Positions 1 to 43,592 of a DNA stretch of 43,592 nucleotides are shown one piece after another. The DNA lies in contig JALVST010000046.1 of the NCBI GenBank assembly GCA_027024205.1, forward strand, positions 1-43,592. Reading direction: 5' to 3'. The position numbers were made by a program, and so were the translations under genes. The stretch comes from Flavobacteriales bacterium (lineage in GTDB: Bacteria; Bacteroidota; Bacteroidia; Flavobacteriales; Flavobacteriaceae). Below the pieces are notes generated by a model. The model saw nothing but the letters and a program-made list of their open reading frames with translations, was not told where the DNA came from and ran no database searches. Numbering within the stretch: position 1 is the first letter of the stretch; each line of letters starts with the position of its first letter.

Positions 1-121
1 GTTTTATCTGTAAAAATGAATGTTTATAAGGTTCCTTAATCAATATTTATAGAAATTTTGGAGTGTTATAAAAAATATTTGATGAAAAAATAATTTATGC
101 CGAAAATTAAAAAAATTAAAC

Positions 122-165
122 AAAAAAGAGGCCGTCTCTATTACTTTTGTGACAGCCTCTTTTTT
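122..165. terminator. Rho-independent terminator hairpin downstream of the OmpA-like gene
   Basis: Arms AAAAAAGAGGC (122-132) and GCCTCTTTTTT (155-165) are perfectly complementary, and the stem extends inward by GTC/GAC after one mismatch. It carries an A-run on one side and a T-run on the other, so it could work in both directions. It lies 34 bp beyond the stop of the minus-strand lipoprotein gene. The upstream flank (1-121) shows no gene. Confidence 0.8.
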
Positions 166-198
166 ATTATTGTGATAAAAACTTTTTCCTATCAAAAA

Positions 199-1038
199 TT
201 AATTACCGTTACCGTTAGTATCACCTTGTTCCATTAATTTGTTAAACTGGTCTAATTTCGGCAATAAAATAACTTCGGTACGACGGTTTAAGCTACGACC
301 TTCGGGGGTATCATTTGAGGCTTTGGGAACCCATTCGCCGTGACCTCCGGCTGTTAAACGGGCAGGGTCAACCCCAAAATCATTTTGAAGCTTACGGGCA
401 ATAGCTGTGGCACGCAATGCACTCAAATCCCAGTTGTCTTTAATACACGCCGTATGGATAGGAACATTGTCTGTATGCCCTTCTATTAAGACTTCGTAAT
501 CTTTGTAATCATTGATAATTTTGGCCAATTTTAACAAAACTTGATCAGCTTGTTCGGAAATTTCCGTTTTTCCTGATTTAAACATCATTTTGTCAGATAA
601 TGAAATGAAAACGACGCCTTTTTTAACTTTAACATCCAAATCTTTTGTATCGACATTTTTCAGTGAACGGGTTATTCTACTGGTTAAGACTTTGTTAAGT
701 GAATCTTTCTTTCTGTTTTCAATAATCAACATCTTAATGTATTTGTTGGATTTGTTGATTTCCTCCAACAATTTACTGATGTTAACATTTCCTTCTTTAT
801 TCAAATTGACACAACGGTCCAGAGCATCTTGCAATGTCTTGTTATTGTCTTGAAGCGACTGGATACGTAACTTCAAATTTTCATTTTCAGTATTACATTT
901 GTAAAATTTATCTTTGTATTCACGTAGATATTGCTCCGTTTCAGCTTTACCTTTTTTAAGCATTTCATATTTTTTCTTGCTGACACATGAAGTTAAAACC
1001 AGACTTAATATTATTCCAAATAAAACTATTCTTTTCAT
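199..1038 (-). CDS. OmpA-family peptidoglycan-binding lipoprotein
   Basis: A 279-residue protein with a lipoprotein signal: a hydrophobic stretch then the lipobox LTSC with Cys18, so it is probably lipidated. Residues about 20-120 are rich in Lys, Glu, Asn and Leu and look like a coiled-coil spacer. The C-terminal part (about 150-262) is an OmpA/MotB domain, recognisable by IEGHTDNVP, the LSALRATAIARKL helix, and NRRTEVIL near the end; this domain binds the diaminopimelate peptide of peptidoglycan. The role inferred is tethering the outer membrane to the cell wall. It is transcribed alone, divergent from the permease gene and closed by a strong hairpin. The family assignment is firm; the specific cellular job is unknown. 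Confidence 0.9.
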   Translation of the reverse strand: MKRIVLFGIILSLVLTSCVSKKKYEMLKKGKAETEQYLREYKDKFYKCNTENENLKLRIQSLQDNNKTLQDALDRCVNLNKEGNVNISKLLEEINKSNKYIKMLIIENRKKDSLNKVLTSRITRSLKNVDTKDLDVKVKKGVVFISLSDKMMFKSGKTEISEQADQVLLKLAKIINDYKDYEVLIEGHTDNVPIHTACIKDNWDLSALRATAIARKLQNDFGVDPARLTAGGHGEWVPKASNDTPEGRSLNRRTEVILLPKLDQFNKLMEQGDTNGNGN

Positions 1039-1093
1039 AATTTGCTTGTTTTTAATGTTTTTGTAAAAATAGAAAATTAATTTGTAATAATAA

Positions 1094-1107
1094 ACGATTT
1101 TAATCGT
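1094..1107. promoter_or_regulatory. Palindrome between divergent OmpA-like and permease genes
   Basis: ACGATT-TT-AATCGT is a perfect 6-bp inverted repeat with a 2-bp centre in the 100-bp divergent gap. It could be an operator or a chance palindrome in AT-rich DNA; no clear TAnnTTTG element was found beside it. Confidence 0.25.
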
Positions 1108-1144
1108 ATTTTATTATAAATTTAACGTTTTGAAATCACATCAC

Positions 1145-2392
1145 ATGATAAGAATTATTATCGAGAATATCCGCTTGGCTTTTGAGTCGATTAAAAGTCA
1201 AAAAATCAGAGCTTTAATAACCCTTTTAATTATTGCTTTCGGCATTATGGCATTAGTCGGTACTTTAACCGTAGTTAAGGGCATCGATAATAGTTTTACA
1301 TCGAGTTTGCAGAGTCTGGGATCTAATAAATTCAGTTTCAAACGTTATCCCAATAATTTTTTACAGGGACGCCGTCATCCGCGAGGCCGGAAAAAAATCA
1401 ATCCGAGGATTACTTACCGCAATGCTTTGGATTTCAAAAAACGCTTTAAAGAACCGGATGCCATTGTTTCTTTATCTTTTGCAGCCGGAAATAATTTGGA
1501 AATTAAAAGTAATGAAAAAAAATCCGACCCATCATATATGGTCGTGGGAGTAGATGCCGGATACATGACGGTAAATGCTTATGATGTTGATAAAGGACGG
1601 ACATTTACAGAAAAAGATATAAAACAGAATTATCATTTTGCCATCATTGGAAGTGATTTGGTCAAAGAATTATTTGATAAAGAAAATCCTGTAAATAAAG
1701 AGATTATAATTCATGGAAACCGGTTTAAAATTATCGGTATTTTAAAAAACAAACAAGCTACCTTCGGAGGTAGTGAAAACAACCGGATTTTTATTCCCAT
1801 TAATTTAGCTCGTAGTATTTTTTCTAAAAAAAATGCCAATTATAGAATTTATGTAGCCGTTTCGGATAAAAACAAGTATGATGTTTTAGTCTCTAAAGCC
1901 ATTGCTTTGATGAGAAATATCAGAAAATTAAAGCCTTCGCAAGCCAATAATTTCGGCATTACCCGTAGTGATAAATTGGCCGAAGAACTAAAAAAAGTTA
2001 CAAAAAGTTTGACTTTTTTTTCCTTTATCATCGGTCTGATTACCATTTTAGGTTCATCCATAGCCCTGATGAATATAATGCTTGTATCTGTCACGGAACG
2101 AACAAGAGAAATAGGCATACGAAAAGCTTTGGGAGCAAACAGAATTCTGGTTATGTTACAATTTTTTATTGAAACCCTGACCATTACATTGTTAGGTGGT
2201 TTGGTAGGCATAATCTCCGGTATTTTCATAGGCTTCGGAGTATCAAAACTTATGCATGTGTCGTTTAGTATGCCTTGGCATGCTATCGGTATTGCATTTT
2301 TTGTTATATTTGTGGTAGCAATCATATCCGGTCTGTATCCGGCTTACAAAGCCTCAAAATTAGATCCGATTCAATCTTTAAGATATGAATGA
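1145..2392 (+). CDS. ABC transporter permease, MacB/FtsX type
   Basis: The product (415 aa from this ATG) has the MacB/FtsX layout: an N-terminal membrane helix (around LITLLIIAFGIMALVGTL), a large soluble MacB-like periplasmic domain (about 45-265), then three membrane helices in the C-terminal FtsX-like domain. Between the second and third helices it carries the typical TERTREIGIRKALGA motif. Such permeases form dimers with a separate ATPase for mechanotransmission or efflux from the inner membrane. No ATPase gene is nearby. A TTG at 1130 would add five residues; I prefer the ATG at 1145 because the helix-leading sequence then starts as usual in this family. Its end overlaps the cupin gene by 8 bp, so the two are co-translated. 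Substrate unknown. Confidence 0.85.
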   Translation: MIRIIIENIRLAFESIKSQKIRALITLLIIAFGIMALVGTLTVVKGIDNSFTSSLQSLGSNKFSFKRYPNNFLQGRRHPRGRKKINPRITYRNALDFKKRFKEPDAIVSLSFAAGNNLEIKSNEKKSDPSYMVVGVDAGYMTVNAYDVDKGRTFTEKDIKQNYHFAIIGSDLVKELFDKENPVNKEIIIHGNRFKIIGILKNKQATFGGSENNRIFIPINLARSIFSKKNANYRIYVAVSDKNKYDVLVSKAIALMRNIRKLKPSQANNFGITRSDKLAEELKKVTKSLTFFSFIIGLITILGSSIALMNIMLVSVTERTREIGIRKALGANRILVMLQFFIETLTITLLGGLVGIISGIFIGFGVSKLMHVSFSMPWHAIGIAFFVIFVVAIISGLYPAYKASKLDPIQSLRYE

Positions 2393-2831
2393 TTCCGGTG
2401 TTTCAAAATTTCATTTTACGACGAGTAGATTAGAACATTGTGTTTTAATTGATATTCCTAAAATTAAAGACCATCGCGGCAATTTGGCTGTAGTCGAAAA
2501 TCATATCTTACCTTTTAAAATGCAACGGGTTTATTATCTCTTCGATGTGCCTGCCGGAGCATATCGCGGAGGACATGCACACAAAGAACATTTGGCTTTT
2601 TTAATAGCTATCAGCGGTAGTTTCCAAGTGGTTTTGGACGATGGTAATCATAAAAAAACCATCTTACTAAACAGACCGGACCAGGGGCTATTGATTCCTA
2701 CGGGTATTTGGCGGGAACTTCAAGATTTTTCACAAGGAAGTGTGTGCGTGGTTATCAGTTCTCATACATTTTCGGAGGCTGATTATATTCGTGATTATGA
2801 AAAATTCATATTACTGAAAGCCAACCATTGA
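2385..2831 (+). CDS. WxcM/FdtA-like cupin protein (sugar 3,4-ketoisomerase family)
   Basis: A 148-residue single-domain cupin. The sequence IKDHRGNLAVVE near the start and YRGGHAHKE (about residues 60-68) with its H-x-H pair match the WxcM/FdtA/QdtA family, which isomerises dTDP-4-keto-6-deoxyglucose to the 3-keto isomer on the way to 3-amino sugars in surface glycans. The later segment ISGSFQVVLDDG is the cupin turn, and LLIPTGIWRELQDFS is typical. The start ATG lies inside the end of the permease gene in another frame. No aminotransferase or acetyltransferase partner is adjacent, so the actual substrate is uncertain. Family assignment good; enzymatic activity inferred. Confidence 0.8.
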   Translation: MNDSGVSKFHFTTSRLEHCVLIDIPKIKDHRGNLAVVENHILPFKMQRVYYLFDVPAGAYRGGHAHKEHLAFLIAISGSFQVVLDDGNHKKTILLNRPDQGLLIPTGIWRELQDFSQGSVCVVISSHTFSEADYIRDYEKFILLKANH

Positions 2832-2859
2832 TGGTCTGTTTTTGATTCGACTTTTTAAT

Positions 2860-3549
2860 TTATTTGCTGCTTACAACACGCATCAACCACTCGTTAAATT
2901 TTTGCATGTCTGTATAATGTTGTACAATAAATCCGGCTAAGTCGGTTTGTTGCAAAATCTCTTGTGGTTTATAGTATTTAATGGTATAAAATTGTTTGTT
3001 TAATATAAAAGGATATTTTTTTGATAATGTTTGCCATGACTTTAATGGCAAACGCTTATTGCGTTCGCCTTTAAAACCACAGGGAAATCTATTAAGAATC
3101 TGTTTATCGTTCAAAATAGCTTCAAACGCTTCCGGATTTTCTGCAATTTTTTCTCTTATATGGTATAAAGTTTCTTTGTCGGGACGATACAAACCGCCGG
3201 CAATAAAATTCTCACCCGGTCCGAATTGAAAATAAATTTCTGGAAAACGGGTATTTTTTCGTCCCATACGGCTGACAGCCGCTCCCATCCATAATTTGTA
3301 AGGACTTTTGTCTTTTGAAAAACGTGTGTCCCGGTAAAATCTGAAAGCCGCTTGCTTGAAATCAATCCCGATACCCGGATCTATCTGTTGCATCAAAGTA
3401 ATAACATTTTCGGTCAGTGATCTAAAAGGAAAAAAAACATCGGTTTCAAAGCGTTTTTTGTGCATTTTAAACCATTCTCTGTTGTTATTTCTTGCAACAT
3501 CTTTTATAAATTCATAAAATTTAGGAGTAATCTGTCTTTTATTTCGCAT
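2860..3549 (-). CDS. DUF2461 domain protein
   Basis: A 229-residue soluble protein matching the DUF2461 (TIGR02453-type) family from memory: FYEFIKDVARNNNREWFKMHK near the N terminus, then FRFYRDTRFSKDKSPYK, the glycine-rich YFQFGPGENFIAGGLY segment and HIREKIAENPEAF. The length fits the family. Its biochemical function is not established. It converges on the cupin gene with a 28-bp gap and seems to be transcribed alone. No signal peptide or membrane segment is seen. Confidence 0.8.
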   Translation of the reverse strand: MRNKRQITPKFYEFIKDVARNNNREWFKMHKKRFETDVFFPFRSLTENVITLMQQIDPGIGIDFKQAAFRFYRDTRFSKDKSPYKLWMGAAVSRMGRKNTRFPEIYFQFGPGENFIAGGLYRPDKETLYHIREKIAENPEAFEAILNDKQILNRFPCGFKGERNKRLPLKSWQTLSKKYPFILNKQFYTIKYYKPQEILQQTDLAGFIVQHYTDMQKFNEWLMRVVSSK

Positions 3550-3722
3550 GATTTTGTAAATATTTATTATTTTTTTTTGCTAAAATATTTAATTATTTGT
3601 TAAGCATTACGAACTTCATTATAAAAGAAAAAAATATTTTTAAATTATTCATTATTTCATTTAATATTTTGAAATAAAATGATAATTTTATCTTGATTTT
3701 AATTTAACTAAAATGAGCAATA

Positions 3723-6700
3723 ATGAAAAAACAAATTAATCTCAGGTTTCTGTTTATACTATTTGGAATTATCAGTAGTATAAACGGTTTTGCACAGATA
3801 GCCGTTAGCGGTACGGTTACCGATTCACACGGCGAAGTTTTACCGGGTGTTGAAATTATAGTTGTAGGGACACAAAACGGTACAGTTACCGACTTTGATG
3901 GTCATTACACCATCAAAGCCAACAAAGGTGACAAAATTAAAGCGAGTTACATTGGCATGACTTCACAGACCAAAACCGTTACAGGTCCCCGTTTGGATTT
4001 TGTCCTCAAAGATGATGCACTCGGATTGGACGAAGTGGTTGTAACCGCTCAAAGCGGTATTGTTACCAAAAAACAACTGGGTAGTGTAATTCATTCAGTA
4101 AAAATGTCCGAAGTAGGAAATCGTCCGGTTACCAATGCAGCCGAAGCTTTACAAGGTATTATTCCGGGCGCCCAAATTATGAGAAATAACGGGGCTGCCG
4201 CACCGAGTATTTCCATCCGTTTGCGAGGCCCTTCCACTATTTTGGGAAGTTCCGAACCCTTGATAATGATAGATGGGGTCATTATTAACAATCAGGAAAG
4301 AGCCGGCGTAGGGACGGGAGGTAGTTCCGATCCTTTGTCAGATATAGATATGTCAGATATAGACCATATAGAAATTTTAAAAGGGCCGGCTGCTTCTGCC
4401 ATGTACGGTTCCTTGGCAAGTAACGGTATTATCCAGATTTTTACCAAAAAACCCAAAAACGGCCAACCTAAAATAACCGTTACTTCCGGATTTAACATTA
4501 ACAAAATCCGTAAATACAAACCTTATAACAAAGTATTATTGAAATGGCAAAATAACGGAGGCGTTTTGGAGCCTGTTCCCATTGATAAACGTTATGATTA
4601 TCAAAGCTACATTTTCAGAACAGGTTTCGGAGCCAGCACCAATGTTAATGTAAGTGGCGGTACCGATTATACAACATATTCCATTGGCGGCTCTTATCTG
4701 AGCAACGAAGGAATCGTCAGAAATTCTAATTATGAAAGAAAAAATCTGAATTTAAAACTTGACCAAAAAATTAATGACAAATTAAGGTTTAATGTAAGTG
4801 TTTTATTTTCAAATAACGATACCAAAGAGATACCTTACGGTTTAGGTTATCACAATCCTTTATCTTCCATCTTATTTTTAGACAACTCAAAAGAATTGGT
4901 CAACGGTGATGCTTACAATCCGGTAGGTTGGATGGGAAATCCTTATGAAAGTATCGATATTATCGATGCAAAATTAAAAGTGAATAGAATTATTCCGTCT
5001 TTCAATATTCATTATAATCCGTTTGAAAATCTGAACATCGATTATGTTTTCGGATATGACCATGCTTCCGAAAACAGCAAATATTTCATTCCGCAAGGTA
5101 GTGTTAACGAACCCCACGGCATATTGCAATTTACCGAAAACGCTTATGAAAATTACAATTCTCACATTAGAGCCAATTACAATTATAATATTACTGACGG
5201 CATCAAAGCTTCTACCGGAGCAGGATATCAATACATGTATGACAAAAAGAAATACAATATTCAAAGTAAAAAGAACCTATCTGTCTTTCCCAACTTGCAA
5301 AATATGGACGGATCTAACGACATAAAAGCAACCAGTGCGTTGTATGAGTATGCTATTTGGGGAACGTGGGTTCAACAACATTTTAATTTTTACGACAAAT
5401 TTCATTTAACCTTAGGCGGCCGTTGGGACCAAGCCTCTACATTTGGTAATGATGTTCAAAAATTCTATCCCAAAGTCAGCGGGGCATTAATTTTATCCGA
5501 CTTTGATTTTTGGAAAAATAATCTAGGCAAAATCTTTAATTCCTTTAAACTGAGAGGAGCTTGGGGAGAAGCCGGAAACATGAGTGTATTGACAAGCAGT
5601 TCATATATCAATGTAAAAGAAGGTAGTTTACTGTCTCCTTCCTCATACTTGGGACAAACCGCTTATATCTTATCATCGATAGACGGAAATAAAAAAATCA
5701 GACCGGAGGTTACCAAAGAATTGGAATTCGGTTTTGATGCTTCCCTCTTGGATGGCCGTTTGGGAATTGAATTTACAAAATATCATCAAAATGTTTATGA
5801 TTTGGTACTTGCCAAAGCCATGGCACTATCATCAGGATATGTAAAAAAAGTGGAAAATGTCGGCACCTTGACCAATGATGGTATTGAAGTAACATTGAGT
5901 GGAGTGCCGGTAAAAACCAAAACATTTACTTGGAACAGTAGTATTAATTTCTCTACCAATAAAAACGTAGTATCCGATATTGAAGGCGGATATATCAGTT
6001 TGAATGTATTTGGTAATGACAATGCCATTTTGGCTAACGGTTACCCTATGACCACCTTCTACGGCACCTTTTATGCCACGGACGAAAACGGAAATTGGGT
6101 TCTCGATGCCAATGGCAATCCACAACGGGCAAAAGGAATTATGATTGACGAAGACGGTGACGGTTTCCCTGAAAGTTATGAGCAACAATTTGACAGTAAC
6201 GGGCAACCGACCGGTAATATCTTAAAAAAAGTATTGGGTAAAACCAGCCCCGATTATATAGTTTCGTTTAACAATACCTTTAAATACAAAAACTTTGATT
6301 TGAATGTAAACGTGGAAGCCGTTCAAGGTTATAATGTATTGGATTGGGATAAAAGAATGGCTTATTCACTTTCGTTGAGTTCTTTATCTCTATTTACCGG
6401 TTGGGAATTTGCCGGTGAGGAATTGGAATATAACAAAAGAGGCTATTACGGCAATCGTTTCAGAATTTACGAATCATTTGTAGAAGACGGCTCATTTGTC
6501 AAATTGAGAAATGTATCATTATCATATAACTGGAAAAAACCGGTTAAAGGAATCGATAATATGAGATTTACCGTAAGCGGTTCAAATCTTATTTCTTGGG
6601 ACAGCTATTGGGGATATGACCCGGAAGTTAACGCTTGGGGTAAATCCAATGTCGTCAGAGCGGAAGATTTTGCCAATATACCGATTCCACGGGTTTATTC

Positions 6701-6725
6701 ATTTGGTTTTCAATTAAAATTTTAA
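3723..6725 (+). CDS. SusC/RagA-family TonB-linked outer membrane transporter
   Basis: A 1000-residue SusC-type receptor. It has a signal peptide (cleavage likely after GFAQ, residue 25), then a carboxypeptidase-regulatory-like beta domain (about 27-105), a TonB-box-like segment GLDEVVVTAQ (about 103-112), a plug (about 120-240, with SIRLRGPSTI and EILKGPAASAMYG) and a large beta barrel to the C-terminal FGFQLKF. The acidic IDEDGDGF motif in an extracellular-loop region resembles the Ca-binding loop common in SusC proteins. It forms a lidded complex with the SusD-like lipoprotein 11 bp downstream to import oligomers (glycans or peptides) powered by TonB. No degradative enzyme or ECF sigma/anti-sigma pair is adjacent, so the substrate cannot be inferred. 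Confidence 0.95.
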   Translation: MKKQINLRFLFILFGIISSINGFAQIAVSGTVTDSHGEVLPGVEIIVVGTQNGTVTDFDGHYTIKANKGDKIKASYIGMTSQTKTVTGPRLDFVLKDDALGLDEVVVTAQSGIVTKKQLGSVIHSVKMSEVGNRPVTNAAEALQGIIPGAQIMRNNGAAAPSISIRLRGPSTILGSSEPLIMIDGVIINNQERAGVGTGGSSDPLSDIDMSDIDHIEILKGPAASAMYGSLASNGIIQIFTKKPKNGQPKITVTSGFNINKIRKYKPYNKVLLKWQNNGGVLEPVPIDKRYDYQSYIFRTGFGASTNVNVSGGTDYTTYSIGGSYLSNEGIVRNSNYERKNLNLKLDQKINDKLRFNVSVLFSNNDTKEIPYGLGYHNPLSSILFLDNSKELVNGDAYNPVGWMGNPYESIDIIDAKLKVNRIIPSFNIHYNPFENLNIDYVFGYDHASENSKYFIPQGSVNEPHGILQFTENAYENYNSHIRANYNYNITDGIKASTGAGYQYMYDKKKYNIQSKKNLSVFPNLQNMDGSNDIKATSALYEYAIWGTWVQQHFNFYDKFHLTLGGRWDQASTFGNDVQKFYPKVSGALILSDFDFWKNNLGKIFNSFKLRGAWGEAGNMSVLTSSSYINVKEGSLLSPSSYLGQTAYILSSIDGNKKIRPEVTKELEFGFDASLLDGRLGIEFTKYHQNVYDLVLAKAMALSSGYVKKVENVGTLTNDGIEVTLSGVPVKTKTFTWNSSINFSTNKNVVSDIEGGYISLNVFGNDNAILANGYPMTTFYGTFYATDENGNWVLDANGNPQRAKGIMIDEDGDGFPESYEQQFDSNGQPTGNILKKVLGKTSPDYIVSFNNTFKYKNFDLNVNVEAVQGYNVLDWDKRMAYSLSLSSLSLFTGWEFAGEELEYNKRGYYGNRFRIYESFVEDGSFVKLRNVSLSYNWKKPVKGIDNMRFTVSGSNLISWDSYWGYDPEVNAWGKSNVVRAEDFANIPIPRVYSFGFQLKF

Positions 6726-6736
6726 ACTGATTTATC

Positions 6737-8104
6737 ATGAAAAAAATATTTTTAATACTACTTATAGGTCTGAGTTTATTTAGTTGTAAAAAAGAATTTA
6801 CAGACCAGAACAAAATTGTCATGGATGAGGCCTATAAAATACCTGAAGCCTATTCGGGTATTGTCTTGGGAATGACAAAAGAATTTACGACCAATTCTTT
6901 ATACAGAATCATTCATGCTGCCGGCTTGACAGCTAGGGAATTTGGAAATATGTCCACTTATGAAACCGAAAGTCAATTGGTTGACGGAGGTCCTGAACTG
7001 ACCGGCGTTAATTCATCCATTTCCATAATGTGGCGATATCTCCATAAAAATCGTGGTATTGCCGAAAATATATTGGCCAATATTGACGATTTGGAATTTC
7101 CCAATCAAGCCGAAGCCGATGCTTTTGAACCCAAAAAACACGGTTATAAAGCATATGCCAAATTAATGCAAGCCATAACAACCGGTTATATGGCTGATTA
7201 CTGGGAAAAAGTAACGCTAAAAAACGACCCCAATAACCAAGCGACTTTCAGTGACAGAAATACCGCTTATCAAACGGCAATAACACACATTGACGAAGCA
7301 TTAGCCTTACTCAACGGACAACAAGATGCTATTGATTATATCAATGGTTTGGTCTCCAATGAATTTTCTATCGTCGATGTTTTATACGCATTCAAAGCCC
7401 GGTATGAAATAGAACTCGGTAATTATCAAGAGGCTTATGATGCTGCTGATGCCGTAGATTTAACCAAACGTTCCGTTTGGTCTTATGATGGGGGAACAAT
7501 AAAAAATCCCATTTATGCCAACACTATTTACAGAGGTAATAAAAGAAGGATTAATCCGCTGGATTCATTAGGTTTAACCGGAAACCAAACGCCCGAGCTT
7601 GCCGATGCCAGAAATGATTTTTATCTGGACTATAAACCCGGAACCAGTAGCAGTTGCGGTCTGCCCGTGGATGACCCGGAAGGTTTTTGGACATCCGACA
7701 CAAGTCCGATTCCTGTTTATCTGCCCGGTGAAATGTTGTTAATCAAAGCCGAAGCAAAAGCCAGAATGAATGCTTTGACTGATGCTGTTACTTTGATTGA
7801 TCAAGTGAGAACAAAAGACCCGGCTAATGATGTATTCGATGTCGGCGCTAATTTAACGGGGTGGACAGGTGACCCTACCAATCAACAAGCGGTTTTGGAT
7901 GAAATCTATAAAAACTACGCCATAGAACTATTCTTGCAAGGACAACGTTTCCCGATTCATAGACGTTTTTATCCAAATTATTTGGATAATGTTGACTGGA
8001 ATAATGTTTCACGATGCAGTTTGGAACGTTTGAACAATTTCTATCCATACCCCGATCAAGAACGTGCCAACAATCCTAACTGTCCGGATGATCCCGCATT
8101 TTAA
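6737..8104 (+). CDS. SusD/RagB-family nutrient-binding outer membrane lipoprotein
   Basis: The 455-residue product has a lipoprotein signal with lipobox LFSC (Cys17) and is paired with the SusC-like gene upstream. It is somewhat short for SusD proteins and resembles the SusD/RagB group with a TPR-like alpha-helical scaffold: NRGIAENILANI, GYKAYAKLMQAITTGYMADY, and near the end LPGEMLLIKAEAKARMNAL and EIYKNYAIELFLQGQRF, which are hallmark SusD segments. It is the surface-exposed lid that captures ligand for the SusC barrel. It is the last gene of the two-gene unit, closed by the hairpin at 8132-8158. Confidence 0.92.
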   Translation: MKKIFLILLIGLSLFSCKKEFTDQNKIVMDEAYKIPEAYSGIVLGMTKEFTTNSLYRIIHAAGLTAREFGNMSTYETESQLVDGGPELTGVNSSISIMWRYLHKNRGIAENILANIDDLEFPNQAEADAFEPKKHGYKAYAKLMQAITTGYMADYWEKVTLKNDPNNQATFSDRNTAYQTAITHIDEALALLNGQQDAIDYINGLVSNEFSIVDVLYAFKARYEIELGNYQEAYDAADAVDLTKRSVWSYDGGTIKNPIYANTIYRGNKRRINPLDSLGLTGNQTPELADARNDFYLDYKPGTSSSCGLPVDDPEGFWTSDTSPIPVYLPGEMLLIKAEAKARMNALTDAVTLIDQVRTKDPANDVFDVGANLTGWTGDPTNQQAVLDEIYKNYAIELFLQGQRFPIHRRFYPNYLDNVDWNNVSRCSLERLNNFYPYPDQERANNPNCPDDPAF

Positions 8105-8131
8105 ATTATTGTCCGGTTTTATATAACTATA

Positions 8132-8166
8132 AAAGCTACCCTTAAAACGGGTAGCTTTCTTTTTTT
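8132..8166 (+). terminator. Rho-independent terminator of the susCD unit
   Basis: Perfect 10-bp stem AAAGCTACCC (8132-8141) / GGGTAGCTTT (8149-8158), 7-nt loop, followed by a T-rich tract to about 8167. It lies 28 bp after the SusD stop. Confidence 0.9.
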
Positions 8167-8189
8167 TACACAATTTTTACACAGTGATA

Positions 8190-8220
8190 TTGTCATGTAA
8201 CCCAAACTTGATTAAATTTG
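8190..8220 (+). promoter_or_regulatory. Bacteroidota-type promoter for pfkA-gapA
   Basis: The -7 element TAAATTTG (8213-8220) matches TAnnTTTG, with TTG at 8190-8192 and a 20-bp spacer as the -33 element. It lies 45 bp upstream of the pfkA start and just after the susCD terminator. Confidence 0.6.
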
Positions 8221-8264
8221 CAACTTAATTTATTTTATTATCTTGCGGTAATTAAACAAAGCAT

Positions 8265-9251
8265 ATGAAGAAACAAATACAGAATATAGCCGTAATGACT
8301 TCCGGTGGGGATGCCCCTGGAATGAATGCTGCCATTAGGGCAGTGATTCGCACAGCGGTTTTTTACAAATTGGATCCTTACGGAATTTACAGAGGCTATG
8401 AAGGCTTGATTGAAGGCGATATTGAAAGATTTACCGCCCGTAAAGTGAGTAATATTATCAACCGGGGCGGAACCATTTTAAAAACCGCCCGTTCCGAAGA
8501 GTTTAAAACCGTGGAAGGGCGTAAAAAAGCATACGAAGAACTAAAAAAAAATAATATAGACGCTTTAATTGTCATAGGCGGTGACGGTTCTTTTACCGGA
8601 GCTAAAATTTTTTCAGACGAATTTGATATACCCGTTGTCGGCATCCCGGGGACTATTGATAATGATATTTTCGGAACGGATTATACCATTGGATTTGATA
8701 CGGCCAGTAATACGGCAACCGATGCCATAGATAAAATACGTGATACCGCCAGCTCACATAACCGTTTGTTTTTTATAGAAGTTATGGGACGTAATGCCGG
8801 TTTTCTGGCATTATACAGCGGTATTGCCGGAGGAGCCGAAGAAATTTTGATTCCCGAAGAAAATATCGGTATTGACAAATTGGTAGAATCTTTACGGCGT
8901 AGTAAACGTGCCGGTAAGACCAGCAGTATCGTCGTTGTAGCCGAAGGCGATAAAACCGGTAAAAATGTTTTTGAATTGGCCAAATATGTCGATGATAACT
9001 TAAAAGAATACGAATCGCGTGTAGTTATTGTAGGACACATTCAACGAGGTGGTTCGCCAACCACATTTGACAGGGTATTGGCAAGCCGTCTCGGAGTAAA
9101 AGCCGTGGAAGCCGTTTTGGACGGACAAAACCAAATAATGGTCGGTATTAAAAATAACAAAGTAGCTTATACACCCTTTAAAGATGCCGTCAGTTTAATC
9201 AGAACTATCAATAAAGAATTACTCAATATCAGTGATATATTAACAACCTAA
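8265..9251 (+). CDS. pfkA: ATP-dependent 6-phosphofructokinase
   Basis: A 328-residue PfkA-type enzyme that phosphorylates fructose 6-phosphate to fructose 1,6-bisphosphate in the cytosol. Visible motifs are SGGDAPGMNA (13-22), GGDGS (105-109), PGTIDND with catalytic Asp132, FIEVMGRNAG for the sugar phosphate and GHIQRGG near 265. Gly in GGDGS and in PGTIDND is the signature of ATP rather than pyrophosphate use (PPi enzymes carry Asp and Lys there). Length fits the bacterial family. It is followed after 18 bp by gapA, so the two steps of glycolysis are probably co-transcribed. Confidence 0.97.
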   Translation: MKKQIQNIAVMTSGGDAPGMNAAIRAVIRTAVFYKLDPYGIYRGYEGLIEGDIERFTARKVSNIINRGGTILKTARSEEFKTVEGRKKAYEELKKNNIDALIVIGGDGSFTGAKIFSDEFDIPVVGIPGTIDNDIFGTDYTIGFDTASNTATDAIDKIRDTASSHNRLFFIEVMGRNAGFLALYSGIAGGAEEILIPEENIGIDKLVESLRRSKRAGKTSSIVVVAEGDKTGKNVFELAKYVDDNLKEYESRVVIVGHIQRGGSPTTFDRVLASRLGVKAVEAVLDGQNQIMVGIKNNKVAYTPFKDAVSLIRTINKELLNISDILTT

Positions 9252-10268
<1,017 letters not shown>

Positions 10269-10315
10269 GGAACCGTTTTTTTTTTAGGCATTTACTTGCA
10301 TCTTAATAGTGAATT

Positions 10316-10352
10316 AAAAAAGGATTTTGCCGGGCAAAGTCCTTTTTTTTTT
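10316..10352 (+). terminator. Rho-independent terminator of pfkA-gapA
   Basis: A GGATTTTGC/GCAAAGTCC stem (10322-10330 with 10334-10342, one G-T wobble) with a CGG loop, preceded by six A and followed by ten T (10343-10352). Confidence 0.88.
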
Positions 10353-10366
10353 AGCACTTTTTTCCT

Positions 10367-10374
10367 TAACTTTG
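10367..10374 (+). promoter_or_regulatory. -7 promoter element for the ATP-grasp-like gene
   Basis: TAACTTTG matches TAnnTTTG, 28 bp before the start codon at 10403 and just after the gapA terminator. No good -33 TTG is visible because the spacing falls in the T-run. Confidence 0.45.
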
Positions 10375-10402
10375 ATGCATATTAACTATATAAACTATTA
10401 TT

Positions 10403-11452
10403 ATGAAACAAAGAGTGGTCATATTTGAAGCAGAAGGCGGTTCTGACAAATGGTTAGACGGACACAGAAAAGACACCATCCCTATTGCAAATGCTTTACG
10501 TGAACGTGGTTGGGATGTTGATATTTTAAAATTTAGAGATGAATGGGCGGATAAAATTTACGATTATGCCAAAAATCGTTATGATGCCTATATTACCCGT
10601 GTAAATCCGGGCACAATTCCTTCCGGAGAAAAAATATTTTTTGATACTTTACGTAAACTATCCGATGCCGGATTGGAAGGTTTTTCACATCCGGATGTCA
10701 TGCGTGATTTAGGGGCCAAAGATGCATTGGTCAAATTGGTTGGCACGGGTTTAGTCCCCGAAGACACTTATGCTTATTATACGGTTGAAGAGTTTAAAAA
10801 TACATTCCCGAAAAGTATCTCTTACGGCGGACGGGTTTTAAAACAAAACCGCGGTTCCACAGGCGAAGGTATTTGGCGTGTGCAAGTGGTTGATGACCGT
10901 CCTTATAAACCCGGAGACAGATTGCCGCTCGATACCAAGCTCAAATTGACCGAAGCCAAAGACAACCATGTAGAATACCGTACTTTGGAAGATTTTATGG
11001 ATTTTGCCACTCAATATATAGTCGGCGACAACGGCATGTTGGTTGATATGCGTTTTATGCCCCGCATTAAAGAAGGGGAAATCCGTATTTTAATGGTTGG
11101 AGAAGAACCTATTTTTGTCGTACATAAAAAACCGGCCGAAAGTGCCGACGCTTTTTCCGCTACCCTATTTTCAGGAGCCAAATATACTTATGACCGACCC
11201 GAAGATTGGAAAGAACTCGTCGATATGTTTATAAGCCGGTTACCGGAGATTATGTCAAAACTGGGCAACCACGATGCCCCGCTTATCTGGACAGCCGATT
11301 TTATGCTAGACTGGGACGAAAACGGTAATGATACTTACGTTCTAGGAGAAATCAATAATTCTTGCGTCGGTTTTACGAGTCACCTCAATCAAGGTATCCA
11401 AGACAAAATAGCCGACCGTGTGATTGAATTGGTAAATAAAAAGAAAGCTTAA
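10403..11452 (+). CDS. ATP-grasp-like protein, Cj0069 family
   Basis: A 349-residue cytosolic protein that I match from memory to the Cj0069 family, whose function is not established. The start VVIFEAEGGSDKWLDGHRKD is distinctive. An ATP-grasp fold is suggested by VLKQNRGSTGEGIW (Lys147 followed by a Gly-rich loop 151-156), the acidic/arginine strand DMRFMPRIKEGEIRILMVG, and LGEINNSC (Glu316, Asn318), which resembles the metal-binding E-x-N of ATP-grasp ligases. That would predict an ATP-dependent carboxylate-amine or thiol ligase, but the substrate cannot be read. It is followed after 18 bp by a DUF4197 lipoprotein gene and probably shares its transcript. Confidence 0.7.
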   Translation: MKQRVVIFEAEGGSDKWLDGHRKDTIPIANALRERGWDVDILKFRDEWADKIYDYAKNRYDAYITRVNPGTIPSGEKIFFDTLRKLSDAGLEGFSHPDVMRDLGAKDALVKLVGTGLVPEDTYAYYTVEEFKNTFPKSISYGGRVLKQNRGSTGEGIWRVQVVDDRPYKPGDRLPLDTKLKLTEAKDNHVEYRTLEDFMDFATQYIVGDNGMLVDMRFMPRIKEGEIRILMVGEEPIFVVHKKPAESADAFSATLFSGAKYTYDRPEDWKELVDMFISRLPEIMSKLGNHDAPLIWTADFMLDWDENGNDTYVLGEINNSCVGFTSHLNQGIQDKIADRVIELVNKKKA

Positions 11453-11470
11453 TTTTTTAAAAAAAAATCT

Positions 11471-12184
11471 ATGAAAAATATCAAATTTCTTTTACTGTTA
11501 TTGATAAGTTTACAATTGACCTCTTGTGCCGAGTTGCAACAAGTTATGGAACAATTGCCACAAGAAGGCCTGAGTAATGCCCAAATAGCGGCCGGTTTAA
11601 AAGAAGCGCTAAACAAAGGAATTGACAAAGAAGTTACTAAGTTAATGACACCCGATGGCTTTTACAAAGATCAAATGGTAAAAATTCTTTTGCCCCAAGA
11701 ATTACAAAAAGTTGATAAGACTTTACGTGATATAGGTTTGGGACAATTAGCCGATGAAGGTTTAAAATTGCTCAACAGAGCCGCTTCGGATGCCGTTAAG
11801 GAAGCCAAACCCATATTCGTTGATGCCATTACTTCCATGACCTTTGAAGATGCTAAAAATATTTTATTAGGCGACCGTACGGCTGCAACAGAATATTTAA
11901 AACAAAAAACCGAAAACCGGTTGTATCAAAAATTCAAGCCCCAAGTCACACAATCTTTACACAAAGTCAAAGCCGATGAAGCTTGGGCAAACATTATCAA
12001 CAGATACAATCAAATCCCTTTTGTGCAAAAAGTTAATCCCGACTTAACAGATTATGTTACCCGCAAAGCATTGGAAGGCGTCTATAAAAAAGTAGCCATT
12101 GAAGAACAAAAAATCAGAACTGATTTAAAAGAACGAACATCAGATTTGTTAAAGAAAGTTTTTGCTTTGCAAGACAACCGTTAA
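11471..12184 (+). CDS. DUF4197 domain lipoprotein
   Basis: A 237-residue protein with a signal sequence and lipobox QLTSC (Cys19), so probably a membrane-anchored periplasmic lipoprotein. The rest is alpha-helical and matches DUF4197: the segment GLSNAQIAAGLKEALNKGI, a central DAVKEAKPIFVDAITSMTF, a GDRTAATEYLKQKT motif and a helical C terminus ending in SDLLKKVFALQDNR. Family function unknown. It is downstream of the ATP-grasp-like gene and ends at a shared bidirectional terminator facing accD. Confidence 0.82.
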   Translation: MKNIKFLLLLLISLQLTSCAELQQVMEQLPQEGLSNAQIAAGLKEALNKGIDKEVTKLMTPDGFYKDQMVKILLPQELQKVDKTLRDIGLGQLADEGLKLLNRAASDAVKEAKPIFVDAITSMTFEDAKNILLGDRTAATEYLKQKTENRLYQKFKPQVTQSLHKVKADEAWANIINRYNQIPFVQKVNPDLTDYVTRKALEGVYKKVAIEEQKIRTDLKERTSDLLKKVFALQDNR

Positions 12185-12200
12185 TCGTTTACTTTATCAC

Positions 12201-12246
12201 AAAAAAATTCAGCCCGTTTTCAAATGATAAAACGGGCTGTTTTTTT
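12201..12246. terminator. Bidirectional terminator between DUF4197 gene and accD
   Basis: Perfect 11-bp stem CAGCCCGTTTT (12210-12220) / AAAACGGGCTG (12229-12239), loop of 8, flanked by A7 upstream and T7 downstream, so it can end both converging transcripts. Confidence 0.9.
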
Positions 12247-12249
12247 ATG

Positions 12250-12284
12250 ATTGATTTTTGTATCGAAATGATACAAAAATCAAT
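12250..12284. repeat. Second perfect hairpin next to the accD stop
   Basis: ATTGATTTTTGTATC (12250-12264) is the exact reverse complement of 12270-12284, with a 5-nt centre. It starts 4 bp beyond the accD stop codon. It lacks its own T-run on the minus strand, so it may protect the accD mRNA 3' end or act with the neighbouring terminator. Confidence 0.7.
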
Positions 12285-12287
12285 AAA

Positions 12288-13163
12288 TCAACTTGATTTC
12301 TTTACCAAATTTCTTACCGGTCGGTTTAAAATCAAATCGATATAGAGATTGATATTGTCTTTTAAATCCTTACGATGGGTGATAAAATCAAGAAAACCGT
12401 GTTCCAATAAAAATTCCGAACGTTGGAACCCTTCGGGTAAATCTTTACCGGTCGTATCTTTGATAACACGTGGACCTGCAAACCCGATAAGAGCCCCGGG
12501 TTCTGCAATATTGATATCTCCCAACATGGCAAATGAAGCGGTTGTACCTCCGGTTGTCGGGTCGGTTAAAACGGAGATATAAGGCACTTTAGCTTTACCC
12601 ATCCGGGCAATAGCAGCCGCAGTTTTAACCAATTGCATTAATGAAATGGCAGCTTCTTGCATACGGGCACCTCCGGATTTGGAAATCATGACCATGGGAA
12701 TTTTGTGTTCTGTAGCATAATCCATGGCACGGGCAATTTTTTCACCTACAACCGAACCCATAGAACCGCCTATAAATGAAAAGTCCATTGCAGCCACAAC
12801 CAAATCTTCACCTTTTGATTTTCCGACACCTATCCGGACAGCATCATTCAATTTGGTCTTTTTATAAGCCGCTTTTAGCCTGTCCGTGTATTTTTTGGTA
12901 TCTTCAAATTTAAGCGGGTCTTTGGATTTCATATCTTTCCAAAGCTCTTCATATTTTCCATCGTCAAATAAAATTTGAAAATATTCTTCACTCCCGATAC
13001 GCATGTGATAACCGTCTTCGGGACTGACATATAAATTTTCTATCAATACATCTTTATCTACAATTTTACCGGAAGGTGTTTTATACCAAAGCCCTTCCGG
13101 TATTTCTTTTTTTTCGGATGTCGGAGTGACAATTCCTTTAATTTTTCTCTTAAACCAAGACAT
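12288..13163 (-). CDS. accD: Acetyl-CoA carboxylase carboxyltransferase subunit beta
   Basis: A 291-residue AccD, which with AccA moves the carboxyl group from biotin-BCCP to acetyl-CoA, giving malonyl-CoA for fatty acid synthesis. The core is clear: [45 protein letters not shown] and [10 protein letters not shown]. The N-terminal zinc ribbon of other AccDs is present only as a shape: at the four cysteine positions are Thr29, Gly32, Ser47 and Asp50, and I see no cysteine in the whole protein. I recall the same loss in flavobacterial AccD. It lies 37 bp downstream of fbaA and is probably co-transcribed with it. Confidence 0.95.
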
Positions 13164-13200
13164 AGTTGTGTTTTAAATTATTGGTAGAAATAAATGATTA

Positions 13201-14277
13201 TTATCTTTCAATAACAATCGTATTAACGTTGTTTAAATCTTCAAAAGCCTGTGATAAGCGTTTTTTAAACGACAATTCCGCTTCACGCAACCATTTGCGC
13301 GGGTCATAATATTTTTTATTGGGCAAATCGGCACCTTCGGGATTGCCAATCTGTGTCTTCAAATATTCCTTGTATTTGTCAAAATATTCGCGAACACCGG
13401 AAGTAAAGGCAAATTGGGTATCGGTATCGATATTCATTTTAATCACACCGTAACTGATAGCATCTTTAATATCTTTCAGTTCCGAACCGCTACCGCCATG
13501 AAAAACGAAATTAACAGGCAAATTATCGTTTAAGCCAAATTTATCTTTGATAAATTTTTGCGAATTTTTAAGAATCTCAGGACGTAGAACCACATTTCCC
13601 GGTTTGTAAACACCGTGGACATTTCCAAAAGAAGCTGCAATGGTAAAATACGGACTGATTTTACTCAATTCCTCAAAAGCATAAGCTACTTCTGCGGGTT
13701 GTGTATAAAGCCGGGCATTATCAACGTCGGTATTATCCACCCCGTCTTCTTCGCCACCTGTGATACCTAATTCAATTTCGAGATGCATCACCAAATCTTT
13801 CATTTTTTGAAGATATTTTTTGCTGATTGCAATATTTTCTTCAATAGGTTCTTCCGACAAGTCCAACATATGAGAACTAAATAACGGCTTACCGTTTTGC
13901 TTATAAAATGTTTCACCGGCTTTTAAAAGGCCGTCAATCCAAGGAATGAGTTTTTTTGCCGCATGGTCAGTATGTATAATTACGGGGACACCATACAAGC
14001 CGGCCAGTTCGTGAATATGTTTGGCTCCGGCAACAGCTCCTGCAATTGAAGCTTGTTGATGATCATTGGATAAACCTTTCCCGGCCAAAAAATGGGCGCC
14101 GCCGTTGGAAAATTGAATAATAACGGGGGCCTTCATATCACGAGCCGTTTCCAAAGCCGCATTTATGGTGTTAGAACCTGTAACATTTACAGCAGGTATG
14201 GCAAAACCCTTTTCTTGGGCATATATAAATAAATCTTGAAGCGTTTGACCGTAAACGATTCCCGGTTTTAATTTCAT
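13201..14277 (-). CDS. fbaA: Class II fructose-bisphosphate aldolase
   Basis: A 358-residue zinc-dependent aldolase splitting fructose 1,6-bisphosphate into the two triose phosphates. The motif IIHTDHAAKKL (about 101-110) carries the zinc-ligand His and catalytic Asp and is followed by PWIDGLL, as in E. coli-type class IIA enzymes. HLEIELGITGGEEDGVDN, SFGNVHGVYKPGNV and FHGGSGS provide further zinc and phosphate-binding residues. It is first in the fbaA-accD unit, divergent from ppa. Confidence 0.97.
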   Translation of the reverse strand: MKLKPGIVYGQTLQDLFIYAQEKGFAIPAVNVTGSNTINAALETARDMKAPVIIQFSNGGAHFLAGKGLSNDHQQASIAGAVAGAKHIHELAGLYGVPVIIHTDHAAKKLIPWIDGLLKAGETFYKQNGKPLFSSHMLDLSEEPIEENIAISKKYLQKMKDLVMHLEIELGITGGEEDGVDNTDVDNARLYTQPAEVAYAFEELSKISPYFTIAASFGNVHGVYKPGNVVLRPEILKNSQKFIKDKFGLNDNLPVNFVFHGGSGSELKDIKDAISYGVIKMNIDTDTQFAFTSGVREYFDKYKEYLKTQIGNPEGADLPNKKYYDPRKWLREAELSFKKRLSQAFEDLNNVNTIVIER

Positions 14278-14388
14278 AACTGATTTTTTTTGTTTGTGTA
14301 AAATTACATATTTTTTTTAAAAAGCCTCTTTTTTATTTCAAGTAAATTTTTTAATATTTCAAACCGCTGATTATTAAAACGTTTTTTA

Positions 14389-14396
14389 TACTTTTG
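14389..14396 (+). promoter_or_regulatory. -7 promoter element for ppa
   Basis: TACTTTTG matches TAnnTTTG and lies 28 bp before the ATG at 14424. It overlaps the TTG at 14394 that would otherwise be an alternative start, which argues against that start. Confidence 0.55.
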
Positions 14397-14423
14397 TCGT
14401 CTAATAAAAAAAAATTTTTTTTT

Positions 14424-15098
14424 ATGTCAATAAACAGAATAATGGATCCCATTGGTAAATTGATGGGATTGCGTTACAAATCGCATCCATGGCATGGTAT
14501 TAATATCGGCCCTGATGCTCCGGAAAGTATTATGACATTTATAGAAATGGTCCCAACAGATACCGTAAAATATGAAGTGGACAAAGAAAGTGGTTATTTA
14601 CGGATTGACCGACCGCAAAAATATTCCAATGTTGTCCCTTCCTTATATGGTTTTATTCCCCAAACATATTGTGCCGGTTTGGTTGCCGAGTTTGCCAATG
14701 AAAAAACAGGAAGAAAAGATATAATAGGCGATAAAGACCCTTTGGATATTTGTGTTTTAACGGAAAAAGAAATTGTCCATGGCGATATTATCGTCAGGTC
14801 AAAACCGATTGGAGGATTTAGGATGATTGATGGTAACGAAGCAGATGATAAAATCATAGCCGTTTTGGAAGGTGATGCTGTCTTTGATATCTACAATGAT
14901 GTCAGCGAGTTGCCACAATTGATTGTCGACCGGTTAAAACATTATTTTTTGACATATAAAGATTTGCCCGGCAATCCCAGTAATGTTGAAATTACCGACA
15001 CTTACGGCAGAACCGAAGCTTTGGAAGTCATCAGACGTTCCATGAAAGATTACCGTAATAAATTGAACAATTTGGGAAGTTTATTGCAGGAGGATTGA
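14424..15098 (+). CDS. ppa: Inorganic pyrophosphatase
   Basis: A 224-residue family I soluble pyrophosphatase hydrolysing pyrophosphate to drive biosynthesis. The diagnostic motif is GDKDPLDICVL, the D-x-D-P-x-D metal-binding signature, preceded by SLYGFIPQTYC and followed by KPIGGFRMID and DKIIAVLEGD. The N terminus (IMDPIGKLMG) and C-terminal extension make it longer than the 175-residue E. coli enzyme. An upstream TTG at 14394 would add ten residues but sits inside the -7 promoter element, so I chose the ATG at 14424. It is divergent from fbaA and monocistronic. Confidence 0.95.
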   Translation: MSINRIMDPIGKLMGLRYKSHPWHGINIGPDAPESIMTFIEMVPTDTVKYEVDKESGYLRIDRPQKYSNVVPSLYGFIPQTYCAGLVAEFANEKTGRKDIIGDKDPLDICVLTEKEIVHGDIIVRSKPIGGFRMIDGNEADDKIIAVLEGDAVFDIYNDVSELPQLIVDRLKHYFLTYKDLPGNPSNVEITDTYGRTEALEVIRRSMKDYRNKLNNLGSLLQED

Positions 15099-15114
15099 CC
15101 TGAGTTAAAAGTTA

Positions 15115-15132
15115 CACTTCGACAGGCTCAGT
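15115..15132 (+). repeat. Dispersed repeat, GACAGGCTCAG type
   Basis: CACTTCGACAGGCTCAGT lies just after ppa. A nearly identical copy in the opposite direction is at 43093-43111. It looks like a member of a genome-wide short interspersed repeat. Confidence 0.65.
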
Positions 15133-15165
15133 AACCGGTAGTTAAAGGTTGAAAGTAGCGACACC

Positions 15166-15254
15166 TGTCATTTCGAAGGAGGCACGACTGAGAAATCTCA
15201 ACATTAATGAACATAGATTTCACCTCATTCCTTCTTCATTCGTTCGAAATGATA
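15166..15254. repeat. Palindromic dispersed repeat element
   Basis: The ends TGTCATTTCGAA (15166-15177) and TTCGAAATGATA (15243-15254) are inverted, with inner arms AGAAATCT (15191-15198) and AGATTTC (15215-15221). The left half is closely matched at 18290-18322. It resembles the TTTCGA...AGAAATC palindromes that I recall as common in Bacteroidota intergenic DNA. Short ORFs across it are not genes. Confidence 0.7.
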
Positions 15255-15313
15255 ATCAAACTACAAAGCCCGCACTTTCCACTAAGCACTTGCTACTTTC
15301 GTCTGAGAATTCC

Positions 15314-16885
15314 TCAAAGCATTACTTTCTTGTATGAGAAGGCATACAATAGCAACAAAACCATCATAAAAATAGAAACACGGGCCAAATAATCACCGTG
15401 TTTGGTGTAAAAAGTTTGATATTCATTGAGATGAACGGTAGCATCTATGCTACCGCGTTTATTGTAAGGAAGTGATTTTTTGACGCTACCTGTTTGATCT
15501 ATATGAGCCGAAATGCCGGTATTGGCTGATTGCACGACATCACGCCGGTTTTCGATTGCTCTTAATCTTGCCATACTCAAATGTTGCCTGTGTCCTTCCG
15601 TATCGCCCCACCAACCGTCGTTGGTAATAACCGCCAATAAATTGGCTCCTTTTTGAACATATTCCGTAACATATTCGCCGTAAACACTTTCATAACAAAT
15701 AATCGGAGCAACTTTGACAGGGGTTCCCGGAACTTTAAATACACTTCTTTCTTTTTGAGTGACATTGGAACCTAGCGAAACGCCTATGGTTCTTAACACC
15801 CAGTTACCGATAAGCGGTTCTAAAATTTTTCTAAATGGCGTAAACTCTGCTCCTACAACCAATTTTGATTTATGATATATTTGTATACTGTCGTGCGGAC
15901 TGACCAAAACAGCCGAATTATACATGTCATAAAATCGTCCACTTCTGGTTTTATTGGCTGTTTCAGGAATATTCCGGGAATATTCCGGGTATCTGTGTAT
16001 AAAATCCACACCGGTTAAAATATGCGTTTGGTAGGTTTGTGTAAATTTTTTCATCAATAAGTAAGGACGCGAACGGGTAAAATCATTGATTTCGGCATAT
16101 TGTGATATGGCAGTCTCGGGCACTACGATTAAACTGGCATCAGGATTGGCAATCGATAAAAAATCTTTGGTCAATTCCGTGTTTGAATATCTGAATTTTT
16201 CTTCCCAAGGGTCCAAATTCGGTTGGATTATGGAAATTTTTGCAGTCTGTCCTTTGATTTGATAATAATTTTTTAAGTAAAACGATATTATAACAGGTAA
16301 AACAATATAAAACAATGATTTAATAACCGTTTTGACAATGAAGGTTTTGTTACCCGTCACAAAAAACGGTTTGAGATTTACATATATTATAACATTAACC
16401 AGTAATATCCAAAAAGTTCCTCCGAATGTTCCCGTGTATTCATACCACTGAATCCAACCGGGATATTCAGAAAAACCATTACCGAGATTGAGCCATGGCC
16501 AAGAAAAATCCCAATACAAATGAAATTTTTCAAAGCTCATCCATGCAAAAATCAGGTATGCCAATGCCATCCGTAGCGGTAAACGTTTTCTGACCATATG
16601 AAATGACCAAAAGACAATTGTCATCAGTAACGAGTTGACAATAAAAGCAAAAACTGCTCCTACAACCGTAGCGTTGACAATCCACCAGGTTTTAAATAAA
16701 TTCCAAATAAAAAAAACGGTATAGACATAAAGAAAAAAAAGTTTCCTTTTTTTTTCTTTGATAAAATTTTCACTTAAAAAAAGTAACGGAACAAAAGCAG
16801 AAAATAAAAAAACTGGGAAACCGTAGGTCGGCCAGCCGATTGTAAATAATAACCCCGATAAAATGGCTAATAATAGATTTTTCAA
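15314..16885 (-). CDS. lnt: Apolipoprotein N-acyltransferase
   Basis: An inner-membrane enzyme (523 aa from this start) that adds the third acyl chain to the N-terminal cysteine of lipoproteins. About six N-terminal membrane helices (through about residue 210) precede a nitrilase-fold domain with the expected triad: Glu in VVPETAIS, Lys in YHKSKLVVGAEFTP, Cys in PIICYESVYG; TNDGWWG and RLRAIENRR also fit. A final helix closes the protein. A GTG at 16903 would add six residues, but a -7 promoter element overlaps that codon (16903-16910), so translation more likely begins at the TTG at 16885, giving MKNLLLAILSG, which is how I recall related proteins starting. Confidence 0.93.
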   Translation of the reverse strand: MKNLLLAILSGLLFTIGWPTYGFPVFLFSAFVPLLFLSENFIKEKKRKLFFLYVYTVFFIWNLFKTWWIVNATVVGAVFAFIVNSLLMTIVFWSFHMVRKRLPLRMALAYLIFAWMSFEKFHLYWDFSWPWLNLGNGFSEYPGWIQWYEYTGTFGGTFWILLVNVIIYVNLKPFFVTGNKTFIVKTVIKSLFYIVLPVIISFYLKNYYQIKGQTAKISIIQPNLDPWEEKFRYSNTELTKDFLSIANPDASLIVVPETAISQYAEINDFTRSRPYLLMKKFTQTYQTHILTGVDFIHRYPEYSRNIPETANKTRSGRFYDMYNSAVLVSPHDSIQIYHKSKLVVGAEFTPFRKILEPLIGNWVLRTIGVSLGSNVTQKERSVFKVPGTPVKVAPIICYESVYGEYVTEYVQKGANLLAVITNDGWWGDTEGHRQHLSMARLRAIENRRDVVQSANTGISAHIDQTGSVKKSLPYNKRGSIDATVHLNEYQTFYTKHGDYLARVSIFMMVLLLLYAFSYKKVML

Positions 16886-16902
16886 TATGAAATATTTTGA
16901 CA

Positions 16903-16910
16903 CAAAATTA
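16903..16910 (-). promoter_or_regulatory. -7 promoter element for lnt
   Basis: Read on the minus strand this is TAATTTTG, matching TAnnTTTG. Transcription would begin about 7 bp further on, inside the GTG-start reading of lnt, and so favours the internal TTG start. Confidence 0.5.
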
Positions 16911-17072
16911 CGGAAAATTGCCAGGTAAACAAGTTTATATTTTTTTTGAAGTATTTTGTTTTTTTATTGAAAATATTTTCATAAAAAAACTTTGTAATAT
17001 GATTTATATCAGTTTTATCAATCTTTTTATACCTTATTTTTACTTAATAAAATTTTAAGTGATGAAACCGAC

Positions 17073-17121
17073 ATGATTAAAATAATCATTAAACACACAA
17101 AAAAATGATTATTTTAATCAT
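17073..17121. promoter_or_regulatory. 18-bp perfect inverted repeat upstream of serC
   Basis: ATGATTAAAATAATCATT (17073-17090) is the exact reverse complement of 17104-17121, with 13 bp between. Each arm is also nearly palindromic (ATGATTA-AAA-TAATCAT). It lies 61 bp before the serC start in the lnt-serC divergent gap, with no T-run, so it looks more like an operator than a terminator. The rest of the gap (16911-17072) is AT-rich with nothing else I can support. Confidence 0.6.
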
Positions 17122-17181
17122 CAAAGGCTACATCTGACCATAATGTTAAAATAAAAAAATAAACAGATGAAAAATAAACAG

Positions 17182-18255
17182 ATGAAAAAACATAATTTTT
17201 ACGCAGGACCGAGTATCTTGCCAGAATACACCATAGAAAAGACCATTGAAGGTATTAAAAATTTTGCCGGAACCGGTTTATCGGTTTTGGAAGTTTCGCA
17301 TCGTAGTCAAGAGTTTGTGGACGTAATGAAAGAAGCCCAGCAATTATTTAAAGAATTGCTTGATATTCCGGATGATTATTCCGTTTTGTTTTTGCAAGGT
17401 GGCGCCAGTACCCAATTTGCCATGGTACCGTTCAATTTGTTAAACAAAAAAGCCGCATACCTTGATACGGGAGCGTGGAGCAGTAAAGCTATCAAAGAGG
17501 CCAAAGGTTTTGGAGAAACCGTAGTAGTAGCCAGTAGTAAGGACAAAGCTTACAATTATATTCCTAAAAATTATCAAATTCCAACGGATGCCGAATATTT
17601 TCACATTACAACTAACAATACCATAGCCGGAACGGAAATCAAGGAAGATATAGATTCTCCTGTACCTTTGGTGGCCGATATGTCTTCTGATATTTTCAGT
17701 CGACCGGTTGATGTGTCCAAATATGTTTTGATTTACGGTGGTGCACAAAAAAATTTGGGTCCGGCCGGAACAACTTTTGTCATTATCAAAAATGATATAC
17801 TCGGAAACGTTGATAGACATATTCCGACCATGCTTAATTATCAAACACACATAGACAAAGGTTCTATGTTCAACACCCCACCGGTATTGGCTGTATTTTC
17901 CGCTTTACAAACCCTAAAATGGCTCAAAAAAAACGGTGGTGTCAAGGCGGCTCAAAAACGTAATATCGAAAAAGCGAGTATTTTATACGATGAAATTGAC
18001 CGGAACAAATTATTTAGAGCTGCTGTACCTGATCCTGCCGACCGTTCATTGATGAATATCACATTTGTTATCAATGAAGAATTTAAAGAACATGAAAAAG
18101 CCTTTTTAGATTTCGCTTCACAATACGGTATCGTCGGTATCAAAGGGCACCGTTCGGTAGGTGGATTCAGAGCTTCGACATATAATGCATTGCCAAAAGA
18201 AAGTGTAGAGGTACTGATTAAAGCCATGCAAGATTTTGAGAAGAAGATAATTTAG
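17182..18255 (+). CDS. serC: Phosphoserine aminotransferase
   Basis: A 357-residue PLP enzyme that converts 3-phosphohydroxypyruvate and glutamate to O-phosphoserine. Typical features are the start [36 protein letters not shown], and [13 protein letters not shown] with the PLP-binding Lys190; [15 protein letters not shown] sits near the C terminus and binds substrate. A second ATG 15 bp upstream (17167) is in frame because of a tandem duplication; I prefer 17182 since SerC proteins normally begin KKHNF or similar. serA follows on the same strand after a repeat-filled 218-bp gap. Confidence 0.96.
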
Positions 18256-18290
18256 TTAAAAGTGGAAAGTAGGAAGCGTCTTGTACATCT

Positions 18291-18390
18291 CTTATTTCGA
18301 AAGAGGAACGACTGAGAAATCTAAAATGTTATTGAAAAAAGTAATTGAATTGAGATTTCTCTCCCTACTTTCGTAGAGATTAAAATGACA
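18291..18390. repeat. Palindromic dispersed repeat between serC and serA
   Basis: The left half (18290-18322, TTTCGAAAGAGGAACGACTG then AGAAATCT) closely matches 15166-15198. The right half starts AGATTTCTC (18353) and ends AAATGACA (18390). The flank just after the serC stop (TTAAAAGTGGAAAGTAG) is also shared with the 15.14 kb copy. Confidence 0.7.
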
Positions 18391-18400
18391 ATTAATCAAA

Positions 18401-18434
18401 TAACCCCCGACCATAGTTGGGGCAGGAAAATAAC
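18401..18434 (+). repeat. 34-bp dispersed mini-hairpin repeat, copy 1
   Basis: It contains CCCGAC-CATA-GTTGGG, a small hairpin, flanked by TAAC and ATAAC ends. A reverse copy at 38726-38759 matches 31 of 34 bases. Confidence 0.7.
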
Positions 18435-18473
18435 CGATTAACCAATTAACCTATTAATTAATCATCAATAAAA

Positions 18474-19394
18474 ATGAAAAAAGTTTTAATAGCCACTATC
18501 AAACCCTTTGCTCCGGCTGCCATTGAGCAAATGAAAGCATTGCTCGACAAAGTCGGCTATGAGATGCAATTACTTGAAAAATATGAAGATAAGCAAGCTT
18601 TACTCGATGCCGTAAAAGACGTCGATGCACTTGTTGTCCGTAGTGATAAAATAACAAAAGATGTTTTGGACCATGCCAAAAATTTGAAAATAGTCGTGCG
18701 CGCCGGTGCCGGTTACGATAATATTGATTTGGAAGCGGCTACCGCCAAAGACATCGTCGTTATGAATACGCCCGGGCAAAATGCCAATGCCGTTGCCGAA
18801 TTGGTCCTCGGTATGATGGTAATGATGGCCCGTAATAAATATAATGGGAAACCGGGCACGGAACTCAAAGAGAAAACCCTAGGCATCCACGCTTATGGCA
18901 ATGTCGGGAAAAATGTTGCTCGCATCGCCAAAGGGTTTGATATGAATGTCGTAGCTCATGACCCGTATGTGTCATCGGAAATAGTAGAACGTGACGGGAT
19001 TAAAGATTATGAAAATGTGGAAGACATGTATGCCGATGCCCAATATGTATCACTTCACATACCAGCTAACGAGCAAACGATTAAGAGTATTAATTACGAT
19101 TTATTGAAACGCATGCCCGGAAACGCCGTATTGATAAACACGGCTCGAAAAGAAATTATTGATGAAGATGATTTGTTAAAAATCATGGAAGAGCGTCCCG
19201 GTTTTAAATACATTTCGGACATTGCTCCCGACAAGAAAGAAGAATTTGAAAAGCGTTTTGCCGACAGAATTTTCTTTACGCCGAAAAAAATGGGTGCCCA
19301 AACCGCCGAAGCTAATATCAATGCCGGTGTGGCAGCTGTGACACAAATTATCAATTTTTTTGAAAATAATGACTTAACTTATAAATTAAACTAA
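18474..19394 (+). CDS. serA: D-3-phosphoglycerate dehydrogenase, short Bacteroidota type
   Basis: A 306-residue 2-hydroxyacid dehydrogenase without a C-terminal ACT domain. It should oxidise 3-phosphoglycerate to phosphohydroxypyruvate, the step before SerC. VVRAGAGYDNID and NTPGQNANAVAELVLG are typical substrate and helix segments. The dinucleotide loop reads LGIHAYGNVG, so the first Gly of GxGxxG is Ala140. Arg225 is kept in NTARKE, but the catalytic His normally found in a TPH segment is replaced (TPKKMGAQTAEA, Lys271). I recall this same variant in Bacteroides PGDH-annotated proteins, so it seems a lineage form rather than decay. Ends 6 bp before the DUF1015 gene. Confidence 0.9.
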   Translation: MKKVLIATIKPFAPAAIEQMKALLDKVGYEMQLLEKYEDKQALLDAVKDVDALVVRSDKITKDVLDHAKNLKIVVRAGAGYDNIDLEAATAKDIVVMNTPGQNANAVAELVLGMMVMMARNKYNGKPGTELKEKTLGIHAYGNVGKNVARIAKGFDMNVVAHDPYVSSEIVERDGIKDYENVEDMYADAQYVSLHIPANEQTIKSINYDLLKRMPGNAVLINTARKEIIDEDDLLKIMEERPGFKYISDIAPDKKEEFEKRFADRIFFTPKKMGAQTAEANINAGVAAVTQIINFFENNDLTYKLN

Positions 19395-19400
19395 ATTGTT

Positions 19401-20651
19401 ATGGCAACAGTTAAACCATTCAGGGGATATAGACCTCCCAAAGGTATCGCAAAAGATTTATCGTCTTTGCCTTATGATGTAATGAACTCGGAAGAGGCAG
19501 CTGAAATGGCCAAAGGAAAACCGATGTCTTTATTACACATAACCAGGGCTGAAATAGATTTGCCAAAAGGAACCAATATACATTCAGAAGCGGTTTACAA
19601 TAAAGCGGTTGAAAATTTTCAAAAATTTAAAAATAAAGGTTGGTTACTTCAAGACGAAAAACCGCATTTTTATATTTATGCCCAAACAATGGACGGACGG
19701 ACGCAATATGGGATCGTGGGCGTGGCGGCAGCACAGGATTATTTTGACGGAATTATCAAAAAACACGAACTCACCCGTCCCGATAAAGAAGAAGATCGTA
19801 TGGTTTTAACCCGATATTTGAATGCCAATATCGAACCGGTATTTTTTACTTACAAAGCGGTTCCCGAGATAGATGAAATTGTTGAAAAAACAATCAAAAA
19901 CAATGACCCTGTTTATGATTTTACAGCTGAAGACGGATTTGGACATCATTTTTGGGTCGTTGAAGATGACGAAGATAATGCCCGGCTAGAACAATTGTTT
20001 GCCGAAAAAGTCCCTTATACTTATGTCGCTGACGGTCATCACAGGACGGCAGCTGCTGCCCGGATTATGCAAGAAAAAAAAGCGCAAAATCCCAATCATA
20101 CCGGCAAAGAAGCTTACAATTATTTTATGGCGGTACATTTTCCCGATAACCAACTCAAAATTATTGATTACAACAGAGTGGTCAAAGATTTGAACGGTTT
20201 GAGCAAAGAAGCCTTTTTAGATAAATTATCCGAAAATTTTGAAATTGAAAAAATCGGTAAAGAGATTTACAAACCAGCCAAACTGCACGAATTCTCCATG
20301 TATTTGGACGGAGAATGGTATAAATTGACTGCTAAACCGGGCACTTACGATGACAATGACCCTATTGACCAACTCGATGTCAGTGTTTTGTCAAAATATA
20401 TTTTGGACCCGGTTTTGGATATTAAAGATTTAAGAACCAGTAATCGAATTGATTTTGTAGGTGGTATTCGCGGCTTGAAAGAATTGAAAAAATTAGTGGA
20501 TTCAGGCAAGTACAAAGTGGCATTTGCATTGTATCCCGTTACCATGCAGCAATTAATAAACATTGCCGATACCGGTAATATCATGCCACCCAAGACAACT
20601 TGGTTTGAACCGAAACTACGAAGTGGATTGGTCATTCATGAATTGAGTTAA
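19401..20651 (+). CDS. DUF1015 family protein
   Basis: A 416-residue soluble protein of the DUF1015 family, 6 bp after serA and thus surely co-transcribed. Conserved-looking motifs are LPYDV (23-27), KHELTRPDKEEDR (121-133) and VADGHHRTAAAA (209-220). The D-G-H-H-R box resembles the G-x-x-R box of ParB/sulfiredoxin-fold proteins, a fold that includes the free serine kinases SerK and SbnI; this link is from memory and unverified. With serC and serA beside it and no serB in the window, a role in phosphoserine/serine metabolism is plausible but unproven. The C-terminal WFEPKLRSGLVIHEL is shared with the paralogue downstream. Confidence 0.85.
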   Translation: MATVKPFRGYRPPKGIAKDLSSLPYDVMNSEEAAEMAKGKPMSLLHITRAEIDLPKGTNIHSEAVYNKAVENFQKFKNKGWLLQDEKPHFYIYAQTMDGRTQYGIVGVAAAQDYFDGIIKKHELTRPDKEEDRMVLTRYLNANIEPVFFTYKAVPEIDEIVEKTIKNNDPVYDFTAEDGFGHHFWVVEDDEDNARLEQLFAEKVPYTYVADGHHRTAAAARIMQEKKAQNPNHTGKEAYNYFMAVHFPDNQLKIIDYNRVVKDLNGLSKEAFLDKLSENFEIEKIGKEIYKPAKLHEFSMYLDGEWYKLTAKPGTYDDNDPIDQLDVSVLSKYILDPVLDIKDLRTSNRIDFVGGIRGLKELKKLVDSGKYKVAFALYPVTMQQLINIADTGNIMPPKTTWFEPKLRSGLVIHELS

Positions 20652-20687
20652 AAAGTAGAAAAATAGAAACGTGAGATTTCTCCCCCA

Positions 20688-20704
20688 CCCGACGGATGTC
20701 CGGG
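20688..20704. repeat. Mini-hairpin repeat CCCGAC-GGAT-GTCCGGG
   Basis: It has the same CCCGAC-nnAT core as the 18401 and 38791 elements, with one extra C. It sits in the 251-bp gap between the two DUF1015 genes, which also holds AGATTTCTC-like and AATGACAAATCATC segments shared with the serC-serA gap (compare 20865-20890 with 18384-18405). Confidence 0.5.
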
Positions 20705-20902
20705 GCGTAGCATAATGACAAACAGTTGTTATTCCGGTACAACGAGAAACGACGAGTAACAACCTGTCCCGACCCTGCCTGCAAGGAGCGGAAGGAATCT
20801 TTTAAGAATTATATCAAAATGTATAGATTTCTTTACTGATACAGACATTTATCAGGAAGATTGAAATGACAAATCATCAAATAACCGATTATCCGAACGA
20901 CT

Positions 20903-22117
20903 ATGGCACAAGTATTTCCAATTATCACGACAAATCCGTTGCGAAATAAAATTTGTGTTTTTCCGACGGAAGACGATTGCGAATTGACTTCGAATGAAAT
21001 AAACAGTATCATCCGGCGCAATCCTCATTCCTTTAACAATATATTTTACAAACCTTATATCAAGCGTTTGGAAGGCATTAAGAAATACAAAGCCATAAGA
21101 CGACAATATCAAAAGTACAAAAAAAATAATATCATTAAAACCAGTGAAAATCCCGTTTATTACATTTATAATATTATAGACAACGAGAAGAACGAGTATT
21201 ATGGGATTGTAGGAAGCATACCGCATGCTGAGTTTGAAGCGGGATATATCCGTAAAATTGAGAAGTCTTTACCGGCTGCTGTTGAAGAAAAAACCAATCA
21301 AATCGACCATATAGGTTTTATCAGTAAACCGGTAACGGTAGTTCATGAGGATATACCGGCAATTAATGATATTTTTGAGAGATACAAATCAAAAATTCCG
21401 CTTTATGAATTTACCCGCAATAACGGATTTGTTCATGAAGTATGGCAAGTAGTTGATCCGGAAGATGTGGCTCTGATTAAAAAGGCTTACAAACAAGCAG
21501 TTAAATTTTATATCATTGATGACAATAACAATTTTGAAGCTTTACATAGAATTTATAAAGAACGAAGCGTGAAAGGACAACGCTTGTTCTCGGGTCAGGA
21601 AGCTTTTAATTTTTTTCCGGCCTTTTTGATAGGACAGAGCCAAGTCAAAATACATGAATATAAAAAAGGTTTACCGCCCGAGTATGCCAAAAGCCCCGAA
21701 GAAGTGCTTGAAATACTCAGCAAAGATTTTAATATCAGCCCCGTAGATAATTTTGAGTTACCCGGAAAAGGAGAAATTTTACTTTATACCCACATTGGGA
21801 AATATAAATTATTACCAAAATCACATATCGATTCTCAACTACCGGATGCTTTTATTTTTGACCGTTATATTTTACCCGTAATTACCGAAAATCAAAAACT
21901 GATTTCTTATGACGAATTTAAATTTTGCGATGGTAAAAGAAGTGCTAAATGCGTTGATAATCAATTAAATAAAGGAAATTGCAAAATGGGATTTATTATC
22001 CGTCCCATGGATTTTGAAGAAATAGAAAATGCTGTTAAAAACAATATAAAAATTCCCTACAAAAGTCTCTATCTCGAACCACGGTTGTTAAAAGGCTTGT
22101 TTATTTATGAGATTTAG
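20903..22117 (+). CDS. Degenerate DUF1015 paralogue
   Basis: A 404-residue protein that aligns along its length with the DUF1015 protein just upstream: PVYYIYNIIDNEKNEYYGIVG against its PHFYIYAQTMDGRTQYGIVG, IPLYEFTRNNGFVHEVWQV against DPVYDFTAEDGFGHHFWVV, and LYLEPRLLKGLFIYEI at the end. The motifs that define the active-looking copy are lost: LPYDV is absent, KHE becomes KIE (118-120), and DGHHR becomes DDNNN (206-210). The reading frame is intact over 1.2 kb, so it is not simple decay; a regulatory or structural partner of the active copy is the natural guess. No other function recognised. Confidence 0.7.
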   Translation: MAQVFPIITTNPLRNKICVFPTEDDCELTSNEINSIIRRNPHSFNNIFYKPYIKRLEGIKKYKAIRRQYQKYKKNNIIKTSENPVYYIYNIIDNEKNEYYGIVGSIPHAEFEAGYIRKIEKSLPAAVEEKTNQIDHIGFISKPVTVVHEDIPAINDIFERYKSKIPLYEFTRNNGFVHEVWQVVDPEDVALIKKAYKQAVKFYIIDDNNNFEALHRIYKERSVKGQRLFSGQEAFNFFPAFLIGQSQVKIHEYKKGLPPEYAKSPEEVLEILSKDFNISPVDNFELPGKGEILLYTHIGKYKLLPKSHIDSQLPDAFIFDRYILPVITENQKLISYDEFKFCDGKRSAKCVDNQLNKGNCKMGFIIRPMDFEEIENAVKNNIKIPYKSLYLEPRLLKGLFIYEI

Positions 22118-22126
22118 CGGTAAGTA

Positions 22127-22175
22127 GTGAACCAAGCCTATTGTTATCCCGGGTACCCAATGTCATCTGGTTCAC
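22127..22175. repeat. Inverted repeat between DUF1015 paralogue and the YggS-type gene
   Basis: GTGAACCA (22127-22134) and TGGTTCAC (22168-22175) are perfect inverted arms around a CCCGGGTACCC core. This resembles the dispersed palindromic elements filling other gaps in the window. Confidence 0.45.
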
Positions 22176-22226
22176 GAAAAACGGTAAGGCAAGTTGAAAA
22201 TATCAAATGAGGATAAACTAATCGTA

Positions 22227-22880
22227 ATGAACATTATCTGTCAAAATTTACAAAAAATCAAACAAAATATTCCCAGAACAGTATCTCTGATTGCCGTTTC
22301 CAAAACCAAACCGGTAATCGATATACAAACAGCTTATGACTGTGGGCAACGGCATTTCGGCGAAAATAAAGTACAGGAATTGATCGCTAAACAACCACTA
22401 TTACCGGAGGATATCAAGTGGCATATGATTGGACATCTGCAACGAAATAAAGTCAAATATATAGTTGCATTTGTATATTTGATTCACGGGGTTGACAATT
22501 TGAAATTACTTAAAGAGATAGATAAACAAGCCCGTAAACACAATAAAAAGCTCAATATTTTGTTACAAATAAAAATAGCACGGGAAGAGACTAAATTCGG
22601 GATGGACGAGGCCATGTCAGACGACATTTTACAACAATATAAAAATCAAACTTTTACCCATGTGCAAATCAAAGGTTTGATGGGAATGGCGACTAATACA
22701 ACTGATAAAGAACAAATAGCCGGTGAATTTGCTTATTTGCATCAATTATTTGAAAAGTACAAAAAGCAATTTCCTGAGTTTGAATATTTATCTATGGGTA
22801 TGAGTGGTGATTACCGGATTGCGATAGAAAACGGTAGTAATATGATAAGAATAGGGTCTGCTATTTTCGGAGCCAGATAG
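22227..22880 (+). CDS. YggS/PLPBP-family pyridoxal phosphate homeostasis protein
   Basis: A 217-residue single-domain PLP-binding barrel. LIAVSKTKP holds the PLP Lys26; CGQRHFGENKVQELIAK, WHMIGHLQRNKVKYI and LSMGMSGDYRIAIENGSNMIRIGSAIFG are all family signatures. Members have no known catalytic activity and buffer PLP and amino-acid pools. A TTG at 22194 would add eleven residues; I chose the ATG at 22227, which fits the usual length and start. Confidence 0.92.
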   Translation: MNIICQNLQKIKQNIPRTVSLIAVSKTKPVIDIQTAYDCGQRHFGENKVQELIAKQPLLPEDIKWHMIGHLQRNKVKYIVAFVYLIHGVDNLKLLKEIDKQARKHNKKLNILLQIKIAREETKFGMDEAMSDDILQQYKNQTFTHVQIKGLMGMATNTTDKEQIAGEFAYLHQLFEKYKKQFPEFEYLSMGMSGDYRIAIENGSNMIRIGSAIFGAR

Positions 22881-22895
22881 ATACACATTTTTTAT

Positions 22896-22903
22896 TAACT
22901 TTG
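22896..22903 (+). promoter_or_regulatory. -7 promoter element for the PASTA-rluA-murI unit
   Basis: TAACTTTG matches TAnnTTTG, 22 bp before the ATG at 22926. No convincing -33 element. Confidence 0.45.
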
Positions 22904-22925
22904 CAAGATATATCAAAACGGGCTT

Positions 22926-23570
22926 ATGAACTTTTTCAAATTTCTATTCAGTAAATTTTTTTTAATCAATCTTTTGGCAGCTATTATTTTACTGGTATTT
23001 ATAGTTTCCGGTTTAAATCTTTATCTCGACTCATATACCCATCACAACGAATATCATTTGGTGCCCGATTTGACCGATAAATCTTACGAAGAAGCCAAAA
23101 AGATTTTAGAGGCCCGTAAAATGAATATTAAAATTATCGATACTGTCGATTACAATCCGGCTTTTAAAAAATTCGCCATAGTTGAACAAAATCCGAAAAA
23201 AGATGACAAAGTAAAAGTAGGACGTAAAATTTATGTAAAGCTCAATAGTGATAAATACGCCTTGGTTTCATTCCCCGGTATCATTGGCAAATCAAAGCGG
23301 CAAGCTTTGAGTTTGATTAAAGCTTCGGGGTTAAAAGTCGGTAAAATTACTACACAACCCTACTTTGCCGAAATCGTTTTAAAAGCCTATTATAATCACG
23401 ATACATTAAAACACGGTTCAAAAGTTCCTAAAAATTCCGTTATAGATTTAATTATCGGTGATGGCAAACGTGGTGTGGACGAAAATGAAGGCAACGGGCA
23501 AAATGATACCGGTGAAATTATACCGGATGCTGATATACAAAAAACTGTAAATGATGTCATTGGAAACTAA
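22926..23570 (+). CDS. PASTA-domain membrane protein
   Basis: A 214-residue protein with one N-terminal membrane helix (about 14-33) and two extracytoplasmic PASTA domains (about 44-110 and 113-180): YHLVPDLTDKSYEEAKKIL...IVEQNPKKDDKVKVGRKIYVKL, then SFPGIIGKSKRQALSLIKASGL. The tail is acidic and Gly/Asn-rich. PASTA domains bind peptidoglycan fragments in Ser/Thr kinases and penicillin-binding proteins; here no kinase or transpeptidase domain is attached. The gene overlaps the next by 20 bp, and the transcript runs on into murI, so a cell-wall-related role is likely. Confidence 0.88.
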   Translation: MNFFKFLFSKFFLINLLAAIILLVFIVSGLNLYLDSYTHHNEYHLVPDLTDKSYEEAKKILEARKMNIKIIDTVDYNPAFKKFAIVEQNPKKDDKVKVGRKIYVKLNSDKYALVSFPGIIGKSKRQALSLIKASGLKVGKITTQPYFAEIVLKAYYNHDTLKHGSKVPKNSVIDLIIGDGKRGVDENEGNGQNDTGEIIPDADIQKTVNDVIGN

Positions 23571-24582
23571 TGACTTACCGGAAGAAGAAAAGCTTTTCGA
23601 ACATTTCGCTTTTAAAGTCGATAAAGGGCAAGGAAGTATTCGTATTGACCGTTATTTAACTGATAAAATTGAAAATCTGACCCGCAACCGCATTCAAAAT
23701 GTTGCTAAGGCCGGCGGGGTATTGGTCAACGGCAAACCCGTCAAACCCAATTATAAGGTTAAACCGCTTGATGAAATCAAAATTGTTTTGCCTTATGCAC
23801 CTTACGAAAACCTGTTAGTCCCCGAAAACATTCCTTTGGATATCGTATATGAAGATGATGATGTTGTAGTAGTGAATAAACCCGCCGGTATGGTCGTTCA
23901 TCCCGGACACGGCAATTACAATGGCACATTACTCAATGCTTTGATCTATCATTTTGATAACCTACCCGAAAATGCCGATAACCGTCCCGGTCTGGTACAT
24001 CGCATAGATAAGGATACGACAGGCCTACTGGTGATAGCCAAAAATGAAAATGCTTTAACCAAATTGGCCAAACAATTTGCCGATAAAACATCCAAACGTC
24101 AATATGTAGCTTTGGTTTGGGGTGATTTGAAAGAAGACAAAGGGACGATTGAAGGCCATCTGGGACGTAATCCCAAAAACCGGTTGCAAATGATCGTATA
24201 TCCCGGAGGAGATACCGGAAAACATGCCGTCACGCATTACAAGGTTTTGGAACGCTTCGGATACGTTACACTGGTGGCATTGGAATTGGAAACCGGACGA
24301 ACCCATCAAATCAGAGCACATATGAAACATATCGGCCACCCGCTCTTTAATGATGCCCGTTACGGCGGCGATAAAATTCTAAAAGGCACGACTTTTTCCA
24401 AATACAAACAATTTGTCGAAAATACCTTTAAAGTCTTACCACGTCAAGCTTTACATGCCAAAACTTTGGGATTTAAACATCCGTCAACCGGTCAGTTTAT
24501 GGAATTTGACAGCCCTATTCCTGATGATATACAACTAGCTATAGAACGCTGGCGTCGTTATGCCAAACATAAAAAAATCTAA
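23551..24582 (+). CDS. rluD: RluA-family 23S rRNA pseudouridine synthase (RluD-like)
   Basis: A 343-residue RluA-family enzyme. An N-terminal S4 RNA-binding domain (about 28-76, with RIDRYLTDKI and GGVLVNGKPVKPNYKV) precedes the catalytic domain: VNKPAGMVVHPG, the signature HRIDKDTTGLL with catalytic Asp153, and RTHQIRAHMKHIGHPLFND. S4 plus this signature fits RluD, which modifies helix 69 of 23S rRNA, but RluA-family paralogues differ subtly, so the exact target is inferred. It overlaps the PASTA gene by 20 bp and murI by 23 bp. Confidence 0.9.
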   Translation: MMSLETNDLPEEEKLFEHFAFKVDKGQGSIRIDRYLTDKIENLTRNRIQNVAKAGGVLVNGKPVKPNYKVKPLDEIKIVLPYAPYENLLVPENIPLDIVYEDDDVVVVNKPAGMVVHPGHGNYNGTLLNALIYHFDNLPENADNRPGLVHRIDKDTTGLLVIAKNENALTKLAKQFADKTSKRQYVALVWGDLKEDKGTIEGHLGRNPKNRLQMIVYPGGDTGKHAVTHYKVLERFGYVTLVALELETGRTHQIRAHMKHIGHPLFNDARYGGDKILKGTTFSKYKQFVENTFKVLPRQALHAKTLGFKHPSTGQFMEFDSPIPDDIQLAIERWRRYAKHKKI

Positions 24583-25375
24583 CAAAGTGCAAACACAAGC
24601 TATCGGTTTATTTGATTCGGGTGTAGGTGGGTTGAGTATTTGGCGGGCTGTCAAACGGATTTTACCGAATGAACACACTATTTATTTGGCCGATAATCAG
24701 AATGCACCATACGGTGAAAAATCCAAAGATGAAATCATTGCTTTGAGTGAGAAAAATACAGAATTTTTACTCAATCAAAATGTCAAGCTAATCATAGTGG
24801 CTTGCAATACTGCTTCCACCAATGCCATTCCTCATTTGCGACGAAAATATAAAGTCCCATTTATCCGTATTCAGCCGGCCATCAAACCTGCCGGGTTGCA
24901 AAGCAAAACCAAAGTTATCGGCTTATTGGCTACCAAAGCAACATTGAAGAGTACCATGCTCAATGAACTCAAACAAATAATACCGACACAAGATATTGAA
25001 ATTATAGGACAATACGGCAAAGGACTGGTTGAAATAGTTGAAAACGTTGAAATGGAACAACCGCAGACTTATCGCTTGTTGGAACGCTATTTAATACCGA
25101 TGATGGCTAAAAATATCGACCAATTGGTATTGGGGTGTACACATTATCCGTTTTTGATCCCGCAAATGCAAAAAATTCTGGGAGACAACGTTCAAATTAT
25201 TGACCCGGCATTACCAATTGCCCGTCAAACCAAACGTATTTTAACAGAATTTGATTTGTTAGCACCAAAAAATCAAAAAGCCAAACATTACTTTTATGCC
25301 AACAAAAGTATCAAAGCCCTGCAAATTATGTTAAAAAATTATTCCGGCATTATAATAAAACTTATTGATTTTTAA
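24560..25375 (+). CDS. murI: Glutamate racemase
   Basis: A 271-residue racemase supplying D-glutamate for peptidoglycan. The two catalytic cysteines are present: VACNTAS (Cys82) and LGCTHYPF (Cys193). IGLFDSGVGGLS near the start and the PYGEKS segment (51-55) are conserved. Its start overlaps the pseudouridine synthase gene by 23 bp; a GTG at 24587, after that gene's stop, is a possible alternative start that would still keep the whole domain. Confidence 0.95.
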   Translation: MPNIKKSNKVQTQAIGLFDSGVGGLSIWRAVKRILPNEHTIYLADNQNAPYGEKSKDEIIALSEKNTEFLLNQNVKLIIVACNTASTNAIPHLRRKYKVPFIRIQPAIKPAGLQSKTKVIGLLATKATLKSTMLNELKQIIPTQDIEIIGQYGKGLVEIVENVEMEQPQTYRLLERYLIPMMAKNIDQLVLGCTHYPFLIPQMQKILGDNVQIIDPALPIARQTKRILTEFDLLAPKNQKAKHYFYANKSIKALQIMLKNYSGIIIKLIDF

Positions 25376-25410
25376 TGACTTATATTTTATTTTACGAATT
25401 TATTACCGAA

Positions 25411-25467
25411 TTATTTCATTTCCGATTTTCGATTCCATTGAGCTCCGTAGGAGCGACATCTTTGTAG
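25411..25467. repeat. Dispersed repeat with GCTCC-GTA-GGAGC hairpin
   Basis: The hairpin GCTCCGTAGGAGC (25442-25454) is followed by GACATCTTTGTAG. I recall very similar sequences as widespread intergenic repeats in Bacteroidota. The flank TTTCATTTCCGATTTTCGAT (25414-25433) has a close copy near 43063-43084. The rest of the gap up to 25562 is AT-rich and carries nothing else I can support. Confidence 0.5.
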
Positions 25468-25562
25468 TTGTAGATGTAGAGAATAGAAAACTCCATTAGC
25501 TTTTTTTTGTAACATTTATTTAAAATAACCGTCTTTAAGGCAAAAAGAAAAAAAAAAGAATC

Positions 25563-27932
25563 ATGAAAAAGCTATTGCTTTTTACCCTCTTACTATTTGT
25601 GCAGTGGACGCAAGCACAGCAAGAAATATTTGTTTCGGGTCAGGTTTTGGATTCTATTTCGGGACAAACTTTGGAATCTTGTACTATCGGATTTTTTAAT
25701 ACTAATAAAGAATTGGTTACCGGTACAACAACTGACCGTAAAGGATTTTTCGAAATAGGATTGCTTCCCGAGCAATATCAGATAGTTTTGTATTATATAG
25801 GATACCAAAAGAAGACGATTTCTATAACTGTTCAACAAAACAATCAGTTTTTAGGTACCTTTAAACTTTCCCCTGATAAAAATGTTTTAGAATCAGTAGA
25901 AGTGAAAGCCAAGAACAAAGCTTTTAAAGTAGATAAAGATGTGTTTGTTGTTACTCGAAAAATGAAAGCAGCTGCTGCCAATACTAATGATGTACTTGAC
26001 AAAATTCAAGGAGTTAGGTATGACCGTTACAACAATCAAATAAAAGTGGACGGACAGACCAATATTAAAATTTTGGTAGATGGTTTGGAAAAAGACCCTG
26101 CTTATATCCAAAATCTCAATCCGGACCGTATTAAAAAAGTAGAAATCATACGTGACCCGGCGGGCAGATACGCTTTGGACGGTTATACGGCTGTTATTAA
26201 TATTATTTTGAAGAAAAATTATACCGGATTGGAACTTAATCTGTCGTCACAAACTATTTGGGATACCGATGCTACCGACAAATCATACCTGATGCCTATG
26301 GCTTATACTTACAGCGGATTAACATATACTTACAACAAAATCAATATTTATACACAATTTAATGTATATGCTAATAATTTTAATTTTCCAACCACAACGG
26401 TTTATAAATACCAAAATGGTAATCTTATACAAGAATTAACCGGCAATACCAACAATATGCTCAAAAAAGTTTTAGGGGATCGTTTGGTATTCGGGGTGGA
26501 TTATTATATCAATCCACGTCATACTTTGAGCTTTGAAACCGGAATTAACAATATTTTTAATCCCATTGACCACACTGATATACAATATAATGTTATCGAA
26601 ACTAATGTTACAGGCACGGACACTCAATATCAACTCTCAAATTGGATTGACGGTAGTTCAAAATCTCACAATCAATCGGTTTTTTACATCGGAAAGCTTA
26701 ATGACCAAGATGAACTGCATATGGATGCCGATTTTTCTTTTTATAAAGATAATTCAGACAACCGTTTTTTTACCAATAAAGTTTTAGATAGGCAAGAACA
26801 ATCCGTTAGCAGCAGAAGCAGTTTTAGATACAATGCAGATTATACCCGTCAACTTAACGAGCATAGTTCTTTGCAAGTGGGATATGGTTTCTATCATCAC
26901 AAAAGTACCAATGATTTAATAACAAAAATGGGGAATCAGACCGGTACTCAAAATTTTGTTTTTAGCGATACCCGGCATAAACTCTTTGCTTATTATGCGT
27001 ATAAATTTAATAAAGATTGGTCAGTCAAAAGCGGAATTGCCAGTGAAATCAGCCGACCCGAGGTTCCGGGGGCAACCCCTACTTATCTGATTTACCAACC
27101 CTATTTGGATATCAAATACAAATTTTCAAAAAACATTGCTATAAAATTAAAGTATCGAACTCAAAGCCGTTATCCCGGTTTGTCACAAGCCAATCCCAAT
27201 ACCATTTATATCAATCCGCAGACTGTAAGCAAGGGGAATACGGCATTAAAACCGGCAGTGACACACCAATTGGGTTTACGTATTAACTTTTTTGGCGGTA
27301 GTTTGTTTGCCGAACCATATTATCATTTTTCAAACAATTATATAGGTGAAATTGCCCGGCTTCGCAATGATGGGCTTATCGAACAAACCTATAAAAACAT
27401 TGGTCATTACAGGCATTACGGCATCAAAGGAAATGTGGCGATGCCTTTTAGTAAAAAGATTTTTTGGCAGACTAATTTTGATATTTTCCACAGTAGTATC
27501 AAGTATCATAATAATACCAATACTTTTAACGATTACAGTTTGGAAAGTAATTTGGTTTATGTCAATCGAGCCAAAGGTCTCAATTCCGGATTTATATACC
27601 AGCACGGCATGAACAAACATATCAGTCCGCAAGGTTATCACAAGTGGAATAATGATTTTTGGGGTTTTATAATTCAAAAATCTTTTTTTAAAAGGAAGTT
27701 AAATTTGATGTTGTTGTATATGTTGCCTGTAGATTTTGGCGTGGATTATGTTCAAGAAGAATACACCAAAACTTTACAATATGAAAGTTTAACCAAATAT
27801 GATATTCATTTACTTAAAAATGTTTTGGTGTTCCGGTTAAATTATCGCTTCAATAATGGTAAAGCCACTCGCAAGGTTAAAAAGAATATTGAGGATAACA
27901 GTCCGAAAAAGGAGAAAAAGGGGATTTTTTAA
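25563..27932 (+). CDS. Outer membrane beta-barrel protein, TonB-receptor-like
   Basis: A 789-residue protein with a signal peptide (cleavage near TQAQ, residue 19), a carboxypeptidase-regulatory-like beta domain (about 22-105, with FVSGQVLDSISGQTLES and YYIGYQKKTISI), a plug-like region (about 125-215: VLDKIQGVRYDRYNNQIKVDGQ, ILVDGLEKDP, EIIRDPAGRYALDGYTAVINI) and a long barrel-forming C-terminal part. This fits the outer-membrane beta-barrel family seen beside TonB-dependent receptors in Bacteroidota. No clear TonB box is seen and it ends with a charged tail. Its neighbour 67 bp downstream is a hybrid regulator, which may sense its ligand; the ligand is unknown. Confidence 0.85.
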   Translation: MKKLLLFTLLLFVQWTQAQQEIFVSGQVLDSISGQTLESCTIGFFNTNKELVTGTTTDRKGFFEIGLLPEQYQIVLYYIGYQKKTISITVQQNNQFLGTFKLSPDKNVLESVEVKAKNKAFKVDKDVFVVTRKMKAAAANTNDVLDKIQGVRYDRYNNQIKVDGQTNIKILVDGLEKDPAYIQNLNPDRIKKVEIIRDPAGRYALDGYTAVINIILKKNYTGLELNLSSQTIWDTDATDKSYLMPMAYTYSGLTYTYNKINIYTQFNVYANNFNFPTTTVYKYQNGNLIQELTGNTNNMLKKVLGDRLVFGVDYYINPRHTLSFETGINNIFNPIDHTDIQYNVIETNVTGTDTQYQLSNWIDGSSKSHNQSVFYIGKLNDQDELHMDADFSFYKDNSDNRFFTNKVLDRQEQSVSSRSSFRYNADYTRQLNEHSSLQVGYGFYHHKSTNDLITKMGNQTGTQNFVFSDTRHKLFAYYAYKFNKDWSVKSGIASEISRPEVPGATPTYLIYQPYLDIKYKFSKNIAIKLKYRTQSRYPGLSQANPNTIYINPQTVSKGNTALKPAVTHQLGLRINFFGGSLFAEPYYHFSNNYIGEIARLRNDGLIEQTYKNIGHYRHYGIKGNVAMPFSKKIFWQTNFDIFHSSIKYHNNTNTFNDYSLESNLVYVNRAKGLNSGFIYQHGMNKHISPQGYHKWNNDFWGFIIQKSFFKRKLNLMLLYMLPVDFGVDYVQEEYTKTLQYESLTKYDIHLLKNVLVFRLNYRFNNGKATRKVKKNIEDNSPKKEKKGIF

Positions 27933-27944
27933 GACTAAAAAAAA

Positions 27945-27970
27945 AATTATGTAACTTTACTCACATAATT
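27945..27970. promoter_or_regulatory. Inverted repeat around a near-consensus -7 element before the hybrid regulator
   Basis: AATTATGT (27945-27952) and ACATAATT (27963-27970) are perfect arms with a 10-bp centre. The centre with the end of the left arm reads GTAACTTTAC, giving TAACTTTA, one base from TAnnTTTG. It lies 30 bp before the start at 28000. Autoregulation is possible. Confidence 0.35.
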
Positions 27971-27999
27971 AGTAATTTTTTTTAGTTCTGTATTTTATT

Positions 28000-30675
28000 A
28001 TGAGAAAAACAATTTCGTTTTTTATTCTTACGTGTAACTTATTTAATGCTAATTATTTAGGAAATTATAACCGATTGTATGCTCAAAAAAAACATACGCA
28101 AACCCCAATCACTCTTGTGGATAGTTTAAGCATTTCAGAACAGAAATACATTTCTACACACAATTGGCATAAATTAATAAGTTTATATTACCGGACCGCC
28201 CAAAAATATTATAAGTCAAAAAATTATGATTTGGCGGTGTCGTACTATTTAAAGATAGATTCGATATCAAAACGATTTGGCATTTTATCGGATACCATTG
28301 TTAAAGCCATACGGGACAGGAGTGAAATTTCCAAACTACAATTTACACCCGATGCCATGGATATGGCAGAAGACTTATCCAGGGAAGCACTTCAAAAAGC
28401 TGTACAATTGCAAAATCCGGATTTAATATATGATGTCAAGTTATTGTTATCGGAAATTGTATTATTAAAGAGACAACATGATGAAGCTCTTAAATTATTA
28501 AAAGAGACAGAAAAATATTTTAGAAAAAAGGATGATGCTTTACACATGGCCCGTGTTTTTTTGTTGTATATGATGTATTACGAGCATGTTTTAAAAGATT
28601 ATAAAAAGACGGACTCGGTTCTTTATGCCGGCATAAGATACCTACAATCAAAGGGATTGCCGGGAAAATTAGCTGATATGCATATTTTTTACGCCAACTT
28701 TTTAAAAAACAAATTGCATGATAATAAAAAAGCTTTGCGCCATTATCTTATAGCTGACAGTTTATTTTACAGTCATGATAGTGTGCCGAAATTACATCAC
28801 ATTTATCTTTTGGAAGGTTTATCCGATCTTTACGAAAAATCAGGCCAATACAAAAAAGCCCTTTATTATAACAAAAAAGCTTATGAATTAAGACAAGAAT
28901 TGTCAAAAAAACAGAATAGAGAATTATCCCGCCGTCTGGAAACCCGTTATCAAGCCAAAGTCAAACAAAATCGTTTGAAACTTGAAGTGCAACAAAACCG
29001 GTTGTTGGAAAGACAAAAATATTTTCTTGTTATTTTGACTGTTCTACTTGTTTTACTATTCTTTCTGATGTTTTATCAATATAAAAACCGTCAAAAGATT
29101 ATTGAAAAACTACAGCAACTGGACAAAGCCAAATCCGATTTTTTTGCCAATATTTCCCACGAATTCCGGACGCCTTTAACCCTTATAATCGGTCCGGTCA
29201 AACAACGGTTAAAAAAAGGAAATTTGTCAAATAAAGATTTGGATCTATTAGAAAATATTCGACATAATGCAGAAAATTTATTGGAATTGGTAAACCGTAT
29301 TCTCGAACTTGTAAAATTAGATTCCGGTAAACGTAAACTCAAGGTTTCTAACATTGATGCCGGTGATTTTTTAAAAACAATTGCTTATAATTTTGAGTCT
29401 TTGGCCATTCAAAAAAATATCGATTATACAATTGACAACTCTTGTGAACATAAATTTGTATGGTTGGATAAAGAAGTGTTACAACAGATTGCGAACAATT
29501 TACTTTCCAATTCGTTTAAATATACCCGTGCAGGCGGTAAAGTCATGTTTAAATCGTATTGCAAAAACGGAAAGTTATTTCTAGAGATAAAAAATACAGG
29601 TAAAATCCTGAACCGGGAAGATTTGAATAAAATATTTGAACGTTTTTATCAAAACGACATACATTCGGAAGGAATAGGTTTAGGTCTGTCGATTGTAAAG
29701 CAGATGGTACAATTACATAAAGGAAAAATAAGAGTTGAGTCGGGAAATAACGGTTGGACGATTTTTCAAGTGGTAATACCCGTTCAAAAAGAAATTTATA
29801 AACCGGATGAGATATCAAACATGACCGGCCAAAACAAAGCAGGAGTCTCCAAGGCATCCCGTGGTAAGCCTGTTACCTATTACGAAGATTGTCCAATTAA
29901 AAAATCCGATGATCCGTTACTTTTGGTTATTGAGGATAACGATGCCGTCAGGGAATATATCAGTAGTGTATTTAACAACTGTTTTAAAGTGATTACGGCC
30001 AAAAACGGGTCGGAAGGCATTACCCGGGCACTTGAATTAATTCCGGATATTGTTATCAGCGATGTAATGATGCCGGATATAGATGGAATTGAAGTTACCC
30101 GTAAGCTTAAATCCGATGAAAAAACCAATCATATTCCGGTAATTTTATTAACGGCAAAAGCCGGTGAAGAAAACAAAATCAAAGGATTGAGTGCCGGAGC
30201 CGACGATTATATTGAAAAACCTTTTAATGAAGACATTTTAAAGCTAAAAGTAACCAATCTGTTGGAGAGACGTAGAAAAACCAAAGAAAAAATATTAAAA
30301 CAACACACCTATACCGGTAATATTCCCGGCAATATTCCGGACAGGGATAAGAAATTTTTTGAACATTTAAAACAAGTAGTAGAAAAACATATAACGGATC
30401 CTAATTTTAATGCCGTTATTTTTGCAGAAATCATGGGTATGAGTCGTATGCAATTACATCGCAAGTTAAAAGCTCTGACCGGAAAATCTTCAACCCAATT
30501 CATCAGGATACAACGTCTGAATTTTGCAGCCCGGATGTTACGGGAAACCAGTGCCAACATCTCTGAAATTGCCTATTTGTCTGGTTTTAACGATCCGGCT
30601 TATTTTAACAGATGCTTCAAAAAACAGTTTGGACAAACCCCAAAAGAATTCAAACAAAACAATCCGAAAACTTAA
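28000..30675 (+). CDS. TPR-containing hybrid histidine kinase/response regulator with AraC-type output
   Basis: An 891-residue one-protein signalling system. Order: signal-like N terminus, a TPR-type helical sensor region (about 40-320, for example SGQYKKALYYNKKAYELR), a membrane helix (about 338-358), a HisKA domain with the phospho-acceptor His387 in SHEFRTPLTLIIGP, an ATPase domain (NNLLSNSFKYT, GIGLGLSIVKQM), a receiver domain (about 640-755, Asp688 in SDVMMPDIDG) and a C-terminal AraC helix-turn-helix (about 795-888: SRMQLHRKLKALTGKSSTQFIR and IAYLSGFNDPAYFNRCFKKQFG). The sensor is not the beta-propeller type of Bacteroides glycan regulators. All phosphotransfer residues look intact. It sits between an outer-membrane protein gene and a secreted-protein gene, its likely targets. 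Confidence 0.93.
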   Translation: MRKTISFFILTCNLFNANYLGNYNRLYAQKKHTQTPITLVDSLSISEQKYISTHNWHKLISLYYRTAQKYYKSKNYDLAVSYYLKIDSISKRFGILSDTIVKAIRDRSEISKLQFTPDAMDMAEDLSREALQKAVQLQNPDLIYDVKLLLSEIVLLKRQHDEALKLLKETEKYFRKKDDALHMARVFLLYMMYYEHVLKDYKKTDSVLYAGIRYLQSKGLPGKLADMHIFYANFLKNKLHDNKKALRHYLIADSLFYSHDSVPKLHHIYLLEGLSDLYEKSGQYKKALYYNKKAYELRQELSKKQNRELSRRLETRYQAKVKQNRLKLEVQQNRLLERQKYFLVILTVLLVLLFFLMFYQYKNRQKIIEKLQQLDKAKSDFFANISHEFRTPLTLIIGPVKQRLKKGNLSNKDLDLLENIRHNAENLLELVNRILELVKLDSGKRKLKVSNIDAGDFLKTIAYNFESLAIQKNIDYTIDNSCEHKFVWLDKEVLQQIANNLLSNSFKYTRAGGKVMFKSYCKNGKLFLEIKNTGKILNREDLNKIFERFYQNDIHSEGIGLGLSIVKQMVQLHKGKIRVESGNNGWTIFQVVIPVQKEIYKPDEISNMTGQNKAGVSKASRGKPVTYYEDCPIKKSDDPLLLVIEDNDAVREYISSVFNNCFKVITAKNGSEGITRALELIPDIVISDVMMPDIDGIEVTRKLKSDEKTNHIPVILLTAKAGEENKIKGLSAGADDYIEKPFNEDILKLKVTNLLERRRKTKEKILKQHTYTGNIPGNIPDRDKKFFEHLKQVVEKHITDPNFNAVIFAEIMGMSRMQLHRKLKALTGKSSTQFIRIQRLNFAARMLRETSANISEIAYLSGFNDPAYFNRCFKKQFGQTPKEFKQNNPKT

Positions 30676-30700
30676 ATTTTTGCGAATTTTTAATTCATAT

Positions 30701-30736
30701 GTTACGATTTTACAAATTTTAGTTACATTTTTACAA
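30701..30736 (+). promoter_or_regulatory. Candidate AraC-type binding site: direct repeats 21 bp apart
   Basis: GTTACGATTTTACAA (30701-30715) and GTTACATTTTTACAA (30722-30736) agree at 13 of 15 positions, with starts 21 bp apart, two helical turns. They end 21 bp before the -7 element of the next gene, and this follows the gene for an AraC-type regulator. Confidence 0.45.
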
Positions 30737-30757
30737 TACCTCATTTATTTCAGGATA

Positions 30758-30765
30758 TAATTTTG
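30758..30765 (+). promoter_or_regulatory. -7 promoter element for the T9SS cargo gene
   Basis: TAATTTTG matches TAnnTTTG, 29 bp before the ATG at 30795. There is no TTG at the -33 position, which fits activator dependence. Confidence 0.5.
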
Positions 30766-30794
30766 TGTTGTTATTAATTCAAAAATTTACCATT

Positions 30795-31913
30795 ATGAAA
30801 AGAATTATCTATGCATTTATCTTATTATGGAGTTTTACCTTCATAAAAGCTCAGGACAAAATTTATGTCCACACGGCAACATCCTCAAATATCTCAGGTC
30901 ATATTACTTATATAGACCATCCCGATTTAAACAACCATCCAAATGCAGGTATCGTATTTTGTCATGTTTGGAATCCCAACGGTATGAGTTCTGCTTATAA
31001 CAATAATGTAGATGGTTTGTGGTATAATTCATCAGCAGGAAAATGGACAATTTACAACGAAGATTTTACACCGATGGTTGATGGGGCACATTTTTTTATA
31101 TATATCGCTTCCAACCCGGCTGATGTAATTGTTCATACTGCTACAGCATCTAACACATCCGGGTATTATACAGCAATTGATGATCCGGATTTTAACGGTA
31201 ATAACCCAGGACCTTTTGCCGTTTTTTCACACTATTGGAATCCTCACAGTGTTTATAATACTAAAATTGATGGTTTTGACTATTATTCAGGACACAGGGT
31301 CATTTATAATGAGGACATTACAAGTAACATATCTGTTGGTACCTCATACAAAATTCTTAAAAAACAAGGTAGTGTAAATACGTTTACTCACACCGCAACC
31401 GCATCAAATATATATAATAATTATACTTTGATTGACCATCCCGATTTAAACAACAATCCCACTGCCACTTTTGTTTTTAATCATTATTACGGTGTAAACG
31501 GCACTTCGACCCAAACAAACATTCCTTATAAAATCGGAACTTTTTATTCTACTTCTTTTAACAAATGGGGTATCTACATTGAAGACACATCTGTTTCATT
31601 TCCTGTTGGAGCAGCATTTGACATTATCATGGCACCACAAGATACTTCTTCGGTTGATGAAGCGTTAGCTAATCCTGAAAATATAAAATTGTATCCTAAT
31701 CCTGTAAATTCCATTGCAACAATAGCTGCTGACCAAGCTGTTTCTCATATCAGCATTGTGAATTTGCTAGGGCAAAAAGTAGGAGAATATTCTTATAAAG
31801 ACAATCAAAAACAAGTGGAGATTTCTGTGTCCGACTTGTCAAGTGGAACTTATACCGTAAATGTACAAACAAAAACCGGCGCCACACAAGTTTTGAAATT
31901 AGTAAAAAAATAG
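30795..31913 (+). CDS. Secreted T9SS cargo with three ~80-residue repeats
   Basis: A 372-residue protein with an N-terminal signal peptide (KRIIYAFILLWSFTFIKAQ, cut after KAQ) and a C-terminal type IX sorting-type domain of about 75 residues (YPNPVNS, ISIVNLLGQKVGEY, LSSGTYTVNVQTKTG, VLKLVKK), so it should be exported and then secreted or surface-anchored. Between them are three related repeats, each beginning VHTAT/THTAT-S/A-SN, then YIDHPDLNN-P and an NPxxxY or HYWNP-type segment, ending xIYNED...; they look like a binding domain, but I cannot name its ligand. A GTG at 30765 would add ten residues but lies in the promoter, so the ATG at 30795 is chosen. A terminator follows. Confidence 0.85.
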   Translation: MKRIIYAFILLWSFTFIKAQDKIYVHTATSSNISGHITYIDHPDLNNHPNAGIVFCHVWNPNGMSSAYNNNVDGLWYNSSAGKWTIYNEDFTPMVDGAHFFIYIASNPADVIVHTATASNTSGYYTAIDDPDFNGNNPGPFAVFSHYWNPHSVYNTKIDGFDYYSGHRVIYNEDITSNISVGTSYKILKKQGSVNTFTHTATASNIYNNYTLIDHPDLNNNPTATFVFNHYYGVNGTSTQTNIPYKIGTFYSTSFNKWGIYIEDTSVSFPVGAAFDIIMAPQDTSSVDEALANPENIKLYPNPVNSIATIAADQAVSHISIVNLLGQKVGEYSYKDNQKQVEISVSDLSSGTYTVNVQTKTGATQVLKLVKK

Positions 31914-31962
31914 TTATGCGAAGTTTTCTCATATTGTATATAACTTCACTTTGTTTTTTTGA

Positions 31963-32005
31963 TTAAAACGGGGTTTCTTTTTCAATAAATCCCGTTTTAA
32001 TTTTA
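31963..32005 (+). terminator. Terminator-like hairpin after the T9SS cargo gene
   Basis: TTAAAACGGG (31963-31972) pairs with CCCGTTTTAA (31991-32000); TTT/AAA extends it inward. A short T-tract follows (32001-32004). Confidence 0.75.
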
Positions 32006-32072
32006 TATATTTTCTGTAAAATTCGAATTTTTATATTTTATGTTGAAAACATGTTTCCAATAAAAAAATCAA

Positions 32073-32080
32073 TATTTTTG
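32073..32080 (+). promoter_or_regulatory. -7 promoter element for menD
   Basis: TATTTTTG matches TAnnTTTG, 19 bp before the menD start at 32100. No -33 TTG at the usual distance. Confidence 0.5.
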
Positions 32081-32099
32081 CATACAGATTAAAAATTTT

Positions 32100-33770
32100 A
32101 TGCAAAAACATTCCGACAAACCTTCTACACAATTACTATCAGCCGTTTTGCAAAAAGCCGGTATCCACAATATCGTTATATCACCAGGTTCGCGGAATGC
32201 TCCTTTGATTATCGAGTTTACCAGTCAACCGGCATTTCATAATTTGAGTGTGGTAGATGAACGCGTAGCAGGATTTTTTGCATTGGGTATGGCACAGCAA
32301 ACCGGGCAACCTACGGTTTTGGTTTGTACATCGGGCTCGGCATTACTCAATTATTATCCGGCTATTGCCGAAGCATTTTACAGTCATATTCCATTGATTG
32401 TAGTCAGTGCCGACCGGCCACAAAAATGGATTGACCAAGGCGAAGGACAAACCATCAGACAGCACAACGTATTTAAAAATCATTCATGGTATAATGTAAC
32501 TTTATCCGAAACCGGAACGGAACAGGATTTGGAAAAAATTAAAAACGCCGTTGAAACGGCCTTTAAACAATGCGGTCCCGTACATATCAATATGCCTTTT
32601 GACGAGCCACTTTATCAAATTGTCGAAACCGGATTGCCAGAAACAGGAAAGCTCCAAACAACCTGGCAGGACAGGGTTTTTGAAATATCTTTTTTGGAAC
32701 AGTTTGAAAAAAAATGGCAAGCTTCCAAACGGAAAATGATTTTGGTTGGACAACATTACCCGTCTGAATTTTTGCAATTGCAACTCAATAAACTGGCTGA
32801 AGACCCATCGGTTATCATCCTGACTGAAAATATTTCAAATGTTACTAATGACCGGTTCATCAACAATATTGACCAAGCGATATTTTCATTAGATGATGTC
32901 ACACTTAAATATTTGAAACCGGATCTTTTGTTAACAATAGGACGGAATATCGTGTCAAAAAAAGTTAAACAATTTTTACGCAAACACAAACCGGTTGAAC
33001 ATTGGCATATAGAAAATACCGCTTTACCGCCTGATACTTTTGAGGTTTTATCACAGCATTTTGATACGTCGCCCGAAATGTTTTTGAGCCAATTTTTATT
33101 TTTAGTAAAACCCGTGCCATCGGATTATCAACAAAATTGGTTGGATATCAAACGAAAACACAAACAACGGCATCAACAATTTTTAGAACGAACAGGATTT
33201 TCGGATTTAAAAAGTTTTGAATTAATCAGTCAAAATATTCCATCAAATTATATGGTGCATTGGGGTAACAGTTCTACTGTCCGGTATGCCCAGTTATTTG
33301 ATTATCGGCAGGACATTATTCATTTTTCCAATCGCGGTACCAGTGGTATAGATGGCAGTACATCCACAGCGGTTGGTGCAGCGTATGTTTCTGACCGGCC
33401 GGTTATGCTGGTAACGGGAGACATTTCTTTTTTGTATGACAGTAACGGCTTGTGGCATAAATATTTAAAGGATAATTTTAAAATTATTTTAATCAACAAC
33501 GGTGGCGGCGAAATATTTAACTTTATTCCGGGGCCCGCTCAAACATCGGCCCTAGAAGAATTTTTCGTCACCAAACATCATCATGACGCATCGCATTTGG
33601 CTGAAATGTATCAATTTGAATACAAAAAAGTTACCGACTTAAAAGAATTAAAATCCGGTTTAAAAAAACTTTTTGCACAAAACAATCGTCCACAAATTTT
33701 GGAGATTGATACGAAAGAAGTTGATAATGCCGGTATATTAAAGGCGTATTTTAATAATATCAAGCAATGA
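32100..33770 (+). CDS. menD: 2-succinyl-5-enolpyruvyl-6-hydroxy-3-cyclohexene-1-carboxylate synthase
   Basis: A 556-residue thiamine-diphosphate enzyme that joins isochorismate and 2-oxoglutarate, an early committed step of menaquinone synthesis. The N-terminal VISPGSRNAPLIIEF, VVDERVAGFFALGMA (Glu54 region activates ThDP) and CTSGSALLNYYPAIAEA are typical, as is SADRPQKWIDQGEGQTIRQ. The ThDP-pyrophosphate site is GTSGIDGSTSTAVGAA...VTGDISFLYDSNGLW, with the metal-binding Asp in GDISF. Length matches the family. Other men genes are not in the window. Confidence 0.96.
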   Translation: MQKHSDKPSTQLLSAVLQKAGIHNIVISPGSRNAPLIIEFTSQPAFHNLSVVDERVAGFFALGMAQQTGQPTVLVCTSGSALLNYYPAIAEAFYSHIPLIVVSADRPQKWIDQGEGQTIRQHNVFKNHSWYNVTLSETGTEQDLEKIKNAVETAFKQCGPVHINMPFDEPLYQIVETGLPETGKLQTTWQDRVFEISFLEQFEKKWQASKRKMILVGQHYPSEFLQLQLNKLAEDPSVIILTENISNVTNDRFINNIDQAIFSLDDVTLKYLKPDLLLTIGRNIVSKKVKQFLRKHKPVEHWHIENTALPPDTFEVLSQHFDTSPEMFLSQFLFLVKPVPSDYQQNWLDIKRKHKQRHQQFLERTGFSDLKSFELISQNIPSNYMVHWGNSSTVRYAQLFDYRQDIIHFSNRGTSGIDGSTSTAVGAAYVSDRPVMLVTGDISFLYDSNGLWHKYLKDNFKIILINNGGGEIFNFIPGPAQTSALEEFFVTKHHHDASHLAEMYQFEYKKVTDLKELKSGLKKLFAQNNRPQILEIDTKEVDNAGILKAYFNNIKQ

Positions 33771-33904
33771 CCTTTATCCAAAACGTCTAAAAAAAAATTT
33801 AATCTATCATTTAGACAAAACTACGAAAGAATACCGGGGACTCCGGATTTCTCAATACGTTAGAAATTACAAAAAACCAAAGTCATCAATCAAACATAAC
33901 TTCC

Positions 33905-34417
33905 TCATTTATTCAATCTAATATCTTTTTTTTCCAATTCAATCACTTCCAAATTTTTAATCTTATTCTTATCTATGACAAAGCGTAGCATGGTACGGAC
34001 ATGATGAAAACCGTGTTTACCGGCTGCTCCCGGATTCATATGTAGCAGTTGGTATTGTTTGTCATACATTACTTTTAATATGTGCGAATGTCCAGATATA
34101 AACAAATCCGGCGAAAGCTTTTTTATGGCTTTGAGTGCTTTGGGACTGTACCGTTTAGGGTAACCGCCTATATGAATCATAAAAACTTTTATACCTTCTA
34201 TTGTAAAATATAATTGCTCCGGAAACTCTTTTCTCAATTCCCCTCCGTCAATATTGCCGTAAACAGCTCTCAACCGGCTATGATTCTTTATTTCATCGGT
34301 TACCGATGTTGTTCCGATATCGCCGGCATGCCATACTTCATCAGCTTGTTTGATGTATTTAAGCATAATATCGTCAAGGTAACCGTGCGTATCGGAAAGC
34401 AATAAGATTTTTTTCAT
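33905..34417 (-). CDS. YfcE/MJ0936-type metallophosphoesterase
   Basis: A 170-residue calcineurin-like phosphoesterase. The metal-binding motifs are all seen: LLSDTHGYLD (D-x-H), HAGDIG, YGNIDG (G-N-x-D), MIHIGG and ISGHSH, plus NPGAAG. Small members hydrolyse phosphodiesters; the natural substrate is unknown. A TTG at 34438 would add seven residues, but I prefer the ATG at 34417 because a -7 promoter element (34436-34443) overlaps the upstream codon. It diverges from truA with 33 bp between the start codons. The gap to menD (33771-33904) contains a GTCTAAA/TTTAGAC inverted pair but no T-run, so I do not call it a terminator. Confidence 0.88.
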   Translation of the reverse strand: MKKILLLSDTHGYLDDIMLKYIKQADEVWHAGDIGTTSVTDEIKNHSRLRAVYGNIDGGELRKEFPEQLYFTIEGIKVFMIHIGGYPKRYSPKALKAIKKLSPDLFISGHSHILKVMYDKQYQLLHMNPGAAGKHGFHHVRTMLRFVIDKNKIKNLEVIELEKKDIRLNK

Positions 34418-34425
34418 TAGTTTTG
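34418..34425 (+). promoter_or_regulatory. -7 promoter element for truA
   Basis: TAGTTTTG matches TAnnTTTG, 26 bp before the truA TTG start. It begins right next to the phosphoesterase start codon on the other strand. Confidence 0.5.
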
Positions 34426-34435
34426 CGTTACGAGA

Positions 34436-34443
34436 CAAAATTA
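34436..34443 (-). promoter_or_regulatory. -7 promoter element for the phosphoesterase gene
   Basis: On the minus strand this is TAATTTTG, matching TAnnTTTG, 18 bp before the ATG at 34417. The two divergent elements lie within 26 bp of each other. Confidence 0.5.
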
Positions 34444-34450
34444 CGACAAA

Positions 34451-35209
34451 TTGCGGTATTTTTTAGAACTTTCGTATGCAGGTACCCATTATCACGGTTG
34501 GCAAACACAACCCAATGCCATAACCGTCCAAGATACTATTGAAAAAGCTTTGGGTTTGCTGCTGCGAACAACCGTTAAAATCACAGGCGCCGGTCGTACC
34601 GACACCGGTGTGCATGCCCGTCAGATGTTTGCTCATTTTGATATTGAAAATACAATAAATACAGCTAATTTAACACACAAATTAAACGCTTTTCTCCCTG
34701 ATGACATCGCTATAAATCACATACATCCGGTTACAAACAATGCCCACGCCCGTTTTGATGCAACTGCCAGAAGTTACCGGTACTATATCCACCGGTATAA
34801 AAATCCCTTTTTAACAACAACTTCTTGGCATTTGTCCAAAGATTTGGATATGAACCTGATGAATAAAGCTGCCCGTCTTCTTCCGGATTATAAAGATTTT
34901 AAAAGTTTTTCAAAAACTCATACCGATGTAAAAACTTTTATTTGTGACGTGCGACATGCCGAATGGCAAATGAATGACAATCAACTTGTTTTTAACATCA
35001 CTGCCGACCGTTTTTTACGTAATATGGTACGGGCCATTGTCGGCACATTGATAGATGTCGGTTTACAAAAAATATCTCTTGACGATTTTATACGAATAAT
35101 CGAATCACGGGATCGTTCCAATGCCGGTTTTTCCGTTCCGGCAAAAGGACTTTTTTTAACTGAAATCACTTACCCCAAACAAATATTTACAGTCTATGGA
35201 AATAATTAA
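34451..35209 (+). CDS. truA: tRNA pseudouridine(38-40) synthase
   Basis: A 252-residue TruA, modifying uridines in the anticodon stem-loop of tRNAs. The catalytic motif AGRTDTGVHARQ holds Asp51; YHGWQTQPNAITVQ and AINHIHPVTNNAHARFDATARSYRYYI are typical, and FLRNMVRAIVGTLIDVG lies near the C terminus. Translation starts at a TTG: MRYFLELSYAGTHYHGWQ is how the family normally begins, and an in-frame stop (TAG at 34418) lies just upstream with no ATG between. The last 14 bp overlap a short membrane ORF. Confidence 0.95.
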   Translation: MRYFLELSYAGTHYHGWQTQPNAITVQDTIEKALGLLLRTTVKITGAGRTDTGVHARQMFAHFDIENTINTANLTHKLNAFLPDDIAINHIHPVTNNAHARFDATARSYRYYIHRYKNPFLTTTSWHLSKDLDMNLMNKAARLLPDYKDFKSFSKTHTDVKTFICDVRHAEWQMNDNQLVFNITADRFLRNMVRAIVGTLIDVGLQKISLDDFIRIIESRDRSNAGFSVPAKGLFLTEITYPKQIFTVYGNN

Positions 35210-35315
35210 ACATGCACTCAGCGGTATGATTACCGGTATTGTTTTATTGGCGTTAATCGTCTTTATTTTTAGACGGCAAGAAGATAAAAAACGGAAACAT
35301 AAAGAAGAAAAATAA
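35196..35315 (+). CDS. Predicted 39-residue single-span membrane protein
   Basis: An ATG at 35196 overlaps the truA stop by 14 bp and opens 39 codons to TAA at 35313. The product has one strong hydrophobic segment (SGMITGIVLLALIVFIF, about 9-25) followed by a very basic tail (RRQEDKKRKHKEEK), so the N terminus should be outside and the tail inside. Translational coupling to truA is likely. I recognise no family; the overlap and the clean membrane topology are the only support. The following 35316-35480 shows nothing I can call. Confidence 0.45.
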   Translation: MEIIKHALSGMITGIVLLALIVFIFRRQEDKKRKHKEEK

Positions 35316-35480
35316 TTGTATTTGGTTATTTGTGAATTGAGAACTTATTTCACTTTCATAAGATATTTTAAACTTTTATGAATTTATAACTTTCTACAAT
35401 AACCTCTGTCACAACTCGAAGATGTATGGAATGAATACAAATTAATGAGAAACCGTGGAACATTTTATTTAAGCTTTCAA

Positions 35481-36263
35481 CTATTTTTTGCTTTGCTTAA
35501 ACAATTCTTCCTTTTCTTCATCGGTTAAACTCTCGTAACCGGAACGGCTGATTTTGTCTAAAATGGCATCAATGTTTCTTTCTTTCTTTGGTTTGGATAT
35601 GCTGAATACACTTGGTTTTGAAACCATATTCTTTTTTTGTCGCAAACTGAATAAAAAGAAAACAAATCCGGCCGATAAACCTCCTAAATGGGCAAAATAA
35701 CCGCCAGGATTACCCAAGGGAATTTGCAATAAATTAAATAAAACCAAAAAAATCAAAAGATGTATCAATTTGAAAAAACCGAGAAACCGGATTTTAATTT
35801 GATAATGCGGCAGTTTTAAAGAAATGTATGTGATAACTGCCATAACACCGGCTGATGCTCCAAGTAATGGTGCCTTGATAACATAAAAACCGGGAAATAA
35901 CCGGTAACTGAATACAAAAAACACGGCCCCTAAAAGAATACCGGAAAAATAAATACCTAAAAATTTTTTGGGCGTATCAAAATCCAATAAAATACGCCCG
36001 AAATAGAACAATAAAACCATATTGAAAAACAAGGCAATAAATCCTTGATGAAAAAAACCGTAAGTAATGACGGTCCACCATTTAGAAAGTAAATCATCCA
36101 AATTGTAAGGCAAAGCCACCCAACGCAACGAAAACCATGTGAGAGCAATAAAAATTTGCGACAACAAATAAAATGCCAAGTTAGTGATAATAAGCAGATT
36201 AAGTTGATCTTGCCGATTTATAAATTTGCTTATTTGAAGAAATGAGGATTTTCTAATGTTCAT
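35481..36263 (-). CDS. Rhomboid-family intramembrane serine protease
   Basis: A 260-residue protein with six apparent membrane segments. The catalytic Ser137 is in LGASAG (G-x-S-x-G) and the partner His192 in FAHLGGLSAG; Asn81 in FFNM, in the second transmembrane region, stabilises the oxyanion hole. WWTVITYGFFHQG matches the usual WR/HxxxH-like loop. A soluble C-terminal tail ends ILDKISRSGYESLTDEEKEELFKQ, a short motif also known from other Bacteroidota rhomboids from memory. The target is unknown. It follows lysA on the minus strand with 57 bp between. Confidence 0.9.
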   Translation of the reverse strand: MNIRKSSFLQISKFINRQDQLNLLIITNLAFYLLSQIFIALTWFSLRWVALPYNLDDLLSKWWTVITYGFFHQGFIALFFNMVLLFYFGRILLDFDTPKKFLGIYFSGILLGAVFFVFSYRLFPGFYVIKAPLLGASAGVMAVITYISLKLPHYQIKIRFLGFFKLIHLLIFLVLFNLLQIPLGNPGGYFAHLGGLSAGFVFFLFSLRQKKNMVSKPSVFSISKPKKERNIDAILDKISRSGYESLTDEEKEELFKQSKK

Positions 36264-36320
36264 AGATTTTTTCTTTTGCCCTTTTTAAATATTTGATTTC
36301 TTTTCTTTTCAATAAATGAA

Positions 36321-37478
36321 TTAAATTTCTTTAATCCCATCCTTTGTAATCAAGACTTGTTTCGGTTTATCTCTCAAATTATACTCCGAACTCATCGAAA
36401 AGCCGTAAGCACCGGCATTTTTAATCATCAGAATATCATCTTTATTGACCGGACTTAACAACCGGTCACGAGCAAAAGTATCTTCTTCACACAACACACC
36501 GACTATATCATATTTTTCAGTAGCATATTGTGTATTTGATAAATTGACGATTTCGTGATAAGCATCATAATACATGGGTCTTATCAAATGATGAAAACCG
36601 GAATCGACGCCTACAAATTTTTTATTAAATCCTTGTTTGACCACATTCACTTTAACCAGTAACACACCGGCGTCACTTACCAGATATTTTCCGGGTTCAA
36701 ATTTTATCCTGACAGGATAGTTAATTGTTTTAATCTTTTCACGGATATAACTTGCATAAGCTTTTAAATCTATCTCTTCTTCATCATGACGGTATGTTAC
36801 TTTAAAACCACTTCCCAAGTCGATATATTTCAAATGGTCGAAATGCCGGGCAAAATCAAAAATCACATCAACCGAACGAACTAAATCCTGCCAAGAATTT
36901 ACATCAGAACCGGTATGTAAATGTAAAGAATCAACCTTTAAACCTTTGCTCATATACTGTTTGATAAGGTTAAGTTGATTAACCGGAATACCGAATTTAG
37001 AATCGTTGTGGGCCGTGGCTATTTTTGGGTTGCCTCCGATATGATTGCCCGGATTGATACGTAAACCTATGGGGTTATCAGGGTAATGTTTCAAGATGAA
37101 ATCAAAATATTCCGTTGCCCCGATATGGGTATGAACATGGCGATCAAAAGCAAATATCAATTCATCAACGGAAGGACAGCTCGGTGTATAAATGATTTTT
37201 TCATTTGTAAACCCAACTGATAATGCTCTTTTGATTTCATTGACCGATACGGCATCAACACCTAATCCGTTTTTAAGTATGATTTTAAGAATTTCGGGAT
37301 TTTCATTGGCTTTCATTGCATAATGAAACTCACAAGGTAAACCTTTAAAAGCCATTTGCAACTGTTTTATTTGCCGGTTTATCAATTCTTCCCAATATAC
37401 ATAAACCGGCGTACCAAAAGTATGTGCAATTTTTATTAGAAAATCATTATCATCCGGTTGATTAATCATATTTCTCAT
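36321..37478 (-). CDS. lysA: Diaminopimelate decarboxylase
   Basis: A 385-residue PLP alanine-racemase-fold decarboxylase making lysine from meso-diaminopimelate. HYAMKANENPEIL carries the PLP Lys56; GLGVDAVSVNEIKRAL, HLHTGSD, DLGSGFKV and FEPGKYLVSDAGVL are typical. The active-site Cys from the other subunit is in VLCEEDTFARDR, and KNAGAYGFSMSSEYN is the usual C-terminal segment. It starts 2 bp after thiI, so the two are one unit. A carboxynorspermidine decarboxylase is the main alternative but fits less well. Confidence 0.93.
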   Translation of the reverse strand: MRNMINQPDDNDFLIKIAHTFGTPVYVYWEELINRQIKQLQMAFKGLPCEFHYAMKANENPEILKIILKNGLGVDAVSVNEIKRALSVGFTNEKIIYTPSCPSVDELIFAFDRHVHTHIGATEYFDFILKHYPDNPIGLRINPGNHIGGNPKIATAHNDSKFGIPVNQLNLIKQYMSKGLKVDSLHLHTGSDVNSWQDLVRSVDVIFDFARHFDHLKYIDLGSGFKVTYRHDEEEIDLKAYASYIREKIKTINYPVRIKFEPGKYLVSDAGVLLVKVNVVKQGFNKKFVGVDSGFHHLIRPMYYDAYHEIVNLSNTQYATEKYDIVGVLCEEDTFARDRLLSPVNKDDILMIKNAGAYGFSMSSEYNLRDKPKQVLITKDGIKEI

Positions 37479-37480
37479 AT

Positions 37481-38710
37481 TTAAGGCTTAATATGATTGA
37501 TGAAAATATCATTAGAAATATCGTCGTTATCAGTAATTAGCACGGTTTCAGCTTTTTTCAAGGCATCATTGATCAATGTTTCAACATCCAATTTGGTGTA
37601 TTGTTCTTTGACATAATCAAGCCGGGCTTTGGTTTCCGGCGATTTTGGCGTAAACAAACTACAAGCGTCGTCGTGTGGTAAAATGGAAATGCTAAACGTG
37701 TCGATTTTTTTAGCGGTTTCTATGATATATTTTTTATCCAATGCCACTAGCGGACGAATAACCAACATACCGGTTGCTTCTTCGGTTGCTTTCATATTTT
37801 CAAGCGTTTGTGATGCCACTTGTCCCAAAGAATCACCGGTTACCAAAGCTTTGGCTTTTTCTTCCTTTGCCAACTTCTCCCCGATTTGCAACATCATACG
37901 TCTTAGCAAAATAAGACGTAATCGCGAATCGCTATGTTTGGCAATAGCTTGTTGAATCTCCAAAACCGGAATGAGATAAAGTTTGATTTGTCCTTGGTAG
38001 TCCGTCAGTTTTTTGACCAACATTTTGACTTTATCAATGGATTTTAGCGAAGTTTTCGGCACCGAATGAAAATGTGCCACCGTAATATGCAAGCCACGAT
38101 TCATTGCCATAAAAGTAGCTACGGGCGAATCGATACCACCCGATAACATGGCAATGGCTTTGCCCGAAGTACCGACCGGTAATCCACCGATACCGGGAAT
38201 AATTTTTGAATATATCAATGTGTAATCACCACGAACTTTGATAAACAACTTAAAATCCGGATGGGTCAAGTCTACTTTTTTATCCAATTTTTTATTGATA
38301 TCACTTCCTACACTCCGGGCTATATCCATAGAACTAAAAGGTATAGCTTTGTTAATGCGTTTGGCAATCACGGCAAAACTGTCAAATTCTTCCGAGTATC
38401 GTTTAGCATGTGCAACTGATTTTTTCACTATTTCATCCAACGTAATGCCGGCTGTATCGGCAACATAAAAACCTGTAATACCAGGTGTATTTTTTACTTT
38501 AAAAATGATATCTTGCAAAGTTTTTTCCGGGATTTCTTTAATAATCTCAATAAAATAAGAGCCACCATGCGCTTTGGAAAAGTTAAGGTAATCTTTATAA
38601 TTTACCAGTTTGCGTTTCAGATTTCTTACCAATTGCTTGATGAATATTTTTTGATTTTTACCTTTCAGGTAAATTTCTTCAAAATTGATAATTAAAATTT
38701 TGTCGGTCAT
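37481..38710 (-). CDS. thiI: tRNA 4-thiouridine(8) synthase
   Basis: A 409-residue ThiI, which adenylates U8 of tRNAs and inserts sulfur, and in many bacteria also feeds thiazole synthesis. It has an N-terminal ferredoxin-like region, a THUMP domain (about 60-165) and a PP-loop ATPase with LSGGIDSP (189-196). Cys350 in DDACSLFTPKSPETK is the counterpart of the catalytic cysteine. No C-terminal rhodanese domain is present, so sulfur must come from another carrier. A TTG at 38743 would add eleven residues but lies in a dispersed repeat; the ATG at 38710 is preferred. Confidence 0.93.
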   Translation of the reverse strand: MTDKILIINFEEIYLKGKNQKIFIKQLVRNLKRKLVNYKDYLNFSKAHGGSYFIEIIKEIPEKTLQDIIFKVKNTPGITGFYVADTAGITLDEIVKKSVAHAKRYSEEFDSFAVIAKRINKAIPFSSMDIARSVGSDINKKLDKKVDLTHPDFKLFIKVRGDYTLIYSKIIPGIGGLPVGTSGKAIAMLSGGIDSPVATFMAMNRGLHITVAHFHSVPKTSLKSIDKVKMLVKKLTDYQGQIKLYLIPVLEIQQAIAKHSDSRLRLILLRRMMLQIGEKLAKEEKAKALVTGDSLGQVASQTLENMKATEEATGMLVIRPLVALDKKYIIETAKKIDTFSISILPHDDACSLFTPKSPETKARLDYVKEQYTKLDVETLINDALKKAETVLITDNDDISNDIFINHIKP

Positions 38711-38725
38711 TCTTTCGGTTAATCT

Positions 38726-38759
38726 GTTATTTGCCTGCCCCAACTATCGTCGGGAGTTA
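38726..38759 (-). repeat. 34-bp dispersed mini-hairpin repeat, copy 2
   Basis: The reverse complement matches 18401-18434 at 31 of 34 positions. It sits immediately upstream of thiI. Confidence 0.7.
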
Positions 38760-38768
38760 TTAGATGAC

Positions 38769-38830
38769 GGTGCCTTCAATATATCCCGCCCCCGACCAAT
38801 GTCTGGGAGAAGGGACATATCGAAGGTACC
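38769..38830. repeat. Imperfect inverted repeat upstream of thiI
   Basis: GGTGCCTTCAATATATCCC (38769-38787) matches the reverse complement of 38812-38830 at 16 of 19 positions. The centre holds another CCCGACCAAT core like those in the other mini-hairpins. No gene is in the 38711-38924 gap. Confidence 0.6.
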
Positions 38831-38891
38831 GGTTCATTTAAAAAAATAAAAATAATAAAATTTTTGTTTGAAAATTTAAAAGGCCACAACA

Positions 38892-38923
38892 AAAAAAAAC
38901 CGGACAGTTTATCCGGTTTTTTT
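38892..38923 (-). terminator. Rho-independent terminator of tRNA-Arg
   Basis: On the minus strand, A7 then AACCGGA/TCCGGTT stem with a 7-nt loop, then a run of T. It begins 2 bp after the tRNA 3' end. Confidence 0.9.
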
Positions 38924-38924
38924 G

Positions 38925-38998
38925 TACCCGCGGAGGGATTCAAACCCCCAACCCTCGGAGCCGAAATCCGATGCGCTATTCAGTTGCGCCACGCGGGC
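38925..38998 (-). tRNA. tRNA-Arg (anticodon TCG)
   Basis: The minus strand folds into a full cloverleaf of 74 nt. Acceptor GCCCGCG pairs with CGCGGGT (the first pair is G-U). The D arm is GCGC/GCGC, and the anticodon stem TCGGA/TCCGA has loop TTTCGGC, giving anticodon TCG after U33, with G37. The T stem GGGGG/CCCTC has loop TTTGAAT. The discriminator is A and CCA is not encoded. It reads CGN-type arginine codons, mainly CGA. Confidence 0.93.
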
Positions 38999-39011
38999 TT
39001 TTTACACATTG

Positions 39012-39043
39012 CAAAAATATTGTATTGAGAGGATTAAAACAAA
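39012..39043 (-). promoter_or_regulatory. Promoter of tRNA-Arg
   Basis: On the minus strand: TTTG (39040-39043), a 20-bp spacer, then TATTTTTG (39012-39019), a textbook match to the Bacteroidota -33/-7 pair. The tRNA starts 13 bp further on. The remaining gap to ftsZ (39044-39199) holds nothing else I can support. Confidence 0.8.
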
Positions 39044-39199
39044 CTTTTTATTGATTTTTTGATTAACAAATGTTTAAAGTCACTAAAAGCCTCAAAAACA
39101 TATGTTATCATGCTTTTGCTTTTTCTAAGGTTTAGCATAGCCACCTCTTTTCTTGTGATTAGTCACTGATAAAATTCTGTTCTTAACGTTTAACGAACC

Positions 39200-40798
39200 T
39201 TAATCGACATTGTCTTCAAAAAATGAATTTTTGTCATTTAACTTGAAATTACCATCGGCATCCATTTCTATTCTATGCACGTTTTTAGATGATTTAGGAT
39301 TCAAATCCACCTCGATTCCTTTTTTTTGAAAGGCCGGTATTTCATCCTCTTCCCGGGACAAATCAAGTTCCGTCTCATAAGTTTTAATATAGTCCTTACG
39401 TTTTTTACGCAATTTGAGAGCAATTTCTATGGGTAATTCAGTCAAATCTTCAATTTCTTCAAAATTTTCTTCCGGTTTATCATCTTCAAAATTAAATAAC
39501 AATGGTTGTTCTATATTGGCCTCTTCTACCACTTTGCCCGGCTCTTTTATCCTTTTTTGCTTAATTATTTCATTTTCTTCATCATTGGCAACAGCGTCAG
39601 TTTCATCCAATTTAAAATCTATGGCATATTGTGTATTGCCGTAAGCGTCTTTTTCCTCGACAATCTCAGGTTCGGAATCCGTTTCTATATCATAGAAATT
39701 GATTTGTTCTTGTTCGGGTACCGTTGCTTCATATTCTTCGGTTTTTATATCGAAAATATTTTCATTGGTTAAAACATGAACAATTCTGTCCGGTTCGGCA
39801 TTCGTTATCAAATCCTGTTGATTTTTATTGAATCCGGTGGCTACAATCGTGACGGAAATCTCATCGTCCAAATTCTCATCTTCCCCGATACCCATAATGA
39901 CATCGGCATTGTTACCGGCTTCATTTTGAATAAAATCGTTGATTTCACTGATTTCGTCAATTGTAATTTCATCTCCTCCCGATTGAATAAGCAATAAGAC
40001 ATTTTTTGCGCCGGTTATTTTATTGTCATTGAGCAATGGAGAATCCAAAGCTTTCATAATCACATCTTTACTACGATTTTCACCGGATGCTTTGGCTGAC
40101 CCCATGATAGCGGTACCGCTATTTTGAAGCACAGTATTGACATCTTTAAAATCGATATTCACCGTATAATTCTTAGTTATTACTTCGGCAATACTTGATG
40201 CAGCGGATGCCAATACTTCATCGGACTTGGCAAAGGCTTCTTTATAAGCCAAATTACCGTAAATCTCACGGAGCTTATTATTGTTGATTATAATCAGCGA
40301 ATCGACAAATTCTCTTAAATTTTCAATACCTTTTTGGGCATAAAGATTTCTTTTTTTACCTTCATATGAAAACGGACTTGTAACGATTGCAACCGTTAAA
40401 ATTCCCATTTCTTTGGCCAATTTGGCAATAACGGGTGCCGCACCCGTTCCGGTTCCACCACCCATTCCGGCTGTAATAAATACCATTTTGGTATTGTTTT
40501 CCAAAACTTTTCTGATAGCGGTCAAATCTTCGATAGCCGCCTTTTCACCGATTTCCGGATTGGCTCCCGCTCCCAAACCTTCCGTCAGATTTTTTCCTAT
40601 TTGTATCTTTATAGGTACAGGACTTTTGGATAAATCTTGCGAATCGGTATTTATGATGACAAAATCAACATCTTTAATACCTTTTTGATACATATAATTT
40701 ACGGCATTACCACCGCCACCGCCTACACCGATTACTTTGATAACATTGGATTTGTTTTTAACCAAATCAAATTCCAAATTCCAGTTGTAGTCATTCAT
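39200..40798 (-). CDS. ftsZ: Cell division protein FtsZ
   Basis: A 532-residue tubulin-like GTPase forming the division ring. The GTP-binding GGGTGTG motif is at 113-119, with VIGVGGGGGNAVNYM near the start and the T7 synergy loop NIDFKDVN near 216-223. After the globular core (about residue 330) comes a long acidic linker, then the conserved C-terminal peptide EIPAFQKK at about 486-493. Unusually that peptide is followed by about 39 further residues, GIEVDLNPKSSK to FFEDNVD. It is the last gene of the ftsQ-ftsA-ftsZ run; its upstream neighbour ftsA ends 46 bp before. Confidence 0.98.
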   Translation of the reverse strand: MNDYNWNLEFDLVKNKSNVIKVIGVGGGGGNAVNYMYQKGIKDVDFVIINTDSQDLSKSPVPIKIQIGKNLTEGLGAGANPEIGEKAAIEDLTAIRKVLENNTKMVFITAGMGGGTGTGAAPVIAKLAKEMGILTVAIVTSPFSYEGKKRNLYAQKGIENLREFVDSLIIINNNKLREIYGNLAYKEAFAKSDEVLASAASSIAEVITKNYTVNIDFKDVNTVLQNSGTAIMGSAKASGENRSKDVIMKALDSPLLNDNKITGAKNVLLLIQSGGDEITIDEISEINDFIQNEAGNNADVIMGIGEDENLDDEISVTIVATGFNKNQQDLITNAEPDRIVHVLTNENIFDIKTEEYEATVPEQEQINFYDIETDSEPEIVEEKDAYGNTQYAIDFKLDETDAVANDEENEIIKQKRIKEPGKVVEEANIEQPLLFNFEDDKPEENFEEIEDLTELPIEIALKLRKKRKDYIKTYETELDLSREEDEIPAFQKKGIEVDLNPKSSKNVHRIEMDADGNFKLNDKNSFFEDNVD

Positions 40799-40844
40799 AA
40801 TACATATTTTTTTTAATTTTTAGATTTTACCGGTTAAATAACAA

Positions 40845-42263
40845 CTATTCCAATTTTTTCAAAAAATCCATTAGCGCTTGATACAATCTGTTTTTTCTTT
40901 TTTCTTGCAAATTTTCACTTTTTTTCTCTTTAATCTTTTCTTGTTTTGCTTCCGGTTCCTCTTCTTTGACTTCTTTTATTTGTTCATCTTTGGCTTTTAA
41001 TTCATCCTCATATTCATAATATTCATAGTTACGTTTATCAGCCAGACCTTTTAACAATAAACCGACCGCCGTGGCATAAATGGGACTGATAAGGTCTTCT
41101 TCAGTACCACCGGCCAGATGTTGAATGGGTTTCCCTACCCGTGTATATAAACCGGTTATTAGATTTACCAATTGCGGTAAGTGTTTTAATTCGGACCCCC
41201 CACCGGTCAAAACGATACCGCCTAATAAAACCGGATCATTGGTCATTTCTTGATAGCGTTTAATTTCTATATTTACCAATTGGATTATTTCTTCAACACG
41301 TGCTTTGATTATTCTGGCGATGTGTTTCATACTGATTTCGACCGGTGGTCTTCCCGGCAAACCTTCAACAGCTACAATTTCGGTATCACTGTTTTCGGCA
41401 GGCCAAGCCGAACCGAATTCTGTTTTTAAACGTTCCGCCCTGCTTTCCAAAATATGTATGCCGTTAACCAAATCTTTGGTTATAATATTACCACCGTAAG
41501 GAATAATAGCCGTATGCCGGATGATGTTATTTTTAAAAATGGCAATATCCGTCGTGCCACCTCCTATATCGACCAATACCGTTCCGGCTTCTTTTTCTTC
41601 TTCTATCAAAACCGATTCTGCCGAAGCCAGCGGTTCCAAAGTTATATCCACAACTTCCAAATTGGCCATTTTGACACATCTGATGAGATTTTGAATGGAA
41701 GCCACCTTACCGACTACAACATGAAAATTGGCTTCCAAGCGAGTACCAGCCATTCCCACTGGCATTTCGGGAATGTTTCCTTCCTCATCAACTTTAAATT
41801 CCTGCGGTAAAGCATGAATAATTTTTTCGCCCGGTTCAACACTGATACGTTTTACTTGATTGATTAATTTTTCTATCTCATCGTAAGTAATGATTTCTTC
41901 GGGATTTTCACGCATAATGTATTCGCTGGTTTGAATACTACGGATATGCTGTCCGGCAATCCCAACCACCACTTTTTTAATACGAATTTTGGCATTGTAT
42001 TCGGCCTTTTTAACAGCTTCATTAATAGCTTTGACGGTTTCGGTCAGGTTGACCACTACACCGTTTCTTACGCCCCTGGTGTTCGGCGCTTTACCATATC
42101 CTAAAACTTCCACTTTTCCAAACTGGTTTTTGCGTCCGATAATAGCTACCACTTTGGTTGTTCCTATATCCAAGCCTACCACTTCCATGCGTTCGTCTTG
42201 GTCTCTAAACAAGGACTGGTCCGGTTGTTGTCCTGCGTCGGGGTTGATGTTTGATGTGTTCAT
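40845..42263 (-). CDS. ftsA: Cell division protein FtsA
   Basis: A 472-residue actin-like protein that tethers FtsZ to the membrane. VVGLDIGTTKVVAIIG is phosphate loop 1, VDIGGGTTDIAIF is loop 2, and IVLTGGGSELKHL is the adenosine motif; domain 1C lies in between (about 100-185). The C terminus, after a charged linker of Glu and Lys, is the amphipathic membrane-targeting helix NRLYQALMDFLKKLE. The N terminus carries a 25-residue polar leader before the first strand. Confidence 0.97.
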   Translation of the reverse strand: MNTSNINPDAGQQPDQSLFRDQDERMEVVGLDIGTTKVVAIIGRKNQFGKVEVLGYGKAPNTRGVRNGVVVNLTETVKAINEAVKKAEYNAKIRIKKVVVGIAGQHIRSIQTSEYIMRENPEEIITYDEIEKLINQVKRISVEPGEKIIHALPQEFKVDEEGNIPEMPVGMAGTRLEANFHVVVGKVASIQNLIRCVKMANLEVVDITLEPLASAESVLIEEEKEAGTVLVDIGGGTTDIAIFKNNIIRHTAIIPYGGNIITKDLVNGIHILESRAERLKTEFGSAWPAENSDTEIVAVEGLPGRPPVEISMKHIARIIKARVEEIIQLVNIEIKRYQEMTNDPVLLGGIVLTGGGSELKHLPQLVNLITGLYTRVGKPIQHLAGGTEEDLISPIYATAVGLLLKGLADKRNYEYYEYEDELKAKDEQIKEVKEEEPEAKQEKIKEKKSENLQEKRKNRLYQALMDFLKKLE

Positions 42264-42284
42264 AACTCTTAAATTTTACGGTGA

Positions 42285-42989
42285 TTATTTGCAAACGGCT
42301 TGATTTTCAAATTGTAAATCTATATGCCGGTATTTTTTTGTCATATTTTGTTGGACCAAATAGCTGTATATCGCTTTCAACTTATACAATTGTGACGTAA
42401 GATTTTCTTTCAAATCGATATTTATGTCAGCCGATAAACGGTCCGTTTTAAGCCATATATTGCCATTGTCAAGATGAATTTCCGAAACAATTTCTTCTAG
42501 TAATTTATCTTTATGTATTCGTTTTATTAAATCAATTAAATCATCTTTTTGATCCGGATTGATATTTCCGTAAACCAATACCACTTTCTCGGTATAATGT
42601 TTTGACAAAGGCTTTTGATTACCGTTTTCATCCAAATAATAAGATGTTTGTCCTACAAACCGGGCTACCGGCTTGTATTGTTCCACTTCGGCTACCAATC
42701 GCCCGTTCAAATCTTTATATACTTCGGCATTTTTGATATAGCCGTTTTGTTCCAGTCTCTTCTCAATATTATTTACATTAACATGGTTTATGAGACTGTC
42801 ATTGATTTGTATCATTTCGATCACTTCACCGGGCATAATAAATGTTTTAGCCATCGGATAAATATACACTTGTGTCTCTGTCACCTTTTCTTTGCCGTAC
42901 AACCGGTCAAAATAACTCCCCAGCACTACGGTGATTATCAGCAATAAAAATGTTAATATGTATAGAATTGAGGACTTTTTCAGCTTCAT
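42285..42989 (-). CDS. ftsQ: Cell division protein FtsQ/DivIB
   Basis: A 234-residue single-pass inner membrane protein. A short cytoplasmic start precedes the helix (about 8-27, ILYILTFLLLIITVVLG); the periplasmic part begins with a POTRA-like region (INHVNVNNIEKRLEQNGYIKNAEVYKDLNGRLVAEVEQYKPVARF) and a following beta domain with YYLDENG. It recruits later division proteins. It ends 21 bp before ftsA. The fit to FtsQ rests on POTRA features and on position just ahead of ftsA. Confidence 0.9.
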   Translation of the reverse strand: MKLKKSSILYILTFLLLIITVVLGSYFDRLYGKEKVTETQVYIYPMAKTFIMPGEVIEMIQINDSLINHVNVNNIEKRLEQNGYIKNAEVYKDLNGRLVAEVEQYKPVARFVGQTSYYLDENGNQKPLSKHYTEKVVLVYGNINPDQKDDLIDLIKRIHKDKLLEEIVSEIHLDNGNIWLKTDRLSADINIDLKENLTSQLYKLKAIYSYLVQQNMTKKYRHIDLQFENQAVCK

Positions 42990-43092
42990 TGATTTTCAAG
43001 TTTTTTTTTGATGCTTGTTTATTACTTCATCCCGGGTATTCGCCTTTTAAATTGATGAATTTATTCATTTCAGATTTTCGATTTTATTAAAT

Positions 43093-43111
43093 CACTGAGC
43101 TTGTCGAAGTG
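43093..43111 (-). repeat. Dispersed repeat, GACAAGCTCAG type
   Basis: The reverse complement CACTTCGACAAGCTCAGTG matches the copy at 15115-15132 apart from one internal base. It lies in the murG-ftsQ gap. Confidence 0.65.
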
Positions 43112-43148
43112 CCGATTTCAGATTTTTCAATTAACATCTCATTCCTAA

Positions 43149-43196
43149 TTCATCTGTTCATCAGTTCATCAATTCATCATCTCATCAATTCATTAT
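43149..43196. repeat. 8-bp tandem repeat across the murG 3' end
   Basis: Six imperfect units of TTCATCnn (starts 43149, 43157, 43165, 43173, 43181, 43189). The last units code for the C-terminal residues and stop of MurG. Confidence 0.75.
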
Positions 43197-43592
43197 TCCT
43201 CACTTCCTCAAAAATATCATCTACAATCCGCTTTGTTGCACCGGGTATAGCCAATTTCTTGATATTATCCCGCAACTTTCCGGACAAAATGTCGTTTTCA
43301 AGAATTTCCTTTACCGTTTGCCATAATTCATCTTTTATTTTTTTTTCTGGCAACAAGACGGCCGCTTCATTTTCTGACAAAGCTTTGGCGTTTTTGGTTT
43401 GATGATCTTCCGCTACATATGGCGACGGCACCAAAATTACAGGTTTACCTATCAAGGTCAATTCTGAAATGGTTCCCGCACCGGCACGTGAGATAATCAA
43501 ATCAGCGGCAGCATAAGCATCAGGCATATTTGTGATAAACGGTACCACTTTAACCTGCTCATCCGTTAGATGCTTGTAATTTTCAAAATCAT
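43177..43592 (-). CDS. murG: UDP-N-acetylglucosamine transferase MurG, 3' part only
   Basis: The gene runs off the window end; 138 codons are visible, starting ...DFENYKHLTDEQVKVVPFI. The C-terminal domain motifs are clear: MPDAYAAADLIISRAGAGTISEL is the UDP-GlcNAc binding segment, followed by GKPVILVPSPYVAEDHQTKNAKAL with the Glu/His/Gln group. MurG adds GlcNAc to lipid I to make lipid II at the inner membrane. The C terminus ends in NNELMR, encoded in a tandem repeat. In the standard order the next gene would be murC; here it is ftsQ, 187 bp on. Confidence 0.92.
   Translation of the reverse strand, partial: DFENYKHLTDEQVKVVPFITNMPDAYAAADLIISRAGAGTISELTLIGKPVILVPSPYVAEDHQTKNAKALSENEAAVLLPEKKIKDELWQTVKEILENDILSGKLRDNIKKLAIPGATKRIVDDIFEEVRNNELMR

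Follow-up and report, generated by a model that had tools for sequence, protein, structure and literature searches.

In this work, a stretch of DNA of 43,592 nucleotides from a Flavobacteriales bacterium was analysed, and the whole of this stretch (contig C46) is called the window. It contains a direct repeat and a promoter-like box between two genes read in the same direction, the first of which encodes a hybrid two-component regulator (HTCS). The features of the locus are:

25563..27932, + strand, gene for an OMP_b-brl_3 protein with TonB-plug and CarboxypepD_reg domains, 5' of the HTCS gene
28000..30675, + strand, HTCS gene (891 aa: N-terminal region, HisKA, HATPase_c, receiver, AraC-type HTH)
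30701..30715, + strand, distal half-site GTTACGATTTTACAA, from the printed sequence and the repeat scan
30722..30736, + strand, proximal half-site GTTACATTTTTACAA, from the printed sequence and the repeat scan
30758..30765, + strand, -7-like box TAATTTTG (TAnnTTTG), offset by 36 bp from the first base of the proximal half-site
30795..31913, + strand, predicted target gene (372 aa: three DUF7452 stretches and a T9SS type A sorting domain)

In the regulator, the Pfam cut-offs were exceeded by HisKA, HATPase_c, Response_reg and HTH_18. A single polypeptide thus carries the histidine kinase, the receiver and the AraC-type HTH, which makes it a hybrid two-component protein. The best solved relative of its HTH part is chain 12aw_A, a "hybrid two-component system protein" (E 5.5e-19). 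In the N-terminal region, a TPR_12 match reached 25.4 bits, which is under the cut-off of 30.1; the strongest hydrophobic segment of the protein lies at about 341-360, and the N-terminus appears hydrophobic by eye. A Reg_prop/Y_Y_Y sensor domain was not found in the HTCS with Pfam. Its two flanking genes encode the OMP_b-brl_3/TonB-plug protein and the DUF7452/T9SS protein, with no adjoining susC/susD pair. These are not the features of a canonical glycan-sensing HTCS of polysaccharide-utilisation loci. A gene similar by eye to 25563-27932 stands at the same position in the congener G008. The target starts 29 bases beyond the box, and its C-terminal sorting domain (Por_Secre_tail, 53.9 bits with a cut-off of 27; TIGR04183, 44 bits with a cut-off of 23) makes it a predicted T9SS cargo.

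The two half-sites form a direct repeat with 13 of 15 positions identical and a start-to-start distance of 21, and it lies between the HTCS gene and the DUF7452/T9SS gene. The second half-site is separated from TAATTTTG by 21 bases (30737-30757), and TTG is absent from 30722-30757 in the printed sequence. The -7 consensus TAnnTTTG is given in the accessible text of PMC7366714, together with a -33 motif which occurs in B. thetaiotaomicron and was not identified in F. johnsoniae. The proximal half-site would be expected over the -33 region, where we infer its position relative to the start site. No other direct repeat of 15-mers with at least 13/15 identities stands at a spacing of 21 in the 43.6-kb window, and at spacings of 17-20 and 22-25 there is none. 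The preliminary description had read these elements correctly, because the repeat spacing, the distance to TAATTTTG and the missing TTG are all seen in the sequence, the AraC-type domain encoded upstream (HTH_18) passes the Pfam cut-off, and the sorting domain of the downstream T9SS gene passes those of both Pfam and NCBIfam. The genome search for the 36-bp pattern which it had proposed was run, and with up to three mismatches the pattern occurs at one place only in the 2.38-Mb genome. The spacing of about 21 bp that it ascribed to AraC-type activators had, moreover, been predicted earlier for HTCSs, as the available part of PMC3878776 indicates.

Similar arrangements are known from other bacteria. 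The window repeat resembles the I1-I2 sites of E. coli AraC, which are also direct half-sites 21 bp apart, with the proximal one beside or over the upstream promoter element. E. coli AraC differs in that it has no receiver domain, another sensor than an HTCS, and a sigma-70 promoter. The MarA/Rob-type activators have the HTH family in common with the window HTCS, although they bind one box as monomers, unlike the paired sites here. The 21-bp architecture of HTCS operators itself is already known, since it was predicted in 2013: in the accessible part of that study, 16 of the 36 B. thetaiotaomicron HTCSs have a predicted 21-bp direct-repeat motif, with sites of about 12-16 bp, an average distance of 21 bp, and mostly local targets (Ravcheev et al., 2013; PMC3878776). 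According to the available text of PMC11253607, HTCS receiver-HTH proteins were gel-shifted on such promoters. The window shares with the B. thetaiotaomicron operators the AraC-type hybrid regulator and the 21-bp direct repeat, a likeness in layout. The B. thetaiotaomicron HTCS loci serve polysaccharide use, whereas a DUF7452/T9SS target is found here, and the TPR-like N-terminal part and the GTTAC cores of the half-sites are further differences. The fixed distance to the -7 box is seen here but is not given for the B. thetaiotaomicron operators in the accessible part of PMC3878776. Neither this constant distance nor a target of the DUF7452/T9SS type was found in searches of the open-licence literature.

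A second HTCS-DUF7452 pair is present in the same genome on contig C19. Over the matched stretches, its HTCS is about 50% and its DUF7452 protein 63% identical to those of the window. The intergenic region of C19 contains GTTACAAATTAACAA and GTTACAAATTTGACA, 21 bp apart, followed by the box TAGTTTTG at 36 bp from the second GTTAC, as in the window. The GTTAC cores are common to the half-sites of C46 and C19, and the remainder of the half-sites differs. The HTCS of the congener G008 is 74% identical to that of the window, and behind it GTTACATTTTTACTA and GTTACAATTTTACAA stand 21 bp apart within the 78 bp before the contig (C48) ends; the letters of this repeat partly differ from those of the window. 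The pattern GTTAC-N16-GTTAC-N31-TAnnTTTG, searched with up to one mismatch in 13 genomes of the genus, occurs at two places, namely the window and C19, both free of mismatches. The reversed control at the same setting gave one match each in two other genus genomes. The full pattern was not found in 12 of the 13 genomes, the contig of G008 stopping at the repeat.

The repeat was further examined in 108 HTCS 3' flanks of at most 250 bp each, picked by protein similarity only and regardless of repeats. This set comprised 78 of 80 named loci, 28 loci from a search for relatives, C19 and the window; L105 and L107 were left out as duplicates of L035 and L036. Ungapped 15-nt repeats with at least 12/15 identities were counted at spacings of 11-60, with 100 dinucleotide shuffles as the control. 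A spacing of 21 was found in 27 of the 108 flanks and every other spacing in 0-4, while the shuffled flanks gave a mean of 0.64 and a maximum of 4. Among coding-strand GTTAC pairs 6-80 bp apart, 26 have a distance of 21 and one each 11, 32 and 42; on the opposite strand there is one each at 35, 65 and 79, and none at 21. At offset 36 from the second GTTAC stand all nine occurrences of TAnnTTTG and 10 of 11 of TAnnTTTA, and a box is at this offset in 19 of the 26 flanks having the pair at 21 bp. Stacking 24 of these 26 sites gives approximately atGTTACATATGTTATA-nnnTTT-GTTACATATTTCATA, and a preferred TTG upstream of the box was not found in the stack. The pair at 21 bp is missing from the other 82 flanks, the HTCSs of which may use other letters or act on distant targets. 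When another 60 HTCS flanks were scanned (three of them already seen), 21 was again the commonest spacing, with 9 compared with at most 4 elsewhere, although the excess is weaker than in the 108. Thus, the pairing of regulator and target proposed in the preliminary description gains support at the level of the class from the recurrence of the repeat in HTCS 3' flanks, with binding as a prediction. The comparative check named in the preliminary description, which asked for the repeat at related genes, also came out in favour of the pair: the repeat follows the G008 HTCS and stands in the C19 pair at the same distance from the box. The constant phase gives a hint of how, in this phylum, activation may work at promoters with no recognisable -33 element.

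Two minor observations concern single flanks. In L117 and L134, which belong to records titled Ignavibacteriales and thus to MAGs outside Bacteroidota, GTTAC-N16-GTTAC stands behind HTCS genes, and a box at 36 was not found. In L123 (about 5738-5770) and L125 (about 5733-5765), as read from the sequence, the proximal half-site lies within an apparent hairpin with a T run, at which transcription of the HTCS gene may terminate.

The anatomy of the repeat, its spacing, its phase to the -7 box and its recurrence beside HTCS genes are observed directly, and the locus has the layout of an HTCS operator, with a pair of similar sites at 21 bp that stand close to a predicted target promoter and next to an HTCS gene. 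In the very probable reading, the adjacent HTCS would use the window repeat as its operator and activate the DUF7452/T9SS gene from beside the polymerase; binding by the HTCS, activation rather than repression, the signal and the start site are what we infer. On sensing a signal with its N-terminal part, the HTCS would become phosphorylated at its receiver. A pair of AraC-type domains would then occupy the same face of the DNA in head-to-tail orientation, separated by two helical turns, and the proximal one would cover the -33 region adjoining the TAnnTTTG promoter. There it would recruit RNA polymerase, and the DUF7452/T9SS surface protein would be transcribed. In this way, a repeat seen by eye leads to a testable regulator-target pair for an HTCS with a sensor that is not of the glycan type.

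The same operator could also serve a regulator which represses, or which blocks the promoter until it is phosphorylated, since the presumed -33 contact region is overlapped by the proximal half-site and binding there could block the polymerase. We consider this improbable: that the -7 box keeps its phase (in 19 of 26 flanks) suits a protein-protein contact better than blocking, and HTCSs have been described as activators of their own loci. The site could also be that of another AraC-type regulator or HTCS of this genome, for instance the one encoded on C19, or the two paralogues could share it, and the GTTAC cores common to both paralogous sites would make cross-binding possible. However, the repeat adjoins its own HTCS in the window, in C19, in G008 and at many more loci, and outside GTTAC the half-sites of C46 and C19 differ, which makes this reading very improbable. 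The region is AT-rich and similar two-copy repeats occur elsewhere, so that a chance repeat in AT-rich intergenic DNA was considered as well. One spacing and one phase, however, recur across loci far above the shuffles, and a chance origin, rejected by the spacing scan, the shuffles and the reversed-pattern controls, is hardly conceivable.

If the repeat is the operator of the adjacent HTCS, it may be asked whether it goes with the regulator or with the target. In two other genera, DUF7452-T9SS genes occur in L064 (4039-9966) and L065 (4296-8178) with no HTCS among the listed open reading frames, and there is no GTTAC pair anywhere in either locus. The repeat is thus tied to the regulator rather than to the target, and the alternative that it is a property of the DUF7452 gene was rejected on these two loci. 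The pair was also not found at a third DUF7452-T9SS gene, L071. As read by eye, genes resembling those for a LytTR-type sensor kinase and a separate response regulator lie beside or near the L064 and L065 genes.

In the family, the full pattern with no mismatch occurs at 85 places in 65 of 397 genomes, and the reversed control gave one match. Five of the 85 places have one coding-type sequence in common, by reading. When 30 pattern loci were fetched, an HTCS DNA-binding domain was found to end 28-158 bp upstream in 14. Such a domain ending at most 160 bp upstream was not found in the other 16, which include one ending 533 bp upstream, one weak match downstream, and 14 with no HTCS match in the stretch examined. 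Open frames of more than 100 codons run across the site in L080, L083, L085, L086 and L090 of these loci. A genome-wide scan for the version with TAnnTTTA showed no enrichment, with 2 places compared with 3 for the control in 196 genomes of the order. In view of these scans, the pattern serves as a rule beside HTCS genes and not as a blind scan; with this use, the constant -7 phase may help to find HTCS targets in genomes that have no expression data.

The half-site letters may be related to one residue of the first recognition helix. Among 138 non-redundant HTCSs, the position of M817 of the window HTCS is Met in all 48 with a GTTAC pair; another 8 have a G[ATG]AAC pair, and in these it is Thr (6), Ser or Val. 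Of 109 HTCSs taken regardless of repeats, 38 have Met, and 27 of these have the GTTAC pair, which is found in none of the 71 with another residue. In 16 loci found via the small protein described below, GTTAC accompanies 9 of 11 with Met and G[ATG]AAC 4 of 5 with Thr. In the alignment with Rob, M817 falls on the W of SKWHLQRMF, and in MarA a base is contacted by Trp42 of helix 3, according to the available text of PMC3315485. Only two supported independent pairs were available for a tree control, with 0.9 in the same direction and 0 in the opposite one, and the result was not significant. In 57 further HTCSs (the 60 taken by rank minus the three already-seen loci; L216, the same place as L213, was retained), the exact GTTAC pair was absent from all 4 with Met and from all 53 with another residue, so the positive half of the Met code failed. 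One of these four has GTTAC/GATAC, and three have Tyr for His three residues on. A one-residue code from Met817 to GTTAC is thus only a lead. Half-sites of the form G[ATG]AACA at 21 bp constitute a second operator class (L049, L201, L202, L208, L213, L215), the HTCSs of which have the helix SRTQLHRKL.

In other genera, the first open reading frame behind the operator often encodes an unclassified protein of about 45-52 aa with no evident signal peptide, which ends like IYLNINHLEKGxYxLKIxHKNKVIKKTTFKK. Examples, among others, are:

L104:6686-6841, small protein
L108:6071-6223, small protein
L113:5713-5868, small protein
L119:6555-6710, small protein
L125:5806-5964, small protein

With an HMM built from 8 copies picked behind such repeats, it was detected in 21 of the 108 HTCS flanks, namely in 18 of 26 with a GTTAC pair and 3 of 82 with none; minus the 8 building copies and duplicates, the proportions are 10 of 18 and 3 of 82, uncorrected for relatedness. 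The HMM found it in 32 of 149 family genomes (E 1e-5) and in none of the 13 genomes of the window's genus. Thirty loci were fetched via the small protein alone, several of them already seen. An HTCS domain ends 71-305 bp upstream in 27, a repeat of at least 11/15 at spacing 21 is present in 21 (0-4 at other spacings), and a GTTAC pair in 20, 15 of which have the box at 36. Differences in the small-protein gene by codon position (549, 346, 870) are consistent with a coding gene. Compared with the T9SS type A sorting domain, its best scores stay below the cut-offs (Pfam 22.9, cut-off 27; NCBIfam 19.9, cut-off 23), and some of these matches correspond to the distal half of that domain. Its structural model is a hairpin of moderate confidence (pLDDT 79.6), and a PDB fold match was not found at E ≤0.001. 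Neither a GTTACAT motif beside HTCS genes nor an HTCS-linked small protein was found in searches of the open-licence literature, and the family is a concrete new lead. Feedback by the small protein on either the HTCS or secretion is speculative.

Joined together, these observations would describe a rigid promoter module used by many HTCSs across Flavobacteriaceae, which as a whole is a tentative and rather doubtful proposal. It would comprise a GTTACA-type 21-bp repeat, a 31-bp gap and a TAnnTTTG or TAnnTTTA box with no consistent TTG. The choice of half-site would depend largely on a single residue, Met or Thr, at the position of MarA Trp42 in the first recognition helix. The small protein of about 50 aa, with no signal peptide and similar to the distal half of the T9SS sorting domain, would be the first product of many of these promoters and would feed back on the HTCS or on secretion, and in the genus of the window a full T9SS cargo would take its place. 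OmpA-like genes also occur 3' of the operator, in the C19 locus (L062:3858-5186) and in Cochleicola gelatinilyticus (L105:6998-8302). Their proteins are 35% identical over their length, and the operon content is thus partly common to different genera.
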